The position numbers and the translations under genes are program-made. A DNA stretch of 64,000 bases from Acidobacteriota bacterium. GTDB lineage: Bacteria; Acidobacteriota; Terriglobia; Terriglobales; Acidobacteriaceae. Shown piece after piece: positions 1 through 64,000 of this stretch; position 1 is the stretch's first letter; the number at the start of each line of letters is the position of its first letter. The stretch spans positions 1-64,000 of the forward strand of contig JAJYUB010000017.1 in NCBI GenBank assembly GCA_021792795.1, read 5' to 3'. Under the pieces are notes generated by a model. The model had not been told where the DNA came from. It was given only the letters and a program-made list of their open reading frames with translations, and searched no databases.

Positions 1-530
1 TGGAAACCCAGACCCGAAGGGCGTTCGCCGTGGCGAACGAAGCAGAACATCGAAGCGCCGCCGGGCGCGGGAACAGCACCGAGCGAGTGACCGAGGGAGA
101 GCAGGGAAAAAACTGGAGGAATGGCGCTCGTACCGAAACTGTCCGCAAACTGGGGCGATTGCTCAGGACGCACTTCAGGAAACCGCCAACGATCAAATCT
201 TCTGTCTCGCCGCCGTCCAAGCTACAAGCAACCAGCGCGTGCAATGCACGCACACGAAACCGCATCCCGCTTGCAGCCTGCCCAAAGATAGGACCAGACA
301 CGGGCGACCGAGGCGATGGAACGTAGCAGATACCATCCGTTGTCGGCATGGCAAGCAACTCCGCTACGAGCCGCATGGGAAAGTTCGTTACCGCTGGCAT
401 GGCGGGGCCTCGTTCCGATGCATCACGATCTGGTGGATCGCCACGATGAGGTTGCAGACCGCCGGATACCATGCAACCATCCCAGTCTGTCGCCACGGCG
501 ACCCCGAACATACAAAGAGGTATCGCATGG
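1..530. other. No supported gene
   Basis: This stretch lies downstream of the last visible trb gene. It has only overlapping short reading frames on the plus strand, rich in Arg and Thr, with no family I recognise and no agreement between frames. It may be a degenerate or intergenic part of the element. One plus-strand frame at 121-291 has a plausible GGAG-like site but encodes only 56 residues without recognisable features. Confidence 0.4.
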
Positions 531-1208
531 TCATCTCCCGAATGCCTGGTCTTCGCGGCAGTAAGTGATAACGAGGCCGAGAGGATTGGTGAGCAGCATC
601 TGGTTCGGTACTTCATCGCGGAAGCCGTAGACCACATTTGCTGTCCAACGTTCGCGGCGTTGTTCCTCGATATCGCCGGGCGTGCGGAAGATTTTGTCGA
701 ACTCGATCTCGGCGCGATAGGGTGGCTGCCGCAGGTCTTCTAAGACAACCGAGTGAATTTCAATATCGACGTTCGGCTGCGACGGGTCGAGCAGAAACGA
801 TTCGAGCGTCTTGGCCTTCTGGTAGCGCTGGATCGTGGCACTCTGGAGCTGGTTCGAGAAGAAACTCAACGACTCGGCAAAATCGCGCTGCACTGTCGCG
901 TGGTTGCGCCCGTAGTACAACTCGGCCCATTGCGCGAGATAATACTTGCTGACTCGATCAATGGGAATCTTGGCGAAGTCGTCATACTGCATCACCTGGC
1001 CACGCCCGGTATCGGAGACCGAGATGACGAGCGGCTTCAATCGAAGCGCAGCGGTCTGGGTACGATAGAAGAGCGCAATCAGAGCGAGCGCGACGACGGA
1101 AAGCACCAGCAGGGCCACCTTGAGGTAGGTGTTGGTCACCACCGGCTCGGCATAGAGTTCGAGATACTTCTGCCCCGCATCTGTGATTGGATAATTGTTT
1201 TTTGTCAT
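531..1208 (-). CDS. trbF: TrbF/VirB8-type inner-membrane T4SS protein
   Basis: This is a 225-residue bitopic protein of the conjugative type IV secretion apparatus. VirB8/TrbF proteins sit in the inner membrane and help assemble the channel. A short cytoplasmic N-terminus is followed by one membrane segment at about residues 30-48, then a periplasmic domain with conserved-looking features (YYLAQWAELYYGR, RWTANVVYGF). The length fits the family. The start is the ATG at 1208, 5 bases after the trbL stop; the frame remains open upstream but that part overlaps trbL. It is the last gene of the operon within the window. Subfamily (TrbF versus VirB8) is uncertain. Confidence 0.8.
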   Translation of the reverse strand: MTKNNYPITDAGQKYLELYAEPVVTNTYLKVALLVLSVVALALIALFYRTQTAALRLKPLVISVSDTGRGQVMQYDDFAKIPIDRVSKYYLAQWAELYYGRNHATVQRDFAESLSFFSNQLQSATIQRYQKAKTLESFLLDPSQPNVDIEIHSVVLEDLRQPPYRAEIEFDKIFRTPGDIEEQRRERWTANVVYGFRDEVPNQMLLTNPLGLVITYCREDQAFGR

Positions 1209-1213
1209 GTTCG

Positions 1214-2035
1214 TTACCCCAGTGGGTTGACCCACGTTCCGGTGCGTCCGCTCAGGATGGCCCCGGTCAGCTCCGGGATTTTGAAGAGGCCGAAGATGCA
1301 GACGAACAAGGTCACGATCAGCGCGGGCAGAATGGTGAATGCGTTCGAGATGGAGATCGGACCAATGACGCCGAGCAGTGCCAGCAGGACCTTTGCAAAG
1401 ATGAAGATGAAGGCGCTGGCGATGACCTGATAGAAACTGAATCCGAGAAATGCCTTGAACCATCCCCAGAAAAGGAAATCCAACTTCGGCACGATGAAGA
1501 ACGGAATGAAGATCGGCCCAATCAGCACGCACACGGCGCTGGCGACGAGTCCATAGGCAATTACTGCAAAAGCCACGGCCTGCATCGCGGCTAACGCAAT
1601 CGCGATCACGAGAAACGTCAGTGTCTCGTGAAAGTCGAACTCGCCGGGAGGCTGGCCCAATTGTTCCTCGGCATGGGTGACCGCGTCGGCAATGACCTGC
1701 GTCTGATTGCTTTCTATCTGAGCAGACAACTGCAAGGCTTGTTGGGTGATCAACTCGCTGAAGCTATACCCCATGCCGGGAATGGGCGAGGAGTAGTACG
1801 TCAGCATGCCCAGGCCGAAGGAGATTACCAGGAGCAGGTTGGCGAACTGGCCGAAGTGAAAGCTGCCATAAAATCCCTGCGCGGTCGCAAGCGCGTTCTG
1901 GATGCCGAACCAGGCGATCATGATGACGGCGAGGCCGCGAAACATGTCGAGGCCCATCGTCTGGATCGCGGGGCTGTTGGTCGCGAGCAACTGGTTGATG
2001 GCTTGGCCGAGAAAGGTAAAAGGGTTCGGGTCCAT
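1214..2035 (-). CDS. trbL: TrbL/VirB6-type polytopic membrane protein
   Basis: This 273-residue hydrophobic protein corresponds to the multi-spanning inner-membrane component of the conjugation channel. It shows about six membrane segments: one near residues 32-50, one near 65-80, and a cluster of four from about residue 140 to 265. A polar loop with HAEEQLGQPPGEF lies between the two groups. The start at 2035 is chosen because AAGGA stands 7 bases upstream; an ATG nine codons earlier overlaps trbJ. It is shorter than classical RP4 TrbL but of usual size for VirB6-like proteins. Identification rests on topology and on its place between trbJ and trbF. Confidence 0.75.
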   Translation of the reverse strand: MDPNPFTFLGQAINQLLATNSPAIQTMGLDMFRGLAVIMIAWFGIQNALATAQGFYGSFHFGQFANLLLVISFGLGMLTYYSSPIPGMGYSFSELITQQALQLSAQIESNQTQVIADAVTHAEEQLGQPPGEFDFHETLTFLVIAIALAAMQAVAFAVIAYGLVASAVCVLIGPIFIPFFIVPKLDFLFWGWFKAFLGFSFYQVIASAFIFIFAKVLLALLGVIGPISISNAFTILPALIVTLFVCIFGLFKIPELTGAILSGRTGTWVNPLG

Positions 2036-2051
2036 AATCTGTCCTTTTGGC

Positions 2052-2882
2052 TCAGTGTCCATTCGGGCTGAGCGAGATCGCGTGTATCGAATCGCTGACC
2101 CCGCCGGTGATCTGTTGCATGGTGTTGGGGAAGTTCTGCTGAAAGTAGATGGCTTCGTTGATGGCCCGGTTCTGGGAATCGATCTGCTGCTTCTGCGCAA
2201 CGAGTTGTTGCTGCACAGAGGCGGCGAGAATCTGGTTGGTGTCCTGCTGCGAGTGGATTTGGAGCAGGGTTGCCGTATTGATCTTGCCCAGCACGGCCAT
2301 CTCGCTCTGTTGGGTTGGGTCGGTCGAATAGGTGTCGGCATCGAGGTTCGCCAATTTCTGCGCCAGCGCCTCCGAGTTCGACCGGATGGCGCCGAGCGTC
2401 GCAAGCGTGCTGGTGGTTGTCCCTTGCGCCAGTTCCGACGTCGCGTATTGGTTCTGGATGGTGGCCTGTGTCTGCGCATCCTGTGCGGCAAGGCCGCCGC
2501 CGGGATAACTTTGAACCTGCACAACAGCATCCCGGTAGCCTTGCGCTGCCTGGGCAGGCGAGCCGATATCAAGCGCATTCACCCAGGCAGAGGTATTGCC
2601 GTAGGTGTTGGGCGCGGAGAGGTTCGTCCACAGCGCGAAGTCCGTGGCATAGCGAGCGGCCAGGTCCTGCGGCATCTGGGACATTTGATAGGCGAGATTG
2701 TAGGCGGAGATGATCTGGTCGCGGGTCTGAACAGCGGTGGTGTACATCTGCTCCAGTTGGCCGAACTCCTCGACGGCCTCCCCGAAATTCGAGGCATCGA
2801 AGACGGCAAACTGCGCATGCGCCGCAGGCGCGAGCAGGGCGAGAAGCGAGAAAATAAGACAAAACATTCTGGCGGGCTTCAT
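2052..2882 (-). CDS. trbJ: TrbJ/VirB5-type secreted T4SS protein
   Basis: A cleavable Sec signal occupies residues 1 to about 24 (ending AAHAQ), followed by a helical Gln-rich domain with repeated QxxQ patterns (KQQIDSQNRAINEAIYFQQ) typical of VirB5/TrbJ. Family members are minor pilus components or pilus assembly factors acting in the periplasm. The ATG at 2882 is preferred; an upstream TTG at 2903 would add seven residues. The gene lies between the small lipoprotein and trbL, and stops 16 bases before trbL. Confidence 0.8.
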   Translation of the reverse strand: MKPARMFCLIFSLLALLAPAAHAQFAVFDASNFGEAVEEFGQLEQMYTTAVQTRDQIISAYNLAYQMSQMPQDLAARYATDFALWTNLSAPNTYGNTSAWVNALDIGSPAQAAQGYRDAVVQVQSYPGGGLAAQDAQTQATIQNQYATSELAQGTTTSTLATLGAIRSNSEALAQKLANLDADTYSTDPTQQSEMAVLGKINTATLLQIHSQQDTNQILAASVQQQLVAQKQQIDSQNRAINEAIYFQQNFPNTMQQITGGVSDSIHAISLSPNGH

Positions 2883-2906
2883 GAAAATATTCCATTTCTG
2901 CAATCC

Positions 2907-3104
2907 CTAATGCGAATGCGGTTGGTGCTTTCTGGCTGGGACAGCGCGGGCAAGTTGCCGGTGTCGGCACCGGCAGCAGCCCAACGCGCATTGGTTGGAA
3001 CCGACGCGGGCGTAATGCAGCGGCGATGGCTTGGGAGGCTGCGTGCTCGTGTCGCAACCGGCCAGGAAAAAACATGCAGAGAGAAGGAGGATGAAGATGC
3101 GCAT
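2907..3104 (-). CDS. Small lipoprotein in the T4SS operon
   Basis: A 65-residue protein begins with a short positive N-terminus, a hydrophobic stretch and a lipobox LAGC with the acylated cysteine at about residue 17. The remainder is Pro, Arg and His-rich and has no recognised domain. Its ATG overlaps the trbI stop by one base (TGATG), so it is translationally coupled. By position it could be the VirB7/TrbH/TrbK-like lipoprotein that stabilises VirB9/10 or gives entry exclusion; the sequence does not decide between these. The C-terminal half overlaps no other supported gene, but its low complexity means its real extent is less certain. Confidence 0.65.
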   Translation of the reverse strand: MRIFILLLSACFFLAGCDTSTQPPKPSPLHYARVGSNQCALGCCRCRHRQLARAVPARKHQPHSH

Positions 3105-4390
3105 CAGAAATCTCCCGGCATGGTGTGGTTTTCATACGCCGGCAGCAGCATGTCCTGCGTGAGATAAACCTTGATGCGATGGCCTTCGCGGATGGTGATC
3201 GTCGGCAGGATGTTGATGAAGCGGTCGAGAACATTCGCGCCCGACTGCGACAGGCTGGAGGCCACGCCCTGCTCATACATCGCCGGGCCACTGATGTTAT
3301 AGCCGCTGCCGTAAGTAGTGGCCTCCGCCGCGCCTGAGATGATGCCGAGGGCAATCGAGGCCCCGAATATCTGCACGTAATGGTTATTGACTTGATCAGA
3401 GAGGCCGGTGGCCCCGGCCTGATCGAGACCGTGGAACTGGTCGAGATCGACCGAATAACCATCGGGCATGAGCATGCGATGGAAGCGGACGGCCAGCCGC
3501 CGCTGACCGAAACCCGAGATCTTCTGGACATCGCCCAACAGAAAAGTGCCAGCAGGGATCAGGACATGCTGCCGGTTCTGGCTGTACACGGGGTTGGTCA
3601 CCATGACCTTCACCGGCCCGGAGAAATCGCCGACCAGGCGGTTGACCAGCGTGGTATCGAGGATGGTGCCCTCGAACAACACATAGGGCTGGCCGTGGGC
3701 GGAATTAAGATTCACTTCCGGCGGACGCTTGACAGTCGCGGCAGAAGTGCCAGAGGTATTTGTATTGCGTGACACGCCGAATGGCAGGGCCGTGCCGGAG
3801 GTGTCTATCCTCGGTTGCGGCAATGTCTGCGCGGAAGCGCTCTCACTGCCAATGCTGGTTTCTGGATTCTGCTCCCACGGACTCCGCGCCATGTTGTCAT
3901 GCGATGGAGCGGCATTCGGTGTCACCAGGTTCGAGGCGAAGCGCGACTTGAAAGCCAACGCCTTCTCCGCATCCGCGATGGGGTCACGGGGTGGCTGGGT
4001 ATCGAGCGGCCTTTGTGGATATGTACCCGTGACTGTTCCATTCTGTCCTCCCGGTGAGAGATTCGCATTGGCTACTGTCCGTCTCTGGGCTTCCACCTGC
4101 CTTTGCTCCGCCGTCAGGTCTTCCTGGAAGCGCTCGATATTGCGTTGGCTGGCCTCTGTCGTCGGAGCAGTGGACGCCGGCGCGAGCACCTTCGCTGCTG
4201 ATTTGGCATGGTTCTTCGAGAACAGCACAGCCAGCAGGATCACCACCGACAGTCCGGCGATCAGATAGCTCTGACTCTGTTTCGCCACTACGCCGCGTGG
4301 CTGCGTGCGCTGGTCGCGGAACTGCGCGTTCGCTGACACTGTCTGTGCCGCTATTTCTGGGGACTGTTTTTCCTCTGCCATCGACCTCAC
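3104..4390 (-). CDS. trbI: TrbI/VirB10-type channel protein
   Basis: This 428-residue protein has a cytoplasmic N-terminus, one membrane segment at about residues 41-58, a Pro/Gln-rich periplasmic spacer with a helical portion, and a C-terminal TrbI/VirB10 beta domain from about residue 225. The C-terminal domain contains PYVLFEGTILDT, LIPAGTFLLGDV and INILPTITIREGHRIKVYLT motifs. It bridges inner and outer membranes in the secretion channel. The start may be GTG at 4390, with AAGGAAA about six bases upstream, or ATG at 4381. It follows trbG with no gap. Confidence 0.9.
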   Translation of the reverse strand: MRSMAEEKQSPEIAAQTVSANAQFRDQRTQPRGVVAKQSQSYLIAGLSVVILLAVLFSKNHAKSAAKVLAPASTAPTTEASQRNIERFQEDLTAEQRQVEAQRRTVANANLSPGGQNGTVTGTYPQRPLDTQPPRDPIADAEKALAFKSRFASNLVTPNAAPSHDNMARSPWEQNPETSIGSESASAQTLPQPRIDTSGTALPFGVSRNTNTSGTSAATVKRPPEVNLNSAHGQPYVLFEGTILDTTLVNRLVGDFSGPVKVMVTNPVYSQNRQHVLIPAGTFLLGDVQKISGFGQRRLAVRFHRMLMPDGYSVDLDQFHGLDQAGATGLSDQVNNHYVQIFGASIALGIISGAAEATTYGSGYNISGPAMYEQGVASSLSQSGANVLDRFINILPTITIREGHRIKVYLTQDMLLPAYENHTMPGDF

Positions 4391-5143
4391 CTACTTTCCT
4401 TTGTGTGCAAATGCGAGTTTTTTCTTGCCGATCTGGAGATAGCCCTTGTCAACGACTTGCGCGATCACATAGGTGTTGTCCTTGAGTTGAAAACTGATGA
4501 GATCTGGTTTGCCATCTTTCAGTTCGTAGACCGCGAATTTCTCAGGGGCCGATGACTTGATGTAGGTGAAATGGTCATCGTGGTAGATGGCCTGGACGTT
4601 GAAGGGCCGTTTGTTCTTGTACTTGTAATCGAAGACCAGATGCTCGACGGGATAGTTGGCGCGGAACTGCTCGACAGACTGCTTCGCATTCAGTTCCGCG
4701 GCCTGCGCCTGAATACGAGCCGCAGCGACCTCAGACGCAGGCACGAATGTTTCCGGGCCGCGCACACTGGCGAGTGTCGAGGGGTCGGACGGTTCGATCA
4801 CGACCTTCAAATCTGGATCTGCCGTCTCGACATCGTCAAGCGTGAAGGAGTAGACGTTGCCTTTGTCGGTGATCAGGTTGAGGTTCGAGTGAATGCCTTC
4901 CTTTGCCGGATGGAGAAAGCAGTAATTCTGGACCGCATCCAGAATCCAGAAGTCCTTATCGCCGGTGGCGACTTCTAGAATCTTCTCCGATGGCGGCAGT
5001 GTAATCAGCGTGGTGTAATGCATCTTCGCGCGGATAGAGATGATGTCATTCGCGTGGTAATGCACGATGCGGGCGGTCTGCTGGGCGTGCGCGGCAATGG
5101 CCGCCAACGCCAGCAATCCTATCAGATAAGATTTTGTGTGCAT
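4391..5143 (-). CDS. trbG: TrbG/VirB9-type outer-membrane channel protein
   Basis: This 250-residue protein has a signal peptide (residues 1-21, ending AAHAQ). Its N-terminal VirB9 region has the characteristic YHTTLITLP-like stretch (seen as MHYTTLITLPPSEKI, followed by DFWILD and HPAK). A C-terminal beta domain contains FNVQAIYHDDHFTYI and YVIAQVVDKGYLQIGKKK. VirB9 proteins form the outer-membrane ring with VirB10 and VirB7. The start at 5143 is supported by AGGAG five bases upstream; an ATG at 5155 overlaps the trbE stop (ATGA), so translation is coupled either way. Confidence 0.9.
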   Translation of the reverse strand: MHTKSYLIGLLALAAIAAHAQQTARIVHYHANDIISIRAKMHYTTLITLPPSEKILEVATGDKDFWILDAVQNYCFLHPAKEGIHSNLNLITDKGNVYSFTLDDVETADPDLKVVIEPSDPSTLASVRGPETFVPASEVAAARIQAQAAELNAKQSVEQFRANYPVEHLVFDYKYKNKRPFNVQAIYHDDHFTYIKSSAPEKFAVYELKDGKPDLISFQLKDNTYVIAQVVDKGYLQIGKKKLAFAHKGK

Positions 5144-5151
5144 GGTGCTCC

Positions 5152-7617
5152 TCATTGGGTTGCAGTTGGATTGGGATAGTCGTGGGCCAGATGCAGCAGT
5201 CCCTGCTCCGGCCCGTAGCGGGCGAAATACTCCTGCTTGCGCAGGTTGTCGCGGGAGTTGTTGGTGGCGATCCAGTACGTCAGGGCATCGACTTCAAGCA
5301 CCAGTTTCTTCGTGTGACCTGACTGCTTCAGTAAGAGGTCGCGCTTAGGTACGAGAGATTCGAGCAACTCTAACTCTGTATCGTTCAACTGGAAGATGTC
5401 TGCGTAGAGTTTGCGATCCATGTTCGGATTGGCAAGAAAAATCTTCGTCGGGCAGGACTCGTGGACGATGTGCAACATCTCGGACGCGGCCATCTCGACC
5501 ACGGACTGCGTGGCCAGAATCATCGCAGCATTTTTCTTGCGCCACGTTTTTTCGGCGCGGACAATCCACTCGCGGATGGTGGTGTTTTTCAGGAATATCC
5601 ACGCTTCATCGATCACGAAGCACTTGAAAGTCGCCGTGTTCTCGGGCTTCTCAATCTCAGAGGACGCCTGGTGCAGCACGTAAAATAACAGGGGCTCCAG
5701 CACATCCGGCGCATCGCTCCAGCCATCGAAGTTGAAGGTCTGGAAGCGCGAGAAGGTCAGCGTGTCCGCGACGTTGTCGAACAGATGGCCGAACTGTCCG
5801 GCTTGCGTCCATCGATGCAGCCGTTCGCCCAGAGGCCCCAGGATCGAAGCAAAGTTGGTCAGCGTCCGAATCTCGAGCGGCAACTGGTATACGCGCTCGA
5901 CAGCGGCATAGAGCGCCTTTTCCTCCTCCGGCGTCAGCGCATACTTGCCCTGAGCCTCGATCAAGACCTTGGTGAACAAGTAGAGAAAATTCAGGTTTTC
6001 GTGCGTAGGTTCCAACGAAAACGGGTTGATCTCGAAGCCGGGGTTCTTCAGACCGACGTTCAGGTATGTGCCGCCATAAACTCGGGTCAGTGTCTCGTAG
6101 CTTCCACCAAGGTCGAAGATGAAGGTCAACGGACTGTATTTCTGGAGCGACTCCAGTAAAAAATTCAGCAGGAAACTTTTACCGGAACCCGTTGCGCCAA
6201 GCAGCAGCGTGTGCGCAACATCGCCCGCATGCAGATTGAAATAGTATGGCGTCGCATGCGCCGTTTCAAGAACGGCGAGATGTTCGCGTTCGAGATGCGC
6301 ATTCCACTTGGAACCGGAGTCTATACTGAACAAAAATGACAGATCGGCGTAGTTCGAGTTCAATGCCCACTGTTTGCGCAGGTTGAAGTGTTTGTTGCCA
6401 GGAACCCTGGCGAAGAATGCGTTCAGCAGGTTGTATCGTTCTTCGTACAACAGTCCGTCGTGCTGGGTGAGGAGCTTCTGAAATTCCGCACCGGCATGTT
6501 CAACCTTGGCGTGGTCTTCGTCGTAAATCACCACCGTCAACGTGAATTCGCCGAAGGACTTTCCTTCCATGCCGAGCGCAGTCAACGCTTCGCCCAACTC
6601 GGCGACAGCGGCCTCTTTCGAGTCATCGACCAACTCCTCACGTGGGCCTGCGTGCTTCTGGTCCTGCAGGTTGGAAAGAAAGCTGGTCTTTGAGTTGTGG
6701 TGGTGACGGCGGCGCTTGTTGATTTCCTTGCGTGCCCGCGCGTTATCGACTGGATGCCATTCGGTCACGACATGGAAGTTGGCCGGGACATCCAGCAGGC
6801 CATGCAACAGCAGGGGCCGCGTCTCGCTCGGCAGTTCTTTCAGCGTGAGCACACGGACATAGTCGTCATCCAAACGCAGATGACCGCGATGAGCTTCCAG
6901 TTCTGAGTCGCACATCTGCCAGTCGAGGTAGCAAGCGCCGCGCAGTTTACTGTTTTCAATCTTTGAGGGGCGGAAGTTGACGAAGCGCCGGACAAGCCGG
7001 AAGGCTTTCTCCGCCCCTTGCAGCTCGATCTCCGTGAGATCGCTGAGCTGCCCACTCAAACTCTGGACCTTCTGTTGTAAACGCATCCGGTCACGTTCGA
7101 TCTGCTCATACAAGAACGTGCGTTCCTTATTAGCCGAGAAAAGCGCATGCAAGCCCCGCAGGGACGAGCGTGGCGATTTCGGCAACTGCGACAGCGCGTG
7201 CAGCAGTCCGGTCTTGGCATAACTGCCATCGACCATCACGATCCAGAAAATTTCTACCGAGTACAGTCGGTCTGCTTTCGCTCCGAGAAAATCAGCGCGT
7301 TGCTCCACCGCTGCCCGCACCAGCGGATTCGTGTATTCGGCATGCGGTATCTCCGGCCGGTTGTGACGGAAGAGAATCTGATACAGCCGGGTCTTTTCAT
7401 TGAGCGAGCGAAGCGCCGCTTCGAGGCGTTTCACCACGTAATCCTGACCCGCATGATTGAGGCCCTCTGCATCGATGCCGCCGATTTTCAGAGCACACCC
7501 GAGGTCGCCTGATTTCGTCAGGAAACAGTGCTCGTCCCAGAATCCGTACAGGTTCACCTGGGACATGAACGCCCCGGCTTCCTTCCAGTCCTTCGTGATG
7601 GTGTCAATCTTGAACAT
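5152..7617 (-). CDS. trbE: TrbE/VirB4-type conjugation ATPase
   Basis: This is the 821-residue motor ATPase of the mating-pair-formation apparatus. The N-terminal CagE/TrbE/VirB domain occupies roughly residues 1-420. It is followed by a P-loop (GATGSGKS, about residue 472), a Walker B region (CFVIDEAWIFL, about 667) and a downstream ATQS motif that fits the AAA-like VirB4/TraG family. Length is normal. The start at 7617 overlaps the 3' end of trbD by 14 bases and is preceded by AGAGG; the longer open frame reaching 7716 runs inside trbD. Confidence 0.95.
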   Translation of the reverse strand: MFKIDTITKDWKEAGAFMSQVNLYGFWDEHCFLTKSGDLGCALKIGGIDAEGLNHAGQDYVVKRLEAALRSLNEKTRLYQILFRHNRPEIPHAEYTNPLVRAAVEQRADFLGAKADRLYSVEIFWIVMVDGSYAKTGLLHALSQLPKSPRSSLRGLHALFSANKERTFLYEQIERDRMRLQQKVQSLSGQLSDLTEIELQGAEKAFRLVRRFVNFRPSKIENSKLRGACYLDWQMCDSELEAHRGHLRLDDDYVRVLTLKELPSETRPLLLHGLLDVPANFHVVTEWHPVDNARARKEINKRRRHHHNSKTSFLSNLQDQKHAGPREELVDDSKEAAVAELGEALTALGMEGKSFGEFTLTVVIYDEDHAKVEHAGAEFQKLLTQHDGLLYEERYNLLNAFFARVPGNKHFNLRKQWALNSNYADLSFLFSIDSGSKWNAHLEREHLAVLETAHATPYYFNLHAGDVAHTLLLGATGSGKSFLLNFLLESLQKYSPLTFIFDLGGSYETLTRVYGGTYLNVGLKNPGFEINPFSLEPTHENLNFLYLFTKVLIEAQGKYALTPEEEKALYAAVERVYQLPLEIRTLTNFASILGPLGERLHRWTQAGQFGHLFDNVADTLTFSRFQTFNFDGWSDAPDVLEPLLFYVLHQASSEIEKPENTATFKCFVIDEAWIFLKNTTIREWIVRAEKTWRKKNAAMILATQSVVEMAASEMLHIVHESCPTKIFLANPNMDRKLYADIFQLNDTELELLESLVPKRDLLLKQSGHTKKLVLEVDALTYWIATNNSRDNLRKQEYFARYGPEQGLLHLAHDYPNPTATQ

Positions 7618-7915
7618 TTCGCCTCTTGATCCTGATTTCTGATGGCTCCCATTGCATCGGGTCGTAGCGTCTGCGGAACTTGCCGGAGTTGAAAAGCACG
7701 CGCAGGATTTCGACATCGTGCTTCGTTGCTATGCGGGCGATGACGACGCCGACAATGAACAGCAGAATGCCTCCGAGCAACGAATGCAGCAGGGAGAAGA
7801 CGGCCCCGCCCGCAACCAGCGCGACGAAGAACAGCCGCCGCTCCGCGCCCAGAATGGTCAGCGGGCGGTTCATCGCTTTATGCACTTTGTTCTTCCGTGA
7901 ACCGCCTGCTGCCAT
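7604..7915 (-). CDS. trbD: TrbD/VirB3-type T4SS protein
   Basis: A 103-residue protein has the VirB3 layout: a short basic N-terminus, two close membrane segments at about residues 28-60 (RRLFFVALVAGGAVF then GGILLFIVGVVIA), and a basic soluble tail with RRRYDPMQWEP. VirB3 works with VirB4 at the inner membrane. The ATG at 7915 has a very strong site, GGAGGAGG four bases upstream. It lies between the pilin gene and trbE in the usual order. Confidence 0.88.
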   Translation of the reverse strand: MAAGGSRKNKVHKAMNRPLTILGAERRLFFVALVAGGAVFSLLHSLLGGILLFIVGVVIARIATKHDVEILRVLFNSGKFRRRYDPMQWEPSEIRIKRRNVQD

Positions 7916-7955
7916 CTGTCCTCCTCCTTTCCGCTCATCATGTTGTTCGTGGCCA

Positions 7956-8282
7956 CTACGCCGGAAACAGCCAGGCCATAAAGTTGACCGCGCCGATGGC
8001 CATGCCGATGCCGAAGACGATCCCGGCCAACATGCGCTTCGATTGGCCCTCGCCATAGGCGAACATCAGGCCACCAACCACAATGGCAACCAGAGATAAC
8101 CCTGTGGCGATCGGACCGGTGAACGCCTGCTCCAAAACGTTGACCGCGTTCTCCCACGGACTGCCGCCGCCCGCTTGCTGGGCAAATGCAGGCGTGGCAG
8201 CGACAAGCGCAGCCGACGCTACGAACATGGCTCTCTTTCGTGCGGAGAGGCTGGTCAGGAGTTTCTTGATACGAATGGACAC
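7956..8282 (-). CDS. trbC: TrbC/VirB2-type pilin
   Basis: A 108-residue pro-pilin has a long signal sequence with Ala-x-Ala-like cleavage (TPAFAQQ), then two hydrophobic helices (GLSLVAIVVGGLMFAYG and MLAGIVFGIGMAIGAVNFMAW) separated by a small basic loop (EGQSKR). This is the pattern of VirB2/TrbC pilins. The GTG at 8282 is preferred because AGGGAGA precedes it by seven bases; an ATG at 8303 lacks a good site. It is the first gene of the operon. A palindromic operator-like site lies 96-120 bases upstream. Confidence 0.88.
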   Translation of the reverse strand: MSIRIKKLLTSLSARKRAMFVASAALVAATPAFAQQAGGGSPWENAVNVLEQAFTGPIATGLSLVAIVVGGLMFAYGEGQSKRMLAGIVFGIGMAIGAVNFMAWLFPA

Positions 8283-8714
8283 GGTGGTTCTCCCTTCATT
8301 CACTCGATTTTTGCGGGGTCCAGTCAGGCAAACTCCGCGTCTGAGGTGAACGTAAGGCCGCCGGGCCAGGGGTGGGTCGGAAAAGTTTTCCGTGAGATTT
8401 CCGAAAAGGAAATCGGGGACCGGGGATTTTGTGATAGAGCGACAGGGATTTTCAGGTAGGAAGGTATCGAAGTCGTGCGGAGGTTACAGCCAACAGACCG
8501 CCATTGCAACGCTGATATTGGGAAGGTTCTTTTCGAGGTTGGCCCAGCGATGGCGCCGACTCCGGTATAGGCGACGATACGAAAGTTTACTTATGACAGA
8601 CAGCGATCCGTTCGACAATGCTTCAATTCGTGGAACGGCCTGTTGTCAACAACTGAGATCAAGCGTCCGTAATCCTCGGTCTTCGCGGGTAACACGATCA
8701 GATCCCATGACGGC
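8283..8714. other. Intergenic leader region of the trb operon
   Basis: No credible gene is present. The region separates the convergent end of the HEPN gene from the pilin gene start. It contains the CGGAAAAGTTTTCCG palindrome described separately and probably the trb promoter, though I cannot assign -35/-10 boxes with confidence. Confidence 0.5.
8378..8402 (-). promoter_or_regulatory. Operator-like palindrome, copy 1 (before trb operon)
   Basis: Read on the minus strand, the site is GGAAATCTCA followed by the perfect 7+1+7 palindrome CGGAAAACTTTTCCG. A second copy, differing at one base (the palindrome centre), lies at 11466-11490 before the excisionase gene. Both copies point towards the gene they precede. 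Inference: a binding site for one element-encoded regulator controlling transfer and excision together. Confidence 0.6.
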
Positions 8715-10088
8715 CTAAGACAGCTTTCTGTTCTCAAGCATCGTGAACATTTCACTTCTTGTCCGCCATTGATCCACACAGGCTAAGAGCCTAACGAAGC
8801 TAAACCAAACATTGAAGAAAAATGCATCGACAATGTCCTTTTGATCATTTTGAATGTCTCGGCCGTGATGGATCAATCCTGAGCGAATTTTGTAGAACTC
8901 ATCGACGTTCTGAATTATTTTCCTACGCTCGTCAACTGTATTACCCACGAGAAAAGCCATTCTTTCGCCGAGGTTCTTCTGTATCGGCTCGCTGGAGTTT
9001 CTAAGAAACAGCGATTCGGCAGCAGCAACCACAAAAACAATTTTGTGGACAACTTCTGTTGCAACGGAATGCCGAGCATGAAGCTGTAATGCTCCGTAGA
9101 GATCAGATCGAAACTCAGTTCTGGTTCGCTGTAATGCAAGTTGGTGCAAAGTTTCGAGTACTCCATCAAGTAATGGCATTTGACGCGCCTCATCTACGTT
9201 CCATGCTGCTGGGCCTTCCTCCACCGTCGCTTGGCCGATGCTTCGGATATTGCCATTTTCAACGACAATATCCTTTGATGTACGGGTGTTCTCTTTGCCC
9301 ATAGGGAGGCAGTGACTCGTAATTCGGCATGTCCAGTTAACCGGCGAAAGAAATCTAAGTAGCGCTACCGCTTCATCTGCATCAGCATGCGCCGTTTCTA
9401 TCGCTTTTCTAGGCTCAGCTTCCACATTGATGCGGGCAGCAATGGTCCCCTGTAAGCCCGAGCGCTCTCTATTGAGGGCGAGTTCTATTTCAGGTTTGCG
9501 GTTACGATCAACTTCCGGAATACGTGAGTACCAGCGATCCAACATCGACCTAGTGATCGTGAGGAACTGAACATCTCCAATGGAAAAATCATGGGCTGAA
9601 TAAGTCCTATAAACAGGAACCCAAATCTCGTGGCGCTTGGTCTCTTCTGAACATCGCCTTGCGATAAATTCGGTTAGGGGATCTGTTCTCTTTGCCTCTA
9701 AGGTTTCCTGCAACCAGATGAACACCTCATCAAGTACAAATTGCGTTGAAACACGACCTTTTAATGGTGCGGTGCGCTCTAGCATAGACGCGAGCTGTTT
9801 GATGGCCTCGAATCCTTCTCCATCCCATCCCACGCGATGTCCACCCGATTCCCAGAAACGTCCGGTTTCTTCGCCGAGACCGTTTACAGAATGTTCACGG
9901 ATGGCGATGCTTCCAATCATGTCCTGCTGTGTGAGATTTGCAACTGGATGGATATCAGTCCTCTGGAGACGAGGTGGTTGGGTTCGGCCAAAAGTGCCAA
10001 CCTTAGCTAGTATATCTTGGGCGAGCTCTGTGAACCTTGCTGCAGCCTGTTCAATAAATTCGATTTTCGGCGATTCGTGAGGCTTCAT
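8715..10088 (-). CDS. HEPN-domain protein, possible anti-phage or RNase effector
   Basis: A 457-residue protein of unknown function. Near the C-terminus it has an R-x4-H motif (RSGLIHHG, R402, H407) within EFYKIRSGLIHHG, which is the catalytic signature of HEPN ribonucleases as found in ApeA-like and other defence proteins. The rest contains no membrane segment or signal; two alpha-rich parts flank a central region. Base composition is visibly more A+T-rich than the neighbouring genes, suggesting recent acquisition. It sits as cargo between the transfer operon and the integration module. It might instead be a HEPN protein with a regulatory role. The ATG at 10088 has no strong ribosome site. 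Assignment rests on the short motif and its helical context. Confidence 0.6.
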   Translation of the reverse strand: MKPHESPKIEFIEQAAARFTELAQDILAKVGTFGRTQPPRLQRTDIHPVANLTQQDMIGSIAIREHSVNGLGEETGRFWESGGHRVGWDGEGFEAIKQLASMLERTAPLKGRVSTQFVLDEVFIWLQETLEAKRTDPLTEFIARRCSEETKRHEIWVPVYRTYSAHDFSIGDVQFLTITRSMLDRWYSRIPEVDRNRKPEIELALNRERSGLQGTIAARINVEAEPRKAIETAHADADEAVALLRFLSPVNWTCRITSHCLPMGKENTRTSKDIVVENGNIRSIGQATVEEGPAAWNVDEARQMPLLDGVLETLHQLALQRTRTEFRSDLYGALQLHARHSVATEVVHKIVFVVAAAESLFLRNSSEPIQKNLGERMAFLVGNTVDERRKIIQNVDEFYKIRSGLIHHGRDIQNDQKDIVDAFFFNVWFSFVRLLACVDQWRTRSEMFTMLENRKLS

Positions 10089-10267
10089 AGTGAACTCTAC
10101 GGAAAACGTCTAATATAAGCGCTCCCATTGAATCATCCCACACAAGCGGCGGCCATGATGCCCTAGTGTCATGGGACAAGGGGCGGAGCGAATCCCGGCG
10201 GGATATCCTCACTTTCAGCAAAGTCGCCTTCGCATCAACTGGTGCCCCCCCCGAGTAGCACACAGCA

Positions 10268-10400
10268 TGGCATTCCCACGATAATCAGCGAAAGAGCCGC
10301 GTGCTGGCGCGAGTCAAGACACGATCATGCTGGATGGAACTCCGGCATGTCTTGACGTGGGCCGGAGCGCGGCCAGAATCATGCAGTCGTGGGAATGCCA
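10268..10400. repeat. Nested inverted repeats, candidate oriT or structured terminator
   Basis: Outer arms TGGCATTCCCACGA (10268-10281) and TCGTGGGAATGCCA (10387-10400) are perfect 14-base inverted repeats. Inside them GTCAAGACA (10313-10321) and TGTCTTGAC (10348-10356) form a second perfect pair. The right outer arm overlaps the 3' end of the methyltransferase gene. No T-run follows on either side. The arrangement could be an origin of transfer, a recombination site or a bidirectional RNA structure. Confidence 0.55.
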
Positions 10401-11098
10401 CGGGAGAAACGCCTCGCGGCAATCCTTTCATGGACGCGCTGCATGCGCGCCGACGCCGCTGCGTGGTACGTCTCATCCAGTTCTATTCCAAGGTATCGGC
10501 GGCCAGTCAACAGGGCTGCAGCGCAGCTCGATGCCGAACCGCAGAAGGGATCGAGCACCAACTCGTCCGGCAGCGTGAATGCGCGAACCAGAGGCACCAG
10601 TGAGACAACTGCTTTCTGGGTGGGATGGAGAGCATCGCCGGTATAGAAAAGCCGCTGCACATCCGGTAGCGGATTCTTCGGCAGCGGCGGTCTGCCTTTC
10701 GCCAGCAGATACGCCTGTTCGTGCTGACACTTCATAAATTTCGCGCTCGACGCGTAGCTCTTGCGAAATACGAAGTGCCCCACAGGGTGAAATCCTGCGC
10801 CGCGCCATGCATCGAGAAAATCATCGGCGCGCGGCCAGCCGTAGAAACATACCATCAAGCGGTTCTGCTTCAGTACACGATACGCCGCTGCCATGGCGGG
10901 TTTCAGCCAGTTGTCGTCCCGGTCATTCTGGAGGGTTCGTCCAGTCCGGTCGCGGTAGTTCACCAGATACGGCGGATCGGTGAGGATGAAATCGACGCTC
11001 TCGGCGGGCAGCCGACGCATCGCTTCGATGCAGTCGCCGTGCAGGATGCGGTTCGTTGCGTGGTCCTCTGTTGTGCGGATTGTGGTGGTGATTGTCAT
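10379..11098 (-). CDS. Solitary DNA (N4/N6) methyltransferase
   Basis: This 239-residue enzyme transfers a methyl group from S-adenosylmethionine to adenine N6 or cytosine N4. Catalytic motif IV is DPPY (residues 41-44) and the AdoMet-binding motif I is DPFCGSASS (about 183-191). This order is typical of beta-type enzymes. The HPTQKAV motif precedes motif I. No restriction endonuclease is adjacent, so it is an orphan enzyme, as is common on conjugative elements for anti-restriction or regulation. The ATG at 11098 is preceded by GGAGA at eight bases; an ATG at 11113 is also possible. Confidence 0.9.
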   Translation of the reverse strand: MTITTTIRTTEDHATNRILHGDCIEAMRRLPAESVDFILTDPPYLVNYRDRTGRTLQNDRDDNWLKPAMAAAYRVLKQNRLMVCFYGWPRADDFLDAWRGAGFHPVGHFVFRKSYASSAKFMKCQHEQAYLLAKGRPPLPKNPLPDVQRLFYTGDALHPTQKAVVSLVPLVRAFTLPDELVLDPFCGSASSCAAALLTGRRYLGIELDETYHAAASARMQRVHERIAARRFSRGIPTTA

Positions 11099-11215
11099 GG
11101 TTTCGATCTCCATTTTCTGCCCGTGTCTTTGAAACTCTCAGGGCACACCGGGCGAAGCCATGCAAGGGTCCGGCTCCCCAGGCCAAAGGTCGCTTTTTGG
11201 GAGGGCAACCGAAAG

Positions 11216-11245
11216 AAATTTGTCCGCGTACTGTGCGACAAATTT
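11216..11245. promoter_or_regulatory. Inverted repeat upstream of the methyltransferase gene
   Basis: AAATTTGTC (11216-11224) and GACAAATTT (11237-11245) are perfect 9-base arms with a 12-base spacer, about 120 bases upstream of the methyltransferase start. The symmetry suggests a dimeric regulator site. The surrounding 11114-11465 holds no supported gene. Confidence 0.4.
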
Positions 11246-11465
11246 GTTTGGGGAGGAACCGGAAAAGCAGAGACCTGCCGTGCCGCCAGGGCGCCGGGTT
11301 TTGACCCGCAGCAGTGCCTGAGAGCGCAAAAGATCGGGAAGGGCATGAGTGCCACTGCTACGCACATAATTCGCAGAGACCCCTATGAACACTGCATACT
11401 GTGAGGATGGCGACCTCTTGCTTCGATCACGCGACTGCACCAGAAACTATGCGGATGTCCTGCCA

Positions 11466-11490
11466 GGAAATCTCACGGAAAAATTTTCCG
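11466..11490 (+). promoter_or_regulatory. Operator-like palindrome, copy 2 (before excisionase gene)
   Basis: GGAAATCTCA followed by CGGAAAAATTTTCCG, 67 bases before the ATG at 11558. It matches the site at 8378-8402 at 24 of 25 positions, in opposite orientation. See the paired finding. Confidence 0.6.
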
Positions 11491-11557
11491 AGGAAAGTGT
11501 CTGGCAGCCGCCTACTCTGGGCACAAGGACGGAACGCATTTGTCCGAAGGAGCCTCC

Positions 11558-11827
11558 ATGCGCGATTCCTTTCTATTAGCAGCTCAGTCCCTTTCAGGAC
11601 TACATCAGGAACAGGCAGACCCGTTCGATCTCGGCGAGCGTCTACTGACCGCGCGAGAAGTGGCAGCGCGACTCGGTGTCTCCGAACGCTGGCTGCGCGA
11701 CCATGCCACGCGGCGCAATCCACGAATACCAGCTATCAAGCTTGGCCCGCTGGTGCGTTTCCGCTGGACGGACGTTCAGGCGTTCGTTGCGAAACTTGAG
11801 ACCGAAAAGAACTTCAAACATCGCTAA
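11558..11827 (+). CDS. Excisionase/AlpA-like helix-turn-helix protein
   Basis: An 89-residue DNA-binding protein with a winged-helix MerR/AlpA-type fold: LLTAREVAARLGVSERWLRDHA forms the HTH and IKLGPLVRFRWTDVQAFV the wing and following helix. Members of this family direct integrase towards excision or activate element genes. The start is the ATG at 11558 with GAAGGAG five bases upstream; an earlier TTG in frame is less likely. It lies 61 bases before the recombinase gene, probably in the same transcript. Confidence 0.85.
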   Translation: MRDSFLLAAQSLSGLHQEQADPFDLGERLLTAREVAARLGVSERWLRDHATRRNPRIPAIKLGPLVRFRWTDVQAFVAKLETEKNFKHR

Positions 11828-11888
11828 AACAATGGTTTAATGGAACCGTTCTCCACGGCCAAGGCAGTACCAGAAATGGAGAATAGCA

Positions 11889-13151
11889 ATGGCAATGAAA
11901 TATCAGAAAGGCACCGTCTACCTTCGGGGAACGCGGGTGAAGATGTGGTACGGACAGTACCTCGTCTACAGGAAAGACCAAAACGGAAAGGAGATACGCA
12001 AGCAACGCAATGTCCGCATCTGCCCCAAAGCCAACACGCCAAAATGGAAGGCGGAGCAGATGTTGCAGGAAATCATCCTGAAGGAGAGCCAAGGTCTCGG
12101 TCCGACACCAACGCTCCCTCCCGATGATTCTGTCACGTTCCGCTGGTATGTGAAACAGCGGTATATCCCGATGCGGCAGGGGGGTTGGAGTCCGGCTTAC
12201 AAGAAGACGAACACCTACCAACTGGAGCATTATCTGATCTCGCACTTTGGGGATCTGCCGCTACGCAATCTCAGTACGTTCGAGATTCAGGTGTGGCTGA
12301 ATGGCATAGCGGAAAAGGGATATTCACAGGCAGTCGTTCGCCAGTGCTTTTCCAACATGCGTGCAATCACCCATATGGCCAGGAAACAGAAGTATCTGGC
12401 CGAGGACCCCGGAGAAGACGTGACCATGCCGTTGACCGATTTCGTAGAAAAGCCCGTGATGACGCGAGATCAAATTCTCGCGCTGCTCGGGGCCATCGAG
12501 GACGTGCATGATCTCTGCCTGATGTACGTGGCCATCTTTTGCGGGCCGCGCACCAGCGAGGCTATGGGGCTGCAATGGAAGTCCTGGACGGGAACTGCTC
12601 TTATGCCCTACGGCACGGCGTATGAAGGGCAGTTCTACAAAGGGCGCTTCAAAACAAAGGCCAGCAAAGCACCCATCCCTGTTCCCGAGCAAGTCAGGCC
12701 GGTCATCGAAGCATGGCGGAGAATCTGCACCGACTCCTCGCCGGAAGCGTTGATGTTCCCGACCTTCGGGCGAGGAAACCGTAAGGGAGAGGCCGTACCG
12801 CGCTGCGGGAAAAACTTCCTGCGGTGCCGGATTCGCCCGATCTCTCGCAAGCTGGAGATTCCAGATCGGCTGGTCACCTTTCAGGTGATGCGCCGGACGA
12901 TGGGGACGGACATGCAGCATCACGGCTCGCTCAAAGACACTCAGGGCGCGTTACGCCACTCCAGCATCAAGACAACTGGCGATGTGTATGTGCAGACCAT
13001 CGATGAGAGTGTTGCGCGGGCGGTAAGTTCCAGGACCACGGCGGTGCTTGGCAGTTGGACAGCCCCGGCTGAAAGGCTGGGACTGACGGGCCGGAACATC
13101 CGGAGCGTGCCACTGGCAGAGCAACAGCAAGAAGGTCGGATCGCAATTTGA
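11889..13151 (+). CDS. Tyrosine recombinase (ICE integrase)
   Basis: A 420-residue site-specific recombinase. It has an N-terminal arm-binding portion, a core-binding SAM-like domain around residues 85-190 and a C-terminal catalytic domain. Visible catalytic positions are R221 (FCGPRTSEA), R335 in VMRRT, H356 in LRHSS and the nucleophile Y366 in DVYVQ. The box II histidine usually found three residues before the second arginine appears to be Q (FQVMRR), a variation. GGAG stands seven bases before the ATG. The gene ends 50 bases from the tRNA-Asn 3' end, its presumed target. Confidence 0.93.
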   Translation: MAMKYQKGTVYLRGTRVKMWYGQYLVYRKDQNGKEIRKQRNVRICPKANTPKWKAEQMLQEIILKESQGLGPTPTLPPDDSVTFRWYVKQRYIPMRQGGWSPAYKKTNTYQLEHYLISHFGDLPLRNLSTFEIQVWLNGIAEKGYSQAVVRQCFSNMRAITHMARKQKYLAEDPGEDVTMPLTDFVEKPVMTRDQILALLGAIEDVHDLCLMYVAIFCGPRTSEAMGLQWKSWTGTALMPYGTAYEGQFYKGRFKTKASKAPIPVPEQVRPVIEAWRRICTDSSPEALMFPTFGRGNRKGEAVPRCGKNFLRCRIRPISRKLEIPDRLVTFQVMRRTMGTDMQHHGSLKDTQGALRHSSIKTTGDVYVQTIDESVARAVSSRTTAVLGSWTAPAERLGLTGRNIRSVPLAEQQQEGRIAI

Positions 13152-13166
13152 CGAAGTTTGACGAAG
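13147..13166 (+). repeat. Tandem TTTGACGAAG repeat at the element end
   Basis: Two directly adjacent copies of TTTGACGAAG (13147-13156 and 13157-13166) overlap the recombinase stop and lie 36 bases from the tRNA end. Such short direct repeats beside an attachment core are often recombinase arm-binding sites; that role is inferred. Confidence 0.5.
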
Positions 13167-13200
13167 TTTTTGGGAGGGAATGATGCAAGTTGTTGATTTA

Positions 13201-13277
<77 letters not shown>

Positions 13278-13325
13278 TGAGGACGCGATGGGATTCGTCT
13301 ACATCGTAAGGTAACAAATCGCCGG

Positions 13326-13356
13326 ACCATCGTCAAAGCGAACCATCGTCAAAGCG
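13326..13356 (+). repeat. Tandem 16-base duplication
   Basis: ACCATCGTCAAAGCG occurs at 13326-13340 and 13342-13356. It lies on the chromosomal side of the tRNA. Function unknown; probably replication slippage. Confidence 0.6.
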
Positions 13357-13450
13357 ATCGGCGAATTTTTCCATGTTTCCTGTATCTATTTCTGTGCAAC
13401 CCGGGTTTGACCGCAAGATCGAATTGCTATCATCAAAACCGGAGAAGATT

Positions 13451-13999
13451 ATGCAAACTGTCACGCCAAGAATTTCCCGTTTAGGCCGCAACGACGTCAC
13501 TGCAGAGACCGGCGAGATCTACGACCGCTACATGCGGCAGCGCGGAAACGTTCCCAACATGTTTCGCACGGTCGCGCACCGGTCAGAAATTTTTCAGACC
13601 ATGATTGCCCATTTTGAAGCGGTCCTGCACACCGGCACCCTGCCGCTCAAGCTGAAAGAACTAGCTATCGTGCGCACCTCCCAGCTAAACCGGTGCAGCT
13701 ATTGTCTGGCTTCGCATTCGCGCATCTGCAAAACGCTGGGATGGAGCGACGACCAGTTGGTCAACCTGGCCGACTATGCCCAGCGCGACGATTTCACCCA
13801 CGCGGAAAAAGTGGCCCTGCAACTGGCCGAGTGGATGACGCGCAACCAAGGCCCTCTCACCGAGGAACAATGGCAGCAGGTTCGCGATGTGTACTCCGAG
13901 GGCGAAGTTGTAGAACTGATGGCCGCCATTGGATTGTTCAACTACTTCAACCGCTTCAATAATCTGCTCGACATGGAAGCCACCGCGCCGGCCCACTGA
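13451..13999 (+). CDS. AhpD/carboxymuconolactone decarboxylase-family protein
   Basis: A 182-residue all-helical protein with the family's CxxC redox motif and downstream histidine (CSYCLASH, about residues 86-93). Relatives act as peroxidase partners (AhpD) or gamma-carboxymuconolactone decarboxylases; the CxxC-H set favours a peroxidase-like redox role. ELAIVRTSQLN before the motif is typical. The ATG at 13451 has GGAG seven bases upstream; in-frame codons further left are unlikely to be translated. It is a single gene convergent with the CAP-domain gene. Confidence 0.85.
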   Translation: MQTVTPRISRLGRNDVTAETGEIYDRYMRQRGNVPNMFRTVAHRSEIFQTMIAHFEAVLHTGTLPLKLKELAIVRTSQLNRCSYCLASHSRICKTLGWSDDQLVNLADYAQRDDFTHAEKVALQLAEWMTRNQGPLTEEQWQQVRDVYSEGEVVELMAAIGLFNYFNRFNNLLDMEATAPAH

Positions 14000-14011
14000 G
14001 ATGGTGCCGGC

Positions 14012-14794
14012 TCAAAATAACAGGACCACAATCTGATACGCCGTGAAGCCGTTCTGATTCGCAGGATTGCACGCCCCCACGACTGCGCTGCGATACGTCC
14101 CGGCGGCAATTCCCTGTTTCACCCGGTTCGGCAACTGGCGCAGGTCCACCGTGCCGTACCTCATAATCAGCCTGGGCAACGGTTGTTGCGGCCTCGGGTC
14201 CGCATCGCAGTAGCTGGTTGCCCTGGCATCCCCAGGCTGCACCCGCAAGCCATGCTGGGCCAGCAAAGTGGCCACTTGTTTCTCCTGCTGCGGCCGTGTC
14301 AGCGACGGCACCTCGCGGGCGAAATCTTGCACCGCGTACAGTTCCCCACGACGCTGCACAATCGCAATGCCAACGGCGTTCACCCGCGGGTCCAGCAGGT
14401 TCGCGCGATGCGGCGGCGAATGCATCCACTCATCGTTGATTTGTCCAGGCGTGGGAGCGTCCGCAACATTCTCCGCAACCGTGCTGCAATGCACCCCCGC
14501 CTGCTGCACGCGAACGATCAGGTCCGGCTCGCCCGGCAGTTGATGCGACAGCCTTCCCGACGCGACCATGCGCTGCGCATGCTCCCATGCGGCTTGCGTC
14601 AACGCTCGATCCGAATGGACCGGCAACAGCCCCTGCGACGATCGGTCCTGGTTCGTCGCCTGCAGAAGATCGGCGGCGGCGCTCCGCTCCGTCTCGTTCA
14701 TTGAGGAGTGTGGCGCGTCGCTTTGCGAGCGCGCCGGAAACGGAAGCGCGAGAAAAACTATGGTCAGAAGCAGTGCCGGTTTTGTGGACCGCAT
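14012..14794 (-). CDS. Secreted CAP-domain (SCP/YkwD-like) protein
   Basis: A 260-residue exported protein with a Sec signal (residues 1-23, ending ARS) and a CAP domain at about residues 40-165. The domain shows AAWEHAQRMVASGRLSH, VAENVADA and HSPPHRANLLDPRVNAVGIA, the last being the characteristic CAP signature. The C-terminal 90 residues, with two cysteines (SYCDADP, VGACNP), have no recognised domain. Bacterial CAP proteins are extracytoplasmic with generally unknown substrates. Confidence 0.85.
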   Translation of the reverse strand: MRSTKPALLLTIVFLALPFPARSQSDAPHSSMNETERSAAADLLQATNQDRSSQGLLPVHSDRALTQAAWEHAQRMVASGRLSHQLPGEPDLIVRVQQAGVHCSTVAENVADAPTPGQINDEWMHSPPHRANLLDPRVNAVGIAIVQRRGELYAVQDFAREVPSLTRPQQEKQVATLLAQHGLRVQPGDARATSYCDADPRPQQPLPRLIMRYGTVDLRQLPNRVKQGIAAGTYRSAVVGACNPANQNGFTAYQIVVLLF

Positions 14795-14887
14795 GGCCTT
14801 CTCCCATCCCGAAGTATTTTTTCAGTTGCTGAGATGCGGACCTATTTCTATCCCACCCTTCGCAAACAACGCGGCAAGGATTGATTG

Positions 14888-15353
14888 GATAAGGACGAAG
14901 GTCCCTGCCGAGCGCGAGGAAGGCACCCAAGATGATTCTACCCGGTTGCGATTTTCATCCCAGTTGGAACAGGCGGCGGTTTTCGATGCGGAGACCGGCG
15001 CAGTGGCGGCCAGGAAGTTGGCCGTGCGACTCTCCTGGATGCTGCGGCAGAATGTTGGATATCCAGAGATCGCCCGTATCGAGAGCGGCCTGCGGGCGCC
15101 CCTGGTCGGCGTGCGCCATATCGAAGGATTGATTGGGCGCTCGCGCATCCGGCCATAGGCTGGAATGTTCGCATGGAAGCATCGTGGCCTGTGGTCGAGG
15201 GCCGTGTCGATGGTTGGCGGGGAGGTTTGCCCCACCGTTTGGCGATGCAGCGTGAATCTACCGGAGCTCTGCTCCTCAACCCCTCTGGCTACGATAGCGA
15301 TGCCGCCGCAGCGCACAGCAAATCTTTGCCTTGGCAAAACCTTCGTCCTTATT
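14888..15353 (+). mobile_element. Internally deleted IS110/IS1111-type copy
   Basis: This roughly 466-base segment is a deleted relative of the intact element at 16961-18315. It begins GATAAGGACGAAGG and ends with CCTTCGTCCTTAT, a perfect 13-base inverted pair. From 14932 it matches the first 65 or so bases of the transposase gene, then jumps to the last 150 bases (joined near 15000) and continues through the whole right-hand non-coding segment (15160-15339). A one-base loss near 14965 also shifts the frame, so no transposase is made. It may be mobilised in trans. Confidence 0.85.
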
Positions 15354-15481
15354 GAGGGGGGCGCCCGGCCCACGTTTGCGACTGATTACCCATGTCACGG
15401 ATGCGCTTGCCGGAGGTGAGGGGGCGGGCCTATACTTCGTAGGTTTGGCCGAAATAGGGTTTGTGGAGACGAAAGGGAGAA

Positions 15482-15509
15482 CCCCAGGTCTCGGAAGCGA
15501 GACCTGGGG
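15482..15509. repeat. Perfect palindromic hairpin
   Basis: CCCCAGGTCTC, loop GGAAGC, GAGACCTGGGG. Strong hairpin ahead of glutamate dehydrogenase, without a T-run. The sequence around 31041-31066 (CCCAGGTCTCAGAATC...) resembles half of it, so it may be a degenerate dispersed repeat. Confidence 0.7.
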
Positions 15510-15641
15510 CACCCAGGTTTTTCTTCATCCCCACTCAAGCGTCGCTGCGGCGACAAGGCTTGCAAGGGCACCGTGCGACCAGGATTGCCGAGGCGACCAG
15601 GATCGCACATGAAATTTCGGCAGACAGAAGCGGAGAGTTGT

Positions 15642-16907
15642 ATGGCGTCAGTAGCGATTGAGCAGGAAATGAATCCATGGGAAGCGCAGGCGGCCCGATT
15701 TGATTTTGCGGCAAAGAAGCTGAACCTGGACGACGATTTGTGGAAGGTGCTGCGGTCGCCCAGCCGGGAGATCATTGTGCATTTTCCGGTGCTGATGGAT
15801 GACGGGCACGTTGAGTTGATGACCGGATTCCGGGTGCATCACTCGCTGGCGCGGGGGCCGGCGAAGGGCGGCATTCGCTACTCCCCGGACCTGACGCTGG
15901 ATGAAGTGCGGGCGCTGGCGAGCTGGATGACATGGAAGTGCGCGGTTGTGGACATTCCGTTTGGCGGGGCGAAGGGCGGAGTGATCTGCGACCCGAAGAA
16001 GCTATCGCGGGGCGAGCTGGAGCGTATCACGCGGCGGTACACGTCGGAGATCATCGAATTTCTGGGGCCGGAAAAAGATGTGCCTGCGCCGGACGTGAAC
16101 ACGAATGAGCAGACCATGGCGTGGGTGATGGACACCTACTCCATGCACATGCGGCAGACGGTGACCAGCGTGGTGACGGGCAAGCCGATCGAGCTGGGCG
16201 GGTCGCGCGGGCGGCGGCAGGCAACGGGGCGCGGGGTGCGGGTGGTGTGCCTGGAGGCGCTGCGGCACCTGAAGATGCCGGTGGAAGGTTGTCGGATCAT
16301 CATCCAGGGATTTGGCAATGTGGGGTCGAACGCGGCCGAGCTGCTGGCGGAAGTGGGCTGCAAGATCATCGGGATTGCGGAGTACGACGGCGGGCTGTAC
16401 AACGCGAACGGGATGGACATCCATGCGTTGAACCGGCACCACAAGGACCACGGCACGATTGTCGGGTTCCACGGAGCGGAGGCGGCGGATTCGGCGCAGT
16501 TGCTGACGACGGCGTGCGACATTCTGATTCCGGCGGCGACGGAAAACGTGATTACCAGCCACAATGCGGGGAAAATTTCGGCGAGGATTGTGTGCGAGGG
16601 GGCGAACGGGCCGACGACGGCGTTTGCGGATGACATCCTGGGAGAGAAGGGCGTGTTTATTATTCCGGACATCCTGGCGAATGCGGGGGGCGTGACGGCG
16701 TCGTACTTTGAGTGGGTGCAGGACCGGCAGGGATATTTCTGGAAGGAAGAAGTGGTGAATGAGCGGCTGGACGAGATCCTGGTAAATAGCTTTGAGCATG
16801 TAATTCGCTATCGGCTGGCGCATGGCGTGAACAACCGAATTGCGGCATACATGCTGGCCATGGATCGAGTGGCGGGAGTGATTCGCCAGCGCGGATTTTA
16901 CGCGTAG
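15642..16907 (+). CDS. gdhA: Glutamate dehydrogenase
   Basis: This 421-residue enzyme catalyses reversible oxidative deamination of glutamate to 2-oxoglutarate and ammonia with NAD(P). The N-terminal Glu/Leu/Phe/Val dehydrogenase dimerisation domain has GPAKGGIRY and the region WMTWKCAVVDIPFGGAKGG, with a catalytic-type lysine near residue 99. The C-terminal Rossmann domain has IQGFGNVGSNAAELL from about residue 222. Length is typical of small hexameric GDHs. The ATG at 15642 follows GGAGAG; an earlier ATG at 15609 adds eleven residues. It lies between two copies of the same IS type. Confidence 0.95.
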   Translation: MASVAIEQEMNPWEAQAARFDFAAKKLNLDDDLWKVLRSPSREIIVHFPVLMDDGHVELMTGFRVHHSLARGPAKGGIRYSPDLTLDEVRALASWMTWKCAVVDIPFGGAKGGVICDPKKLSRGELERITRRYTSEIIEFLGPEKDVPAPDVNTNEQTMAWVMDTYSMHMRQTVTSVVTGKPIELGGSRGRRQATGRGVRVVCLEALRHLKMPVEGCRIIIQGFGNVGSNAAELLAEVGCKIIGIAEYDGGLYNANGMDIHALNRHHKDHGTIVGFHGAEAADSAQLLTTACDILIPAATENVITSHNAGKISARIVCEGANGPTTAFADDILGEKGVFIIPDILANAGGVTASYFEWVQDRQGYFWKEEVVNERLDEILVNSFEHVIRYRLAHGVNNRIAAYMLAMDRVAGVIRQRGFYA

Positions 16908-17040
16908 GGAGAACGAGGATTCGCAGCCCACTCAAGCCAACTGATGGCTTGAATTGATGGGATAAGGACGAAGGCTTCTACGATGGACCTATGGTTTTTG
17001 GTTGAGGACCAGGAACTGTGGGAACAAGGAGAAGCCTTCT

Positions 17041-18120
17041 ATGAAGATTATAGGTTGTGATTTTCATCCCAGTTGGCAGCAGGTGGCGGTTTTCGATGCG
17101 GAGACCGGGGAGATAGCAGAGCTGAAGCTGGTGAACGGAAACGGCGAGGCGGAGCGGTTCTATCGCGAACTGGAAGCCCCGGCGCTGGTTGGGATCGAGG
17201 CTTGCGGAAACAGCCAGTGGTTGATCGAGTTGGTGGAGAGGCTGGGCCATGTAGTTCTGATAGGAGATGCGGCCCAGATACGTGCCAGCTATGTGCGTCG
17301 GCAGAAGACGGACCGGCGCGATGCGGGACACATTTTGAAGTTGTTGATGGAGGATCGGTTTCCCCGGTTGTGGGTTCCGAGTGTCGAGCAGCGGGACCTG
17401 CGCCAGTTGCTGATCCACCGGCACAAGCTGGTGGAGATCCGCAGCCGGGTGAAGAACGGATTGCAGCACCTGGCGCTGAACCGTGGGGTGCAGAAGAAGA
17501 GTCGCCTGTGGAGCGTTCGGGGGAGGGCTGAGTTGGAAAAACTTCCTCTGCAAGGTTGGACGGCGCGGCGACGCGAAGATTTGTTGCATCTGCTGGCGGA
17601 GCTGAATCGGCAGATCGACGAGTTGGACCGGGCAGTAGCTGGCGCGGCGGAGGAGCATCCGCAGGCGCGGCTGTTGATGACGCAGCCGGGCGTGGGTCCG
17701 ATCACATCCCTGGCCTTTGTATTGACCATCGGCGACGTAAGCCGGTTCAAGCACAGCAATCAGGTGGCCAGCTATCTGGGGCTGGTTCCGCGCGAGCACA
17801 GCTCGGGCGGCAAGCAGCGGCTGGGTGCAATCAGCAAGCAGGGCAACCGCTTTCTGCGCCAGTTGCTGGTGGAAGCGGCGCAGAGTGCGACCCGGTTGGA
17901 TGAAGGATTTCGCAAGCAGTATCAGGCCCGTTGCCATCATAAGCCGAAGGGCGTGGCCAAGGTGGCGGCGGCGAGAAAGTTGGCCGTGCGACTCTACTGG
18001 ATGTTGCGGCAGAACGTCGGTTATCCAGAGATCGCCCATATCGAGAGCAGCCCGCGGGTGCCCCTGGTCGGCGCAAGCCAGACCGATGAATTGATTGGGC
18101 GCTCTCGCATCCGGCAGTAG
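17041..18120 (+). CDS. IS110-family transposase (DEDD/serine recombinase)
   Basis: A 359-residue transposase. The N-terminal DEDD RuvC-like domain shows D7 (IGCDFH), E53 (GIEACG) and D91/D94 (DRRDAGHI). The C-terminal Transposase_20 domain has QPGVGPITSLAFVLTIGD and the region with the putative nucleophile serine (HSSGGKQRLG, residues 254-255), followed by KQGNRFLRQLLVEAA. Both domains are complete, so the enzyme may be active. Members of the family are guided by an element-encoded RNA. AAGGAG lies 11 bases before the ATG. Confidence 0.93.
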   Translation: MKIIGCDFHPSWQQVAVFDAETGEIAELKLVNGNGEAERFYRELEAPALVGIEACGNSQWLIELVERLGHVVLIGDAAQIRASYVRRQKTDRRDAGHILKLLMEDRFPRLWVPSVEQRDLRQLLIHRHKLVEIRSRVKNGLQHLALNRGVQKKSRLWSVRGRAELEKLPLQGWTARRREDLLHLLAELNRQIDELDRAVAGAAEEHPQARLLMTQPGVGPITSLAFVLTIGDVSRFKHSNQVASYLGLVPREHSSGGKQRLGAISKQGNRFLRQLLVEAAQSATRLDEGFRKQYQARCHHKPKGVAKVAAARKLAVRLYWMLRQNVGYPEIAHIESSPRVPLVGASQTDELIGRSRIRQ

Positions 18121-18301
18121 GCTGGATGTCCGCATGGAAGCATCATGGCCAGCAGTCGGTGGCCGTATCGATGGTTGGTGAGGCGTAATTGCCCGCCGTT
18201 TGGTGATGCAGCGTGAATCTACCGGAGCTCTGGTCCTCAACCTCTCTGGCAAAGACAAGCGGTGCTCGCGTACCGCACAGGTGATCTGTGCCTTGACAAA
18301 G
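18121..18301 (+). ncRNA. Candidate bridge/seeker RNA region of the IS element
   Basis: In IS1111-type elements the guide RNA is encoded in the non-coding end downstream of the transposase. This 180-base segment is in that place and has no reading frame. It is clearly conserved in the deleted copy (15160-15339), including an identical block GCAGCGTGAATCTACCGGAG. The 3' half differs more between the two copies, as expected if target- or donor-pairing loops vary. RNA ends are not determined. Confidence 0.5.
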
Positions 18302-18411
18302 CCCTCGTCCTTATCGAGGGGCACCCGGCACCCGGCAAAAATAGGAAATCCGGCCAAAGATGGCGGCCGCGCACCCAGCGCACTCGCAGTTCGCTGACAC
18401 AAGGCCATAGT

Positions 18412-19341
18412 TCACGCCAGCAGGTGCTCATCCTCGGCATGGCTGCCATGGCGCGAGGTCAGCGTGATGGCAGCGCCCAGAATCATCGCTCCGCCGAGCC
18501 ACGCAGCGGGCCCCAATTGCTCGCCCAGAACGCTCACGCCCAGCAGCGATCCAATCATCGGCTCCAGGTTCAGAAACACGCCAGCGCGGGAAGCAGGCAC
18601 CCGCGTCAGGCCCCAGTTCCACAGCAGGGTTGTGGTCGCCGTACACAGCAGGCCGCTGGCGGCCAGGGCCAGCCATGCCTGCGCGGAAATGTGAACGGGC
18701 GGCGGGCCATCCACAGCGAATACCCAGACCGCGAGCATGACCGTCCCTGTCATCAACCCGTAGGCAGTCACAATCAGCGGCGAATGGTCGCGCAGCAGCC
18801 GTTGATTCAGCAAAATCCATACCAGCGAAATCATCAGCGAAGCCACAATCATCAGGTCTCCAATCATGCTGGGAGTATCGCCGCGCCCGGACGCGGACGA
18901 GTGGCCGAAGGCAATCAGGGCTGCGCCGGTAGAGGAAACCGCCAACGCGATCCATCCCACCCGATCCAGCCGCTCATGCGCGAAGATGCCGGCGCCGACC
19001 GCCAGCACCACCGGCAGCGTGCCCACCATCAGCGCGGCGTGGGAGACAGTGGTGCGGGCCAGCCCGGCGAATTGCATCAGAAATTGCACCGGCACTCCTA
19101 GAAAGGCCGCAATCAGCAGGATGCGCCACCCGCGCGCGTCCAGCCCCGGACGCCCACGCAGCAGGACAGGACTTAGACCGATGCAGGCGAACAGAAACCG
19201 GTAGAGCACCATGTGCGCCGAGATCATCTCGCGCATGGCGATTTTACCGAAGAAAAATCCTGTCCCCCACAAGCCGCCGGCCAGCGCGCAGGCGGCATAG
19301 CCGAGCGCCGCGTGCGAACGCGAATGATGGAGAGTCTGCAT
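18412..19341 (-). CDS. EamA/DMT-family transporter
   Basis: A 309-residue inner-membrane protein with ten predicted membrane helices in two EamA repeats. The first starts at GYAACALAGGLWGTGFFFGK and the second around SMIGDLMIVASLMISLVWILL. Such transporters export small metabolites or amino acids; the substrate cannot be read from sequence. It is a single gene downstream of, and convergent with, the IS element. Confidence 0.85.
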   Translation of the reverse strand: MQTLHHSRSHAALGYAACALAGGLWGTGFFFGKIAMREMISAHMVLYRFLFACIGLSPVLLRGRPGLDARGWRILLIAAFLGVPVQFLMQFAGLARTTVSHAALMVGTLPVVLAVGAGIFAHERLDRVGWIALAVSSTGAALIAFGHSSASGRGDTPSMIGDLMIVASLMISLVWILLNQRLLRDHSPLIVTAYGLMTGTVMLAVWVFAVDGPPPVHISAQAWLALAASGLLCTATTTLLWNWGLTRVPASRAGVFLNLEPMIGSLLGVSVLGEQLGPAAWLGGAMILGAAITLTSRHGSHAEDEHLLA

Positions 19342-19417
19342 ACGTTAATTTCTTGCCACAGAGAAACAGAACGGGTACGGCCTTGCAGCCGCACCCTGGG
19401 GAAAAGCGTTCAACCTG

Positions 19418-21508
19418 CTACCAGACGCGGCAGCGGTCCACTGGGGCCATTGGCTGGCCCTTCTTGCAACTGAAGGCATGGGCAAATTCCGGCATGTTCC
19501 GCACCACGCCGTTGGCGCGCAGGCGGTTCGGGGAATGCCCATCGCTCTGCACCAGCAGGCGGACGAAGGCCGGACGGTCGTTCGTACACCAATTCTGCGC
19601 ATACCCGATAAAGAATTGCTGCTCCGGCGTGAATCCGCCCATCTTTTTCGTCAGGTCGATGTGGTGCTGGCTTGCGTAGGCTTCCATCGCCATGTAAGCC
19701 AGCCGTATGCCTCCGTTGTCGGCGGTATTTTCGCCCAGCGTCAGCTTGCCGTTCACATGCAGCGTATCCACTGCGATAAAACTGCTGTACTCATTGTCAA
19801 TGCAGGCGGTGCGCGCCTCGAACTGTTTCTTGTCTTCCGGTGTCCACCAGTTTTTCAGGTTGCCGTTGCCATCGAACTTGGCCCCCTCGTCGTCGAATCC
19901 ATGGGTCAGCTCATGGCCTTCCACGGAGCCGATGTGGCCGTAATTCACTTCCTCCGGGGCCGTCCGGTCATAGAAGGCGGGCTGCAATATGCCGGCAGGG
20001 AAGTTGATGTTGTTCATGCTGGGGTCGTAGTAGGCGTTGACGGTCGGCGGCGACATTTCCCACTCGTTCTTGTCCACCGGCTTGTTGATTTTGTTGAGTT
20101 GCCGCGCGGACTCAAACTCCCTGGCCCGCATGGAATTTCCCAGCGCCTGGTCCCGTCGAATGGTCAGTTTGGAATAGTCGCGCCACTTGTCGGGATAGCC
20201 GATCTTGTTGGTAATCAGGTTGAGCTTGTCGATGGCCTTGGTCCTTGTTTCCGGGCTCATCCAGCTAAGGGTCGTCAAGTCCTGGTGCATGGCCGCTTCA
20301 ATGGTCTTCACCATGTCCAGCGTTTGTTGTTTGCTGTCGCCGGCAAAATATTTCTCTACGTAGACTTTGCCCAGCGCCTCACCCATGGCAGCGTCCGTGG
20401 CAGAAACGCAGCGCTTCCAGCGGACCTGCATTTTCGGGACGCCGGCCAGTTTCCGTCCATAAAAATCGAAGCTTTCTTGATCGAACGCGGTGGGCAGCCG
20501 CGAGGCAAACGAATCGAGCAGATGCACGCGCAGATAATTGCGGACCGTCGCCATGTCCGCTTGTTCCAGAATGCCGTTGAGGGCCTGGAAATACGCCGGG
20601 TTCGCAACGTTCAAATCCTGAATCGGCGGCGTCCCGGCGGCGTGAAGCAACGCGTCCCAGTCGAGGCCAGGATCGGTGCTGGCGAGCGTGCTGAGCGTTT
20701 CAATGTGGTAGGTCTTATAGGGGTCGCGCCGGTCCACGATTCCCATGGACGCTTTGGCCATGGAGGTTTCAAGCGCCAGAATGGCCTTTGCATCCGTCGT
20801 CGCCTTGTCGGCGGGCTCGCCATACAGGTGCAGCATATTGGCGATGTGCTGCGCATATTGCTGGCGCAACTGCGCGCTTTTTGGATCGTTGCGAAGGTAA
20901 TAGTCCTTTTCCGGCAGCCCCAGGCCGCCCTGGTCGACCACGGCAATCTCTTTGGTGGCATCCTTGAAGTCTTGCATCGAACCGAGATCGAAAAATGCGT
21001 TGACGCTGATTTTCTGGTAGTGCGCGAGCAATGCCGGCAGTTCTTTCTTATTGTTGAGCGCGTCAATGCGGTCCAGCTCCGCCCGCAGCGGCTTCAGCCC
21101 GTCGGCATTGATGGCGGCGGTGTCCATGCAACTGGCATAGTAGTCGCCGATTTTCTGCTCATTCGCGGAACGCTTTGCGCCCGCCTTCGACGCCTGCTCC
21201 AGGATGCCGCGAAGCAACTGACGGTTGTACTCCTCCACGTTCTCAAACTGGTTGTACCAGGGCAGGTCGCTGGGGATTGGATATTTTTTAGAGAACTTGC
21301 CGCAGGCATACCGATAAAAATCCGCGCATGGGTCCGCGCTGGTGTCCATAAGGCTGGTATCGAAGCCGGGAATAGGAGAAATCTTGGAGGACATGGGCGT
21401 AGAGTTGGAAGCCTTGGCGTTTTGGCCAAAGCACGGAAGGCACATCGCGGCGAATGTTACCGCGAGTGTCAACGCCAGCCTGGATCGCAGAATTCTTTTT
21501 GCGGCCAT
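19418..21508 (-). CDS. M13-family (neprilysin/PepO-like) zinc metallopeptidase
   Basis: A 696-residue exported endopeptidase with a Sec signal (residues 1-28, ending CFGQ). The N-terminal M13 domain starts near PGFDTSLMDTSADPCADFYRYACG. The catalytic domain has the zinc motif HELTH (about residue 530, VEGHELTHGFDDEG), the second-ligand motif ENTADNGG (about 593) and the C-terminal CRVW tetrapeptide conserved in the family. It degrades oligopeptides outside the cytoplasm. Length is complete. It is divergent from the gene at 21553 with only 44 bases between starts. Confidence 0.95.
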   Translation of the reverse strand: MAAKRILRSRLALTLAVTFAAMCLPCFGQNAKASNSTPMSSKISPIPGFDTSLMDTSADPCADFYRYACGKFSKKYPIPSDLPWYNQFENVEEYNRQLLRGILEQASKAGAKRSANEQKIGDYYASCMDTAAINADGLKPLRAELDRIDALNNKKELPALLAHYQKISVNAFFDLGSMQDFKDATKEIAVVDQGGLGLPEKDYYLRNDPKSAQLRQQYAQHIANMLHLYGEPADKATTDAKAILALETSMAKASMGIVDRRDPYKTYHIETLSTLASTDPGLDWDALLHAAGTPPIQDLNVANPAYFQALNGILEQADMATVRNYLRVHLLDSFASRLPTAFDQESFDFYGRKLAGVPKMQVRWKRCVSATDAAMGEALGKVYVEKYFAGDSKQQTLDMVKTIEAAMHQDLTTLSWMSPETRTKAIDKLNLITNKIGYPDKWRDYSKLTIRRDQALGNSMRAREFESARQLNKINKPVDKNEWEMSPPTVNAYYDPSMNNINFPAGILQPAFYDRTAPEEVNYGHIGSVEGHELTHGFDDEGAKFDGNGNLKNWWTPEDKKQFEARTACIDNEYSSFIAVDTLHVNGKLTLGENTADNGGIRLAYMAMEAYASQHHIDLTKKMGGFTPEQQFFIGYAQNWCTNDRPAFVRLLVQSDGHSPNRLRANGVVRNMPEFAHAFSCKKGQPMAPVDRCRVW

Positions 21509-21552
21509 GAGTCTTGGTTCCTTTCATGCGAAAGCGTAACGTATCTCTGTAG

Positions 21553-22872
21553 ATGATAAGCGCCTTACCGTCGGAAACGCACGCCAACGCGAAGTCGATC
21601 GGGAAGCCGGCCGCCGCGGACCGTTCTTGGCCAATACGTTGGCGCGGAGTGGTCCTGCTGCTGTTCGCGTTGCTGCCGGTACCGCTGCGCGCGGAAAAGG
21701 GCCATGCGTCGCCCGCCGCGGCGGCGAACGCGGACCTTGTGCGTCCCGGCGTTGCCATCCCTGTCGGCCCGCTGGGCTACTTGCCTCCCGGCGAACTGCC
21801 GGCGTTCTACTATTACGCGCTGGTCGAACTGCATTTTATCGATGCAAGCCATTTGATGTTCGCTTTCAATGTTCCCGGCCTGTTGAAGCGCGATAACAAA
21901 TGTCCCGACTCCGATTCTCAGCGCATGGTGCGCGCCGTCGTGTTGCAGCTCCCATCCGGACATGTGCTGAAACAGGAGGACTGGGAACTGTACGATTTCG
22001 CGGATTTTCTCTGGGGGCTGGATGACGGTCAGCTTCTGCTCCGGCGTTGCACCCAGTTGGATGTGATCGGCGCAGACCTGCAGCCGCGCCCTTTGATCGA
22101 CGCCTCGGGCGAGGTTCAAGATGTCAGCTTCTCTCCGGACCGGTCCATTACTGTGGTCCAGGAAAAAGCGAAGCCCGGCGCGAATGCGCAAGACAGCGGC
22201 AATGTCCCTTCCATCCTGGAACAGGGCGTTATGGCGCAGCGAACGGAGGTCGATTTCATCGGCCTGCATCCCCCGCGGATGATCGCCCATGCGCAGATCC
22301 CGTTCCCCGGTGCGATCCCGGTGACTGCACAGGGGATACTGGAGTCGCTGACAGCGCCCCACGATCGATGGATCGTGAACCTGCGGCCGTTCCAAGGGCC
22401 CCTGCGCCAAATCGCCACGGTCCATTCGCTTTGCCAGCCGGAAATCAGGCCCATAACGAACAGCCTGTTCATGGCGACGACTTGCCCCAATCGCACCGAG
22501 ACCGTATTCCAAGGCTACGATTTTCACGGTTCGCTCCTCTGGCAGATTCCTCGCCGGCCAGACCAGTACCTTCCACTGTTGATTTTGGTCCCGAATGGCG
22601 CGCATTTTGCGATCGAGTCGCTTCATCTCACCCATCCCCGCGCGGCGCTCGACCCGCTGACGAAAGAGGACGTCGACGGCGAAGACATCGATATCTACGA
22701 CACCCTTTCAGGCGTTCGCGTTGCAACCTTTCAGACCACGCCCGTCTATACCGGCGGCCATAACGTCGATTTTTCGCCGGACGGCGCCCGCATGGCGGTC
22801 CTGCACGGCGGGACCATCGAGATATATGACCTGAGCGACCTGATGAAAGCGCCGCAGGCTGCCCCCCGTTAG
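21553..22872 (+). CDS. Exported protein of unknown function, possible WD40/TolB-like propeller
   Basis: A 439-residue protein with an N-terminal hydrophobic segment (about residues 30-46, VVLLLFALLPVPLRA) acting as signal. The mature part holds several short beta-rich repeats with the pattern VSFSPDRSITVV and VDFSPDGARMAVLHGGTIEIYDL. These resemble blades of TolB/WD40-like beta propellers, especially at residues 190-210 and 410-430. Two cysteines (NKCPDS, RRCTQL) may form a disulfide. I do not recognise a named family. It shares a short divergent promoter region with the M13 peptidase. Confidence 0.65.
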   Translation: MISALPSETHANAKSIGKPAAADRSWPIRWRGVVLLLFALLPVPLRAEKGHASPAAAANADLVRPGVAIPVGPLGYLPPGELPAFYYYALVELHFIDASHLMFAFNVPGLLKRDNKCPDSDSQRMVRAVVLQLPSGHVLKQEDWELYDFADFLWGLDDGQLLLRRCTQLDVIGADLQPRPLIDASGEVQDVSFSPDRSITVVQEKAKPGANAQDSGNVPSILEQGVMAQRTEVDFIGLHPPRMIAHAQIPFPGAIPVTAQGILESLTAPHDRWIVNLRPFQGPLRQIATVHSLCQPEIRPITNSLFMATTCPNRTETVFQGYDFHGSLLWQIPRRPDQYLPLLILVPNGAHFAIESLHLTHPRAALDPLTKEDVDGEDIDIYDTLSGVRVATFQTTPVYTGGHNVDFSPDGARMAVLHGGTIEIYDLSDLMKAPQAAPR

Positions 22873-22875
22873 AGC

Positions 22876-22980
22876 ATTTTCCCTATAGGTATAGACAGAA
22901 GCGGGGATGCCTGCGCAGCTTTTCCGTTAAGAAAAGCTGCACTGAGCTGAACTCGGAAAGTTCACGGTAATAGGGAAAAT
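22876..22980. repeat. Nested inverted repeat downstream of 21553-22872
   Basis: Outer arms ATTTTCCCTAT (22876-22886) and ATAGGGAAAAT (22970-22980) enclose a strong hairpin GCAGCTTTTC, loop CGTTAA, GAAAAGCTGC (22915-22940). It may act as a bidirectional terminator or be a small non-autonomous repeat element. Confidence 0.6.
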
Positions 22981-23085
22981 CTCTAGCCCGCCGGACTGGG
23001 ACCGTGGGCCGCAAGTTTGAAAACCGATTTTTTTCTTCATCCTCAGGCCTAAGCTGTGCTACGCTTCGCCAACAGACAAAATCCT

Positions 23086-24153
23086 ATGAATGACGACGCG
23101 ATTGTTCCCAACTTTTCTCAGCCGAATGTCTATGGCCCCATCGCCGCCGGGCAAATGTTCGAGCGGACTTTTCAACTGTTGCGCGAAAATTTCAAGCTCT
23201 TTTTCGGGATTGCATCCATCCTGATCGGCGTCCACATCGTTGCCATGGGAATCTTCGGCGGCAGCGAATTCTGGATGCTTCGATTCAATGGCGGGGCGCC
23301 CTCGGTTGGCCGCGCGCTGCTCATGATGCCTATCTTCTTCGTTGGCGGGATTCTGCTTTTTATTTTTGTCCTGATCATTCAGGGCGCGTTTTTCATTGCG
23401 ACGCGAGCGAGACTCACAGGCGCTCCCATGGCGGTGGGCGAAGCGTGTAAGCTCGCTGCCGACAAGGCTGGCAGACTCGCTGGAATTGCGCTGCTTGTCC
23501 TTTTGCGGATCATCGGCTATCTGCTGTTGTTTTATATTGCATCGCTTGTGCTGATATTGATCGTGGCCTTGATGTTTGGCGGTCTTCGGCGCGCCACGGG
23601 AGCAGTCCCGTTCGCCTTCAGCCATGGCGCATCGTTTGGACTGGTTGCGATGTTTGTACTGCTGGCCTTGGCGTGGATTGTCTTCTACGTCTTCTTTCTC
23701 TTCTGGTTGTACGCGCGGTATGCGCTATCGGTACCGGCAGCTCTCGCCGAGAATCTTTCCATTACAGAATCCATCCGACGATCCATTCACTTAAGCCGTG
23801 GCAGCAAGGGCAGACTCTATGCCATGCTGCTGGCCATCGTTGGCATGTACCTGGTTCTGGACGCAGTGCTTCTTCCTGTCGAGTTGATGGCATTCCATCC
23901 GTTCCATCCTTCCACTGCCCCAGTCGGGGCCGGAATCGGCTTCCTGTTTTTGCTGATCAGTATTGTCGGCATTGTCATGTCAGCCTTGGTAATGGTTGTG
24001 GTCGGCATCGCCACCGCGCTCTGCTATTACGACCTGCGGGTACGGAAGGAAGGATTCGGTATCGTCGTGCCGCCGCTGGCGGTGCCAAGCCCGCCGGCTG
24101 AAATCTGGCCGGTGCCGCCGGATTCCCCGACCGGCGATCTCCCGATTTCCTAG
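23086..24153 (+). CDS. Multi-pass membrane protein (glycerophosphoryl-diesterase membrane-domain-like)
   Basis: A 355-residue protein with about six to seven membrane segments starting near residue 40 (FGIASILIGVHIVAMGIFGG). An N-terminal amphipathic part FERTFQLLRENFKLFF and the phrase LSITESIRRSIHLSRG before a late membrane helix are seen in DUF7544/GPDPase_memb-type integral proteins. The C-terminal tail is Pro-rich and cytosolic. Function unknown. The ATG at 23086 is chosen; the frame is open 30 bases further upstream. Confidence 0.65.
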   Translation: MNDDAIVPNFSQPNVYGPIAAGQMFERTFQLLRENFKLFFGIASILIGVHIVAMGIFGGSEFWMLRFNGGAPSVGRALLMMPIFFVGGILLFIFVLIIQGAFFIATRARLTGAPMAVGEACKLAADKAGRLAGIALLVLLRIIGYLLLFYIASLVLILIVALMFGGLRRATGAVPFAFSHGASFGLVAMFVLLALAWIVFYVFFLFWLYARYALSVPAALAENLSITESIRRSIHLSRGSKGRLYAMLLAIVGMYLVLDAVLLPVELMAFHPFHPSTAPVGAGIGFLFLLISIVGIVMSALVMVVVGIATALCYYDLRVRKEGFGIVVPPLAVPSPPAEIWPVPPDSPTGDLPIS

Positions 24154-24213
24154 CCGCCGCGAATCGGCCTGATGATCGTAGAACGGTTTCAAACGATTGC
24201 CCAGCCGCGACGC

Positions 24214-24936
24214 TCACGCCTTCATCAGGCCGGTGTAAATCGCCATTCCAGCCACCGCGTCGATGTGCTCGGCGTCCAGATCGTCAATCTCGCTTTGCGC
24301 GCGAATGCCGCCGGCCACAATCAACTGCCGCCGCGTCTGCTTGCGAAGATGGCGCGCCACCTCCATGGGAAATCCCGACATCGTGCCTTCCGTGTCCACG
24401 TGCGTATAGAGAAACGCTCCGCAAAACGACTCCAATTGCTGCATCGCGTCCTGCGGCCGCAGTTCGATCTTTTCCCTCCACCCGCGCACGGCGACTTTGC
24501 TGTCTTTCGTGTCCACGCTGAACACCAGCCGCTCCACGCCGAGGGAAAACGCAAGCTCTTCAGCAAACTGTGTGCGCACAAGATTGGAGATGGCGGCGGA
24601 ACTGTCGCGGCCCGCCGCTTCCGCCGCTGCGTGGCCGTTAAACAGGGAAGAACCGAAGATTACGCGCTGCGCGCCCATGCCCAGCAGGACTTGCGCCTCC
24701 GCGCTGCTGCGAATCCCTCCGCCCACCTGGCAAGGCAAGCGCCGGACGATGGATTCAATCAGGCGGCGATTGTCGCCCTGTCGTTTCGCCGCATCAAGGT
24801 CAATCAATTGCACCAGCGGGTAGCTGGCAAAGCGGTCGATCCAATATTCCAGATCGTCGAATCCAAGCGCAAGGTCTTCACCCTGCACCAACTGCACAAC
24901 CCGGCCGCCCATCAAATCGATGGATGGAATCAGCAT
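24214..24936 (-). CDS. hisA: HisA, ProFAR isomerase
   Basis: This 240-residue TIM-barrel isomerase converts ProFAR to PRFAR in histidine synthesis. The catalytic aspartates are visible in PSIDL (near residue 7) and HVDTEGTMSG (about 165-175). Phosphate-binding motifs GGGIRS and IVAGGIRAQ are present in each half barrel. It is the last gene of the operon, 45 bases after hisF. Slightly unusual residues around VFSVDTKDSKVAVRGW keep the family pattern. Confidence 0.93.
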   Translation of the reverse strand: MLIPSIDLMGGRVVQLVQGEDLALGFDDLEYWIDRFASYPLVQLIDLDAAKRQGDNRRLIESIVRRLPCQVGGGIRSSAEAQVLLGMGAQRVIFGSSLFNGHAAAEAAGRDSSAAISNLVRTQFAEELAFSLGVERLVFSVDTKDSKVAVRGWREKIELRPQDAMQQLESFCGAFLYTHVDTEGTMSGFPMEVARHLRKQTRRQLIVAGGIRAQSEIDDLDAEHIDAVAGMAIYTGLMKA

Positions 24937-24981
24937 GTTGACCTCAAATCCATGTTCATCCTTTTAGTGTATGGGAACGGG

Positions 24982-25752
24982 TCAGCAAGGCAGCCGCATC
25001 GGCAGTCCGAATGCAGCCAATTCTTCCTTCAGCGACCGCGCATCCGAAATTCCAAAGTGGAAAATGCTGGCTGCCAGCGCCGCGTCGGCGCGTCCGCGCG
25101 TAAATACCTCGGCGAAATGCCCCACGTTCCCCGCGCCTCCAGAGGCAATCACTGGAATCTGGACCGCCGCGCTCACCGCAGCCGTCAGTTCGCAGTCGAA
25201 GCCGTTGCGGGTGCCATCGGAGTCCATGGAAGTCAGTAAAATTTCACCTGCGCCGCGACCTTCGGCTTGTTTCGCCCATTCAATCGCGTTCCATCCTGTT
25301 GCCTTTCTTCCGCCGCTGACGTAGACTTCTACAGTTTCCGGGCTGCCGGAATTTCTCCGTCCATCGATCGCAACAACGACTGCCTGTTCGCCAAAACGCG
25401 ATCCAATTTCCGTAATCAGTTCGGGCCGCGACAGCGCCGCGGAGTTGACGCTCACCTTGTCCGCTCCCGCATCGAATACCAGCATCGCGTCTTCGAGAGA
25501 TCGGATGCCTCCGCCTACCGTCAAGGGAATGAAGATTCGATCGGCCGCCCTCCGCACCGCGTCCAGAAGCAGCGCCCGCTTTTCGTGGGTCGCAGTGATG
25601 TCGAGGAAAACAATCTCATCCGCGCCGCCGGTGGCATGGCGCATCGCCAGTGCAGCGGGGTCGCCAGCGTCGATCAAGTCCACAAATTGAACGCCCTTCA
25701 CCACGCGTCCGGCAGAGACATCGAGGCAGGCAATAATGCGGCGTGTCAGCAT
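24982..25752 (-). CDS. hisF: HisF, imidazole glycerol phosphate synthase cyclase subunit
   Basis: This 256-residue TIM barrel pairs with HisH to form imidazole glycerol phosphate and AICAR. Diagnostic motifs are [16 protein letters not shown] with catalytic D11, VGGGIRS, SVNSAAL and the second aspartate in LTSMDSDGT. The start overlaps the hisH stop by 7 bases, giving translational coupling of the two subunits. Confidence 0.97.
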
Positions 25753-26357
25753 GGCTTGACCTTCAAGAAATTCTCTAAAATCTTCAGTCCCACGGACCCG
25801 GATTTTTCAGGATGGAACTGTACCGCCATCCAATTGTCCTTTTCGACGACCGCGGAAAACTCGCCGCCATAATATGTAACAGCAGCGGTTGCATTCATTC
25901 GGGGGGCCCGGTACGAGTGGGTAAAATACACATACGGAGAAGCAGGCAGGCCCGCCAATAGTCGCGATTCGCCGACCGGCTCAAGCGAATTCCAGCCCAC
26001 GTGCGGCGACTTGATGCCGGCAGGGAAGCGCTCGCAAACTTCTGGGAATATGCCCAGGCCAGGCGTGTCGGACGCTTCGGTGCTGCCCGCAAACAACCAT
26101 TGCAGCCCTACGCAGATGCCAAGAAATGGGACCCCCTGGGCCACGCGCTCGCGTAAAGCATCTCCAATGCCGCTGGTCAACAAGCGCTCCGTGGAAGAGA
26201 AATGGCCGACCCCCGGCAATACGATTCGGGCTGCGTTCTTCAAGTCCTCGGGCCGCTGGGTGACCAGCAGGTCCGCTCCGACGGCGCGAAGCGACTTGCA
26301 CGCGGAATTCAGGTTTCCGGTCAGGTAATCGATCGCGACTGTCTTTCCGGCACTCAT
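25746..26357 (-). CDS. hisH: HisH, imidazole glycerol phosphate synthase glutaminase subunit
   Basis: This 203-residue class I glutamine amidotransferase supplies ammonia to HisF. The nucleophile lies in [10 protein letters not shown] (canonical GxCxGxQ), and the His-Glu pair is in VQFHPEKSG near the C-terminus. [10 protein letters not shown] at the start is typical. The ATG at 26357 is preferred; an in-frame ATG at 26366 is equally close to hisB. It follows the hisB stop by 13 bases. Confidence 0.96.
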
Positions 26358-26370
26358 GCGAGACATTCCA

Positions 26371-26979
26371 CTACAGCAGTCCTTTCGTGCTGGGCAGCAT
26401 CGACCGCAATCGCAAGTCGCGCGAACAGGCAAAGCGCAGGGCGCGGGCGAAGGCTTTGAACAGCGCCTCAATTTTGTGATGATTGGAGCGTCCGTAGAGA
26501 ACTTTTAGATGGACGTTGGCGCGAATGCCGCGCGCGAAACCTTCGAAAAAATCGGGCAGCAATTCGGTTTGAAGATCGCCCACGATTCGCACGCGGACCT
26601 TTGTGTCGATCGCATAGGAAGCGCGTCCGCCCAGGTCGATCGCGGCGGCGGCCAGGGTCTCATCCATCGGCATCAGAAAATAGCCGGCGCGAAGGATCCC
26701 TTTTTTGTCGCCAAGCGCCTGCGAAAATGCTTCCCCGAGGGCGATGCCGATGTCCTCCACCGTGTGGTGCTGGTCCACATCCAGGTCGCCTTTGCAGATC
26801 AGTTCCAGATCGAATCCTCCGTGGCGCGCGAACAACTCCAGCATGTGGTCAAGAAAACGGATGCCAGTATCAATGTTGTAGTGCCCCTGGCCATCGATCG
26901 TCAGCTTCAAGTCGATTTGCGTTTCCGTCGTATGCCGCCGCAGTTTTGCGCTGCGTCGAGCTAATTTTCTGGTTGCCAT
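26371..26979 (-). CDS. hisB: HisB, imidazoleglycerol-phosphate dehydratase
   Basis: This 202-residue manganese enzyme dehydrates IGP to imidazole acetol phosphate. It is the monofunctional form: no HAD phosphatase domain is fused, so histidinol phosphatase must be encoded elsewhere. The metal-binding motifs [18 protein letters not shown] and [17 protein letters not shown] are all present. AAGGAG lies six bases before the ATG at 26979, inside the end of hisC (19-base overlap). Confidence 0.96.
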
Positions 26980-28064
26980 TGGATCTCCTTCAACGCCTTC
27001 TCCAATGCGATCATTCCGCGGTGGGTCTGTTCCACCGTCCCCAATGTGATGCGCACGCAACCGTCGCAGCCGGGATCGCTGCTGCGGTCCCGCACCAGCA
27101 CGCCCTGCTGCCGCATCGCAGCGACAAACTCCTTATGCTTGCCGCCTATGTTCATCAAGATAAAGTTGGCGTGGCTCGGCCAGTAGGGAACTCCTAGCTT
27201 TCTCAGCGCCAGTTCAGCAGCGGCGCGGCCCTGCAGCACCTGCCCCGCATACCAGGAAATATAGGCTTCGTCCGCGAGCGCTTCCGGAAGGCATTCCAGT
27301 GCGATTGAGTTCACGTTGTACGGAGAACTCACCTTGCGGACGAAACGCATGGCGTCGGGATGGCCGACAAGAAGACCGATACGAAGTCCCGCGAGACCGT
27401 ATGCCTTTGAAAATGTCCGGGCCACGAATAGATTTGGCACAGTGACTGTTGCAGATAAAACTGATTCCCCATGAAAATGGTAGTAGGCCTCATCCACCAA
27501 CAGCGCAGCCTGCGGAGTCGCAGCCGCCAGCTCCAGTAAAAACGAAGTTTCCACCACCGCGCCTGTGGGATTGTTCGGCGACGCCAGCATAATGACCCGG
27601 GTGGATGGCTGGATTGCTTGTTGAATCTCTTTATATGGAAATTGCAGCGAGCGATCCGCCTGTACCTCCCGGACCCGCGCGCCCGTCGCTTCCGCATATA
27701 ACGCATACATGGAAAATGTCGGCGTCGCAATGACGACTTCATCCTGCGGCTCAATATATGTTTCGCAGATCAGATGGATGGCTTCATCGACGCCGTTGGT
27801 CAACAAAACAGCTTCGCCGGCCAAGCCGAAGTGTTTCGCCACGGTCCGCTCGACGTGGTGCCGTTCCGGATACTTGGTCAGCGTCTCCGCCGCAATCCGT
27901 TGCAACACTGCCTGCACGCGCGGCGAGGGAGCAAAAGTATTTTCGTTGAAATCGAGTCGCAGTCCTTCCCGTCCAGCCAGCGGCGGATGGTATTCATGCA
28001 TGCGCTCGACAGCCTGGCGCGGACGAAGTTTTTGCGCAACGGACGTCGCCGGATCGGTGCTCAT
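26961..28064 (-). CDS. hisC: HisC, histidinol-phosphate aminotransferase
   Basis: This 367-residue PLP enzyme of fold type I converts imidazole acetol phosphate to histidinol phosphate. The cofactor lysine is in [16 protein letters not shown] (about residue 225), with NNPTGAVV and DEAYYHFHG upstream. The ATG overlaps the hisD stop (ATGA), so the two are coupled. Confidence 0.95.
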
Positions 28065-29344
28065 CGCTCCCCTTTTACTGTGCGCCTGCCGGCATTGCGG
28101 ATACGCACAGAAGCTGCGTGTCCAACCAGTCCCTCGGCCGTTGCCAGCCGCTCAACGTGCGCGCCATGTTCCGCAAGCCCTGCCGCCGTGTATTCCTGTG
28201 TCGTCACCAGACGAAGGAAGTCGTAGACGCTCAACCCGCCGCGGACACGCGCCAGCCGCCCGGTCGGCAGCACGTGGTTTGGCCCAGAAATATAGTCCCC
28301 CATGCTCTGGGGAGTGTGGGCGCCGATGAAAATCGACCCCGCATGACGCACCCACGAGAGGTCTTTCCCGCCACCGACCGTCAAATGTTCCGCTGCCAGC
28401 CTATTTGTAACTGATTCAGTTTCTTTACTGTCTTTCGTCAGGAAAATAAAGCCGCTCTTGGCGATCGCTAGCCGGGCAGTCTTATTTGACGAGGATTGCC
28501 GCTGCACCTCCTTCGCCGCCCCTCGCGCCAACTCCACGCTGCTGGTCACAAAAATAGCCAGCGCTTCAGGATCGTGCTCCGCCTGGGCAACAAGATCTGC
28601 GGCGATCCATTGCGGGTCCCCATCCTCGCTGGCGACCGCAATTTCCGTGGGTCCGGCCAGCATGTCGATGCCGCAGTCGAAGGCAACCAGCTTCTTCGCC
28701 GTGGTGACGTAGAGATTTCCCGGGCCTACAATCTTGTCCACACGTGGAATGCCGGTCGTACCGTAGGCGAGCGCAGCGATGGCCTGAGCGCCGCCGATGC
28801 GATAGAACTCCTTGACGCCGGCCAGATGCGCGGCTGCCAGGGTCTCTCGCGCAGGGCGCGGCGAAACCACGACGATGCGTTCCACTCCAGCGACCTGCGC
28901 CGGCACCACCGTCATCAGCAGCGTGGAAGGCAGCGGATAGCGGCCGCCGGGAACATAGCAGCCCACGGACTCAAGCGGCAGAGCGCGCTGGCCCAACTGC
29001 ACGCCCGGCAGTTTCCGGGTCCACTCTTTCGGCATTTGCCATCGTGCAAAGCGCCGGATATTGGCCGCCGCGGCCTGCAAGGATTTCCGCAAATCCTTGG
29101 GAGTTTGCTCCCACGCGGCAGCCATCTCTTCCTGCGTGACGCGCAAACTTGCAGACGGCGCAAGACCATCCAGCCGTTCCGCATATTGGCGCAGCGCCGC
29201 ATCTTCCCGGCGCCGCACCGCAGCGAGGATGCGCTTCACCGCAGGCTCTAACTTTGAGGTGGCCGCACCGGAGCGGCCCTCGATCTGACGCAGCAACGTT
29301 TCCGCTTGCTTCGCGCTTTTTCCGTAGGTGCGTATTAGCTTCAT
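28061..29344 (-). CDS. hisD: HisD, histidinol dehydrogenase
   Basis: This 427-residue zinc enzyme makes histidine from histidinol in two NAD-dependent oxidations. Landmarks are YVPGGRYPLPSTLLM, GPGNLYVTTAKKLV, IDMLAGPTEI, the acid-base pair EHLTVGG and the C-terminal LAEHGAHVERLATAEGL-type helix. The length is normal. It starts 18 bases after the hisG stop. Confidence 0.97.
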   Translation of the reverse strand: MKLIRTYGKSAKQAETLLRQIEGRSGAATSKLEPAVKRILAAVRRREDAALRQYAERLDGLAPSASLRVTQEEMAAAWEQTPKDLRKSLQAAAANIRRFARWQMPKEWTRKLPGVQLGQRALPLESVGCYVPGGRYPLPSTLLMTVVPAQVAGVERIVVVSPRPARETLAAAHLAGVKEFYRIGGAQAIAALAYGTTGIPRVDKIVGPGNLYVTTAKKLVAFDCGIDMLAGPTEIAVASEDGDPQWIAADLVAQAEHDPEALAIFVTSSVELARGAAKEVQRQSSSNKTARLAIAKSGFIFLTKDSKETESVTNRLAAEHLTVGGGKDLSWVRHAGSIFIGAHTPQSMGDYISGPNHVLPTGRLARVRGGLSVYDFLRLVTTQEYTAAGLAEHGAHVERLATAEGLVGHAASVRIRNAGRRTVKGER

Positions 29345-29362
29345 CGTTCTTGCAATCGCCCC

Positions 29363-30238
29363 TTAGAAAACAATTTTGTTCAGCGGATACTCAACGATCC
29401 CGGTTGCCCCGGCGGCCTTCAGCCTCGGAATCACATCGCGCACGGTGCGCTCTTCCAGAATAGTGTTGACTGCAACCCATTCCGCATTGCTGAGCGCTGA
29501 CACAGTCGGTGAATTCAAAGCCGGCAGCACGCCTAGCACAGCGGGCAGCCCAGTTGCGCGCACGTTCATCATCAATCCAACCTGGCCTTGCGCAGCAATC
29601 GCGCCCTGCAGCATCAGCGCAATCTTGTCGAGCTTGTCTTGTTTCCACGGGTCTTTGTAGGCCGCTGTATTCGCAATCAGCTGAGTTTCACTTTCCAGCA
29701 CGGTCTCCAGGATGCGCAGGCGATTTGCCCGCAAGGAACTCCCCGTTTCCGTCACTTCCACAATGGCGTCGGCCAGCACCGGCGGTTTCACCTCCGTGGC
29801 TCCCCAACTGAAGTCCACTTGCACGGGAACGTTTTTGCCGGCAAAGTATTTCTTTGTCGCTTCGACCAGTTCGGTGGCGACGATTTTATGCGCCAGGTCT
29901 TCCGCGCGCCGATATGGCGAATCCTCCGGCACGGCCAGCACCCAGCGAACCTTCTGCCGGCTTTGTTTGGAGTAGGTGAGGCTGGCGATGGATTCCACGC
30001 TCAACCCGCTTTCCGCAACCCAGTCGCTGCCGGTCAGTCCCGCATCCAGCGCGCCATGGTTCACGTAGCGGGCCATCTCCTGCGCCCGAATCAACATGCA
30101 CTCAATTTCCGGATCGTCGATGCCGGGGAAATAGGAGCGGCCATTGGCGAAGATGCGCCAGCCGGCGCGCTCAAACAGCGCGATGGTGGCGTCCTGCAAG
30201 CTGCCCTTCGGAATTCCAATCCGCAGTTTCTGGCTCAT
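29363..30238 (-). CDS. hisG: HisG, ATP phosphoribosyltransferase (long form)
   Basis: This 291-residue enzyme catalyses the first step, joining ATP and PRPP. It is the long form: the catalytic double domain is followed by a HisG_C regulatory domain (from about residue 215), so no HisZ is needed and feedback inhibition by histidine is expected. [13 protein letters not shown] is the PRPP-binding loop. The start overlaps the hisI stop (ATGA). Confidence 0.96.
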
Positions 30239-30621
30239 GCGTTTTTCTCGCTTTCTTTGTGAGTACTACCGGCATTGCGCATCGAAATCGGCTTGGTAAA
30301 GCAACTGACGGTCCCTTCATGGCAGACCAGGCCGTCGCCCTCGACCACCACGCGAAACAGCAGCGTGTCATTGTCGCAATCCGTGGCCGCATCCGTAATG
30401 CGCAGGCGATTGCCGCTGGTTTCGCCCTTCATCCACAGCTTCCGGCGGGTGCGGCTCCAAAAGGTGACAAAGCCGCTTTCGAGGGATTTGCGATAGCTCT
30501 CTTCATTCAGAAATCCGACCATCAACACCTGCCCGGTGCCGGCATCCTGCACAATGCCGGGTACCAGCCCGTCCAGCTTCGTAAAGTCGAGTGCTCGGTC
30601 CAACGTTGCTGTTTCGCTCAT
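30235..30621 (-). CDS. hisI: HisI, phosphoribosyl-AMP cyclohydrolase
   Basis: This 128-residue zinc and magnesium enzyme opens the adenine ring of PR-AMP. Key motifs are [35 protein letters not shown], and [11 protein letters not shown] with [10 protein letters not shown] for metal binding. No fused HisE domain and no hisE in the operon: PR-ATP pyrophosphatase must lie elsewhere. It is the first structural gene; the attenuator hairpin ends about 40 bases upstream. Confidence 0.95.
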
Positions 30622-30660
30622 CTTGATTCGTCCTTGTCCATTTCAAAATCTGGTGAATAA

Positions 30661-30696
30661 AATAAAAAACCCGCGGATGCGGTTCGCATCAGCGGG
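30661..30696 (-). terminator. Attenuator terminator of the his operon
   Basis: On the minus strand, CCCGC-T-GATGCG, loop AACC, CGCATC-CGCGGG-type pairing (30670-30696) is followed by TTTTTTATT (30669-30661). It stands between the leader peptide and hisI. An alternative small hairpin TGAACAAGTTCA lies just upstream and could take part in antitermination. Confidence 0.85.
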
Positions 30697-30725
30697 ACGG
30701 TGACTTTCTGAACTTGTTCAGGACC

Positions 30726-30812
30726 TTATGAATCCTGCTCAGAATGCTCCGCTGACACGTTCGCCACGTGAGGATGATGGGGATGATGGCGATGGAGCGG
30801 ACTCATCTGCAT
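30726..30812 (-). CDS. hisL: Histidine operon leader peptide
   Basis: A 28-residue open frame on the minus strand begins ATGCAGATG at 30812 and stops TAA at 30726. It carries the run HRHHPHHPH and one more His further on, seven histidines in all. It is followed after 29 bases by the terminator hairpin and then hisI. This is the classical arrangement in which ribosome stalling at His codons permits transcription of the operon. A second in-frame ATG at 30806 is possible. It is too short for ordinary gene finding. Confidence 0.88.
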   Translation of the reverse strand: MQMSPLHRHHPHHPHVANVSAEHSEQDS

Positions 30813-31139
30813 GGTTCGAGAATAAGAAAGAACACGCCGCTATGTCAAGCATCGCGGCCAGCAGACGGCGGATCAGTTTCCGAATTGCCCATCACTCACC
30901 CGCAACTCGAAAAATTGGGTCTGGCCCATAACAGCCCTCCTGAAGCACTCCCTGAGCGACTCGGCGATTTGGCGTAATTCCAGAGTCCATTCTGGCTACA
31001 TCGGCATTTACGGGGAGTGATCCACGGTCGAGCGATCCCAGGTCTCAGAATCGGAACCTGCTGCACCGTCGAATCCCGGCCGAGCGCGGCCCCGAAGATG
31101 CCCGCCACCTGCCACCCGCTAAACGTGATTTGAAGGAAT
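30813..31139. other. Intergenic region upstream of the his operon
   Basis: No gene seen. It should contain the his promoter on the minus strand; I cannot place boxes reliably. The segment at 31041-31066 resembles half of the palindrome at 15482-15509. Confidence 0.4.
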
Positions 31140-31817
31140 TCAACCCTCGTTGCGAAGCATGTCCTCCAAGAACGGGAACTCGCGGTAGCAGATATTTTCA
31201 ATCAGCTGCCGTTCGTGCTCGTGAGTTGTCTTGTCATGCGTCGCCAGTGTGAGGTAGTAGTTCAGCTCTTCGTGCTTTGCAAAAACAATCCACTCGCCGG
31301 TGAGCTTTTCCGCTTTGCGAAGACGCTGAAAGTTTCCACGAACGGCGTCGTCCACTATTGGCGCTATGTCGTCGAGGATGAGATATCGCTTCTCGCCCGC
31401 TTCCTGGGCTTCGCGGACCTTCTGAGCGAAGTAGGGAATCCCGAACTGTTTCAGACCATGCTGCATGTTGGTCGCCAGCGAAGCCATGCCCGGTTGCATG
31501 TAGTGTTTGTGCCAAAGTCCCTTGAGGGGCGGGTATCGGTTCTGGATAGGCGGCTTCAAGCCCGTCGTCTCACCTTTTTCTAACGCTTCAATTTCGGCAG
31601 CAACCTGGAAAGGGTCAATCCTGTCGGCCTTGTATGCGCCGAACAAGCTTAACAGGAAGAGCACGCTGATCCGGCCCTGCGCGATTTGTTCCAAGCGCGT
31701 CGCCTGAACAATTACCTCAAACTCAGCGGAAATTTGCTCCGAGATGTCGTTCCCGCCTTGATCCTTCGCTTCGAGATTCCATTTTCGCTTCGTCACGTTC
31801 ATTCTCCGCAGTTTCAT
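31140..31817 (-). CDS. Hypothetical protein
   Basis: A 225-residue soluble protein without signal or membrane segment, of no family I recognise. The central part GLWHKHYMQPGMASLATNMQHGL and the C-terminal part GEWIVFAKHEELNYYLTLATHD look well structured; there are many His and charged residues. The G+C content is slightly lower than that of neighbours. It is a single gene; start ATG at 31817 or 31802. It could be horizontally acquired. Confidence 0.6.
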   Translation of the reverse strand: MKLRRMNVTKRKWNLEAKDQGGNDISEQISAEFEVIVQATRLEQIAQGRISVLFLLSLFGAYKADRIDPFQVAAEIEALEKGETTGLKPPIQNRYPPLKGLWHKHYMQPGMASLATNMQHGLKQFGIPYFAQKVREAQEAGEKRYLILDDIAPIVDDAVRGNFQRLRKAEKLTGEWIVFAKHEELNYYLTLATHDKTTHEHERQLIENICYREFPFLEDMLRNEG

Positions 31818-32283
31818 CCATCACAATTCAGGGTAATGGCCTGATGGGATAATAAGAGGGTCGCCTGGCGAAATATCAGGCAGGCGGCTCACTCATCGAT
31901 TCTCGATCTATACTCCGAGGGCTTCGGGGGCTGTGCCGCGTTCATCGTGGCTGTACCGCAATGAGCGGGTTCTCAACATCTCGATCAGGAGCCAGCGGTT
32001 CTTGTCACCAGCACGACAGTCAATCACGATGCGGATTGCGCCCCGAGAGTCGCCAAGGCTTCGGCCATTGGCTTCCGCAGAATTCTGGGTTTACGATACC
32101 AGGCCAATGCACTCAGCGATCATCCATCAAGCCTGCCTTGCGAGTTCCGGGTGGATCGGTCGGGAGATCCTGCTGGACCATTGAGATTTTTCTCGTCGGC
32201 AAGGTTTGTCATTGACGCGCCACCATTGCGGTCGTTACCGTGGTCTGGGGATGAAAGTTTCGATTGCACTGGAGGGAAATACG
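31818..32283. other. Intergenic region, nothing recognised
   Basis: Between the divergent genes at 31817 and 32284. Only short overlapping frames without coding character. It presumably holds two promoters. Confidence 0.4.
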
Positions 32284-32622
32284 ATGGACCTTCAAAAGCG
32301 AATCCGTTTCGTGGTCTGCGCGACATGTCTTGTTTTCGCGCTTGCTGTCATGCCGGCGACCTGGGCGCTGTCTCCGTCTTCCGGCGCGGGTCAGGCCGCT
32401 TCCATGTCCGCAACGCGGTCTCACGCGGACAAACTGGACATCAACACGGCCACGGAAGACCAATTGAAAGTCCTGCCGGGAGTCGGCGATGTCTTTGCGA
32501 AGAGAATTATCGCGGGGCGCCCCTATCGAGCGAAAAATCAACTGGTCAACAAGGGAATTCTGCCCCAGGGGGTGTACGAAAAGATCAAAGACCAGATCAT
32601 TGCGCATCGCGTGAAGAAGTAA
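32284..32622 (+). CDS. Exported ComEA-type helix-hairpin-helix protein
   Basis: A 112-residue protein with an N-terminal signal or anchor (residues 8-28, VVCATCLVFALAVMPATWA). It has one HhH motif pair (DINTATEDQLKVLPGVGDVFAKRII, then KNQLVNKGILPQGVYEKIKDQI). ComEA-like proteins bind DNA without sequence specificity in the periplasm during transformation, but single-HhH secreted proteins are also widespread with unknown roles. GGAGGGA precedes the ATG at 32284 by seven bases. Confidence 0.8.
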   Translation: MDLQKRIRFVVCATCLVFALAVMPATWALSPSSGAGQAASMSATRSHADKLDINTATEDQLKVLPGVGDVFAKRIIAGRPYRAKNQLVNKGILPQGVYEKIKDQIIAHRVKK

Positions 32623-32774
32623 TTTCGGGCCTGTACAACGGCGCATTCGTCCGCGCGTGCCCCGCCTGCGCATGGATTCTCGCGGCCATGCAAGTCTTTC
32701 ATCCTGGCGCATGGCGCCCGCCGCGCCAATGCCCGCCGTTTGACGCCAGGATTCGATCCCGATATATATTCATT

Positions 32775-32929
32775 AGCCCTTGGTGTTCGGGAAGCGCGGT
32801 GCAACTCCGCCACTACCCCGTAACTGTAAGCGCGGAGAGCAAGGCAGGGCTGTATGCAGCCACTGGACGGAGAGCGTCTGGGAAGGTGTGCCAAGCTCAA
32901 TCGAAGCGCAAGTCAGGAGACCGGCCAGG
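32775..32929 (+). promoter_or_regulatory. Cobalamin riboswitch, first copy
   Basis: All main conserved blocks of the B12 aptamer are in order: GGGAAGCGCGGTGCAACTCC, then CCCCGTAACTGTAAGC, GCCACTGG, TCTGGGAAGGTG, and the B12-box AAGTCAGGAGACCGGCC. Length about 155 bases. It is followed by 194 bases without a gene and then a second riboswitch. Confidence 0.92.
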
Positions 32930-33123
32930 GTCACTTCATAGCTGTCTTTCGGTCGCGATGGGAGGACCGAAGGGAGCGCGTTTCAGCCCGACTGCGGCTG
33001 ATCGACGCATTCCCAGGTTTCGTGTCGCATGTTTCGCTCCGCGCGCTTCTTCCTTTGCGAAGAGGGCGCGGCGTCCGGCGCTTGGCTGCATCGTTTCGCG
33101 GCAGGCGTAAGCTGTCCACCATC

Positions 33124-33388
33124 CATGAAGTGTCGGGAAGCGCGGTGCAACTCCGCCACTACCCCGTAACTGTAAGCGCGAGAGCAAAACCAGGGAAAAT
33201 GTTTGCCGGAACCAGATCGTTCGATCGACGCGACCAACAGGGAGCGGCGACCTTGAGCGAAGAGGGACCGGAGAGAACGACCCTGGTTTTGCTCTAGAGC
33301 CGGGCAAGGCAGTTCGCAACCACTGGACGTACGCGTCTGGGAAGGTGCCCAAGCTTGAGGAAGCGCAAGTCAGGAGACCGGCTTCATG
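33124..33388 (+). promoter_or_regulatory. Cobalamin riboswitch, second copy with a 113-base extra arm
   Basis: The same blocks recur: GGGAAGCGCGGTGCAACTCC, CCCCGTAACTGTAAGC, CCACTGG, TCTGGGAAGGTG and AAGTCAGGAGACCGGC. The P1 stem is CATGAAG (33124-33130) with CTTCATG (33382-33388). A long arm is inserted after the ACTGTAAGC block, closed by perfect 14-base arms GAGCAAAACCAGGG (33182-33195) and CCCTGGTTTTGCTC (33281-33294). The aptamer ends 22 bases before the receptor ATG, so regulation by hiding the ribosome site is plausible. Confidence 0.9.
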
Positions 33389-33410
33389 CAACCATCCGAG
33401 GGGATCACGC

Positions 33411-35972
33411 ATGACTTTTTCAGCTCTTGTTCCAGATGTATTTCGCCCTGCAGTTCGACGCGCATCGCTTTTGGCCGCGTTGGCAATCTGTCTTTCCTCG
33501 TTTCTGCTGTCGTCCAAACCTGCGATCGCCGCTCCCGTTCAGCAACGGACCGTCACGGGAACGGTGAAGGGAACCGTGACAGATCCGCTGGGGGCAGCGG
33601 TGTACAACGCCCGCGTCGACATCATGGCTCCCAATGGTGTCATGCTGCAGTCCCACGGACGGACCGACGGTCGCGGACAGTACATTGTCTATGTCTACCG
33701 GCCTGGCCGGTATCGCGTCCGCGTCATCGCAAACGGCTTCAACGCCACTCAGAGCAACGATATTTATGTGGCGATGGGCAAGACGTCCTATGCCGATGTC
33801 GCGCTTCAGTTCGGGCACCTGGAGCAGAGCGTGACTGTGACGGCGAACGGCACCCCCACGCCAGAAGCGCAAAGCGGCGCTTCCACCACGGTGGTCGATC
33901 AGTCTCTCTACCCCTATGCGCTCGATGTGCAGGACACGCTGCGCCTGGTGAGCGGCCTGCAATTTACAACCAGCGGGCAGCGCGGCGCGGCGACTTCCTT
34001 GTTTGAGATGGGCGGGAATTCGAACGAGACCGATGTGCTGCTGGATGGCGTTCCCATCAACGACATTGGCGGCGCGGTAAATTTCGCCTACCTGGCATCC
34101 AACGGCATCAGTCAGGCGGAGGTCTATCGCGGCCCCGACAGCTCTCTATACGGCGCCAATGCATCCTCCGGCGTGGTGGCGCTGACAACTACGCGGGGAA
34201 CCACGGCGAAGCCGCTGCTGCAATACGCCATCGATGCCGGCAACTTCGGGACCTATCATCAGGAAGCCTCGCTGGGCGGGGTGCATAGCGCGTTCGATTA
34301 TTTTGGCGACTTCGCCCGCATCGACACTTCCAACAGTTATCCCAACAGCACGTTCCACAATGTCTCTTCCGTCGGCAACCTTGGATATGCCCTCACCCCG
34401 CACGTTCAGGTGCGGGCCACCGCGCATCGCATCGCAGCCTCCACCGGCGAGCCGAACGCCATCCTGTTCTACGGAATCCCCGACGTGCAGTATTTGAAGG
34501 AGCATGACCTGTACGGGAGCGGCACCATCGAAGATCGTCCCAGCGACAAGCTGGATATGATTGCCCAATATGGACTGGTGCGACTGCGCTCTCTCAACAC
34601 GGATCCGGGTCCGGTCGGCATCCTGACCGACAATCCCAACAACTTCAATTGCTATGACAACCTGGGGAATCCCGGACAACCGGAATATCTGGGCAAGCAG
34701 GTCACAATCAATGGCGCCAATGGGACCAGCGCCAGCGGGCAGGCATTCTATAGCTGCCCGAGTTACACGTTTCCAGGGACCGACGGAACGTTGACCAACC
34801 AGGATTATTTCTACGGCCAGGCAAGTTATAAAAAGAACGATAAATTGACCGCGTTCGCTGCGTTTCGCTATCAGTCGGAACGCGGCTACACCGCCTACGA
34901 CTATTTCCCGCAATCGGCCCATCGCGGCAACTACGACTACATCCTGCAGGCCTCCGGCAGCATGGCAAACCGGTTGTATTACAGCGCCGGGACCGACCTT
35001 CCATACTATTCCGTGTTCGGTTTTCAGCCCACGCCCCATGCAACCGCGGCCTACTATCTTTCCAAGCCGACTGCCGACGGCCTCTTGAGCGGCACCAAAC
35101 TTCGATTCAATTATTCGCAAGGCATTCTGGAGCCGACCATTGCCGAGCAGAACGGCTCCATTTACGACGTGCTGAACTCGTTGCCGAACGGCCAGCAACT
35201 GATCGCGCAGCATGGAATCGCGCCGGTCGGCGCGCAACAGACCAGCACCTATGAAGCGGGCGCGGACCAGCACCTGTTTGGGACCCGGGCGCTGGTCCAC
35301 GGCGGCTATTATCGCAACAATTTCACCAGGCAGATTGAGTTTGTCGATGCCCCGGCGCTGTTGCAGCTCGGCGTTCCGCAGGCAGTCGAGCAGGCGATTG
35401 CCAACACCTCCTTCGGCGCCTATATCAATTCGTTGAGCTTCAACGCTCAAGGCATGGAGAGCAGCGCCGAGTATCGCATCACGAATCGGTTGTTTGTCCG
35501 CGGCGGATACACGCTATTGAATTCCACCGTGCAGAAGTCGTTTTCCAGCGACAATTCCTTTCCATCCTATAATCCGAAATATCCCAACACGCCCATTGGG
35601 GCCTACTCGCCGCTGGTCGGCCAGCGTCCCTTTCGGCGGGCGCAGCACACCGGCAACTACGCGGTCATCTACGCGCGAAGTCGCTGGTATGCGGAAATGA
35701 CGGGCACGCTCGTCGGCAGACGCGACGATAGTACGTTTCTGGCCGACGCCAATGGCGGGACCACGCTGTTGCTGCCGAATCGCAATCTCGACCCGGCCTA
35801 CCAAAACATTGGATTGACAACCCATCTCCGCATCGATCGGCACATCTCCAGCTACACCGTGTTCGACAATTTGCTGAGCCAGCACTATCAGGAAGCGTTG
35901 GGCTATCCGGCGTTGCCGTTCAACTTCCGCGCCGGGATGCAATTTAACTGGGGAGGCGACGCGACGCACTGA
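33411..35972 (+). CDS. TonB-dependent receptor, probable B12 importer
   Basis: An 853-residue outer-membrane protein with a signal peptide (residues 1-41, ending AIA). A carboxypeptidase-regulatory-like Ig domain follows at about 48-130 (VTGTVKGTVTDPLGAAVYNARV ... PGRYRVRVIANGF), then a TonB plug (about 140-260, with VLLDGVPINDIGGAVNFAYL and VYRGPDSSLYGANASSGVV) and a beta barrel ending FRAGMQFNW. Two cobalamin riboswitches lead into it, so the ligand is inferred to be cobalamin or a corrinoid (BtuB role). GAGGGG precedes the ATG by seven bases. Confidence 0.88.
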   Translation: MTFSALVPDVFRPAVRRASLLAALAICLSSFLLSSKPAIAAPVQQRTVTGTVKGTVTDPLGAAVYNARVDIMAPNGVMLQSHGRTDGRGQYIVYVYRPGRYRVRVIANGFNATQSNDIYVAMGKTSYADVALQFGHLEQSVTVTANGTPTPEAQSGASTTVVDQSLYPYALDVQDTLRLVSGLQFTTSGQRGAATSLFEMGGNSNETDVLLDGVPINDIGGAVNFAYLASNGISQAEVYRGPDSSLYGANASSGVVALTTTRGTTAKPLLQYAIDAGNFGTYHQEASLGGVHSAFDYFGDFARIDTSNSYPNSTFHNVSSVGNLGYALTPHVQVRATAHRIAASTGEPNAILFYGIPDVQYLKEHDLYGSGTIEDRPSDKLDMIAQYGLVRLRSLNTDPGPVGILTDNPNNFNCYDNLGNPGQPEYLGKQVTINGANGTSASGQAFYSCPSYTFPGTDGTLTNQDYFYGQASYKKNDKLTAFAAFRYQSERGYTAYDYFPQSAHRGNYDYILQASGSMANRLYYSAGTDLPYYSVFGFQPTPHATAAYYLSKPTADGLLSGTKLRFNYSQGILEPTIAEQNGSIYDVLNSLPNGQQLIAQHGIAPVGAQQTSTYEAGADQHLFGTRALVHGGYYRNNFTRQIEFVDAPALLQLGVPQAVEQAIANTSFGAYINSLSFNAQGMESSAEYRITNRLFVRGGYTLLNSTVQKSFSSDNSFPSYNPKYPNTPIGAYSPLVGQRPFRRAQHTGNYAVIYARSRWYAEMTGTLVGRRDDSTFLADANGGTTLLLPNRNLDPAYQNIGLTTHLRIDRHISSYTVFDNLLSQHYQEALGYPALPFNFRAGMQFNWGGDATH

Positions 35973-36302
35973 GCTTCCCCGGCGATATGGGTCGCCCCGT
36001 CCGCCGTACCGCGAAGCGAAATGTTTTTACAGGGCGTTTCAGCGCTGCCCGCCCTTTCGTTTCGCGGCTTGCGACAAAATCGGGCCGCCAGAAAACATGA
36101 CAACTGAATTGTCGCTTTTTGACAACGGATAGAACAGCGGCGGATACTCACAGGTACGGTTGTAGCGTCCGTGGGATAGTGTTCCCTTCAGATAGTGAAC
36201 GTCTCCGACACTTTGCTGGTGCCGGAAAGTTCGCCACATTGAACCGAAGATTTCCTTCGATTGTGCGCAGGTAGTGCCAACCGGAAAGGGACCTTCGCAT
36301 CG
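35973..36302. other. Intergenic region
   Basis: No gene supported. An imperfect GGGCG/CGCCC hairpin with a CTTTCGTTT tail at about 36034-36060 might terminate the receptor transcript. Confidence 0.35.
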
Positions 36303-37859
36303 ATGCGCGTACATTTAGTAAATCCTAGCGATTCATCATTTGGAATTGGCGTCATTACCCCTCGTTGGCTGTATGTTCTCGCCGCCGCCACCCCCGTAAA
36401 ATACGGCGATCCACTCATTACCGATGAAACTCTGGAGCGGTTCCAGCCGGAGAGCGTCCAGCCTGGAGACGTGGTTGGCATCGGCATTCATACCGGCAAT
36501 GCGCTGCGCGGCATGGAACTGGGAAAAATCGCCCGCGAGCGCGGCGCTTTCGTTGTCTATGGAGGCATCCACGCGACCCTTTATCCCAATGAAGCCATGG
36601 AACTCGGCGCCGCTCACGCCATCGTCAAGGGCGATGGCGACGTGATCTGGGGAAGAGTCATCGCGGACCTGCTCGCGGGAACGGCCCAAACGGTCTACGA
36701 CGGTGGCCGGATCTCCGGCGACCAGTTCATCCCGGCGCGCTGGGACCTGGCGCCGCGCGACAAATATATGTGGGCCTCCGTGCAAACCGTGCGGGGCTGC
36801 CCGAAACATTGTTCGTTCTGCTCCGTATGGCGCACGGATGGTCAAAAACCGCGACCCCGCACTTCCGACGTCGTGGTGCGCGAGATCGTCGATTTGCGCC
36901 GCCGGGGATTTCGCTTCATCGCCCTCGCCGACGACAATTTCTACCCCGTCAGCCTCGCCGATCTTCGACTGGCGGAGCAACAGGGAAACACCGCCCGTGT
37001 TGCCGAGTTGCAAGGCATCCGCTCCGAGCGGTTTGAGCTGATGAGCAAGCTGGCCAAGCTACCCAGGGACATGGTGTTCTTTACGCAAATCACCATGGAA
37101 GCCGGCGAGGACGTTCAATTTCTCGATGCCATGCGCAAGGCCAACATCAAAGGCGCGCTTGTCGGGGTGGAGTCAGCCACTGCGGAAGGGCTCAAGGCCG
37201 TCTTCAAGGACTTCAACCTCTCCGGCGACAACCTGATAAAGCGGCTACAGACATTCAAGGAACACGGAGTCCACGTCCTCGGATCGTTCATCTTCGGGCT
37301 CTCTTCCGACCGTCCGGACACTTTCGCCGCGACGGCGGAGCTGGCCAAGCGCGCTGGCATTACCTTTGCGCAATTCGTGATGCTCACCCCCTTTCCCGGC
37401 ACCATCGACTTCGACCGCTGGGAGAAGAACCTCGGCGAAAATGTCATGCACGTCGGCGGCATTCCCATCACGCGCCACTGGTTGATTCCGGCGGCCGTTC
37501 GGCCCAAGATGTTCAGCCCGCACGCCATCATGTCGTCGGAAGAAATTCGCGAGCGCACCCAGGGTGTCTGGGATGAATTCTATAGCCTGCCGGAAATCTG
37601 GAAGCGCTCCAAGTGCGTGCCAACATTGCGCGGCCGTCTGGCGTTTCTCTTCATCTCGAAGCTATACCGGCAAATGTATGCCAAGACCGGCATTTCCACC
37701 GACAGCGCCCGTCGCCAGAAGGCGACCCGCATGGCGCGATGGCTGGCGGTCCCGTGCCGCAAGCTGTTTGAAGCCAAGCCCATGCCGGAGCTGAAAATGC
37801 CGGAGCCGCTCTATGCTCCTTCTGACCTGCTGCCAGTTCTGGATTCGTACTCTGCATAG
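36303..37859 (+). CDS. B12-binding-domain radical SAM protein
   Basis: A 518-residue cytosolic enzyme. The N-terminal cobalamin-binding-like Rossmann domain (residues 1-150) has GIGIHTGNALRGMELGKIARERG and FVVYGGIHATLYPNEAMELGAA. The radical SAM domain has the iron-sulfur motif CPKHCSFC (C166, C170, C173). A DUF4070-like C-terminal region follows. Such enzymes perform radical methylations or ring rearrangements; the closest well-known groups are hopanoid methylases (HpnP) and similar. The usual cobalamin histidine motif is not evident. It stands next to B12 uptake and convergent with an ABC exporter. Confidence 0.85.
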   Translation: MRVHLVNPSDSSFGIGVITPRWLYVLAAATPVKYGDPLITDETLERFQPESVQPGDVVGIGIHTGNALRGMELGKIARERGAFVVYGGIHATLYPNEAMELGAAHAIVKGDGDVIWGRVIADLLAGTAQTVYDGGRISGDQFIPARWDLAPRDKYMWASVQTVRGCPKHCSFCSVWRTDGQKPRPRTSDVVVREIVDLRRRGFRFIALADDNFYPVSLADLRLAEQQGNTARVAELQGIRSERFELMSKLAKLPRDMVFFTQITMEAGEDVQFLDAMRKANIKGALVGVESATAEGLKAVFKDFNLSGDNLIKRLQTFKEHGVHVLGSFIFGLSSDRPDTFAATAELAKRAGITFAQFVMLTPFPGTIDFDRWEKNLGENVMHVGGIPITRHWLIPAAVRPKMFSPHAIMSSEEIRERTQGVWDEFYSLPEIWKRSKCVPTLRGRLAFLFISKLYRQMYAKTGISTDSARRQKATRMARWLAVPCRKLFEAKPMPELKMPEPLYAPSDLLPVLDSYSA

Positions 37860-37876
37860 AAAGGAAGCGTTGCCGG

Positions 37877-38725
37877 CTATCCGATGACGCGGCGCAGGAA
37901 GCCGCGGATTCCCGCCCATCCGAGGATCAGGACGGACAGAATCAGCGCGCCCAGAATCAGCCGCGCCGGCAGGGCGGGAGTCAACGCCGCCCGCAGTCCT
38001 TCGCTCATATACACAATCGGGTTCAACAGCACGGCATATTGCAACCATGGAATATGCCGCAGCAGCGCCCAAGGGTAGTACACGCAGCCGAGAAACGTGA
38101 TCGGCACTACCACGACGGAAAAGATCAGGCCGATCTGTCGCGGCTCGACCGTGGTGCCGATCGTCAGCCCCAGCGCGCCCGAGACCAGGCTGGCCAGCAG
38201 CACAACCGAGCCAAGCAGCCAATAGCTGCTGACGTGGACATGCACCGGCTCCGACGGAATGAAATAGGCCAGGGGAAACACAATCAGCGCGGAAAGAACG
38301 GATTGCATTGCGCTGAAGCAGATTTTTTCAATCGCCACGCCAGCCACGGGAAGCGGGCACATCACCCGATCCTCGATCTCGCGGGTGATGCCGAACTCCG
38401 TTGAAAGCGGCAACGCCACCGCTGCGATTCCGGTAAACATGATGGCCACAGCCATCAGCCCGGGCAGCAGCACCGTGCCGAAGTTCATCCCGCCCGCGCC
38501 GGAGGAGCTGCCGAAGCTTTGTCCGATGCGAGGGAAAATGTACGTAAAGACAAACAGAAACAGCAGCGGGTTCATAATCACGCGCACAGTAAACGGACCC
38601 AGTTCCCGCTGCAGGACGCGGAAGTCGCGCAACAGTAGCCCCCAGAATGCGTGTAGGTAGAGCGTCAGGGTGGCAGGGGAGCCATGTCGATCGGGAGTGG
38701 TCACGAAGCTGCCGGTTTTACTCAC
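37877..38725 (-). CDS. ABC-2 type transporter permease
   Basis: A 282-residue inner-membrane protein with six membrane helices. It has the family features RELGPFTVRVIMNPLLFLFVF, an amphipathic TREIEDRVMCPLP connecting region and the C-terminal LLNPIVYMSEGLRAAL. It works with the ATPase encoded upstream as a drug, lipid or polysaccharide exporter. The start is GTG at 38725 within the end of the ATPase gene (8-base overlap) and has GGGAGGGAG six bases upstream. Confidence 0.9.
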   Translation of the reverse strand: MSKTGSFVTTPDRHGSPATLTLYLHAFWGLLLRDFRVLQRELGPFTVRVIMNPLLFLFVFTYIFPRIGQSFGSSSGAGGMNFGTVLLPGLMAVAIMFTGIAAVALPLSTEFGITREIEDRVMCPLPVAGVAIEKICFSAMQSVLSALIVFPLAYFIPSEPVHVHVSSYWLLGSVVLLASLVSGALGLTIGTTVEPRQIGLIFSVVVVPITFLGCVYYPWALLRHIPWLQYAVLLNPIVYMSEGLRAALTPALPARLILGALILSVLILGWAGIRGFLRRVIG

Positions 38726-39638
38726 GCAGCTCCCTCCCGGTCAGGTGGATGAAAACGGTTTCCAGCGAAGGCTCGGAAATGGAGATGTCGCGAAGGCCAT
38801 ACGTCTGCGCCTCCGTAACGATGGTGGAAAGCACGCCCTCCGCGCCCTGCGTATAGACCCGCACGCCAGTCGCGGTCGTCTCGACAGAGCTGACGTGAAA
38901 CACCGCGCGCAACCTGGCGGCCAGCTCTTCGCGTTGCTCGAAGTGCTGCACATCCAGCCCATAGACGGTTTGAATCCCCAGGCCGTTTTTCAGCCGTTCC
39001 GGTGTGTCTTCAACCAGGATTTTTCCATGATCGATGATGGCCACGCGGTCGCACAGCGCTTCCGCCTCTTCCATGTAATGTGTGGTCATCAGGACGGTGA
39101 TGCCCTGGTCCTTCAGTCCTCGGATCGATTCCCACATTGCCAGGCGACTTTGCGGGTCCAGGCCGGCACTGGGCTCGTCGAGGAACAGGACTGCCGGATG
39201 ATGCGCGATCGCGCGCGCGACCAGCAGGCGCTGCGCCAGTCCTCCAGAAAGTTCGCCGGGGAACGCTTTGGCGCGGTCTGCCAGGCGAAACTGCGCCAGC
39301 AGCTCCTGCGCTCGTTCCTTGGATTTGGAATCGCTCATGCCGAAGTAACGGCAATGGAAGAAAAGATTTTCAAACGCCGTCAACGAGCGGTCCAGCGTAT
39401 TGTATTGCGGCACCACTCCAATCTGGCGACGCGCAACCGCGGGTTTTGCCACCACGTCGCAACCGGCGATGGTGACATGCCCTGAAGTAGGAAGAGAGCG
39501 GGTCGTGCAGATACCGATGGTCGTGGTTTTGCCGGCGCCATTTGGCCCCAGCAACCCGAAAATTTCCCCGATTGGGACAGACAGATCGATTCCATCGACC
39601 GCCACAACGCGTTGCCTACTCTCGTAGATCTTCGTCAA
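38718..39638 (-). CDS. ABC transporter ATP-binding protein
   Basis: A 306-residue ABC ATPase of the DrrA/CcmA type. Walker A is GPNGAGKTTT (31-40), signature LSGGLAQR (130-137), Walker B LFLDEP (151-156), switch TTHYME; a C-terminal regulatory extension follows. No ATG is available: the first good codon is TTG at 39638, since a stop lies 19 codons further up, and a few residues before it (RIVSIEA) also look coding, so an ATT start is possible. Forms the exporter with the next gene. Confidence 0.92.
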   Translation of the reverse strand: MTKIYESRQRVVAVDGIDLSVPIGEIFGLLGPNGAGKTTTIGICTTRSLPTSGHVTIAGCDVVAKPAVARRQIGVVPQYNTLDRSLTAFENLFFHCRYFGMSDSKSKERAQELLAQFRLADRAKAFPGELSGGLAQRLLVARAIAHHPAVLFLDEPSAGLDPQSRLAMWESIRGLKDQGITVLMTTHYMEEAEALCDRVAIIDHGKILVEDTPERLKNGLGIQTVYGLDVQHFEQREELAARLRAVFHVSSVETTATGVRVYTQGAEGVLSTIVTEAQTYGLRDISISEPSLETVFIHLTGRELRE

Positions 39639-39787
39639 CGCTTCAATGGAAACAATTCGAGTTGGCGCAAAATCGCCTATGGCAACACCTTACAGTTCCG
39701 GGGTTGCCATAGTGTAGCAAGTCCGAATGTGCTCCCGGGGCCTGTCCTCTGCCATGCGCGGGCCGAGGCAGGTCGGCCGAGGAGCGC

Positions 39788-40105
39788 TTATGCGGACATT
39801 CTTTCTGCGAGCCCTCGCTCCGCAAGCAGGCGGACTTTCGTCCGCCTGGAATCCGTCGCTTGCGATAGGTCGGATTCCATTGCAATCGGCACGACTGCGG
39901 TTGCACGGGACTGCGGAGACAGCTTCGCCACTTCCCCACGGCGCAAGAGACGCATTTCATCCAGGGAATATGGCATCTGCCGTCCACAATCGAGGCAAAC
40001 CTTGTAGCTCGACGCTTGCAACGTGAAAGGTCGACTCAGATGGCCGTGACTGCAGCCAAAGAACATTTCATACAAGAAATCGCAGTTTGCGCTTAGCCAA
40101 GACAT
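39788..40105 (-). CDS. Small CxxC zinc-ribbon-like protein
   Basis: A 105-residue protein whose first half has CSHGHLSRPFTL, YKVCLDCGRQMPYSLDEMR. The order Cys/His pair, then CxxC, then YSxxEMR suggests a small zinc ribbon; I associate this pattern with acidobacterial hypothetical proteins from memory. The second half is basic and low in complexity. A strong site GAGGTGAGACG stands before the ATG at 40105. Function unknown. Confidence 0.65.
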   Translation of the reverse strand: MSWLSANCDFLYEMFFGCSHGHLSRPFTLQASSYKVCLDCGRQMPYSLDEMRLLRRGEVAKLSPQSRATAVVPIAMESDLSQATDSRRTKVRLLAERGLAERMSA

Positions 40106-40275
40106 CGTCTCACCTCGCGAGCACCGCTACGGTATTTTGTAGGTTGCTTGCGCCTCCCCATGTTGCGTTCCCCGTGGACTACCTGGGCCGCTATAAGAAA
40201 TAGATGCAAGTTGAATGCCACGGATATGTGTTCGACAACAATAAAATGAAAGAGGGCCAGATGGTTCCCGCTAAC

Positions 40276-41328
40276 TCATTGATTAGATTTAGAGGAACAA
40301 GAAGGACTTAATTTGTCCGTCTGCAAGGAAATGACGACCTTGCCAAAGTGCCGGCCCTGTTCTAGATACCGATATGCCTCTACTGTTTTCAAAATGGGAA
40401 ATACTTTTCCCACTACAGGCTTCATTTTGGACTGTGCGATGGCCCGGTTCATGGCCCACATCATGGTTTGGGAGCCGACATAGATGCCGATCAGGCGAAT
40501 TTGCCGCATGAGTACCGAAGTAATCGCAAACGTTTCTTCCACCCCGGCAAGAATTCCGATTTGCGCAATCGTGCCGCCCACGCGCACCGCTTTCATCGAT
40601 TCTTTCAGGGTCCCCGAACCGCCCACTTCAACAATTAAATCCGCCCCTTCGCCATCCGTTTGTTTCTTGACCCAGCTAGACCATTCCGGATTGTTTTTGT
40701 AGTTGAGACCTTCATCCAGACCCAGGGTTTTCGCCTGCTGCAGTTTCTCGTCGCTACTGGAGGTGCCCAGCACGCGCGCGCCGACTGACTTGGCAAACTG
40801 CAACGCGAAGATAGAAACTCCGCCGGTCCCTTGTATCGCAATTGTGTCGCCGGGTTTGGTCGCGGATGCATAAAACAATGCATTCCACGCCGTCAGCGCA
40901 GCGCATGGCAACGTGGCGGCTTCCTCATAACTTAGGTGAACAGGGAAGTGTACGACGCCATTTTCAGGCAGCACCACATAGTCCGCCAACATGCCGTCGA
41001 TATCGCCGCCCAGTGCGCCGCGCGATTTCGCCGCCGATGCAGCGCCGTCCTGCCAGCGCTGCAGAAAAAGTCCGACGACACGATCTCCCGGCTTGAAACG
41101 AGTTACTCCCGTTCCAACCTCGACCACCTCGCCCGCCCCATCGGAGAGTGGAATGCGCGGCATCTGCAATTTAGGATCGTAATGGCCGCGGACCATCAAT
41201 AGATCGCGGTAGTTGAGCGATGTCGCATGGACCCGAATCAAGACCATTCCATCGCCGCAGGCGGGTGTGGGCAGATCGACCTGCCGCAGATTCTCCGATC
41301 CGAATTGCGAAATTTGAAACGCGCGCAT
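40276..41328 (-). CDS. Zinc-independent alcohol dehydrogenase/quinone oxidoreductase (MDR)
   Basis: A 350-residue medium-chain reductase. GroES-like domain at residues 1-130 (HATSLNYRDLLMVRGHY, DGAGEVVEVGTGVTRFKPGDRV), Rossmann domain with GTGGVSIFALQFAKSVGARV (about 168-187). The zinc-ligand cysteine and histidine pattern of true alcohol dehydrogenases is missing, which fits quinone oxidoreductase-like members using NADPH. Substrate unknown. Confidence 0.9.
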   Translation of the reverse strand: MRAFQISQFGSENLRQVDLPTPACGDGMVLIRVHATSLNYRDLLMVRGHYDPKLQMPRIPLSDGAGEVVEVGTGVTRFKPGDRVVGLFLQRWQDGAASAAKSRGALGGDIDGMLADYVVLPENGVVHFPVHLSYEEAATLPCAALTAWNALFYASATKPGDTIAIQGTGGVSIFALQFAKSVGARVLGTSSSDEKLQQAKTLGLDEGLNYKNNPEWSSWVKKQTDGEGADLIVEVGGSGTLKESMKAVRVGGTIAQIGILAGVEETFAITSVLMRQIRLIGIYVGSQTMMWAMNRAIAQSKMKPVVGKVFPILKTVEAYRYLEQGRHFGKVVISLQTDKLSPSCSSKSNQ

Positions 41329-41428
41329 GCAAAACTCCTCGCCGGCCGTTGGTCCGGCTGCACTCTCTATTCAAGCAGATGTTTCATTTGGCGGTGCGAT
41401 TCATCCGCCAATCCGCTACTCTGTATAT

Positions 41429-41680
41429 ATGGCGCGAGGATGGGAAAGTAAATCGGTCGAAGAGCAAGTGGAACAGCGGGCGGAACAAAGGGAACAGGCT
41501 GCGAAAGTAGCTTCAAAAGATGTAGTGAGGGCGGCCGGCGCGGAACAGGCTCGGGCTCGCCAGATGCTGCAGTTGAAACGAGAGAGGATTCTGGCCGAGA
41601 AGACCAGTCATCCAGTGCGGCGTTCCGCGTTGCAAGCCGCATTGAAGGACATTGAAGCGGAATTGCTAAAGCTGGGATAA
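41429..41680 (+). CDS. Small charged coiled-coil protein
   Basis: An 83-residue protein, rich in Glu, Arg, Gln and Ala with heptad-like spacing (SVEEQVEQRAEQREQAAKVA, then RARQMLQLKRERILAEK), so probably a coiled coil. No known domain. It is followed after 13 bases by the methyltransferase-like membrane protein and may be co-transcribed. The start at 41429 lies just after TATATA-rich sequence; no strong ribosome site. Confidence 0.55.
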   Translation: MARGWESKSVEEQVEQRAEQREQAAKVASKDVVRAAGAEQARARQMLQLKRERILAEKTSHPVRRSALQAALKDIEAELLKLG

Positions 41681-41693
41681 ATCCGACAGGACC

Positions 41694-42107
41694 ATGAGGA
41701 AAATACTCGTTTGGGGGGATTTCTCGTTCTTTCTAGGGTTCTGGGTGCTTGTTGTGCTTCATGTTCATTTGAATCTGCGTGCGTGGGCCGGAATGGCAGT
41801 TGCCCTTGCCGGCCTCGCCTTGTGGTTGGCGGCGCGGCTGCAACTTGGGAGTGCCTTCAGTCTTAAAGCGCATGCCAGGACCCTGGTGACTACGGGACTT
41901 TACAGGCGATTCCGGCATCCGGTTTATCTGTTCGGATTTTTCGCCTTTGCAGGAGTGTTTCTCGTATGGGGGAAATGGGTCCCCTTCCTGTGCTATGTGC
42001 TCGTTTTCTCCGCGGTTGAAGTGCCTCGTATGCGAAAAGAGGAGCGGGTGCTGGAGGAAGCATTTGGCGATCAATACCGCCAGCACAAAGCACATACGTG
42101 GCTTTGA
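41694..42107 (+). CDS. Isoprenylcysteine/phospholipid methyltransferase-family membrane protein
   Basis: A 137-residue protein with four membrane helices and the family's C-terminal AdoMet-binding signature RHPVYLFGF (about 74-82) followed by EERVLEEAFGDQYRQH (about 115-130). ICMT/PEMT-like bacterial proteins methylate lipids or small molecules in the membrane; the substrate is unknown. Slightly shorter than the usual 150-200 residues. Confidence 0.85.
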   Translation: MRKILVWGDFSFFLGFWVLVVLHVHLNLRAWAGMAVALAGLALWLAARLQLGSAFSLKAHARTLVTTGLYRRFRHPVYLFGFFAFAGVFLVWGKWVPFLCYVLVFSAVEVPRMRKEERVLEEAFGDQYRQHKAHTWL

Positions 42108-42177
42108 GTATCGGAAGGCTGGACTTGCTGGGTACAGCTAGACCGGATTTACAGATTCCGTAGTTAAAGGAGAGTTG

Positions 42178-42275
42178 GTCATTCTGAGCGAAGCGAAGAA
42201 TCCAGAGTGCGACAGCAGCGTGGACGAGGCAGATGTTCTCTGGATTCTTCGGTCGCTGCGGCCACCTCAGAATAA
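42178..42275. repeat. Dispersed palindromic repeat, copy 1
   Basis: Begins GTCATTCTGAGCGAAGCGAAG, continues AATCCAGAGTGCGA and ends with the inverse CTCTGGATTCTTCGG ... CTCAGAATAAC, so the ends pair. A diverged copy lies at 49898-49985. The GTCATTCTGAGCGAAGCGAAG core is widespread in genomes of several phyla. Confidence 0.75.
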
Positions 42276-42314
42276 CTCCCGTTCAGACTCGACTGCACCA
42301 ACTGTAAATCTGCT

Positions 42315-43121
42315 TTAATTTGTCCGTCGATTGAACAGCAGCGAATTCGCCTGGTCCACGCTGGTCAGCAGGACCTGTGCGATATTGACGTGGGCAGGCC
42401 GCGTCACCGCCCATAGGATCGCATCCGCAACATCTTCCGCTTGCAGCGGCGTCAGCCCCTGGTACACCTTGGCGGCGCGCCCTTCATCGCCGTGAAAGCG
42501 CACCTTGCTGAATTCCGTTTCCACCATTCCAGGATCGATTGTGGTCACCCGCACTGGAGTGCCCAGCAGGTCTTCGCGCAGACCTTCTGAAATTCGATTT
42601 TCCGCCGCCTTCGTCGCGCAATACACCGCGCCATTGGGATAGGTCATGTGTCCTGCTGTCGAGCCGATGTTGACGACGTGCCCGTTCCCGCGTTGCACCA
42701 TGCCCGGTACCACCGCGCGTGTCGCATACAGCAACCCCTTCACGTTGGTGTCGATCATTTCCTCCCAATCCTCAACGTGCCCTTCGTGGACTTTCTCCAG
42801 GCCCCTGCTCAGCCCCGCATTGTTCACCAGGACATCGATGGCCTTCCAGGCCGCGGGCAATCCATCCACGACAGCCTGGATCTGCTTCCCGTCGCGCACG
42901 TCGAGCGCGATGGTATGCACATCCTCAGCGCCCGCGGCCCGCAAATCGGCCGCCATCTCCCGCAGACGATCTTCTCGTCGCGCCGCCAGCAGCAATCGCG
43001 CTCCCGCACGGGCGAAACTTTCCGCGCAGGCCGCTCCGATGCCGGAACTCGCGCCGGTAATGAAGGCAATCTTGCCGGCCAACGGCAGGTCTCTCATACT
43101 TATGCTGGATGACTTTGTCAT
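42315..43121 (-). CDS. Short-chain dehydrogenase/reductase (YdfG-like)
   Basis: A 268-residue NAD(P)-dependent SDR. Cofactor motif TGASSGIG (about 20-27), NNAG (about 96), catalytic Ser in NIGSTAG, and YCATK with the Tyr/Lys pair. The sequence IDPGMVETEFSKVRFHGD is typical of NADP-dependent 3-hydroxy acid/serine dehydrogenases (YdfG). The ATG at 43121 or a second at 43097 may be used. A roughly 65-base direct repeat lies immediately upstream. Confidence 0.9.
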   Translation of the reverse strand: MTKSSSISMRDLPLAGKIAFITGASSGIGAACAESFARAGARLLLAARREDRLREMAADLRAAGAEDVHTIALDVRDGKQIQAVVDGLPAAWKAIDVLVNNAGLSRGLEKVHEGHVEDWEEMIDTNVKGLLYATRAVVPGMVQRGNGHVVNIGSTAGHMTYPNGAVYCATKAAENRISEGLREDLLGTPVRVTTIDPGMVETEFSKVRFHGDEGRAAKVYQGLTPLQAEDVADAILWAVTRPAHVNIAQVLLTSVDQANSLLFNRRTN

Positions 43122-43132
43122 GCAACTCCTAA

Positions 43133-43195
43133 CTAGTGGCGTGTCGCAGAGAGTTCGTTACCACAACGATGAACACAGCGTCATATCTGTCGAGA
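43133..43195. repeat. Direct repeat, copy A
   Basis: Contains TGTCGCAGAGAGTTCGTTAC-CAC (43142-43164) and GATGAACACAGCGTCA. Nearly the same sequence is at 43655-43719, about 520 bases away in the same orientation. This copy is the upstream region of the SDR gene on the minus strand. Confidence 0.85.
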
Positions 43196-43239
43196 GTGAT
43201 GCGCCGCAAGGGAATGTTCTGTCAGAGGGTGCTGGTGCG

Positions 43240-43563
43240 TCAGCGTTTCGCTGAAAACTTCTTTCGGCTGCGGCTTTGCCCGTCCACGATTCTGACACCC
43301 CCGTCTGACGGCGCGGAAAGGCGGTTTCCGGTGTGCCAGTGGCGACCGTACCGGCATGGATACGCTTCGAGGTTCTCCGCATCGGGCGCTCTCTTTTCCG
43401 CTATTTCGCGAATGTGCGCTTCTGCAGCCGCTCGGCTTGCATATTTCTTTTTGCCCGTTTTCCCGCGGTCGCAGGAACATTTACGTTCCTTGTCGCAGTT
43501 GACGAAAATAGCGGAACCCGGTTCCGGGTGCATCAACGTTGCGAATATCACTTTCGGCTTCAT
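43240..43563 (-). CDS. Small cysteine-rich basic protein
   Basis: A 107-residue frame with VNCDKERKCSCDRGKTGKKKY, a basic helix with AAAEAHIREIAEKR, and YPCRYGRHWHTGNR. The Cys...C-x-C...PC-x6-WH layout suggests a small zinc-binding fold as in phage or plasmid hypothetical proteins. The C-terminal part is basic. It lies alone between two direct repeats. The start may be the internal Met at about residue 11. No function can be given. Confidence 0.55.
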   Translation of the reverse strand: MKPKVIFATLMHPEPGSAIFVNCDKERKCSCDRGKTGKKKYASRAAAEAHIREIAEKRAPDAENLEAYPCRYGRHWHTGNRLSAPSDGGVRIVDGQSRSRKKFSAKR

Positions 43564-43654
43564 GCGGAATCCACCATCACGGGGTCGCGGCAGGGGTCAA
43601 ACCTGTCCGGTCGGCTGCTCACCGGGGCAATCGCGCCCACGCTTAAATCCTACA

Positions 43655-43719
43655 CTAGGGGGCATGTCGCAGAGAGTTCGTTACCACGACAGATGAACAC
43701 AGCGTCACTTCTGTCGAGA
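43655..43719. repeat. Direct repeat, copy B
   Basis: Second copy of the 43133-43195 repeat, with TGTCGCAGAGAGTTCGTTAC-CAC at 43665-43687. It lies upstream of the small cysteine-rich gene on the minus strand. Confidence 0.85.
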
Positions 43720-43783
43720 ATCTCTCAAGGATCGATTTCGACCGAACCGGCGGCGTTACTAACGTTTTCCCCGCGACAGGCCA

Positions 43784-44668
43784 CTAGGTTTTGTTCCTGG
43801 AAGCCTGTTCGGCCATGCGATATTGCCCGACGGCCCAATCCGTGTCACCCATGCCGCTGCGGATCGCAGCGCTGAATTGTTCCTGCAAATACTCTACAAG
43901 CCCAAGTCGAATGCCAGCGGACTGCGTGGCTTCGCGCAACAATCGAATGTCTTTTTCGCCCAGCAAGACCGTCGCTCCCGGATGTTCCGGCGGATGCAGC
44001 ATCACGCGACCGTAGTTCAGGTAAAACGTCGATTGGAATAAGGCTTCGTTCACTGTTTTCAGGAACAACTCCGGGTCGAGCCCTTCCGCGGATGCAAACA
44101 CGAACGCTTCGCTGAGCGTCTGCACCATGGCGCTGATCGTAAAATTGCCGCCCAGCTTGAATGCGTGTGCCTGCGTCGGTTCATTCCCGACAATGGTCAC
44201 TCCGCGCCCGATCGCATCCAGCACGGTTCGTGCCTGTTCGAGCGTGGAATCGTCGCCGGCGGCCACGACCCACAATCGACCTTGCGCGGCGATATTCGGC
44301 CGTCCAAAGACGGGAGCCGCGACATAACGCTGGCCTGCGGCCGCATGGCTTTCCATCAGGCGCCGCGACAGCGCCACGCTGAGCGTGCCCAGCGCGATAT
44401 GGACGGCATTCGCTGGCAGCACGGCTAGAAATCCTTCCGGGCCGAAGGCGACGGCCTCTGTCGCTTCATCGTTGGCAAGCATGGTGCAAACCGCGTCGCA
44501 TTGTTCCACTGCGGCGTGGACGGAAGGCGCCAGCGAGGCCGACGGAATTCCTAGCTCCTGCAACGATTTTGGCGTGCGGTTCCACGCCGATACCGTATGC
44601 CCGGCCAATAACAGCCGGCCAACCACTGCGGTACCCATTTTCCCCAGTCCGAGAAATGCAATCTTCAT
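43784..44668 (-). CDS. 3-hydroxyisobutyrate dehydrogenase-family (beta-hydroxyacid) oxidoreductase
   Basis: A 294-residue NAD(P)-dependent enzyme of the 6-phosphogluconate/3-hydroxyisobutyrate family. The N-terminal Rossmann motif is IAFLGLGKMGTAVVGRLLLAG. The substrate-binding region has VAAPVFGRP in place of the DAPVSGG loop, and the catalytic lysine lies in FKLGGNFTISAM (about residue 170). Could be a succinic semialdehyde/glyoxylate reductase. The ATG at 44668 is chosen; the open frame continues 30 codons upstream without conserved features. Confidence 0.88.
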   Translation of the reverse strand: MKIAFLGLGKMGTAVVGRLLLAGHTVSAWNRTPKSLQELGIPSASLAPSVHAAVEQCDAVCTMLANDEATEAVAFGPEGFLAVLPANAVHIALGTLSVALSRRLMESHAAAGQRYVAAPVFGRPNIAAQGRLWVVAAGDDSTLEQARTVLDAIGRGVTIVGNEPTQAHAFKLGGNFTISAMVQTLSEAFVFASAEGLDPELFLKTVNEALFQSTFYLNYGRVMLHPPEHPGATVLLGEKDIRLLREATQSAGIRLGLVEYLQEQFSAAIRSGMGDTDWAVGQYRMAEQASRNKT

Positions 44669-45036
44669 GGTTGTTAAAGATGCAGCGACGGAGCAGATCG
44701 CTGCTGAGTTATTCGTAACTTCACCTGCGATGGCTTCGGCTCGATGGATAAAGCCCAAAGATTACGCGCATGAATGGAAAACTTGCTTGATATTGGGAAA
44801 ACTATCTTGACGAACGGGTTGTGACACGGTACTGTTAACTTCAAGAAATATCGCCCTGGCTCTGTGGAAATCGAAGCTCCAATCGGTCTTCCGTGCCTGC
44901 GCTTAAGAACTTGTAAACAAATATCGTTTCGGTGACGCCAGCTTCCGTCGCCCGGCAGATTTGCAGCGTCTCTTGAATTGTAATTCGACATGAAAAGATA
45001 GAATACGCTTGATCTCGAATGTTAACAGGGGAAGAA
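44669..45036. other. Divergent intergenic region before nagB
   Basis: No gene. It should hold promoters for both divergent genes; TAGAAT at about 44999 preceding nagB could be a -10 box. Rather A+T-rich towards 45000. Confidence 0.35.
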
Positions 45037-45855
45037 ATGAAACAGGATGGTGAAGCGCAGCACTACCAGGTAGACAAGTTGAAAATTGAGGTCCACCCCA
45101 CGCGTGAAGCCGCCGGCGTTGCCGCCGCCCAATCCGCAGCTAGTTCGATGGTTGAGCTCGCGAAAGCAAAGAATCCAGTCGCGGTCATCTTTGCGACCGG
45201 GGCCTCGCAGTTGGACACGCTGCACGCGCTCGCGACGACTCCCGATCTACCGTGGGCGCGCGTTCGCGGTTTCCACATGGACGAGTACGTTGGCATGAGC
45301 GCCGATCACCCAGCCTCATTTCGCGGATACCTGCGCAAGAACCTGACGCAAAAAGTGCGGATGCGGGAATTCTTCGAGATCGACGGCACCGCGCCCGACC
45401 CGGAACAGGCATGCAAAGACTATGCGGAATTGTTGCGCGCTGCCAGTCCGCAGCTATGTTTGCTCGGCATTGGGGAGAACGGACACCTGGCATTTAACGA
45501 TCCCGGGGTCGCGGACTTCAACGATCCGCTGGACATGAAGGTCGTGCATCTGGACCCAACATGTCGTCAGCAACAAGCTGCGGAAGGTTGGTTCAAGAAT
45601 TTTCAGGAAGTGCCGGAACAGGCCATGACACTCACCATTCCAGCATTGTTTCGCGTGCCAAGATTGATCGTCTCCGTACCCGGCCCGCGAAAGGCCGCCA
45701 TCGTTCGCCGCGCGCTGGAGGATTCCATCACAACGGCCTGCCCGGCGACGCTGCTTCGCACCCATCCCGACGCCACGCTATTCCTCGATAGGGAATCGGC
45801 GGCGCAGGCGCACGAGCTTTTGCAGTTCTTGGCGGTGCTGGACAGCAGAGGTTGA
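45037..45855 (+). CDS. nagB: Glucosamine-6-phosphate deaminase
   Basis: A 272-residue isomerase/deaminase that turns glucosamine 6-phosphate into fructose 6-phosphate and ammonia. Motifs: ATGASQLDTLHAL (phosphate loop), FHMDEYVGM with the catalytic Asp, and LGIGENGHLAFNDPG with the catalytic His. The Glu of the usual FNEP is Asp here, a conservative change. Start at 45037 with AGGGGA six bases upstream; an in-frame ATG lies at 45019. It leads a rightward sugar-related cluster. Confidence 0.9.
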   Translation: MKQDGEAQHYQVDKLKIEVHPTREAAGVAAAQSAASSMVELAKAKNPVAVIFATGASQLDTLHALATTPDLPWARVRGFHMDEYVGMSADHPASFRGYLRKNLTQKVRMREFFEIDGTAPDPEQACKDYAELLRAASPQLCLLGIGENGHLAFNDPGVADFNDPLDMKVVHLDPTCRQQQAAEGWFKNFQEVPEQAMTLTIPALFRVPRLIVSVPGPRKAAIVRRALEDSITTACPATLLRTHPDATLFLDRESAAQAHELLQFLAVLDSRG

Positions 45856-45897
45856 GGCAACCGCTCGTAAGCAGATGTTCGAACCGGAGGGCAGGAG

Positions 45898-47322
45898 ATG
45901 ACCGACAAGGTACAAGAAGGGATCGATCGCCGCGCATTTGTGAAGCAGGCCGGGGTCGCCGTACTCGCGGCGGGGATGGATGCGCGCTCCTACGCTCGCG
46001 TTCTGGGCGCAAACGATCGCATTCGCCTCGGGCAGCTTGGCTGCGGACAACGCAGTGAAGGCCACGTCCACATGGTGCGCCTGGCGTCGAAACAATTGCC
46101 GGTGGAAACGGTTGCGGTCTGCGATATCTGGACCCTGGCCCGCGAGCAGCGTGCCGCCCAGGTGAAGAAGGCATTCAATCTCGACCCGCGAATGTTCAAG
46201 TATTCAGAGGAAATGCTGGCCCGCCCGGACATTGACGGCGTGATGATTGCGACCGGCGACTTTCAGCATGCCAAGCTGTGTACAGAAGTCGTTCGCGCCG
46301 GCAAGGATTGTTACGTGGAGAAGCCGTTCGCGAATGTGCTTGCCGAAGCCAAGGAAGCTCGCGCCGCCGTCAAGGCGTCCAAGCAAGTCGTCCAGATGGG
46401 ATCGCAGCATCGCACTCAGCCCTATCAACTTGCTGTGCGGGACATCGTCCGCTCCGGACGAATCGGCAAGATCGTCCACATTGAGCAGGAATGGAACGTC
46501 AACGAAGAACGCTGGCGCTTTGTGCCGAACGACATTGGCGAAACTGTCCGGATGGACCAGGACCGGAACATGGAATGGAAAAAGTGGATGCAGGACCGTC
46601 AATCCAAACTGCGTGAAGAAGACACGGATTGGAAGCGATGGCTGCTGGGCAAGCCGTACCAGCCCTTCGATCCGCATGTCTACCTGGAGTTTCGCCTCTA
46701 TAAGGATTACTCCTCCGGCATCTTCGACCAGTGGATGAGCCACGGCAGCGACCTGGTGCATCTCTGGACGGACGAGAGCTATCCCGTCAGTGTGGTCGCC
46801 AACGGCGGCATCTACGCCTGGCCGGATGGCCGGCAAAATCCGGACACCGTGGTTGCCGCGGTAACCTATCCCAAGGGATTTCTCTATACCTACAAAACTA
46901 CGTTCGGCAACAGCTATCGCAGCTTCTCGCGGATTCAAGGCCGCGACGGCACCATCGCAAATTATGGCGGCGAAGGCGCTTCGTTTTTTGTTGTCAGCAA
47001 AGAAGGCGGCAGAGATGAAATGGATGGCTCCGTCAATTATTCGCAGCTCCCCATTGTGCCGCCGGCGCGGGAGCAGGAGCAGATTGTCCATGTCCCCGGC
47101 GCGCCCCCGCCGGACTCACTCGGCCCGGATGACGATGACGCGCATCACGTGATCAACTGGCTGGCGGCCATGCAGACGCGCAAGCAGCCCGACGCGAATG
47201 TCGATCACGGTTTCTCCCACGCCATCGTGGTCATCATGGCGGCGCAATCTTATTGGAGCGGCAAGAAACTGTATTGGGATCCTAAGAACGAGGAAATTCT
47301 CGATCACCAGGTCGAGGTGTGA
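45898..47322 (+). CDS. Exported Gfo/Idh/MocA-family oxidoreductase
   Basis: A 474-residue NAD(P)-binding protein with a Tat-type signal (DRRAFVKQAGVAVLAAG). N-terminal Rossmann domain RLGQLGCGQRSEGHVHMV ... DGVMIATGDFQHAKLC ... CYVEKPF with the EKP motif. The C-terminal domain has GIFDQWMSHGSDLVHLW. Acidobacteria and Planctomycetes encode many such exported members, often for unusual sugars. The substrate is not known. GGAGGG precedes the ATG. Confidence 0.9.
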   Translation: MTDKVQEGIDRRAFVKQAGVAVLAAGMDARSYARVLGANDRIRLGQLGCGQRSEGHVHMVRLASKQLPVETVAVCDIWTLAREQRAAQVKKAFNLDPRMFKYSEEMLARPDIDGVMIATGDFQHAKLCTEVVRAGKDCYVEKPFANVLAEAKEARAAVKASKQVVQMGSQHRTQPYQLAVRDIVRSGRIGKIVHIEQEWNVNEERWRFVPNDIGETVRMDQDRNMEWKKWMQDRQSKLREEDTDWKRWLLGKPYQPFDPHVYLEFRLYKDYSSGIFDQWMSHGSDLVHLWTDESYPVSVVANGGIYAWPDGRQNPDTVVAAVTYPKGFLYTYKTTFGNSYRSFSRIQGRDGTIANYGGEGASFFVVSKEGGRDEMDGSVNYSQLPIVPPAREQEQIVHVPGAPPPDSLGPDDDDAHHVINWLAAMQTRKQPDANVDHGFSHAIVVIMAAQSYWSGKKLYWDPKNEEILDHQVEV

Positions 47323-47387
47323 TCGCAACCCAGAATCGAGCGATGTGAATTGGCGGTGAAGCACAATTGAATCGGAGGATGACCAGC

Positions 47388-48518
47388 ATGAAAAGAACTG
47401 TTCTTCCCTTAGCGTTACTTCTGGCATTCGCAGGTTGCAACAAGCAACCACCGCCAAAGGCTCCTACTTCCTCGGACACCGCATCCGCCACCCCAGTCAG
47501 CGGGCCGTTCACTGCGCAGGAACTGCCCCAATTCGCCGCGCTGGACCCGATCGACACCCACACCCACGCGTTTCAGAATGCGCCCGCGCTGTATGCGCTG
47601 CTCAAGCGGCTCAATCTGCATACCCTCGATATCACCCTGGTGGACGACTACGATCCGGAGCTGAAAGACCTATCGAAAGAGCGCAAGGACGCATGGAAAG
47701 TTGTCCATGCCAGCGATGGATATATCGCCATGTGCAGCACGTTCGACCCATTCAAATACAGCCGGCCAAATTTCGCTCGCAACGCAAACCGCATCATCGA
47801 TGAAGATTTTTCGCGCGGAGCGGTCGCCGTCAAAATCTGGAAAAATGTCGGCATGGAGATCAAGGACGCGAAAGGCAACTACATCATGCCCGACAATCCC
47901 GTCTTTGAGCCGATCTTCAAGAACATCGCAGCCCACAATAAAACGCTGGTCGCCCATCTCGCCGACCCCAATACCATCTGGGAGGCCCCCAATCCCAACT
48001 CCGCCGATTACGATTACTACACCCAGCACCCTGAGCTCTATATGTATCTCAAGCATGGTGTGCCATCGAAGGCTTCAATTCTGGTAGCGCGCGATCATGT
48101 GCTGGAAGCGAACCCGAACCTGCGCGTGGTGGGCGCGCACCTGGGCAGCATGGAAGCCGATTTCCATCAGCTTGCGCAGCATTTGGATAAGTATCCGAAC
48201 TTTGCCGTCGATCTCGCCGCACGCATGCCGTATGTCGAAATGCAACCGCGGGCGGACATCATCGCGTTCATCGCCAAGTATCAGGACCGGTTGATCTATG
48301 CGACCGACAACGAGCTCAATCCGGATAGCAATGCCCAGGACGCCATGAAGGAGTGGGAGAGCGTTTACGCCAACGACTGGCGCTTTTTTGCCACCGACGA
48401 TGTGCTGGAATACAAGGGCCACAAGGTCCAGGGACTTGCGCTGCCACAACCGGTCCTTCGCAAGCTGTATCACGACAATGCGGTCAAGTGGTTTCCAGGA
48501 ATTCTAGCCACGCATTGA
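47388..48518 (+). CDS. Amidohydrolase-family lipoprotein (TIM-barrel, Amidohydro_2)
   Basis: A 376-residue protein with a lipoprotein signal (lipobox FAGC, Cys at about 17). The metal-dependent hydrolase fold starts with DTHTHAF (about residue 60), continues with LVAHLADP and VVGAHLGS (likely metal/His positions), and ends with YATDNEL. Related to 2-pyrone-4,6-dicarboxylate or uronate-type amidohydrolases. Probably acts outside the cytoplasm on a sugar-derived substrate. Start at 47388 with GGAGG upstream. Confidence 0.85.
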   Translation: MKRTVLPLALLLAFAGCNKQPPPKAPTSSDTASATPVSGPFTAQELPQFAALDPIDTHTHAFQNAPALYALLKRLNLHTLDITLVDDYDPELKDLSKERKDAWKVVHASDGYIAMCSTFDPFKYSRPNFARNANRIIDEDFSRGAVAVKIWKNVGMEIKDAKGNYIMPDNPVFEPIFKNIAAHNKTLVAHLADPNTIWEAPNPNSADYDYYTQHPELYMYLKHGVPSKASILVARDHVLEANPNLRVVGAHLGSMEADFHQLAQHLDKYPNFAVDLAARMPYVEMQPRADIIAFIAKYQDRLIYATDNELNPDSNAQDAMKEWESVYANDWRFFATDDVLEYKGHKVQGLALPQPVLRKLYHDNAVKWFPGILATH

Positions 48519-48541
48519 GCCGCAGCCGGACGAGGTGACAC

Positions 48542-49849
48542 TTGAGCGAGGGGCAGTCTGGCGCGGCCATATCCAAACCTTCCGTGCGTGTCGGCAGAAC
48601 TCGCTGGTGGATCGTCTGGACGCTTTTCTTTTCCACCGTAACCAACTACATCAGCCGTCAAAGTTTCTCCGTGTTGTCGCCGATGATTACGGCGCAGTAC
48701 CACTTGTCCCACACTGACCTGGCGAAAATTCTGGGGTCGTTTCAGATCTCCTATGCCATCACCTGGCTGATTGGCGGCATCGTTCTCGATGCGGTCGGCA
48801 GCCGCGTCGGTCTCGCGGCGGCGGCCATCTGGTGGTCCGCGATGAACATCCTCACCGGCCTGGCCGGCTCCGTTTTCGGCTTCGCATGTTTTCGATTCAT
48901 GCTGGGCATTGGGGAGGGTTTCAATTGGCCGGGGGCCAGCAAAGTTGTCGCCGAATGGTTTCCCCGCGAGGAGCGCGGCCTCGCCGTTGCCATCTTCGAC
49001 AGCGGCTCCAGCGTCGGCGGCGCGCTGGCCGCATTGACCATTCCACTGATCGCATTGGCCTTCGGCTGGCGCTGGGCGTTTGTCGCCTCCGGACTGCTCG
49101 GGTTCGTCTGGCTCGCTGTCTGGCTGCGCGTCTATCATCCGCTGGACCGTCATCCTCGCGTCGGCGCGGAAGAGGTCGCGCTCATCAAGGCCGGCCGCGA
49201 TGCCGAGCCCCTGACGACCGATCGTGGATGGACCCGCTGGCGACGCCTCGCGAAGAATCGCAATCTTTGGGGCATCGTTCTCGGCCGCGCCCTCACCGAC
49301 CCAATCTGGTGGTTCTATGTTTTCTGGCTGCCGCAATATCTCAGCGATGCGCGCGGCTTCACCCTGAAGCGGATCGCGTTGTTCGCCTGGATTCCGTTCA
49401 TCGCGGCCGACCTTGGCAACTTTACCGGCGGCTGGATTTCCGGCCTCTGCATTCGGCGTGGAATGTCCGTGGTGCGCGCGCGCACCTGGATCTGCCTCGT
49501 CAGTTGCCTGCCCATCCTCGCTGGAATTCCCGCGGCCCGCGTACACAATGTCTACTTCGCGCTGGCGCTGATATGCGTCGCGCTCTGGGGCTATGCAAGC
49601 TGGTCCACCATGGGCCTCACCTTGCCGTCCGATCTGTTCCCGCAGGAAGTCGTTGGCTCCGTCACCGGCCTCAGCGGATTGGCGGCCGGAGTGGTGAGTA
49701 CCGGTTTTACCCTTCTCGTGGGCTTTCTGGTCGATCGATTTTCCTATCGGCCAGCGTTCCTGGCCGCCGGGCTTTTACCCGTACTCGCGACCGTCTTTTT
49801 GTTCCTGTTGATTCGGCCTCCGGCGGAAGTCGAAGCCGCGCCGGAATAA
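48542..49849 (+). CDS. MFS transporter, anion:cation symporter (hexuronate-type)
   Basis: A 435-residue protein with twelve membrane helices. N-terminal features TNYISRQSFSVLSPMI and GIGEGFNWPGASKVVAEWFPREERG belong to the ACS family (ExuT/GudP, hexuronate and glucarate uptake). Start is TTG at 48542 with GAGGTGA upstream. Last gene of the nagB cluster; transport of uronate-like sugars is inferred. Confidence 0.9.
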   Translation: MSEGQSGAAISKPSVRVGRTRWWIVWTLFFSTVTNYISRQSFSVLSPMITAQYHLSHTDLAKILGSFQISYAITWLIGGIVLDAVGSRVGLAAAAIWWSAMNILTGLAGSVFGFACFRFMLGIGEGFNWPGASKVVAEWFPREERGLAVAIFDSGSSVGGALAALTIPLIALAFGWRWAFVASGLLGFVWLAVWLRVYHPLDRHPRVGAEEVALIKAGRDAEPLTTDRGWTRWRRLAKNRNLWGIVLGRALTDPIWWFYVFWLPQYLSDARGFTLKRIALFAWIPFIAADLGNFTGGWISGLCIRRGMSVVRARTWICLVSCLPILAGIPAARVHNVYFALALICVALWGYASWSTMGLTLPSDLFPQEVVGSVTGLSGLAAGVVSTGFTLLVGFLVDRFSYRPAFLAAGLLPVLATVFLFLLIRPPAEVEAAPE

Positions 49850-49897
49850 AGCGCCGCGCCGGATTCCAGTTGCAGCAGCGTCAAAAATGCCGGATTT

Positions 49898-49985
49898 GTC
49901 ATCGTTGAGCGTAGCGAAAGATCCAGAGTGCGATGCCGGAGCTTGCCAGGTAAATGTTCTCTGGGTCCTTCACTCCGCTGCGCAG
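49898..49985. repeat. Dispersed palindromic repeat, copy 2
   Basis: GTCATCGTTGAGCGTAGCGAAA then GATCCAGAGTGCGATGCCGG and AAATGTTCTCTGGGTCCTTC: a diverged copy of 42178-42275. Lies in the convergent space between the MFS and cupin genes. Confidence 0.65.
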
Positions 49986-50060
49986 TTTACCCACAGCGTC
50001 GCCAAAGGGTCCAGAAAGCCTTCTGTTCGACTTCTGCCCACGCCAACCGTAAGACCGCCC

Positions 50061-50519
50061 CTAACCCCACTGGATATGCGGGTGCGACGGCCCGAACAAA
50101 AACACAAAATAGCGTGTCCATTCCTTGCCGGTGTTGCGGACCGCATATCTCGTATTTGAAGCGACGTAGGCCACGCCGCCCGGCCCCACCTGGGAGCGCT
50201 TGCCCTCCATCTCCACTTCCAGCATTCCTTCGCGCACCAAAAATAGCTCATCGCCCGGATGGCTGTACATTTCGTGGACGACCCCGCCCGGGGCCACGCC
50301 GGACTCATGCATCGACAGATGCTGTCCGTTCGACGTGGTCCCCTCAAACACAGGGATATAGTCGCGGCCCTTGCTTTTCTCCACCTTCAAGTCCTTGAAA
50401 TCGTAAATCGCGGACGGCAGCGCTTGATCGTTGCTTGTGGAATCTTCCGCTGCATGTCCGGTGGCCGTCGCCATCAAGGCGGGCAGCAGAATGCAGATGT
50501 CTCTTCGTGTCAGTGCCAT
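50061..50519 (-). CDS. Exported cupin-domain protein
   Basis: A 152-residue protein with a Tat-like signal (LTRRDICILLPALMA) and a single conserved cupin barrel. The motif HEMYSHPGDELFLVREGMLEVEMEG provides the metal His/Glu ligands and TRYAVRNTGKEWTRYFVF the second motif. Likely a metal-dependent sugar-binding or isomerising protein in the periplasm. Last gene of the leftward operon. Start at 50519 has GAGGAG at about 11 bases; a Met at 50546 is possible. Confidence 0.85.
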   Translation of the reverse strand: MALTRRDICILLPALMATATGHAAEDSTSNDQALPSAIYDFKDLKVEKSKGRDYIPVFEGTTSNGQHLSMHESGVAPGGVVHEMYSHPGDELFLVREGMLEVEMEGKRSQVGPGGVAYVASNTRYAVRNTGKEWTRYFVFLFGPSHPHIQWG

Positions 50520-50572
50520 GTGTGCGTATCTCCTCTTTCTGTCCATTCAGTTTGAAATTCCCAGGCTCCCAC

Positions 50573-51823
50573 TCAAGCCGGCAATTGCGGAATCTTCGCC
50601 ACGCGCTCTTCGTAGACTGCCGCTCTTCCAGTCGAGCAGGCAATCGCGGACCCGAACCCGACTTCCACGTTGGCGAATGGCTGCTGCTTGCTGCGCACGC
50701 ATTCGACAAATGACTTGCAAGCGGTCAGCGTCGCGTCCTCGCCCGGTTTCGCTTGCAAGCGATCTCCCGGGCCGCGATAGGGCATCGCCGAGTCCGCACT
50801 GTAGGAGGCCCCGGTTGCCACTCCTTTTTGCACCACGTCGGAGTGGGATGCCTCTGTGATTGTCTTCGACGTCTGCTTGTAAAAGGTGGCGTCTTCCAGC
50901 GTGATCTGCAGGCTGCCTTCGGTGCCGTAGATCCAAAGTTGGTCCGCCATCAGGCCATTGTCCGTGATCGAGCTGAAAAACATGCGTCTGCCTTTGGAGT
51001 AGCCGAGCACGGCTTGTACGTTGTCGCCCACGGTGCGGCCATCGTGGTAGACCGCGATGCTGCTGGCGCCTAGAATCGTTTGCGGCCGCTCTTTGAAGAC
51101 CCAGTTCGCTATGTCGATGTGATGCGAGCCCAGCTCTTCCAGCAGGCCGCCGCTCGATTCTCGATAGAGCCGCCAGTTCATCAGGTGCTCCAGGCTGGGG
51201 TTCGGCGCCTCGCGCCGCCAGTTGTCGCTGCGATGCCAATAGCCGTACACCTGGGTCGGCTCGCCAATCTCTCCCTGATGCACGCGCTCAATCGAGTCGC
51301 GAATCCAGGACGCATAGCGCATCTGATGTCCAACTTGAAAAACCTGCCCGGTCTTCCGCACCGCGTCCACGACGTTTTGCGAATCTTCCTGGGTAAACCC
51401 GATCGTTTTTTCGCAATAGACCGGACGCCCGCTTTTCATGGCGGCAATGGCATAGCTCGCATGGAACACCGGCGGCGTGGCAATAAAAATCGCGTCGATG
51501 TCTTTCCGTTGCAGCAGCTCGCGATAGTCTCGATGCGCGGGCACCTTCTTGCCGACCATCTCATTCACCTCCGCGAAGCGCGGTTCATACACGTCGCATT
51601 GCGCGGCAATTTCCACGCCCGGCGTGCGCAGCAATTGCCGGATCAGCTCCTGCCCGCGGCTGCCCGGGCCAATAAAGCCGATATTCACGCGATCGTTGGC
51701 TGCGATACGACGCGAGGGCGCCGCCTGCGGTCCCTCCGCTTGTCCGTACAACGACGAAGCGCCCGGCAACTTCGCCGCCAGCATACTGAACGAAAGACCC
51801 TGCAGCAGACTTCTGCGGTTCAT
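50573..51823 (-). CDS. Exported Gfo/Idh/MocA-family oxidoreductase
   Basis: A 416-residue protein with a twin-arginine-like N-terminus (MNRRSLLQGLSFSMLAA). Rossmann domain VNIGFIGPGSRGQELIRQLL, DAIFIATPPVFHASYAI, then VYCEKTIG (EKT instead of EKP). C-terminal domain with ELGSHHIDIANWVF. Its ATG overlaps the stop of apbE (ATGA). Probable role in periplasmic sugar oxidation or reduction; substrate unknown. Confidence 0.9.
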   Translation of the reverse strand: MNRRSLLQGLSFSMLAAKLPGASSLYGQAEGPQAAPSRRIAANDRVNIGFIGPGSRGQELIRQLLRTPGVEIAAQCDVYEPRFAEVNEMVGKKVPAHRDYRELLQRKDIDAIFIATPPVFHASYAIAAMKSGRPVYCEKTIGFTQEDSQNVVDAVRKTGQVFQVGHQMRYASWIRDSIERVHQGEIGEPTQVYGYWHRSDNWRREAPNPSLEHLMNWRLYRESSGGLLEELGSHHIDIANWVFKERPQTILGASSIAVYHDGRTVGDNVQAVLGYSKGRRMFFSSITDNGLMADQLWIYGTEGSLQITLEDATFYKQTSKTITEASHSDVVQKGVATGASYSADSAMPYRGPGDRLQAKPGEDATLTACKSFVECVRSKQQPFANVEVGFGSAIACSTGRAAVYEERVAKIPQLPA

Positions 51824-52848
51824 AGTTTTACTTTCTCCTTGGCATTCGCCAGTGCGGCGATCTGCCCGTTGGCAACTTCGGCGGGCCAGCGAATGGCCTC
51901 GTACTCCGCCGCAAATTGCTTTTCTTGCCCACATTGCTTTTCTCGGATGACCAGCGCGCAGTCCTGTTGCCGCCCGTCCAGCAACAACGCCCTGTCTTCC
52001 GGTCCAGAGACAAACAATGCATTCGATAGCGCGTCGCTATCGGTTGCCGACGGCGAAATCGCCGTCACCTGCGCCATTCCTTCTACAGGTCGCAGAGTTC
52101 GTGGGTCCATGATGGCGCCGTAAAAATGTCCGTCATGGACGAAGTTTTTTTCAGATAGATTGGCGGTCGAGAGGGAAGTGTCCCGCAGAATTACGGTCGA
52201 GATCGGGTCTTCTCCTGCGCCCGCGAAGGGCACGCGCACCTTCCAGCCTGCTTCTCCCGGCGGCGCGCCCAGCGCATAGATCGTGCTGCTGCCGGCGGAG
52301 AGTAACGCCGCTGGCGCCTGCTTCGCTCGCAGAACTCGGACGGCCCTATCCACCGCATACCCCTTGCCGACGCCGCCAGGATCCAATTCGATGCCTGCAG
52401 CAAGAAATCGCACCGTGCGCTGCCCGCGATCCAGTCGAATCTTTTCCCAACCTACATCGGCTCGCGCGGCCGCCAACTCCTCCTGCGACGGGACCGCTCC
52501 TGATGCGCCGAAAAACTTCCAGGCCTTCATCAGTCTGCCCACCGAAATATCGAAGGCGCCTCGCGATCGTTCACTCCATGCCAGGCACGTCGCAAGAAAG
52601 CCGAACGTCTCCGGGTCCGTCGTAACGTCATGCTGGAAGGCCTCGCGGTTGATGCGGGACAGCTCGCTGCCCGGCTGATAATTGCTCAACAGTCCATCGA
52701 CGCGATCCACCTCCTCGAACACTGGCCTGGCTATGGCCGCAGCTTGCTCGCGCGACGGCGCGTACAGATACAACGAGTACTCCGTTCCCATCGCCGGATG
52801 CGTCGTGCAGTAGAGTTGCGCGTCTGGATTGAGAGTGATTGTGTCCAT
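51820..52848 (-). CDS. apbE: ApbE-family FAD:protein FMN transferase
   Basis: A 342-residue enzyme attaching FMN to Thr/Ser of target flavoproteins. Motifs: TTHPAMGTEYSLYLYA at the N-terminus, DGLLSNYQPGSELSRIN, LDPGGVGKGYAVDRAV (FAD/Mg-binding) and HFYGAIMDPRTLRPVEG. No signal peptide is evident although most ApbE proteins are exported. It is coupled to the next gene by an ATGA overlap. Target unknown; see finding. Starts at 52848 or 52875. Confidence 0.92.
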   Translation of the reverse strand: MDTITLNPDAQLYCTTHPAMGTEYSLYLYAPSREQAAAIARPVFEEVDRVDGLLSNYQPGSELSRINREAFQHDVTTDPETFGFLATCLAWSERSRGAFDISVGRLMKAWKFFGASGAVPSQEELAAARADVGWEKIRLDRGQRTVRFLAAGIELDPGGVGKGYAVDRAVRVLRAKQAPAALLSAGSSTIYALGAPPGEAGWKVRVPFAGAGEDPISTVILRDTSLSTANLSEKNFVHDGHFYGAIMDPRTLRPVEGMAQVTAISPSATDSDALSNALFVSGPEDRALLLDGRQQDCALVIREKQCGQEKQFAAEYEAIRWPAEVANGQIAALANAKEKVKL

Positions 52849-52939
52849 TACAAATGGGCTCCGCGAGTGAAGCATGCGTGCCGGCGCGAATTGAAGTCGA
52901 GGCTGCCCAGGCGGCGCGCCGGTACAAGAAAAGTTCGGC

Positions 52940-54235
52940 TCATTCGGCTGTTCTCCCAGATAATTTTGCGCCGGAGGCGATCGCTGCGCTGGATACTGAA
53001 TAAATGGCCGCCGCGCCCAGCAGGCCCGCGCCGGTAAAGATGGCCCAGGCCAGTCGATAACTGTGGTACGTATCGAAGATCTTGCCAGCCATCCATGGCG
53101 CAATCCACTGGCCGATCGTGTATCCCATGATAATCAGCGCCAACAGTTTTCCTAGGGAAGCCAGTCCGAAACGGTCCGCCGTCACCAGCGGAATCAGCAT
53201 GTAATCCGCGCCCATCGAGAACCCAAACGCGATTGCGAAGGCGAAGGCCGCCATCGGCTGGCGCGCCAGATACAACAGCGGAATGGAAGCCGCCAGCACC
53301 AGATAAAACAGGGCCATCGTATTTTTTTTCCGAAAGCGATCTGCAATATACCCGGCCAGCACCCGTCCTCCCAAGCTGGAAATCAACAGCGCCGAGAGAA
53401 AATGCGATGCTGTTCGAATGGAATGGCCTTGATCCTTCAAGAAAAGGATGAAGTGTTGAATCACCGCGTTGACGGAGCTTAAAATCAGCGTCGCGCCAGC
53501 CAGAATCAGCCAGAAATCCGAAGTGCGGACCGCCGCGGCGACGCTGACGACGCGCCCGTCCGGCTCCGAATCGAGCGTTCTCAAATCATCCGCGATGGCT
53601 CCGTCCGGAAACAACCCCATATCGGAGGGTTTCGAGCGTGTCACCCAGATGCCCACTGGAAATAACACGGCCAGGATGACGCCCCCGGAAATTTCCAACG
53701 CTGCTCGCCAGCCAAAATTGCCGACCAGAAGGTTCGCCAGCACAGGAGAAACCACCCCGCCCAGTCCCAGCCCCAGATACGCATATCCCATCGCCTGGCC
53801 GCGCCGCGCGCGAAACCACTGCGCGATCAATACCTGGTTGGCAATTGGACCGGCCAGCGTGTAGCCGACCACCTCCGCGATGCAGAGCAGTTCATACTGC
53901 CAGAAGTGCGTCATCCGTCCCATCAGCATCAGCGGCAGGCCGATCAAGCCGATGCCCGACAGAATCACGCGGCGAGCGCCGATTCGATCGATCAAGGTCC
54001 CGGCGAAAAGGCCGAAGGGAAGTCCCACGACCAGCGCCCCGAGCAAGAATCCTTGTGTCACCTGCGCCCGCGTAAATCCCAGGGACGCGACAAATGCCGG
54101 ATAGAATACTGGGAACCCGTAGTAAATGACGCCAGTTGTGAAAAACAGGTTCAGGAATGCAGCGCCCACGATCCACCAGCCGTAGAAAAATCTGGACGGC
54201 GTGCTTGCGAGACGGACTGGCGCGGGCGTTATCAT
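52940..54235 (-). CDS. MFS transporter, oxalate/formate antiporter-like (OFA)
   Basis: A 431-residue protein with twelve membrane segments. GWWIVGAAFLNLFFTTGVIYYGFPVFYPAF and IDRIGARRVILSGIG are typical of the OFA/monocarboxylate branch. Likely imports or exports an organic acid. First gene of the operon with apbE, MocA-type and cupin genes. Confidence 0.88.
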   Translation of the reverse strand: MITPAPVRLASTPSRFFYGWWIVGAAFLNLFFTTGVIYYGFPVFYPAFVASLGFTRAQVTQGFLLGALVVGLPFGLFAGTLIDRIGARRVILSGIGLIGLPLMLMGRMTHFWQYELLCIAEVVGYTLAGPIANQVLIAQWFRARRGQAMGYAYLGLGLGGVVSPVLANLLVGNFGWRAALEISGGVILAVLFPVGIWVTRSKPSDMGLFPDGAIADDLRTLDSEPDGRVVSVAAAVRTSDFWLILAGATLILSSVNAVIQHFILFLKDQGHSIRTASHFLSALLISSLGGRVLAGYIADRFRKKNTMALFYLVLAASIPLLYLARQPMAAFAFAIAFGFSMGADYMLIPLVTADRFGLASLGKLLALIIMGYTIGQWIAPWMAGKIFDTYHSYRLAWAIFTGAGLLGAAAIYSVSSAAIASGAKLSGRTAE

Positions 54236-54469
54236 CGCGTGTCAAGGGACACAGGAGTTGAATACGAAGCCGCGAATGAGGCCTCCGCGGAACCTGTCGC
54301 AGCCTCCGGTCTCCTTTGGACGACGGCAATCGCGTGACACACAACCGTTGGGTTTCAAGGTGATGGTAATCTAAATTTCTCGATTGATGGAAATGTTTCT
54401 GGAATACTTCACGACATTGCTGGAGGGTGTACGCTGGGTTCGAATAGATAGGAGGGAACACCGGAGACA

Positions 54470-56095
54470 ATGCGCCTACTCAAACGAATCGAATTTCTTG
54501 CTGCAGGTGTCTGCGTGGTTTTGCTGTCTGCACCGGCGGCGCGCGGCAACGTTGGGCTTACGGTGGTCACCGACCGCGGAAGCGTTCAGGGGACCTTCAG
54601 CAGCGACGGACAAGTGCGCGCCTTTCTTGGCATCCCTTACGCCGCGGCGCCTGTCGGGCCGCTGCGTTGGAAACCACCGCAACCCGCGCCCGCGTGGTCC
54701 GGAGTTCGTTCGGCCACCCGCTTTGGCCCGCGCTGCATGCAGACCCAGCTTTTTCCGGACATGGTCTTCCGCGATCCCGGCCCCAGCGAAGACTGCCTCA
54801 CGCTGAACGTCTGGGCGCCAGCGGGAAAAAACTCTGCGCCGTTGCCGGTGATGGTCTGGATTTATGGCGGCGGATTTGTCACCGGAGGATCGTCGGAACC
54901 TCGCCAGGATGGCGAGCACCTGGCCCACAAAGGCGTCATCGTTGTCTCCATGAATTATCGGCTGGGGATTTTTGGATTTTTTGCCCTCCCCAGCCTGGCT
55001 GCTGAGTCCCCAAAACATGCTGCAGGCAATTATGGCTTGATGGACCAGGCGGCTGCGCTCGACTGGGTGCGGCGCAATATCGCGGCTTTCGGAGGCGATC
55101 CCGCCAAGGTCACGATTTTCGGCGAATCCGCCGGCTCCATCTCCGTCAGCGCTCAGATGGCGTCCCCGGTTTCGCAAGGGTTGTTTGTCCGCGCCATCGG
55201 CGAAAGCGGAGGCGCCCTCACCGGTCCCGGATTGACCTTCCAGCCGCTGCCGGTCAGTGAGCAACGCGGCCAGCGATTTGCCCAATCCGCGTTCAAAAAC
55301 AGTAGTCTGGCCTTTCTGCGGTCCGTCGGCGCGGGCCAACTGCTCAAGGCGGCGAGTACCGCTCCTCATGGCCATGGAATTTTCTGGCCCAACGTCGATG
55401 GAGATTTTCTGCCTGAAAGCGTTCCCGCCATCTATGCCAAGGGAAACCAGGCGCGCGTTCCTTTGCTGGCTGGATGGAATCAAGATGAAGGCAGCGGGGA
55501 AGTTTTAGGTCAGCCCCAAAAGCCGACTCCGCAGGCCATGCGCGCCTTGGCGACGAAGAGGTTCGGTCCTCGCGCAGAAGATTTTCTCCGCGTGTACGCC
55601 GCTGCCGACAATACCGAGGCGTTGCGGGCTGCGGAGGATTTTTCCGGCGACGCTTTCATCGCCTATTCCACCTGGGAGTGGCTGGAGGCGCAGGTGAAAA
55701 CAGGCAACGCTCCGGTCTATCGCTACCGCTTCGATCTGGGCTCGCCCGGCGATCCATTTCATCCGCCTGCAATCGGCGCCTTTCACTCCGACGATATTGA
55801 ATATGTCTTCGGCACCCTGGATTCGCGGCGGGGCGCGAAGTGGAGACCGGAGGACTATAAGCTGTCTGATCTGATGCAGGCCTACTGGACGAATTTTGCC
55901 AAGACCGGCGATCCTAACAGTGCCGGTCTTCCGCGCTGGCCCGCCTACAATGAGGCGGGGAAATGGCAGGTCATGCATTTGTCGCCGGACTCCGAAGCCA
56001 GATCGGACCGGCATCGCGACAGGTATCTATTTCTGCAGCAGGTTTGGGGCCCGGATGCACCCCCGGGGCCGCCACCGGTGGGACCTGGCAAATAG
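54470..56095 (+). CDS. Secreted type-B carboxylesterase
   Basis: A 541-residue alpha/beta hydrolase with a signal peptide (residues 1-26, ending ARG). Oxyanion-hole region WIYGGGFVTG, nucleophile elbow GESAGS (Ser about 221) and the C-terminal catalytic His in AFHSDDIEYVFG (about residue 438). Hydrolyses carboxylic esters outside the cytoplasm. AGGAGGG and GGAG lie ahead of the ATG. It lies just before a LacI-type regulator. Confidence 0.95.
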   Translation: MRLLKRIEFLAAGVCVVLLSAPAARGNVGLTVVTDRGSVQGTFSSDGQVRAFLGIPYAAAPVGPLRWKPPQPAPAWSGVRSATRFGPRCMQTQLFPDMVFRDPGPSEDCLTLNVWAPAGKNSAPLPVMVWIYGGGFVTGGSSEPRQDGEHLAHKGVIVVSMNYRLGIFGFFALPSLAAESPKHAAGNYGLMDQAAALDWVRRNIAAFGGDPAKVTIFGESAGSISVSAQMASPVSQGLFVRAIGESGGALTGPGLTFQPLPVSEQRGQRFAQSAFKNSSLAFLRSVGAGQLLKAASTAPHGHGIFWPNVDGDFLPESVPAIYAKGNQARVPLLAGWNQDEGSGEVLGQPQKPTPQAMRALATKRFGPRAEDFLRVYAAADNTEALRAAEDFSGDAFIAYSTWEWLEAQVKTGNAPVYRYRFDLGSPGDPFHPPAIGAFHSDDIEYVFGTLDSRRGAKWRPEDYKLSDLMQAYWTNFAKTGDPNSAGLPRWPAYNEAGKWQVMHLSPDSEARSDRHRDRYLFLQQVWGPDAPPGPPPVGPGK

Positions 56096-56155
56096 TGGGG
56101 ATGTAGCTTGAGGCGGTAGCATGGGAACAATTCACCATGAATGGCGGAGTGTTGA

Positions 56156-57235
56156 GTGCGTATGAAAGAGAATGCTGACCCCAGGAAGAACAAGATAGGA
56201 CTGCGAGAAATTGCAGCCGGGGCCAATGTCAGCGTGGCCACGGTTTCGCGCGTGCTGAATGGAAACCATCGCGTCGATCCGGCCATTCGGGAAGTGGTGC
56301 TGGATGCGGCCGCCAAGCTCAATGTCGATCTTTCGCAGCGCAACAAGACCAAAGCGCTGGCCTTCCTGTTGAGCAACCGCGCCGTGCTGCACGCCTTCCA
56401 TTCCAGGATCCTGTTGGGAGCGGAGGCGTACTGCGCCGCCAACGGCTGGGACATGGTTTTCCTGTCCTACAACTACTCCCCGAATGTTCCCTGGAAAGAA
56501 CTGCACCTGCCCAAGGCGGTGCAGCGTCATGACGTGGTTCGGGCTGTGGTGCTGGCCGGAACGAATTCCGCCAACCTTCTGGAGCTGCTCGACCACAAGG
56601 GCATCGCCTATTCCGTCTTGGGCAACAACGTCATCGGAGAATCGCAGAGTTTGAAAGGCGACATCGTGTATTCCGACGATGTTCAGGGCGGCCATGAAAT
56701 GACCAAATACCTGATCGGCCTTGGCCATCGCGACATCTGGTTTGTCGGCAATGTTCGCCTGCCCTGGTTTGCCCGGCACTTTGAAGGATATCGCCGAACC
56801 ATGAGCGAGGCTGGACTGGCTCCGCGCCTGAGCGGCCTTGAGTTCGACGATGAAACCGAGATGGGCTACATCAACACCAAGTCTCTTCTGGCCCAGGGCG
56901 GACCTTGCACTGCCATCCTCGCGGGCAACGACCAGACCGCCCACGGCGTCTACAAGGGGCTGCGCGACAGCGGTCGAAAAGTTCCAGACGACATCAGCGT
57001 GGCCGGCTGCGACGATACCGCCAGCACCTGGCTCTATCCTGGACTCACCACCACGCGGGAATTTCCCGAGCAATTGGGCCAGCAACTGGTCAAACTGGTG
57101 CTGAATCGAATCTCGCAGCCGAGTCTTCCTCCCCAGGTGGTCACCATTCCAACCGAGCTGATCAAACGCGAATCCTGCAAGCCCGTTGCTGCAGCCAAAG
57201 GACTGGTTTCCGTCGGACCCGCTGCCCGCTATTGA
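56156..57235 (+). CDS. LacI-family transcriptional regulator
   Basis: A 359-residue regulator. The N-terminal HTH is LREIAAGANVSVATVSRVLNGNH (about residues 16-38) with hinge helix KLNVDLSQRNKTKALAFLL. The periplasmic-binding-like ligand domain is complete through VSVAGCDDTASTWL-type regions. Start is GTG at 56156 with GGAG six bases upstream (or ATG at 56162). By position it may control the esterase or the sugar clusters. Its operator was not identified. Confidence 0.92.
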   Translation: MRMKENADPRKNKIGLREIAAGANVSVATVSRVLNGNHRVDPAIREVVLDAAAKLNVDLSQRNKTKALAFLLSNRAVLHAFHSRILLGAEAYCAANGWDMVFLSYNYSPNVPWKELHLPKAVQRHDVVRAVVLAGTNSANLLELLDHKGIAYSVLGNNVIGESQSLKGDIVYSDDVQGGHEMTKYLIGLGHRDIWFVGNVRLPWFARHFEGYRRTMSEAGLAPRLSGLEFDDETEMGYINTKSLLAQGGPCTAILAGNDQTAHGVYKGLRDSGRKVPDDISVAGCDDTASTWLYPGLTTTREFPEQLGQQLVKLVLNRISQPSLPPQVVTIPTELIKRESCKPVAAAKGLVSVGPAARY

Positions 57236-57333
57236 TCCGGCCCGAAAGTATTGCGTTTGGGTGCCCCATCCTCGCCGCGTTCTTTGCGGCTAGGGTTGGA
57301 AAAATTGGTTCATTCCAATCGGGCCGGATCAAT
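57231..57333. repeat. Inverted repeat overlapping the LacI-gene stop
   Basis: ATTGATCCGGCCCG (57231-57244) and CGGGCCGGATCAAT (57320-57333) are perfect 14-base inverted arms; a smaller GCCGC/GCGGC hairpin lies between. The left arm includes the stop codon. Possible terminator or mobile repeat; no T-run follows. Confidence 0.6.
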
Positions 57334-57438
57334 AGGTGCTAAATGACAAACTCGTTTGGCGGAATTGTCATTCCAGCCTGAGGCCGCCGAGGCGATTGCA
57401 GTGGAGGGACCTTCGTCTTTCTGGGTGCCAAATGAAAA

Positions 57439-57458
57439 AGCCCGCCATCAAGCGGGCT
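57439..57458 (-). terminator. Rho-independent terminator of tRNA-Ala
   Basis: On the minus strand AGCCCGC, loop TTGATG, GCGGGCT is followed by TTTTC. It lies 33 bases downstream of the tRNA-Ala 3' end. Confidence 0.75.
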
Positions 57459-57491
57459 TCTTCCTTCGCCGAAATTTCGTGGAGGATCTTC

Positions 57492-57568
57492 TGGTGGAGC
57501 TAGTCGGGATCGAACCGACGACCTCGCCATTGCGAACGGCGCGCTCTCCCAAACTGAGCTATAGCCCC
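57492..57568 (-). tRNA. tRNA-Ala (anticodon CGC)
   Basis: Cloverleaf on the minus strand: acceptor stem GGGGCTA/TAGCTCC, D arm AGCTCAGTTTGGGAGAGC, anticodon stem and loop CGCCG-TTCGCAA-TGGCG with anticodon CGC, T arm GTCGGTTCGATCCCGAC, encoded CCA. Confidence 0.95.
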
Positions 57569-57625
57569 ACGTGGCCTATCGTTGCTAGTGTATCAGCGAC
57601 ACGGGAAATTCCAAATGATCCATGG

Positions 57626-58810
57626 TCATTTTTCTACGCTGAAATAGTGGTCGATAAGATAGTCGCGCAGTTGCGTATCGAAATCGTGGGTGTTCTGCCT
57701 GGCATCCTGCGCGTCCGTGTTGTAGACCACGATGTATGCGCTGCGGGACGCTGGATCGAGATAGAAATTGCTCTGGAATCCGTTCTGCGATCCGGACTTC
57801 CCAACCAAACGCAGCTTGCCATCGGTATGGACGAAAAAACTTCCCGCAACAAAGTCATGGGCCCCGGCGCGCGAGGGAAAATCGGCATCGGGGACCACCG
57901 GCAGGATGGGCTTCCACATCTCTTCCAGCGAGGAACGCTTCAGGATCGCGTCATATTCCGCCTGACGCGCTGGATCGCCCAGCAAGAACTCCAGATACTT
58001 CGCCATGTCCGGCAGCGGAGCGTTCAGGCCGCCGTTAGAGCGCGTAATTCCAGTATCGAAGTCGAAGGGATCTTCCGTCAGCTTGCCGTCGTGCAAATCG
58101 TAGCTGTGCGATCGATATCGCAGCAGCGTGTACGGGCTGCGGTCGAAATACGAGCGGTCCATTCCCAGCGGCCCCAGCACATTTTTCTCCATATACGCCT
58201 CATACGGTTCGCCGGAAAGACGCTGAATAATTTCCCCCAGAAATACGACCGCAAGGTTGGAGTAGCCGAAGCGCGAACCAGGCGCGAAATGGATGCTGGT
58301 ATACGGCAGCATGGCGACAATCTGAGACCATTGCGTGGGTTCGAACGGCTGCCATGGCTCGCTTCGCCACGGCCAGGTGGCATCGCGGAATCCGCTGGAA
58401 TGAGACATCGCTTCCCGAATGGTGATGGCGGAGATGGGACCATAGGGATCGTGTACCGCTGCCAGCTCGGGAATGTACTGGACCAGCGGGTCATCCAGCG
58501 AAAGCAGGCCGCGATCGCGAAGTTGCATGATCGCAATTCCGGTAAAGGTCTTGGTAATCGACGCCCAATGGTAGGCGGTATTTTCATCGACCGGCTGCGC
58601 TGGCGAGAGGTCCTGCCTGCCATGGAAATCTTGAAATACGATGCGTCTCCCGTGCAGCAGGAGCAGGCTGCTGCCCACAATCCCATTGCGCTTGAGCCCG
58701 GACTCGTAAAACGATGTAAGCCCGGCGAGATTCTGGGCCGAAAACGACTGCGCGGGCAGGTCCGCCGTTGTCAGCGCGCAGCCCAAAATAGGCAGAAAAA
58801 GCCGCTTCAT
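57626..58810 (-). CDS. Serine beta-lactamase-like (class C) hydrolase
   Basis: A 394-residue exported penicillin-binding-type hydrolase. SxxK motif SITK (S84, K87), YSN triad element (Y183) in FGYSNLAVVF, and a KSG-like VGKSGSQNGF near the end. Class C fold proteins of this kind are often esterases or D-aminopeptidases rather than beta-lactamases. A short hydrophobic signal (residues 3-20) is present. The gene ends 57 bases from the tRNA gene. Confidence 0.88.
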   Translation of the reverse strand: MKRLFLPILGCALTTADLPAQSFSAQNLAGLTSFYESGLKRNGIVGSSLLLLHGRRIVFQDFHGRQDLSPAQPVDENTAYHWASITKTFTGIAIMQLRDRGLLSLDDPLVQYIPELAAVHDPYGPISAITIREAMSHSSGFRDATWPWRSEPWQPFEPTQWSQIVAMLPYTSIHFAPGSRFGYSNLAVVFLGEIIQRLSGEPYEAYMEKNVLGPLGMDRSYFDRSPYTLLRYRSHSYDLHDGKLTEDPFDFDTGITRSNGGLNAPLPDMAKYLEFLLGDPARQAEYDAILKRSSLEEMWKPILPVVPDADFPSRAGAHDFVAGSFFVHTDGKLRLVGKSGSQNGFQSNFYLDPASRSAYIVVYNTDAQDARQNTHDFDTQLRDYLIDHYFSVEK

Positions 58811-58835
58811 TCGCACCGGGAAACCTCGACTGGAT

Positions 58836-59912
58836 TCATGTGTTAATGCCATGCCAGGCCGCTGTGCGCCGGATTGCCTCGGCCAGCGGAATCCCATCGG
58901 TCAGGTTGAGATATTTCTTCGCCGCCTGCACTGAGGGCACATAGCGCTGAACAGGAACGCCGGGACCGGCGGTCCGCTCGATCCTGACCTCAATTCCTGG
59001 CGCGATCGCCGCCGAAACCGTCTCGGCAACTTCGCGAATACTCAGGTCCCGCTCCGATCCCACGTTGAAAGCCCGCAGCGAATCCCCCCGAAATAAGATC
59101 GTCCATAGCCAGATCGCCAGGTCGGCGGCGTACATGTACGAACGCATCGGCGTCCCGTCCCCTTGAACGACGATGGGCCCTCCGCGCATGGCGTCGCGAA
59201 TAAAATTTCCAATGGCAAAATGAGCGTCCAACGGAAGGTGCGGACCGACAAACGCAAAACAGCGGGCAATTTTGCATTCCATCTGCGTGCGGTCTGCCGA
59301 AAGACTGCACAGCATCTCCGCCATGCGCTTGCCTTCGCCGTAGACTGAGCTTGCATGCAATAGGTCGGGAGCGCCGCCATGGTCCTCTGCAATATGGGTC
59401 ATGTCCGACGGCTGGCGACCGTACACCGCGCCGGAACTGGTCAGCAGAAATTTCTCGGTCCCATGCGACTCGGCAAACTCCAGGCATCGCCGCGTCCCCT
59501 CGACGATCGTCGATAGCAACTCCGTGGAAGGGGCGCTGGCCAGCGGATTGGTGGGGCTGGTCCGGACCGACTCCGTCGCCGCGTGAATCGCAAAATGGAA
59601 TTTGCCCGCGGGAAACGCGAAATTCCGCACATCGCCTTCGAGCAGCTCGATGGCGGCATCGTTGGCAAGATGCGGCGCCCGCTCGCGAAACTTCCGCGCT
59701 GACCGCGTCAGAACAACCGCCTGCGCCTGCAGATCGAAGGCGTGGTTGGCAGCCAGGAAACTCTCCAGCAGCCAGCAGCCGAAGAAACCTGTGCCCCCCG
59801 TGATAAATATGCGGCGACCGCGCAATTCTTCCCACAACGTCGCATTGTTTTCTAAAATGTAGTTCAGGTCTGCGGCGGAAACCGGAGGCGCGGCGTGCAA
59901 AGGGTTCATCAT
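58836..59912 (-). CDS. NAD-dependent epimerase/dehydratase (extended SDR)
   Basis: A 358-residue sugar-nucleotide enzyme. Cofactor motif TGGTGFFGCWLLE (about residue 38), Ser-containing LLTSSGAVYGRQPSD and the active-site tyrosine in HASSVYGEGKRMAE (YxxxK). Related to dTDP- or CDP-glucose dehydratase/epimerase types that build surface sugars. Divergent from the NeuB-like gene; the two starts are about 115 bases apart. Start is one of two adjacent Met codons. Confidence 0.9.
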   Translation of the reverse strand: MMNPLHAAPPVSAADLNYILENNATLWEELRGRRIFITGGTGFFGCWLLESFLAANHAFDLQAQAVVLTRSARKFRERAPHLANDAAIELLEGDVRNFAFPAGKFHFAIHAATESVRTSPTNPLASAPSTELLSTIVEGTRRCLEFAESHGTEKFLLTSSGAVYGRQPSDMTHIAEDHGGAPDLLHASSVYGEGKRMAEMLCSLSADRTQMECKIARCFAFVGPHLPLDAHFAIGNFIRDAMRGGPIVVQGDGTPMRSYMYAADLAIWLWTILFRGDSLRAFNVGSERDLSIREVAETVSAAIAPGIEVRIERTAGPGVPVQRYVPSVQAAKKYLNLTDGIPLAEAIRRTAAWHGINT

Positions 59913-60026
59913 CGATAAAAGTGTATACTCCGCTGCATCGGGAACAGGGTAAAGTTGCATCTATGCACAGGGAAATCGCGTCATGGTGTCGCGATGACGT
60001 GCCAGGTCCCACGAGAAGAGGGTTCA

Positions 60027-60917
60027 ATGACGATGCAAGAACATGGCGCGGTAAAAATCGGCAAAAAACTTATCGGCGACGGGCAGCCCTGCTACGTCAT
60101 CGCGGAAATCGGCATCAATCACAATGGCAACCTGGACATTGCCAAGCGCCTCATCAGTGTCGCCGTGGCGGCGGGATGCGACGCCGTCAAGTTCCAAAAG
60201 CGCACCGTGGACGTGGTCTATTCCGCGGAAGAACTCGCGCGTCCGCGCGAAAGTCCGTTTGGCGCGACCAATGGCGACTTGAAGGAGGCCCTCGAATTCG
60301 ACGCGGACGATTTCGCCGAAATCGACGCCTATTGCAAGGCCGTCAACATTCCCTGGTTTGTCTCCTGTTGGGATGAGGGCTCGGTCGATCTGATTGCCGA
60401 ATTCGACATACCCTGCTTCAAGATTGCCTCCGCATCGCTGACCGACGACCACTTGCTGCGCCACACCCGCTCCAAAGGCAAGCCGATCATTCTGTCGACC
60501 GGCATGAGTACCTATCGGGAGATCGATCACGCTATTGATGTACTCGGCAAACAAGACCTGGTCGTGATGCACAGTTGCAGCACCTATCCCGCGTATTACG
60601 AAGAGCTGAACCTGCGCGCCATTCCGACCATGAAAGAACGCTATAAGCTGCCCATCGGCTACTCCGGCCACGAAACCGGAATTGCTTCCAGCGTTGCCGC
60701 GGCGGTTCTGGGCGCATGTTCTGTTGAGCGTCACGTCACGCTGGACCGCTCCATGTGGGGCAGCGATCAGGCAGCGTCTCTTGAGCCGAATGGAATCACG
60801 CGGCTCATTCGCGACATTCGCCTGGTGGAGCAGTCGATGGGCGACGGCGTGAAGCGCGTCTATGAACGCGAACTGCCGATCATCAAGAAACTGCGCCGGG
60901 TCGGAGCGGGAGTTTGA
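60027..60917 (+). CDS. NeuB-like sialic acid/nonulosonate synthase, SAF domain absent
   Basis: A 296-residue NeuB-type TIM barrel that condenses phosphoenolpyruvate with an amino-sugar to give a nonulosonate. Motifs AEIGINHNGNLDIAK, AVKFQKR, STGMSTYREI, HSCSTYPAYYEELNLRAI and GYSGHETGI. Typical NeuB is about 340-350 residues with a C-terminal antifreeze-like SAF domain; here the protein stops after the barrel. This may be a different subfamily member. AGAGGG precedes the ATG. Confidence 0.9.
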   Translation: MTMQEHGAVKIGKKLIGDGQPCYVIAEIGINHNGNLDIAKRLISVAVAAGCDAVKFQKRTVDVVYSAEELARPRESPFGATNGDLKEALEFDADDFAEIDAYCKAVNIPWFVSCWDEGSVDLIAEFDIPCFKIASASLTDDHLLRHTRSKGKPIILSTGMSTYREIDHAIDVLGKQDLVVMHSCSTYPAYYEELNLRAIPTMKERYKLPIGYSGHETGIASSVAAAVLGACSVERHVTLDRSMWGSDQAASLEPNGITRLIRDIRLVEQSMGDGVKRVYERELPIIKKLRRVGAGV

Positions 60918-61390
60918 TGAAGGGTATCCGTGCCATCGCTCTCGATGTCGATGGCGTTCTGACAGATGGCGGCGTCTGGTGGGGCCCCAACGGCGAGGAG
61001 TGGAAGCGCTTTTCCTTTGCCGACATTATGGGCGTTTCGAACGCCTGCAAGGCGGGCCTCATCGTCACCTTGATCTCCGGCGAGGACAGCCCGCTGGTCG
61101 ACCGCTTTGCGGAGAAGTTTCAAATTACCGACATCGCCAAGGGCTGCCGCGACAAAGCGAGCGCTTTGCGCGCGTTTGCGGAACGGCAGCAGCTTCCGCT
61201 GGCCGCGATTTGCTTTATGGGAGACGACATCAACGACATCGCCGCGCAAAAGATTGCCGGCTTGTCGGCTGCTCCCGCAAACGCTCATCCAACTGTTCTG
61301 GCCACCGCCACCTTCATTGCAAAAAATAACGGCGGCAACGGCGCGGTTCGAGAATTGATCGATGCCATTCTCGCCGCGCGTGCAACCTGA
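60917..61390 (+). CDS. KdsC-like HAD phosphatase
   Basis: A 157-residue HAD-superfamily C0-type phosphatase. Motif I is DVDGVLTDG, a Thr/Ser motif follows in LISGEDSP, and motif IV is FMGDDINDI. KdsC-like enzymes dephosphorylate KDO- or nonulosonate-9-phosphates; coupling to the NeuB-like gene (TGATG overlap) suggests the NeuB product is phosphorylated. KDO could also be the product. Confidence 0.92.
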   Translation: MKGIRAIALDVDGVLTDGGVWWGPNGEEWKRFSFADIMGVSNACKAGLIVTLISGEDSPLVDRFAEKFQITDIAKGCRDKASALRAFAERQQLPLAAICFMGDDINDIAAQKIAGLSAAPANAHPTVLATATFIAKNNGGNGAVRELIDAILAARAT

Positions 61391-61440
61391 GATGGAATTC
61401 CAAGTGGTGCGACTCCAGGCCCAAATTGCCCGCAAAACGA

Positions 61441-61507
61441 GCCAAAACTTTCCGATGAAATCCACGCCAAAACTTTCCGATAAAAAAACATGCCAAAACT
61501 TTCTGAC
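61441..61507 (+). repeat. Three copies of GCCAAAACTTTCCGAT before and in the TPP gene start
   Basis: GCCAAAACTTTCCGAT at 61441-61456 and 61466-61481, and GCCAAAACTTTCTGAC at 61492-61507 inside the first codons of the next gene. Spacing is 25 and 26 bases, so the gene's own 5' end has been duplicated twice upstream. Confidence 0.8.
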
Positions 61508-63319
61508 TATTTAGTCCAGTTTGTCGCGGACCAGGGCGTCCAGCACGTTTTCCTCGTCACCGGCGGTGGCGCAATGCACCTGAACGAATCGCTCTCGCGG
61601 TGCAAGTCGATCGAACCGGTGTGCAACTCCCATGAGCAGGCCAGCGCGATCTGCGCCGAGGCATACGCCAAGGCCACCAACTCGCTTGGAGTTGCCATGG
61701 TCACCACCGGCCCCGGCGGCACCAACGCGGTCACCGGCGTCGCCGGAGCATGGCTCGATTCCACCCCCGTCCTGTTTGTCTCCGGGCAGGTGAAGCGTCC
61801 CGACCGCATGTTCGACGCGGAAGGCAAGCCGCTGGGCATGCGCCAGCTTGGCGTGCAGGAAGTCGACATTGTCTCCATCGTGCGCCCCATTACCAAATAT
61901 GCCGTCACCATTCTCGATCCCTGCAGCATTCGCTATCACCTGGAAAAGGCCGTATATCTGGCGCGCGCCGGTCGTCCCGGTCCGGTGTGGATTGACGTGC
62001 CGCTCGATGTGCAGGCGTTTCCGCTGGACGATCTCTCGGTGCTCAAGGGCTTCGATCCGGCGGAGAATGCATCGCTCGACGCCGACCCGACAGAGGAGAT
62101 ACAAGATCAAGTCCGCCAAACGATCGCCGCGCTCAACAAATCGGAACGTCCGCTGCTGTTTGCCGGCAATGGCATCCGCCTGGCCCGCGCCGAAAAGGAG
62201 TTTCACGAACTGCGAAAGTTGTTGAATGTTCCCATCGCCGCCACCTGGTGCGCCGCCGACCTGGTGCCCAGCGATGGGCCGCTCTATGTCGGCCGTCCTG
62301 GTTCCGTGGCTGCCCGCGGGGCCAATTTCGCGCTGCAGAATTGCGATTTTCTCCTGGCCATGGGCGTCCGCCTGGACTTTGCCATCACCGGCTATGCGCC
62401 CGAAAAACTTGCCCGCGAGGCCCACAAGGTGGTCGTCGACATTGACGCCGCCGAGCTGGCCAAGTTGCATCCTCACATGCAACAGCCGGTCCGCGCCGAC
62501 GCGCGCGCATTTCTCGCGGAAATGTTGCGCCAGCGGGACGCCATTCGCCCGCGCGACCGCGCCGCCTGGGACCGCCGCTGTGCCGACTGGAAGACGCGTT
62601 ACCCCGTGGTGACGGAGGAGCATCGCAACCCGGATACCCAGGTCAGCATTTATCATCTGGCGGAAATCATTGGCGTCGAGACCGACGCCAACGACCAACT
62701 TGTCTCCGGCAGCTCCGGTGCCGGCATTGAGATTTTTTTGCTGGCCTGCCCCACGCGCACCGGCCAGCGCATTTATCACACCGCCGGTCTCGGCAGCATG
62801 GGCTTTGGCCTGCCCATGTCGATCGCAGTTTGTCTCGCGGCGGGCCGTCGGCAGACGATCTGTGTCGACGGGGATGGCGGTTTCCAATTCAACATTCAGG
62901 AACTGGAAACAGTGGCGCGACTGAACCTGCCCATCAAGTTTTTTGTCCTGAATAACGATGGCTACGCGTCCATCCGGGCTTCGCAGAAAAACTACTTTGG
63001 CCAGGAAAGCATCGGCTGCGATGCAAGCACCGGCCTGACCGTTCCGGACCTCGCCAGGATCGCCGCCGCCTATGGAATCAAGTCCGCGCGTATTGCCGAC
63101 CAGCGAAATCTTCGCCAGCATGTGCGCGCCGTCCTCGACACGCCGGGCCCGGTCCTGTGCGATGTTCACGTGATTCCCGACGAAACCAGGGCCCCTCGGC
63201 TCTCCTCGACCCAAAAACCGGACGGTACTTTCGTTTCCCGTCCGCTGGAGGATCTGTGGCCTTTTCTTGACAGGAGCGAGTTTTTATCGAATATGATTGT
63301 GGCACCACTGCAAGATTGA
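61490..63319 (+). CDS. Thiamine-diphosphate-dependent enzyme, acetolactate-synthase-like
   Basis: A 609-residue ThDP enzyme with all three domains: Pyr domain with the catalytic Glu in NSHEQASAI (about residue 49), central domain, and PP domain with the GDGGFQFN motif and NNDGYAS (about 460-490). Related to acetolactate synthase, but in a surface-sugar context it may add a two-carbon unit to a keto sugar (YerE-type) or act as another sugar-synthesis decarboxylase. The substrate is unknown. The ATG at 61490 follows an A-rich stretch. Confidence 0.88.
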   Translation: MPKLSDYLVQFVADQGVQHVFLVTGGGAMHLNESLSRCKSIEPVCNSHEQASAICAEAYAKATNSLGVAMVTTGPGGTNAVTGVAGAWLDSTPVLFVSGQVKRPDRMFDAEGKPLGMRQLGVQEVDIVSIVRPITKYAVTILDPCSIRYHLEKAVYLARAGRPGPVWIDVPLDVQAFPLDDLSVLKGFDPAENASLDADPTEEIQDQVRQTIAALNKSERPLLFAGNGIRLARAEKEFHELRKLLNVPIAATWCAADLVPSDGPLYVGRPGSVAARGANFALQNCDFLLAMGVRLDFAITGYAPEKLAREAHKVVVDIDAAELAKLHPHMQQPVRADARAFLAEMLRQRDAIRPRDRAAWDRRCADWKTRYPVVTEEHRNPDTQVSIYHLAEIIGVETDANDQLVSGSSGAGIEIFLLACPTRTGQRIYHTAGLGSMGFGLPMSIAVCLAAGRRQTICVDGDGGFQFNIQELETVARLNLPIKFFVLNNDGYASIRASQKNYFGQESIGCDASTGLTVPDLARIAAAYGIKSARIADQRNLRQHVRAVLDTPGPVLCDVHVIPDETRAPRLSSTQKPDGTFVSRPLEDLWPFLDRSEFLSNMIVAPLQD

Positions 63320-63363
63320 GAATCTAATATTGCGAGCTGTACGAGCTGTAGAGGTGATGGAGC

Positions 63364-64000
63364 ATGATGGAGTCCCCTCATTCTGCCGTAGCTTCATTTG
63401 TAAGCTTTTCTGCCGACAGACTGGAAACCTTACTGCAAGGGATATCGGCTGAATCCATGGCGCGCGTCAAAGAGCGCGAGAACACTGTTCTTGACTGCCT
63501 GCTGGCGGAACGCAACCGGCAATGCGTCGTCTTCGGCGCTGGGACCATGGGTCGCCGCGCGCTCGCGGCCTTGCGCGTCATGGGCGTCCATCCGCTTTCC
63601 TTCGCCGATAACAACCCGGCCCTGTGGGGCAAGTCCATCGAGGGCGTTCCGGTCCGCTCACCGGAAGACGCGGCCGAACTGTTCGGCGAGGACGCGATCT
63701 TTTTCATCGCCATTCGCAATGAAAATCATTGGTACAGGGAAACATTCGAGCAACTGAGACGCCTTGGATGCCGCCACGTCTCCAGCAGCGAACCGATTGC
63801 CTGGCGCTTTCCAGACAAGTTTCCTCCATTCCTTCTGTACGACCTTCCGCACAACCTGTACGCGCGCGCGGAAGAAGTGGTCCGCGCTGCGAAGCTCTGG
63901 GCGGACGACGAATCCCTGGCGGAATATCAGGCCCAGATTCAGCTTCGCGCTTTTGGCGATCCCTCTTTGCTTTCGCAGCCGGCCATCGAAGAGTCGTATG
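63364..64000 (+). CDS. Start of a probable FkbM-type methyltransferase, cut by the window
   Basis: An open frame begins ATGATGGAGTCC at 63364 and runs to the window end without a stop (about 212 residues). It contains a nucleotide-binding-like segment VVFGAGTMGRRALAALRVMG followed by FADNNPALWGKSIEGVPVRSPEDA. This N-terminal arrangement occurs ahead of FkbM-family methyltransferases and some nucleotide-sugar-binding proteins in O-antigen clusters; the catalytic part would be outside. GGAG lies four bases before the second ATG. Confidence 0.65.
   Translation, partial: MMESPHSAVASFVSFSADRLETLLQGISAESMARVKERENTVLDCLLAERNRQCVVFGAGTMGRRALAALRVMGVHPLSFADNNPALWGKSIEGVPVRSPEDAAELFGEDAIFFIAIRNENHWYRETFEQLRRLGCRHVSSSEPIAWRFPDKFPPFLLYDLPHNLYARAEEVVRAAKLWADDESLAEYQAQIQLRAFGDPSLLSQPAIEESY

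Follow-up and report, generated by a model that had tools for sequence, protein, structure and literature searches.

In an Acidobacteriota genome, the leader of a BtuB-like receptor gene carries two cobalamin riboswitches in tandem, and the long extra arm of the second riboswitch belongs to a family of dispersed repeats. We analyzed a 64,000-nt stretch of this genome (hereafter the window), which lies on contig C70 of a 4.04 Mb assembly in 133 contigs, together with the corresponding loci of related genomes. The explanation that we hold with high confidence is that the two AdoCbl-type switches in front of the receptor gene derive from an old tandem duplication, that a TA-type, MITE-like element inserted recently and forms the arm, and that the switch probably still functions.

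Two cobalamin aptamers precede a BtuB-like receptor gene

The earlier note on this DNA had described two complete cobalamin sensors in front of one TonB receptor gene, and the covariance-model search bears this out. When the window was scanned with cmscan, both copies scored above the RF00174 gathering score of 31.5 bits (Table 1). The conserved B12 box, P1, the C-rich L5 and a downstream partner loop were found for both aptamers by sequence and alignment, and AAGTCAGGAGACCGGC is present in both. As judged by eye, P1 of copy 1 is formed by about 32777-32784 with 32924-32930, and its L5 CCCC lies at 32816-32819; P1 of copy 2 is formed by 33124-33131 with 33381-33388 (also by eye), and its L5 CCCC lies at 33162-33165. 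We infer that both predicted aptamers recognize cobalamin and are of the AdoCbl type. The insert caused a whole-genome search to report copy 2 as separate partial matches scoring 31.9 bits and, below the cut-off, 28.6 bits; the scan of the window joins the two. No RF00174 match was found elsewhere in the host genome by whole-genome search at E 0.001, the assembly being 98.2% complete.

The geometry that had been described for copy 2 was also confirmed. Exactly 22 bases separate the end of its P1 (33388) from the start codon, and the arm spans exactly 113 nt and is closed by a perfect 14-base stem, which a 15th pair (A33181 with T33295) extends.

The gene directly downstream of copy 2 (33411..35972, + strand, with its ATG at 33411) encodes a BtuB-like TonB-dependent receptor of 853 aa. 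Its Pfam domains are Plug (3.7e-14) and CarboxypepD_reg (5e-12), and its top PDB match is the B12 transporter BtuB (5.8e-12, residues 140-325). Downstream of the receptor, on the same strand, a radical SAM protein (PF04055) is encoded at 36327-37859; its match to a B12-binding domain is below the cut-off. Upstream of the aptamers lies a promoter-like element, which is retained in seven of eight aligned same-genus loci, L040 being the exception. A consensus promoter scan of 32600-33450 returned no promoters; it missed TTGACG/TATATA because the scan rule demands that the second hexamer end in T.

Table 1. Features of the receptor leader, in coordinates of the window
Feature	Position	Strand	Details
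Promoter-like TTGACG - 17 nt - TATATA	32740..32768	+	by eye; just 5' of copy 1 P1
Cobalamin aptamer, copy 1	32764..32943	+	RF00174, 86.2 bits, E 7.6e-20
P13-like hairpin of copy 1	32948..32971	+	stem 32948-32954 with 32965-32971, loop GCGATGGGAG
Cobalamin aptamer, copy 2, including insert	33111..33400	+	RF00174, 53.9 bits, E 1.3e-10
MITE-like repeat forming the extra arm	33182..33294	+	terminal inverted repeats 33182-33195 and 33281-33294
Remainder of copy 2 accessory domain	33297..33369	+	GAGC/GGGC with GCCC/GCUU intact 3' of insert (by eye)
Shine-Dalgarno hairpin AUCC-GAGG-GGAU	33394..33405	+	Shine-Dalgarno GAGGGG 33398-33403, 7 nt before start codon

The tandem is conserved within the genus

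Both copies are kept in relatives of the host. RF00174 matches were present in 55 of the 61 genomes searched, and at least 12 of the 61 carry a same-strand aptamer pair, this count being a lower bound because stricter filters were applied. A tandem was defined here as a same-strand pair less than 500 nt apart, counted from the match list of the 61-genome search; a family-wide search of 300 genomes, which gave best rows only, did not enter the counts. By rank, tandems were found in 8/10 genomes of the genus, 3/27 other members of the family, 0/14 genomes from the order and 1/10 from the class. The two genomes of the genus without a tandem are G001, which has a divergent pair, and G008, which has no match.

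We fetched 12 tandem loci from 11 other genomes, and on rescanning the tandem was found again. The gap between the aptamers is 131-173 nt in these 12 loci, and holds no well conserved frame. Downstream receptors are 64-97% identical to that of the window in 10 loci, some of them truncated by contig ends; the extremes of receptor identity are G006 (97%), whose copy 2 is free of the arm, and G032 (locus L045; 40%). The locus of G057 gave only a weak receptor match of 193 residues. One genome, G009, has two receptor loci (L041 and L042), each with tandem aptamers, and their receptors are 74% (partial) and 79% identical to that of the window. In L046 (G057:C265:15152-16291), which comes from another family of the class, a divergent aptamer and a tandem pair lie within 1.2 kb.

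We built a tree from 24 aptamers, without L046 as too distant, and in it a single branch separates the copy 1s from the copy 2s (support 86/99, and 87% of bootstrap trees); support within each side is low. Because the copy 1s and copy 2s separate in this way, the duplication appears to be old, and it is probably older than the genus. Judging by these comparisons, the tandem is real and conserved, of a known but uncommon kind, and within this genus it is the rule.

The extra arm is a dispersed repeat

Counting itself, the stretch 33181-33295 has six matching places in its own genome. It is 82% identical to C44:11891-12004 over the whole length and 75% identical to a copy in C50, and three further places match in the central core only. 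Similarity among the copies ends beyond the inverted repeats. A covariance model built from the six copies (R1) finds 7 places in the host genome and at least one place in 7 of 41 genomes, some of them with weak scores. The better-preserved copies start with CTAGAGC(A/G)AAACC and end with GGTTTTGCTCTAG, and their terminal inverted repeats are near-perfect as well. We counted pairing at the repeat ends over 16 of 24 distinct places, leaving out 8 of the 9 places of G017; the 17 terminal pairs are 89.6% paired, and 10 of the 17 change on both sides. These two-sided changes fit ends recognized by one transposase as well as they fit a hairpin. The repeat is short and non-coding, and in C33 and C85 it is flanked by TA on both sides.

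Empty sites were found for two of the copies. Where the filled sites are bounded by TA on either side, relatives with an empty site show one TA: G006 and G008 for C44, and G006 and G007 for C85, which there reads CTAG. In G008 the C85 site holds an unrelated stretch of similar length, and is neither empty nor occupied by the repeat. The C50 copy is common to the host and G006. At the riboswitch itself, the earlier note had left the arm's conservation to a comparison with related genomes, and we found none: the arm is missing from copy 2 in 12/12 of the relatives' tandem loci (11 loci aligned). Copy 2 is 163-200 nt long in the 12 fetched loci, as against 290 in the window, and after removal of 115 nt it aligns gap-free with L042 around the insertion site (by eye).

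The flanks at the riboswitch differ from those at C44 and C85, where a TA duplication accompanies insertion: here the repeat has GA (33180-33181) on its left and TA (33295-33296) on its right. The same site also reads GA in the loci of 8 same-genus relatives, so a clean TA insertion would need one extra change. Either the target became TA and the left copy then reverted, or the event was no clean TA insertion. A pattern search for an autonomous partner, allowing 1 mismatch in the assembly of 133 contigs, found no matching end pairs about 1 kb apart, and no transposase with matching ends was seen among the 12 DDE_3 loci inspected (of 14 matches). In one DDE_3 locus, L115, the ends are flanked by TA and open with GAGC, beyond which they are unlike the repeat ends. 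The case for mobility therefore rests on the copies and the empty sites.

The earlier note had regarded tandem B12 sensors of unequal architecture as uncommon. The rarity of tandem B12 sensors agrees with what is available of PMC9481103 and PMC2258182, but inequality by design is not supported, because the arm is a dispersed-repeat insertion. On the evidence of its copies and of the empty sites, the extra arm is a captured mobile repeat and no designed unequal architecture.

Two further observations concern repeats of this kind. At positions 42144-42286 there is a 75% identical copy of a different palindromic repeat, which also adjoins C85 and folds into a long hairpin; a query holding that C85-side repeat gave 36-57 matches in 8/10 genomes of the genus, most of those listed being at that stretch. 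In G017, a weak R1 match (43 bits; L112 1639-1759, G017:C29:55138-55258) lies between a Shine-Dalgarno hairpin and the sole cobalamin aptamer detected in that genome, immediately 3' of the latter. With its degenerate ends, this match may be plain leader sequence.

Copy 2 probably tolerates the insertion

By eye, the insert occupies a junction between helices in the accessory domain, with the strand GCGC on one side and GAGC-GGGC on the other. The GCGC strand 5' of the insert can pair with the GCGC that precedes AAGUCAGGAGACC. Both neighboring helix strands remain whole, and GGGC/GCCC appears as GAGC/GCUC in copy 2 of L035. In the available text of PMC9600662, this region is the part of the aptamer called P6 accessory and is highly variable, and the P8-P10-P11 domain of the cobalamin aptamer is optional according to that of PMC2258182. 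We propose that a TA-type palindromic MITE-like repeat recently inserted at the junction that opens the accessory domain, and that its terminal inverted repeats would make it a self-contained arm, leaving the aptamer core and the adjacent helix strands intact. Because such an arm would fold on its own inverted repeats, the core should be undisturbed and the switch probably remains functional. In RNAfold minimum-free-energy structures, the pairs outside the arm are identical with and without it; the model lacks the pseudoknot and differs from the accepted fold, so this comparison is a weak one.

We consider it unlikely that the insert instead broke copy 2, leaving copy 1 alone to regulate the gene while copy 2 decays. 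The score of copy 2 (53.9 bits) is low against the range of 84.9-98.4 bits for copy 2 in the 12 loci of relatives, and the arm dominates its fold energy (-112.6 with the arm, -53.2 without), but a drop in score is expected from any long insert. The conserved core blocks, P1, L5 and the Shine-Dalgarno hairpin are all intact and, outside the insert, copy 2 is 93% identical to copy 2 of L037, which argues against decay, although an intact core would also be expected soon after an insertion.

Still less probable, in our judgment, is that the arm is a selected functional extension that tunes copy 2, by slower co-transcriptional folding or altered affinity, and so gives the two sensors different set points. 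The perfection of its stem might suggest selection but is accounted for by the terminal inverted repeats, which are near-perfect in copies elsewhere. The accessory arms of relatives do vary, with L039 and L036 carrying a GC-rich hairpin near the same place, and this would agree with the variability known for the P6 accessory region (PMC9600662, as far as its available text goes). Against a selected extension stand the origin of the arm's sequence in a dispersed repeat family and its absence from the relatives' 12 tandem loci. We prefer a recent insertion that the switch survives, and we infer that the arm is neutral.

The two copies may have different expression platforms

The loop of the P13-like hairpin that follows copy 1, GCGAUGGGAG, contains an AUGGG able to base-pair with CCCGU of L5. 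Five of the 10 rows are distinct, and the hairpin stem is paired in every one of them; 4/7 pairs change on both sides. The covariation score of the stem is reached by 11/500 shuffles, and the covariation comes mainly from one distant row, L045. This count was made without L042 and L037, which have a one-base loop insertion; by eye, 6/7 and 7/7 pairs, respectively, form in these two loci. After copy 2, an identical 12-nt Shine-Dalgarno hairpin is found in 10 of 13 tandem loci, L043 having one extra G. L045 and L046 have Shine-Dalgarno hairpins of their own, and the top-ranked hairpin of the search was a different one in L035 and L043.

The earlier note had suggested that one copy might control transcription and the other translation. 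The second half of this suggestion fits copy 2, which looks like a translational switch by virtue of its Shine-Dalgarno hairpin. The first half fared less well: copy 1 has its P13-like hairpin, but we found no intrinsic (U-tract) terminator after it in 32600-33450, and, among the 13 loci, no start codon between the copies opens a well conserved upstream ORF. A U-run of five occurs between the copies in only three of these loci (L036, L038 and L041). Copy 1 may nonetheless exert transcriptional control.

That copy 1 governs a leader peptide starting at the AUG in L13, like the Mycobacterium B12-leader uORFs, is very improbable: uORFs are known in B12 riboswitch leaders (PMC11260477, in the text available), and a 50-codon frame opens at AUG 32958 and has 49-50 codons in 5 of the 11 loci where the AUG is present, but across these 11 loci the frames range from 13 to 64 codons and the peptides are dissimilar, ATGGGA is missing there in 2/13 loci, no Shine-Dalgarno precedes the AUG (by eye), and the GGG of the loop is explained as a kissing partner. 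We rejected this ORF as the main reading because the frames vary among loci.

We favor a model in which the receptor mRNA leader contains two AdoCbl-type switches that arose by the old duplication. When B12 is bound, the C-rich L5 of copy 2 would kiss the loop of the Shine-Dalgarno hairpin and translation would be repressed; promotion of a ribosome-binding-site hairpin by L5-L13 kissing is a known control step (described in the available parts of PMC10653944, with kissing also in PMC9600662). Copy 1, with its own P13/L13-like hairpin, would probably act earlier, through Rho-type transcript elongation or leader folding, and the two copies together could give a steeper OFF response. Termination of the Rho type, or an influence on copy 2, may be how copy 1 acts. 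The kissing and the mechanism assigned to each copy are predictions.

A second long accessory arm is also a repeat

Four aptamers in the 61-genome search are longer than 250 nt: those of the window (290 nt), G048 (297), G018 (268) and G015 (254). G048, a member of another family of the order, has a single aptamer. Searched against G048, the arm of this aptamer (L049:2336-2420) gives 20 rows, of which 18 are places elsewhere and two are the arm itself and its opposite strand. The same repeat is matched in all four other genomes of its genus that were searched. It measures about 87-98 nt in the longer matches, is unrelated in sequence to the 113-nt repeat, and occupies the accessory domain's 3' side. 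The same leader in G042 is 95% identical over the 240 bases that lead up to the site, where it has 21 nt instead of 113. The arm of G018 was rejected as an insertion; it has one 30-base match elsewhere. Among the long arms tested for repeats, those of the window and G048 are thus repeats and that of G018 is not, and since the window was known beforehand this gives no unbiased rate.

These two cases are independent, involve different repeat families, and both have arm-free relatives. As a tentative generalization, for which we would claim some plausibility but not the better part of the odds, the accessory arms of Acidobacteriota cobalamin riboswitches may grow by capturing mobile palindromic repeats, the accessory domain serving as a safe landing site because such repeats would fold as arms of their own. 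Repeats captured in this manner would supply the length variation known for the domain, as well as raw material for tertiary contacts or altered folding speed. The existence of a second, independent case suggests that repeat capture is more than a single accident, and it raises the testable question of whether captured repeats alter the riboswitch or whether the accessory domain merely tolerates them. By titles and abstract openings, we found no report of a mobile repeat inside a riboswitch aptamer in the open PMC literature. What appears to be new here is the source of the arm, together with a sign, suggested by G048, that this has occurred more than once.

Comparison with known systems

A comparison can be drawn with TA-target MITEs of the IS630/Tc1-mariner kind. 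The 113-nt repeat resembles these in having terminal inverted repeats, in being non-coding and dispersed, and in the TA duplication at two other sites; it differs from them in that no autonomous partner was found in the assembly and in the GA to the left of the riboswitch copy.

The insert lies in a part of the aptamer described as optional and variable in length (PMC9600662, PMC2258182). The length of the accessory domain varies greatly, and the source of the extra RNA goes unnamed in the available text of both papers. Unlike the accessory regions described there, the arm studied here has a source that can be named, a dispersed repeat, and arm-free relatives are at hand for comparison.

In its combination of a ribosome-binding-site hairpin with L5-L13 kissing, here predicted from sequence, copy 2 is like the env8HyCbl and E. 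coli btuB switches, which are not described as tandem pairs in the accessible part of PMC10653944.

Tandem cobalamin aptamers occur in <1% of leaders (PMC2258182), and 26 AdoCbl riboswitch doublets are listed as pseudo-cooperative in PMC9481103, the main text of which, as available, has no occurrence of 'Acidobact'. As in the doublets of these sources, there are two aptamers per leader here, an arrangement read there as independent switches with a more digital or pseudo-cooperative response. Unlike those doublets, as far as the sources describe them, the tandem studied here has no recognized terminator after copy 1 and carries a mobile repeat in one copy; it is also genus-wide in Acidobacteriota and precedes a TonB receptor, and so provides a natural set of paired B12 switches for a single gene.
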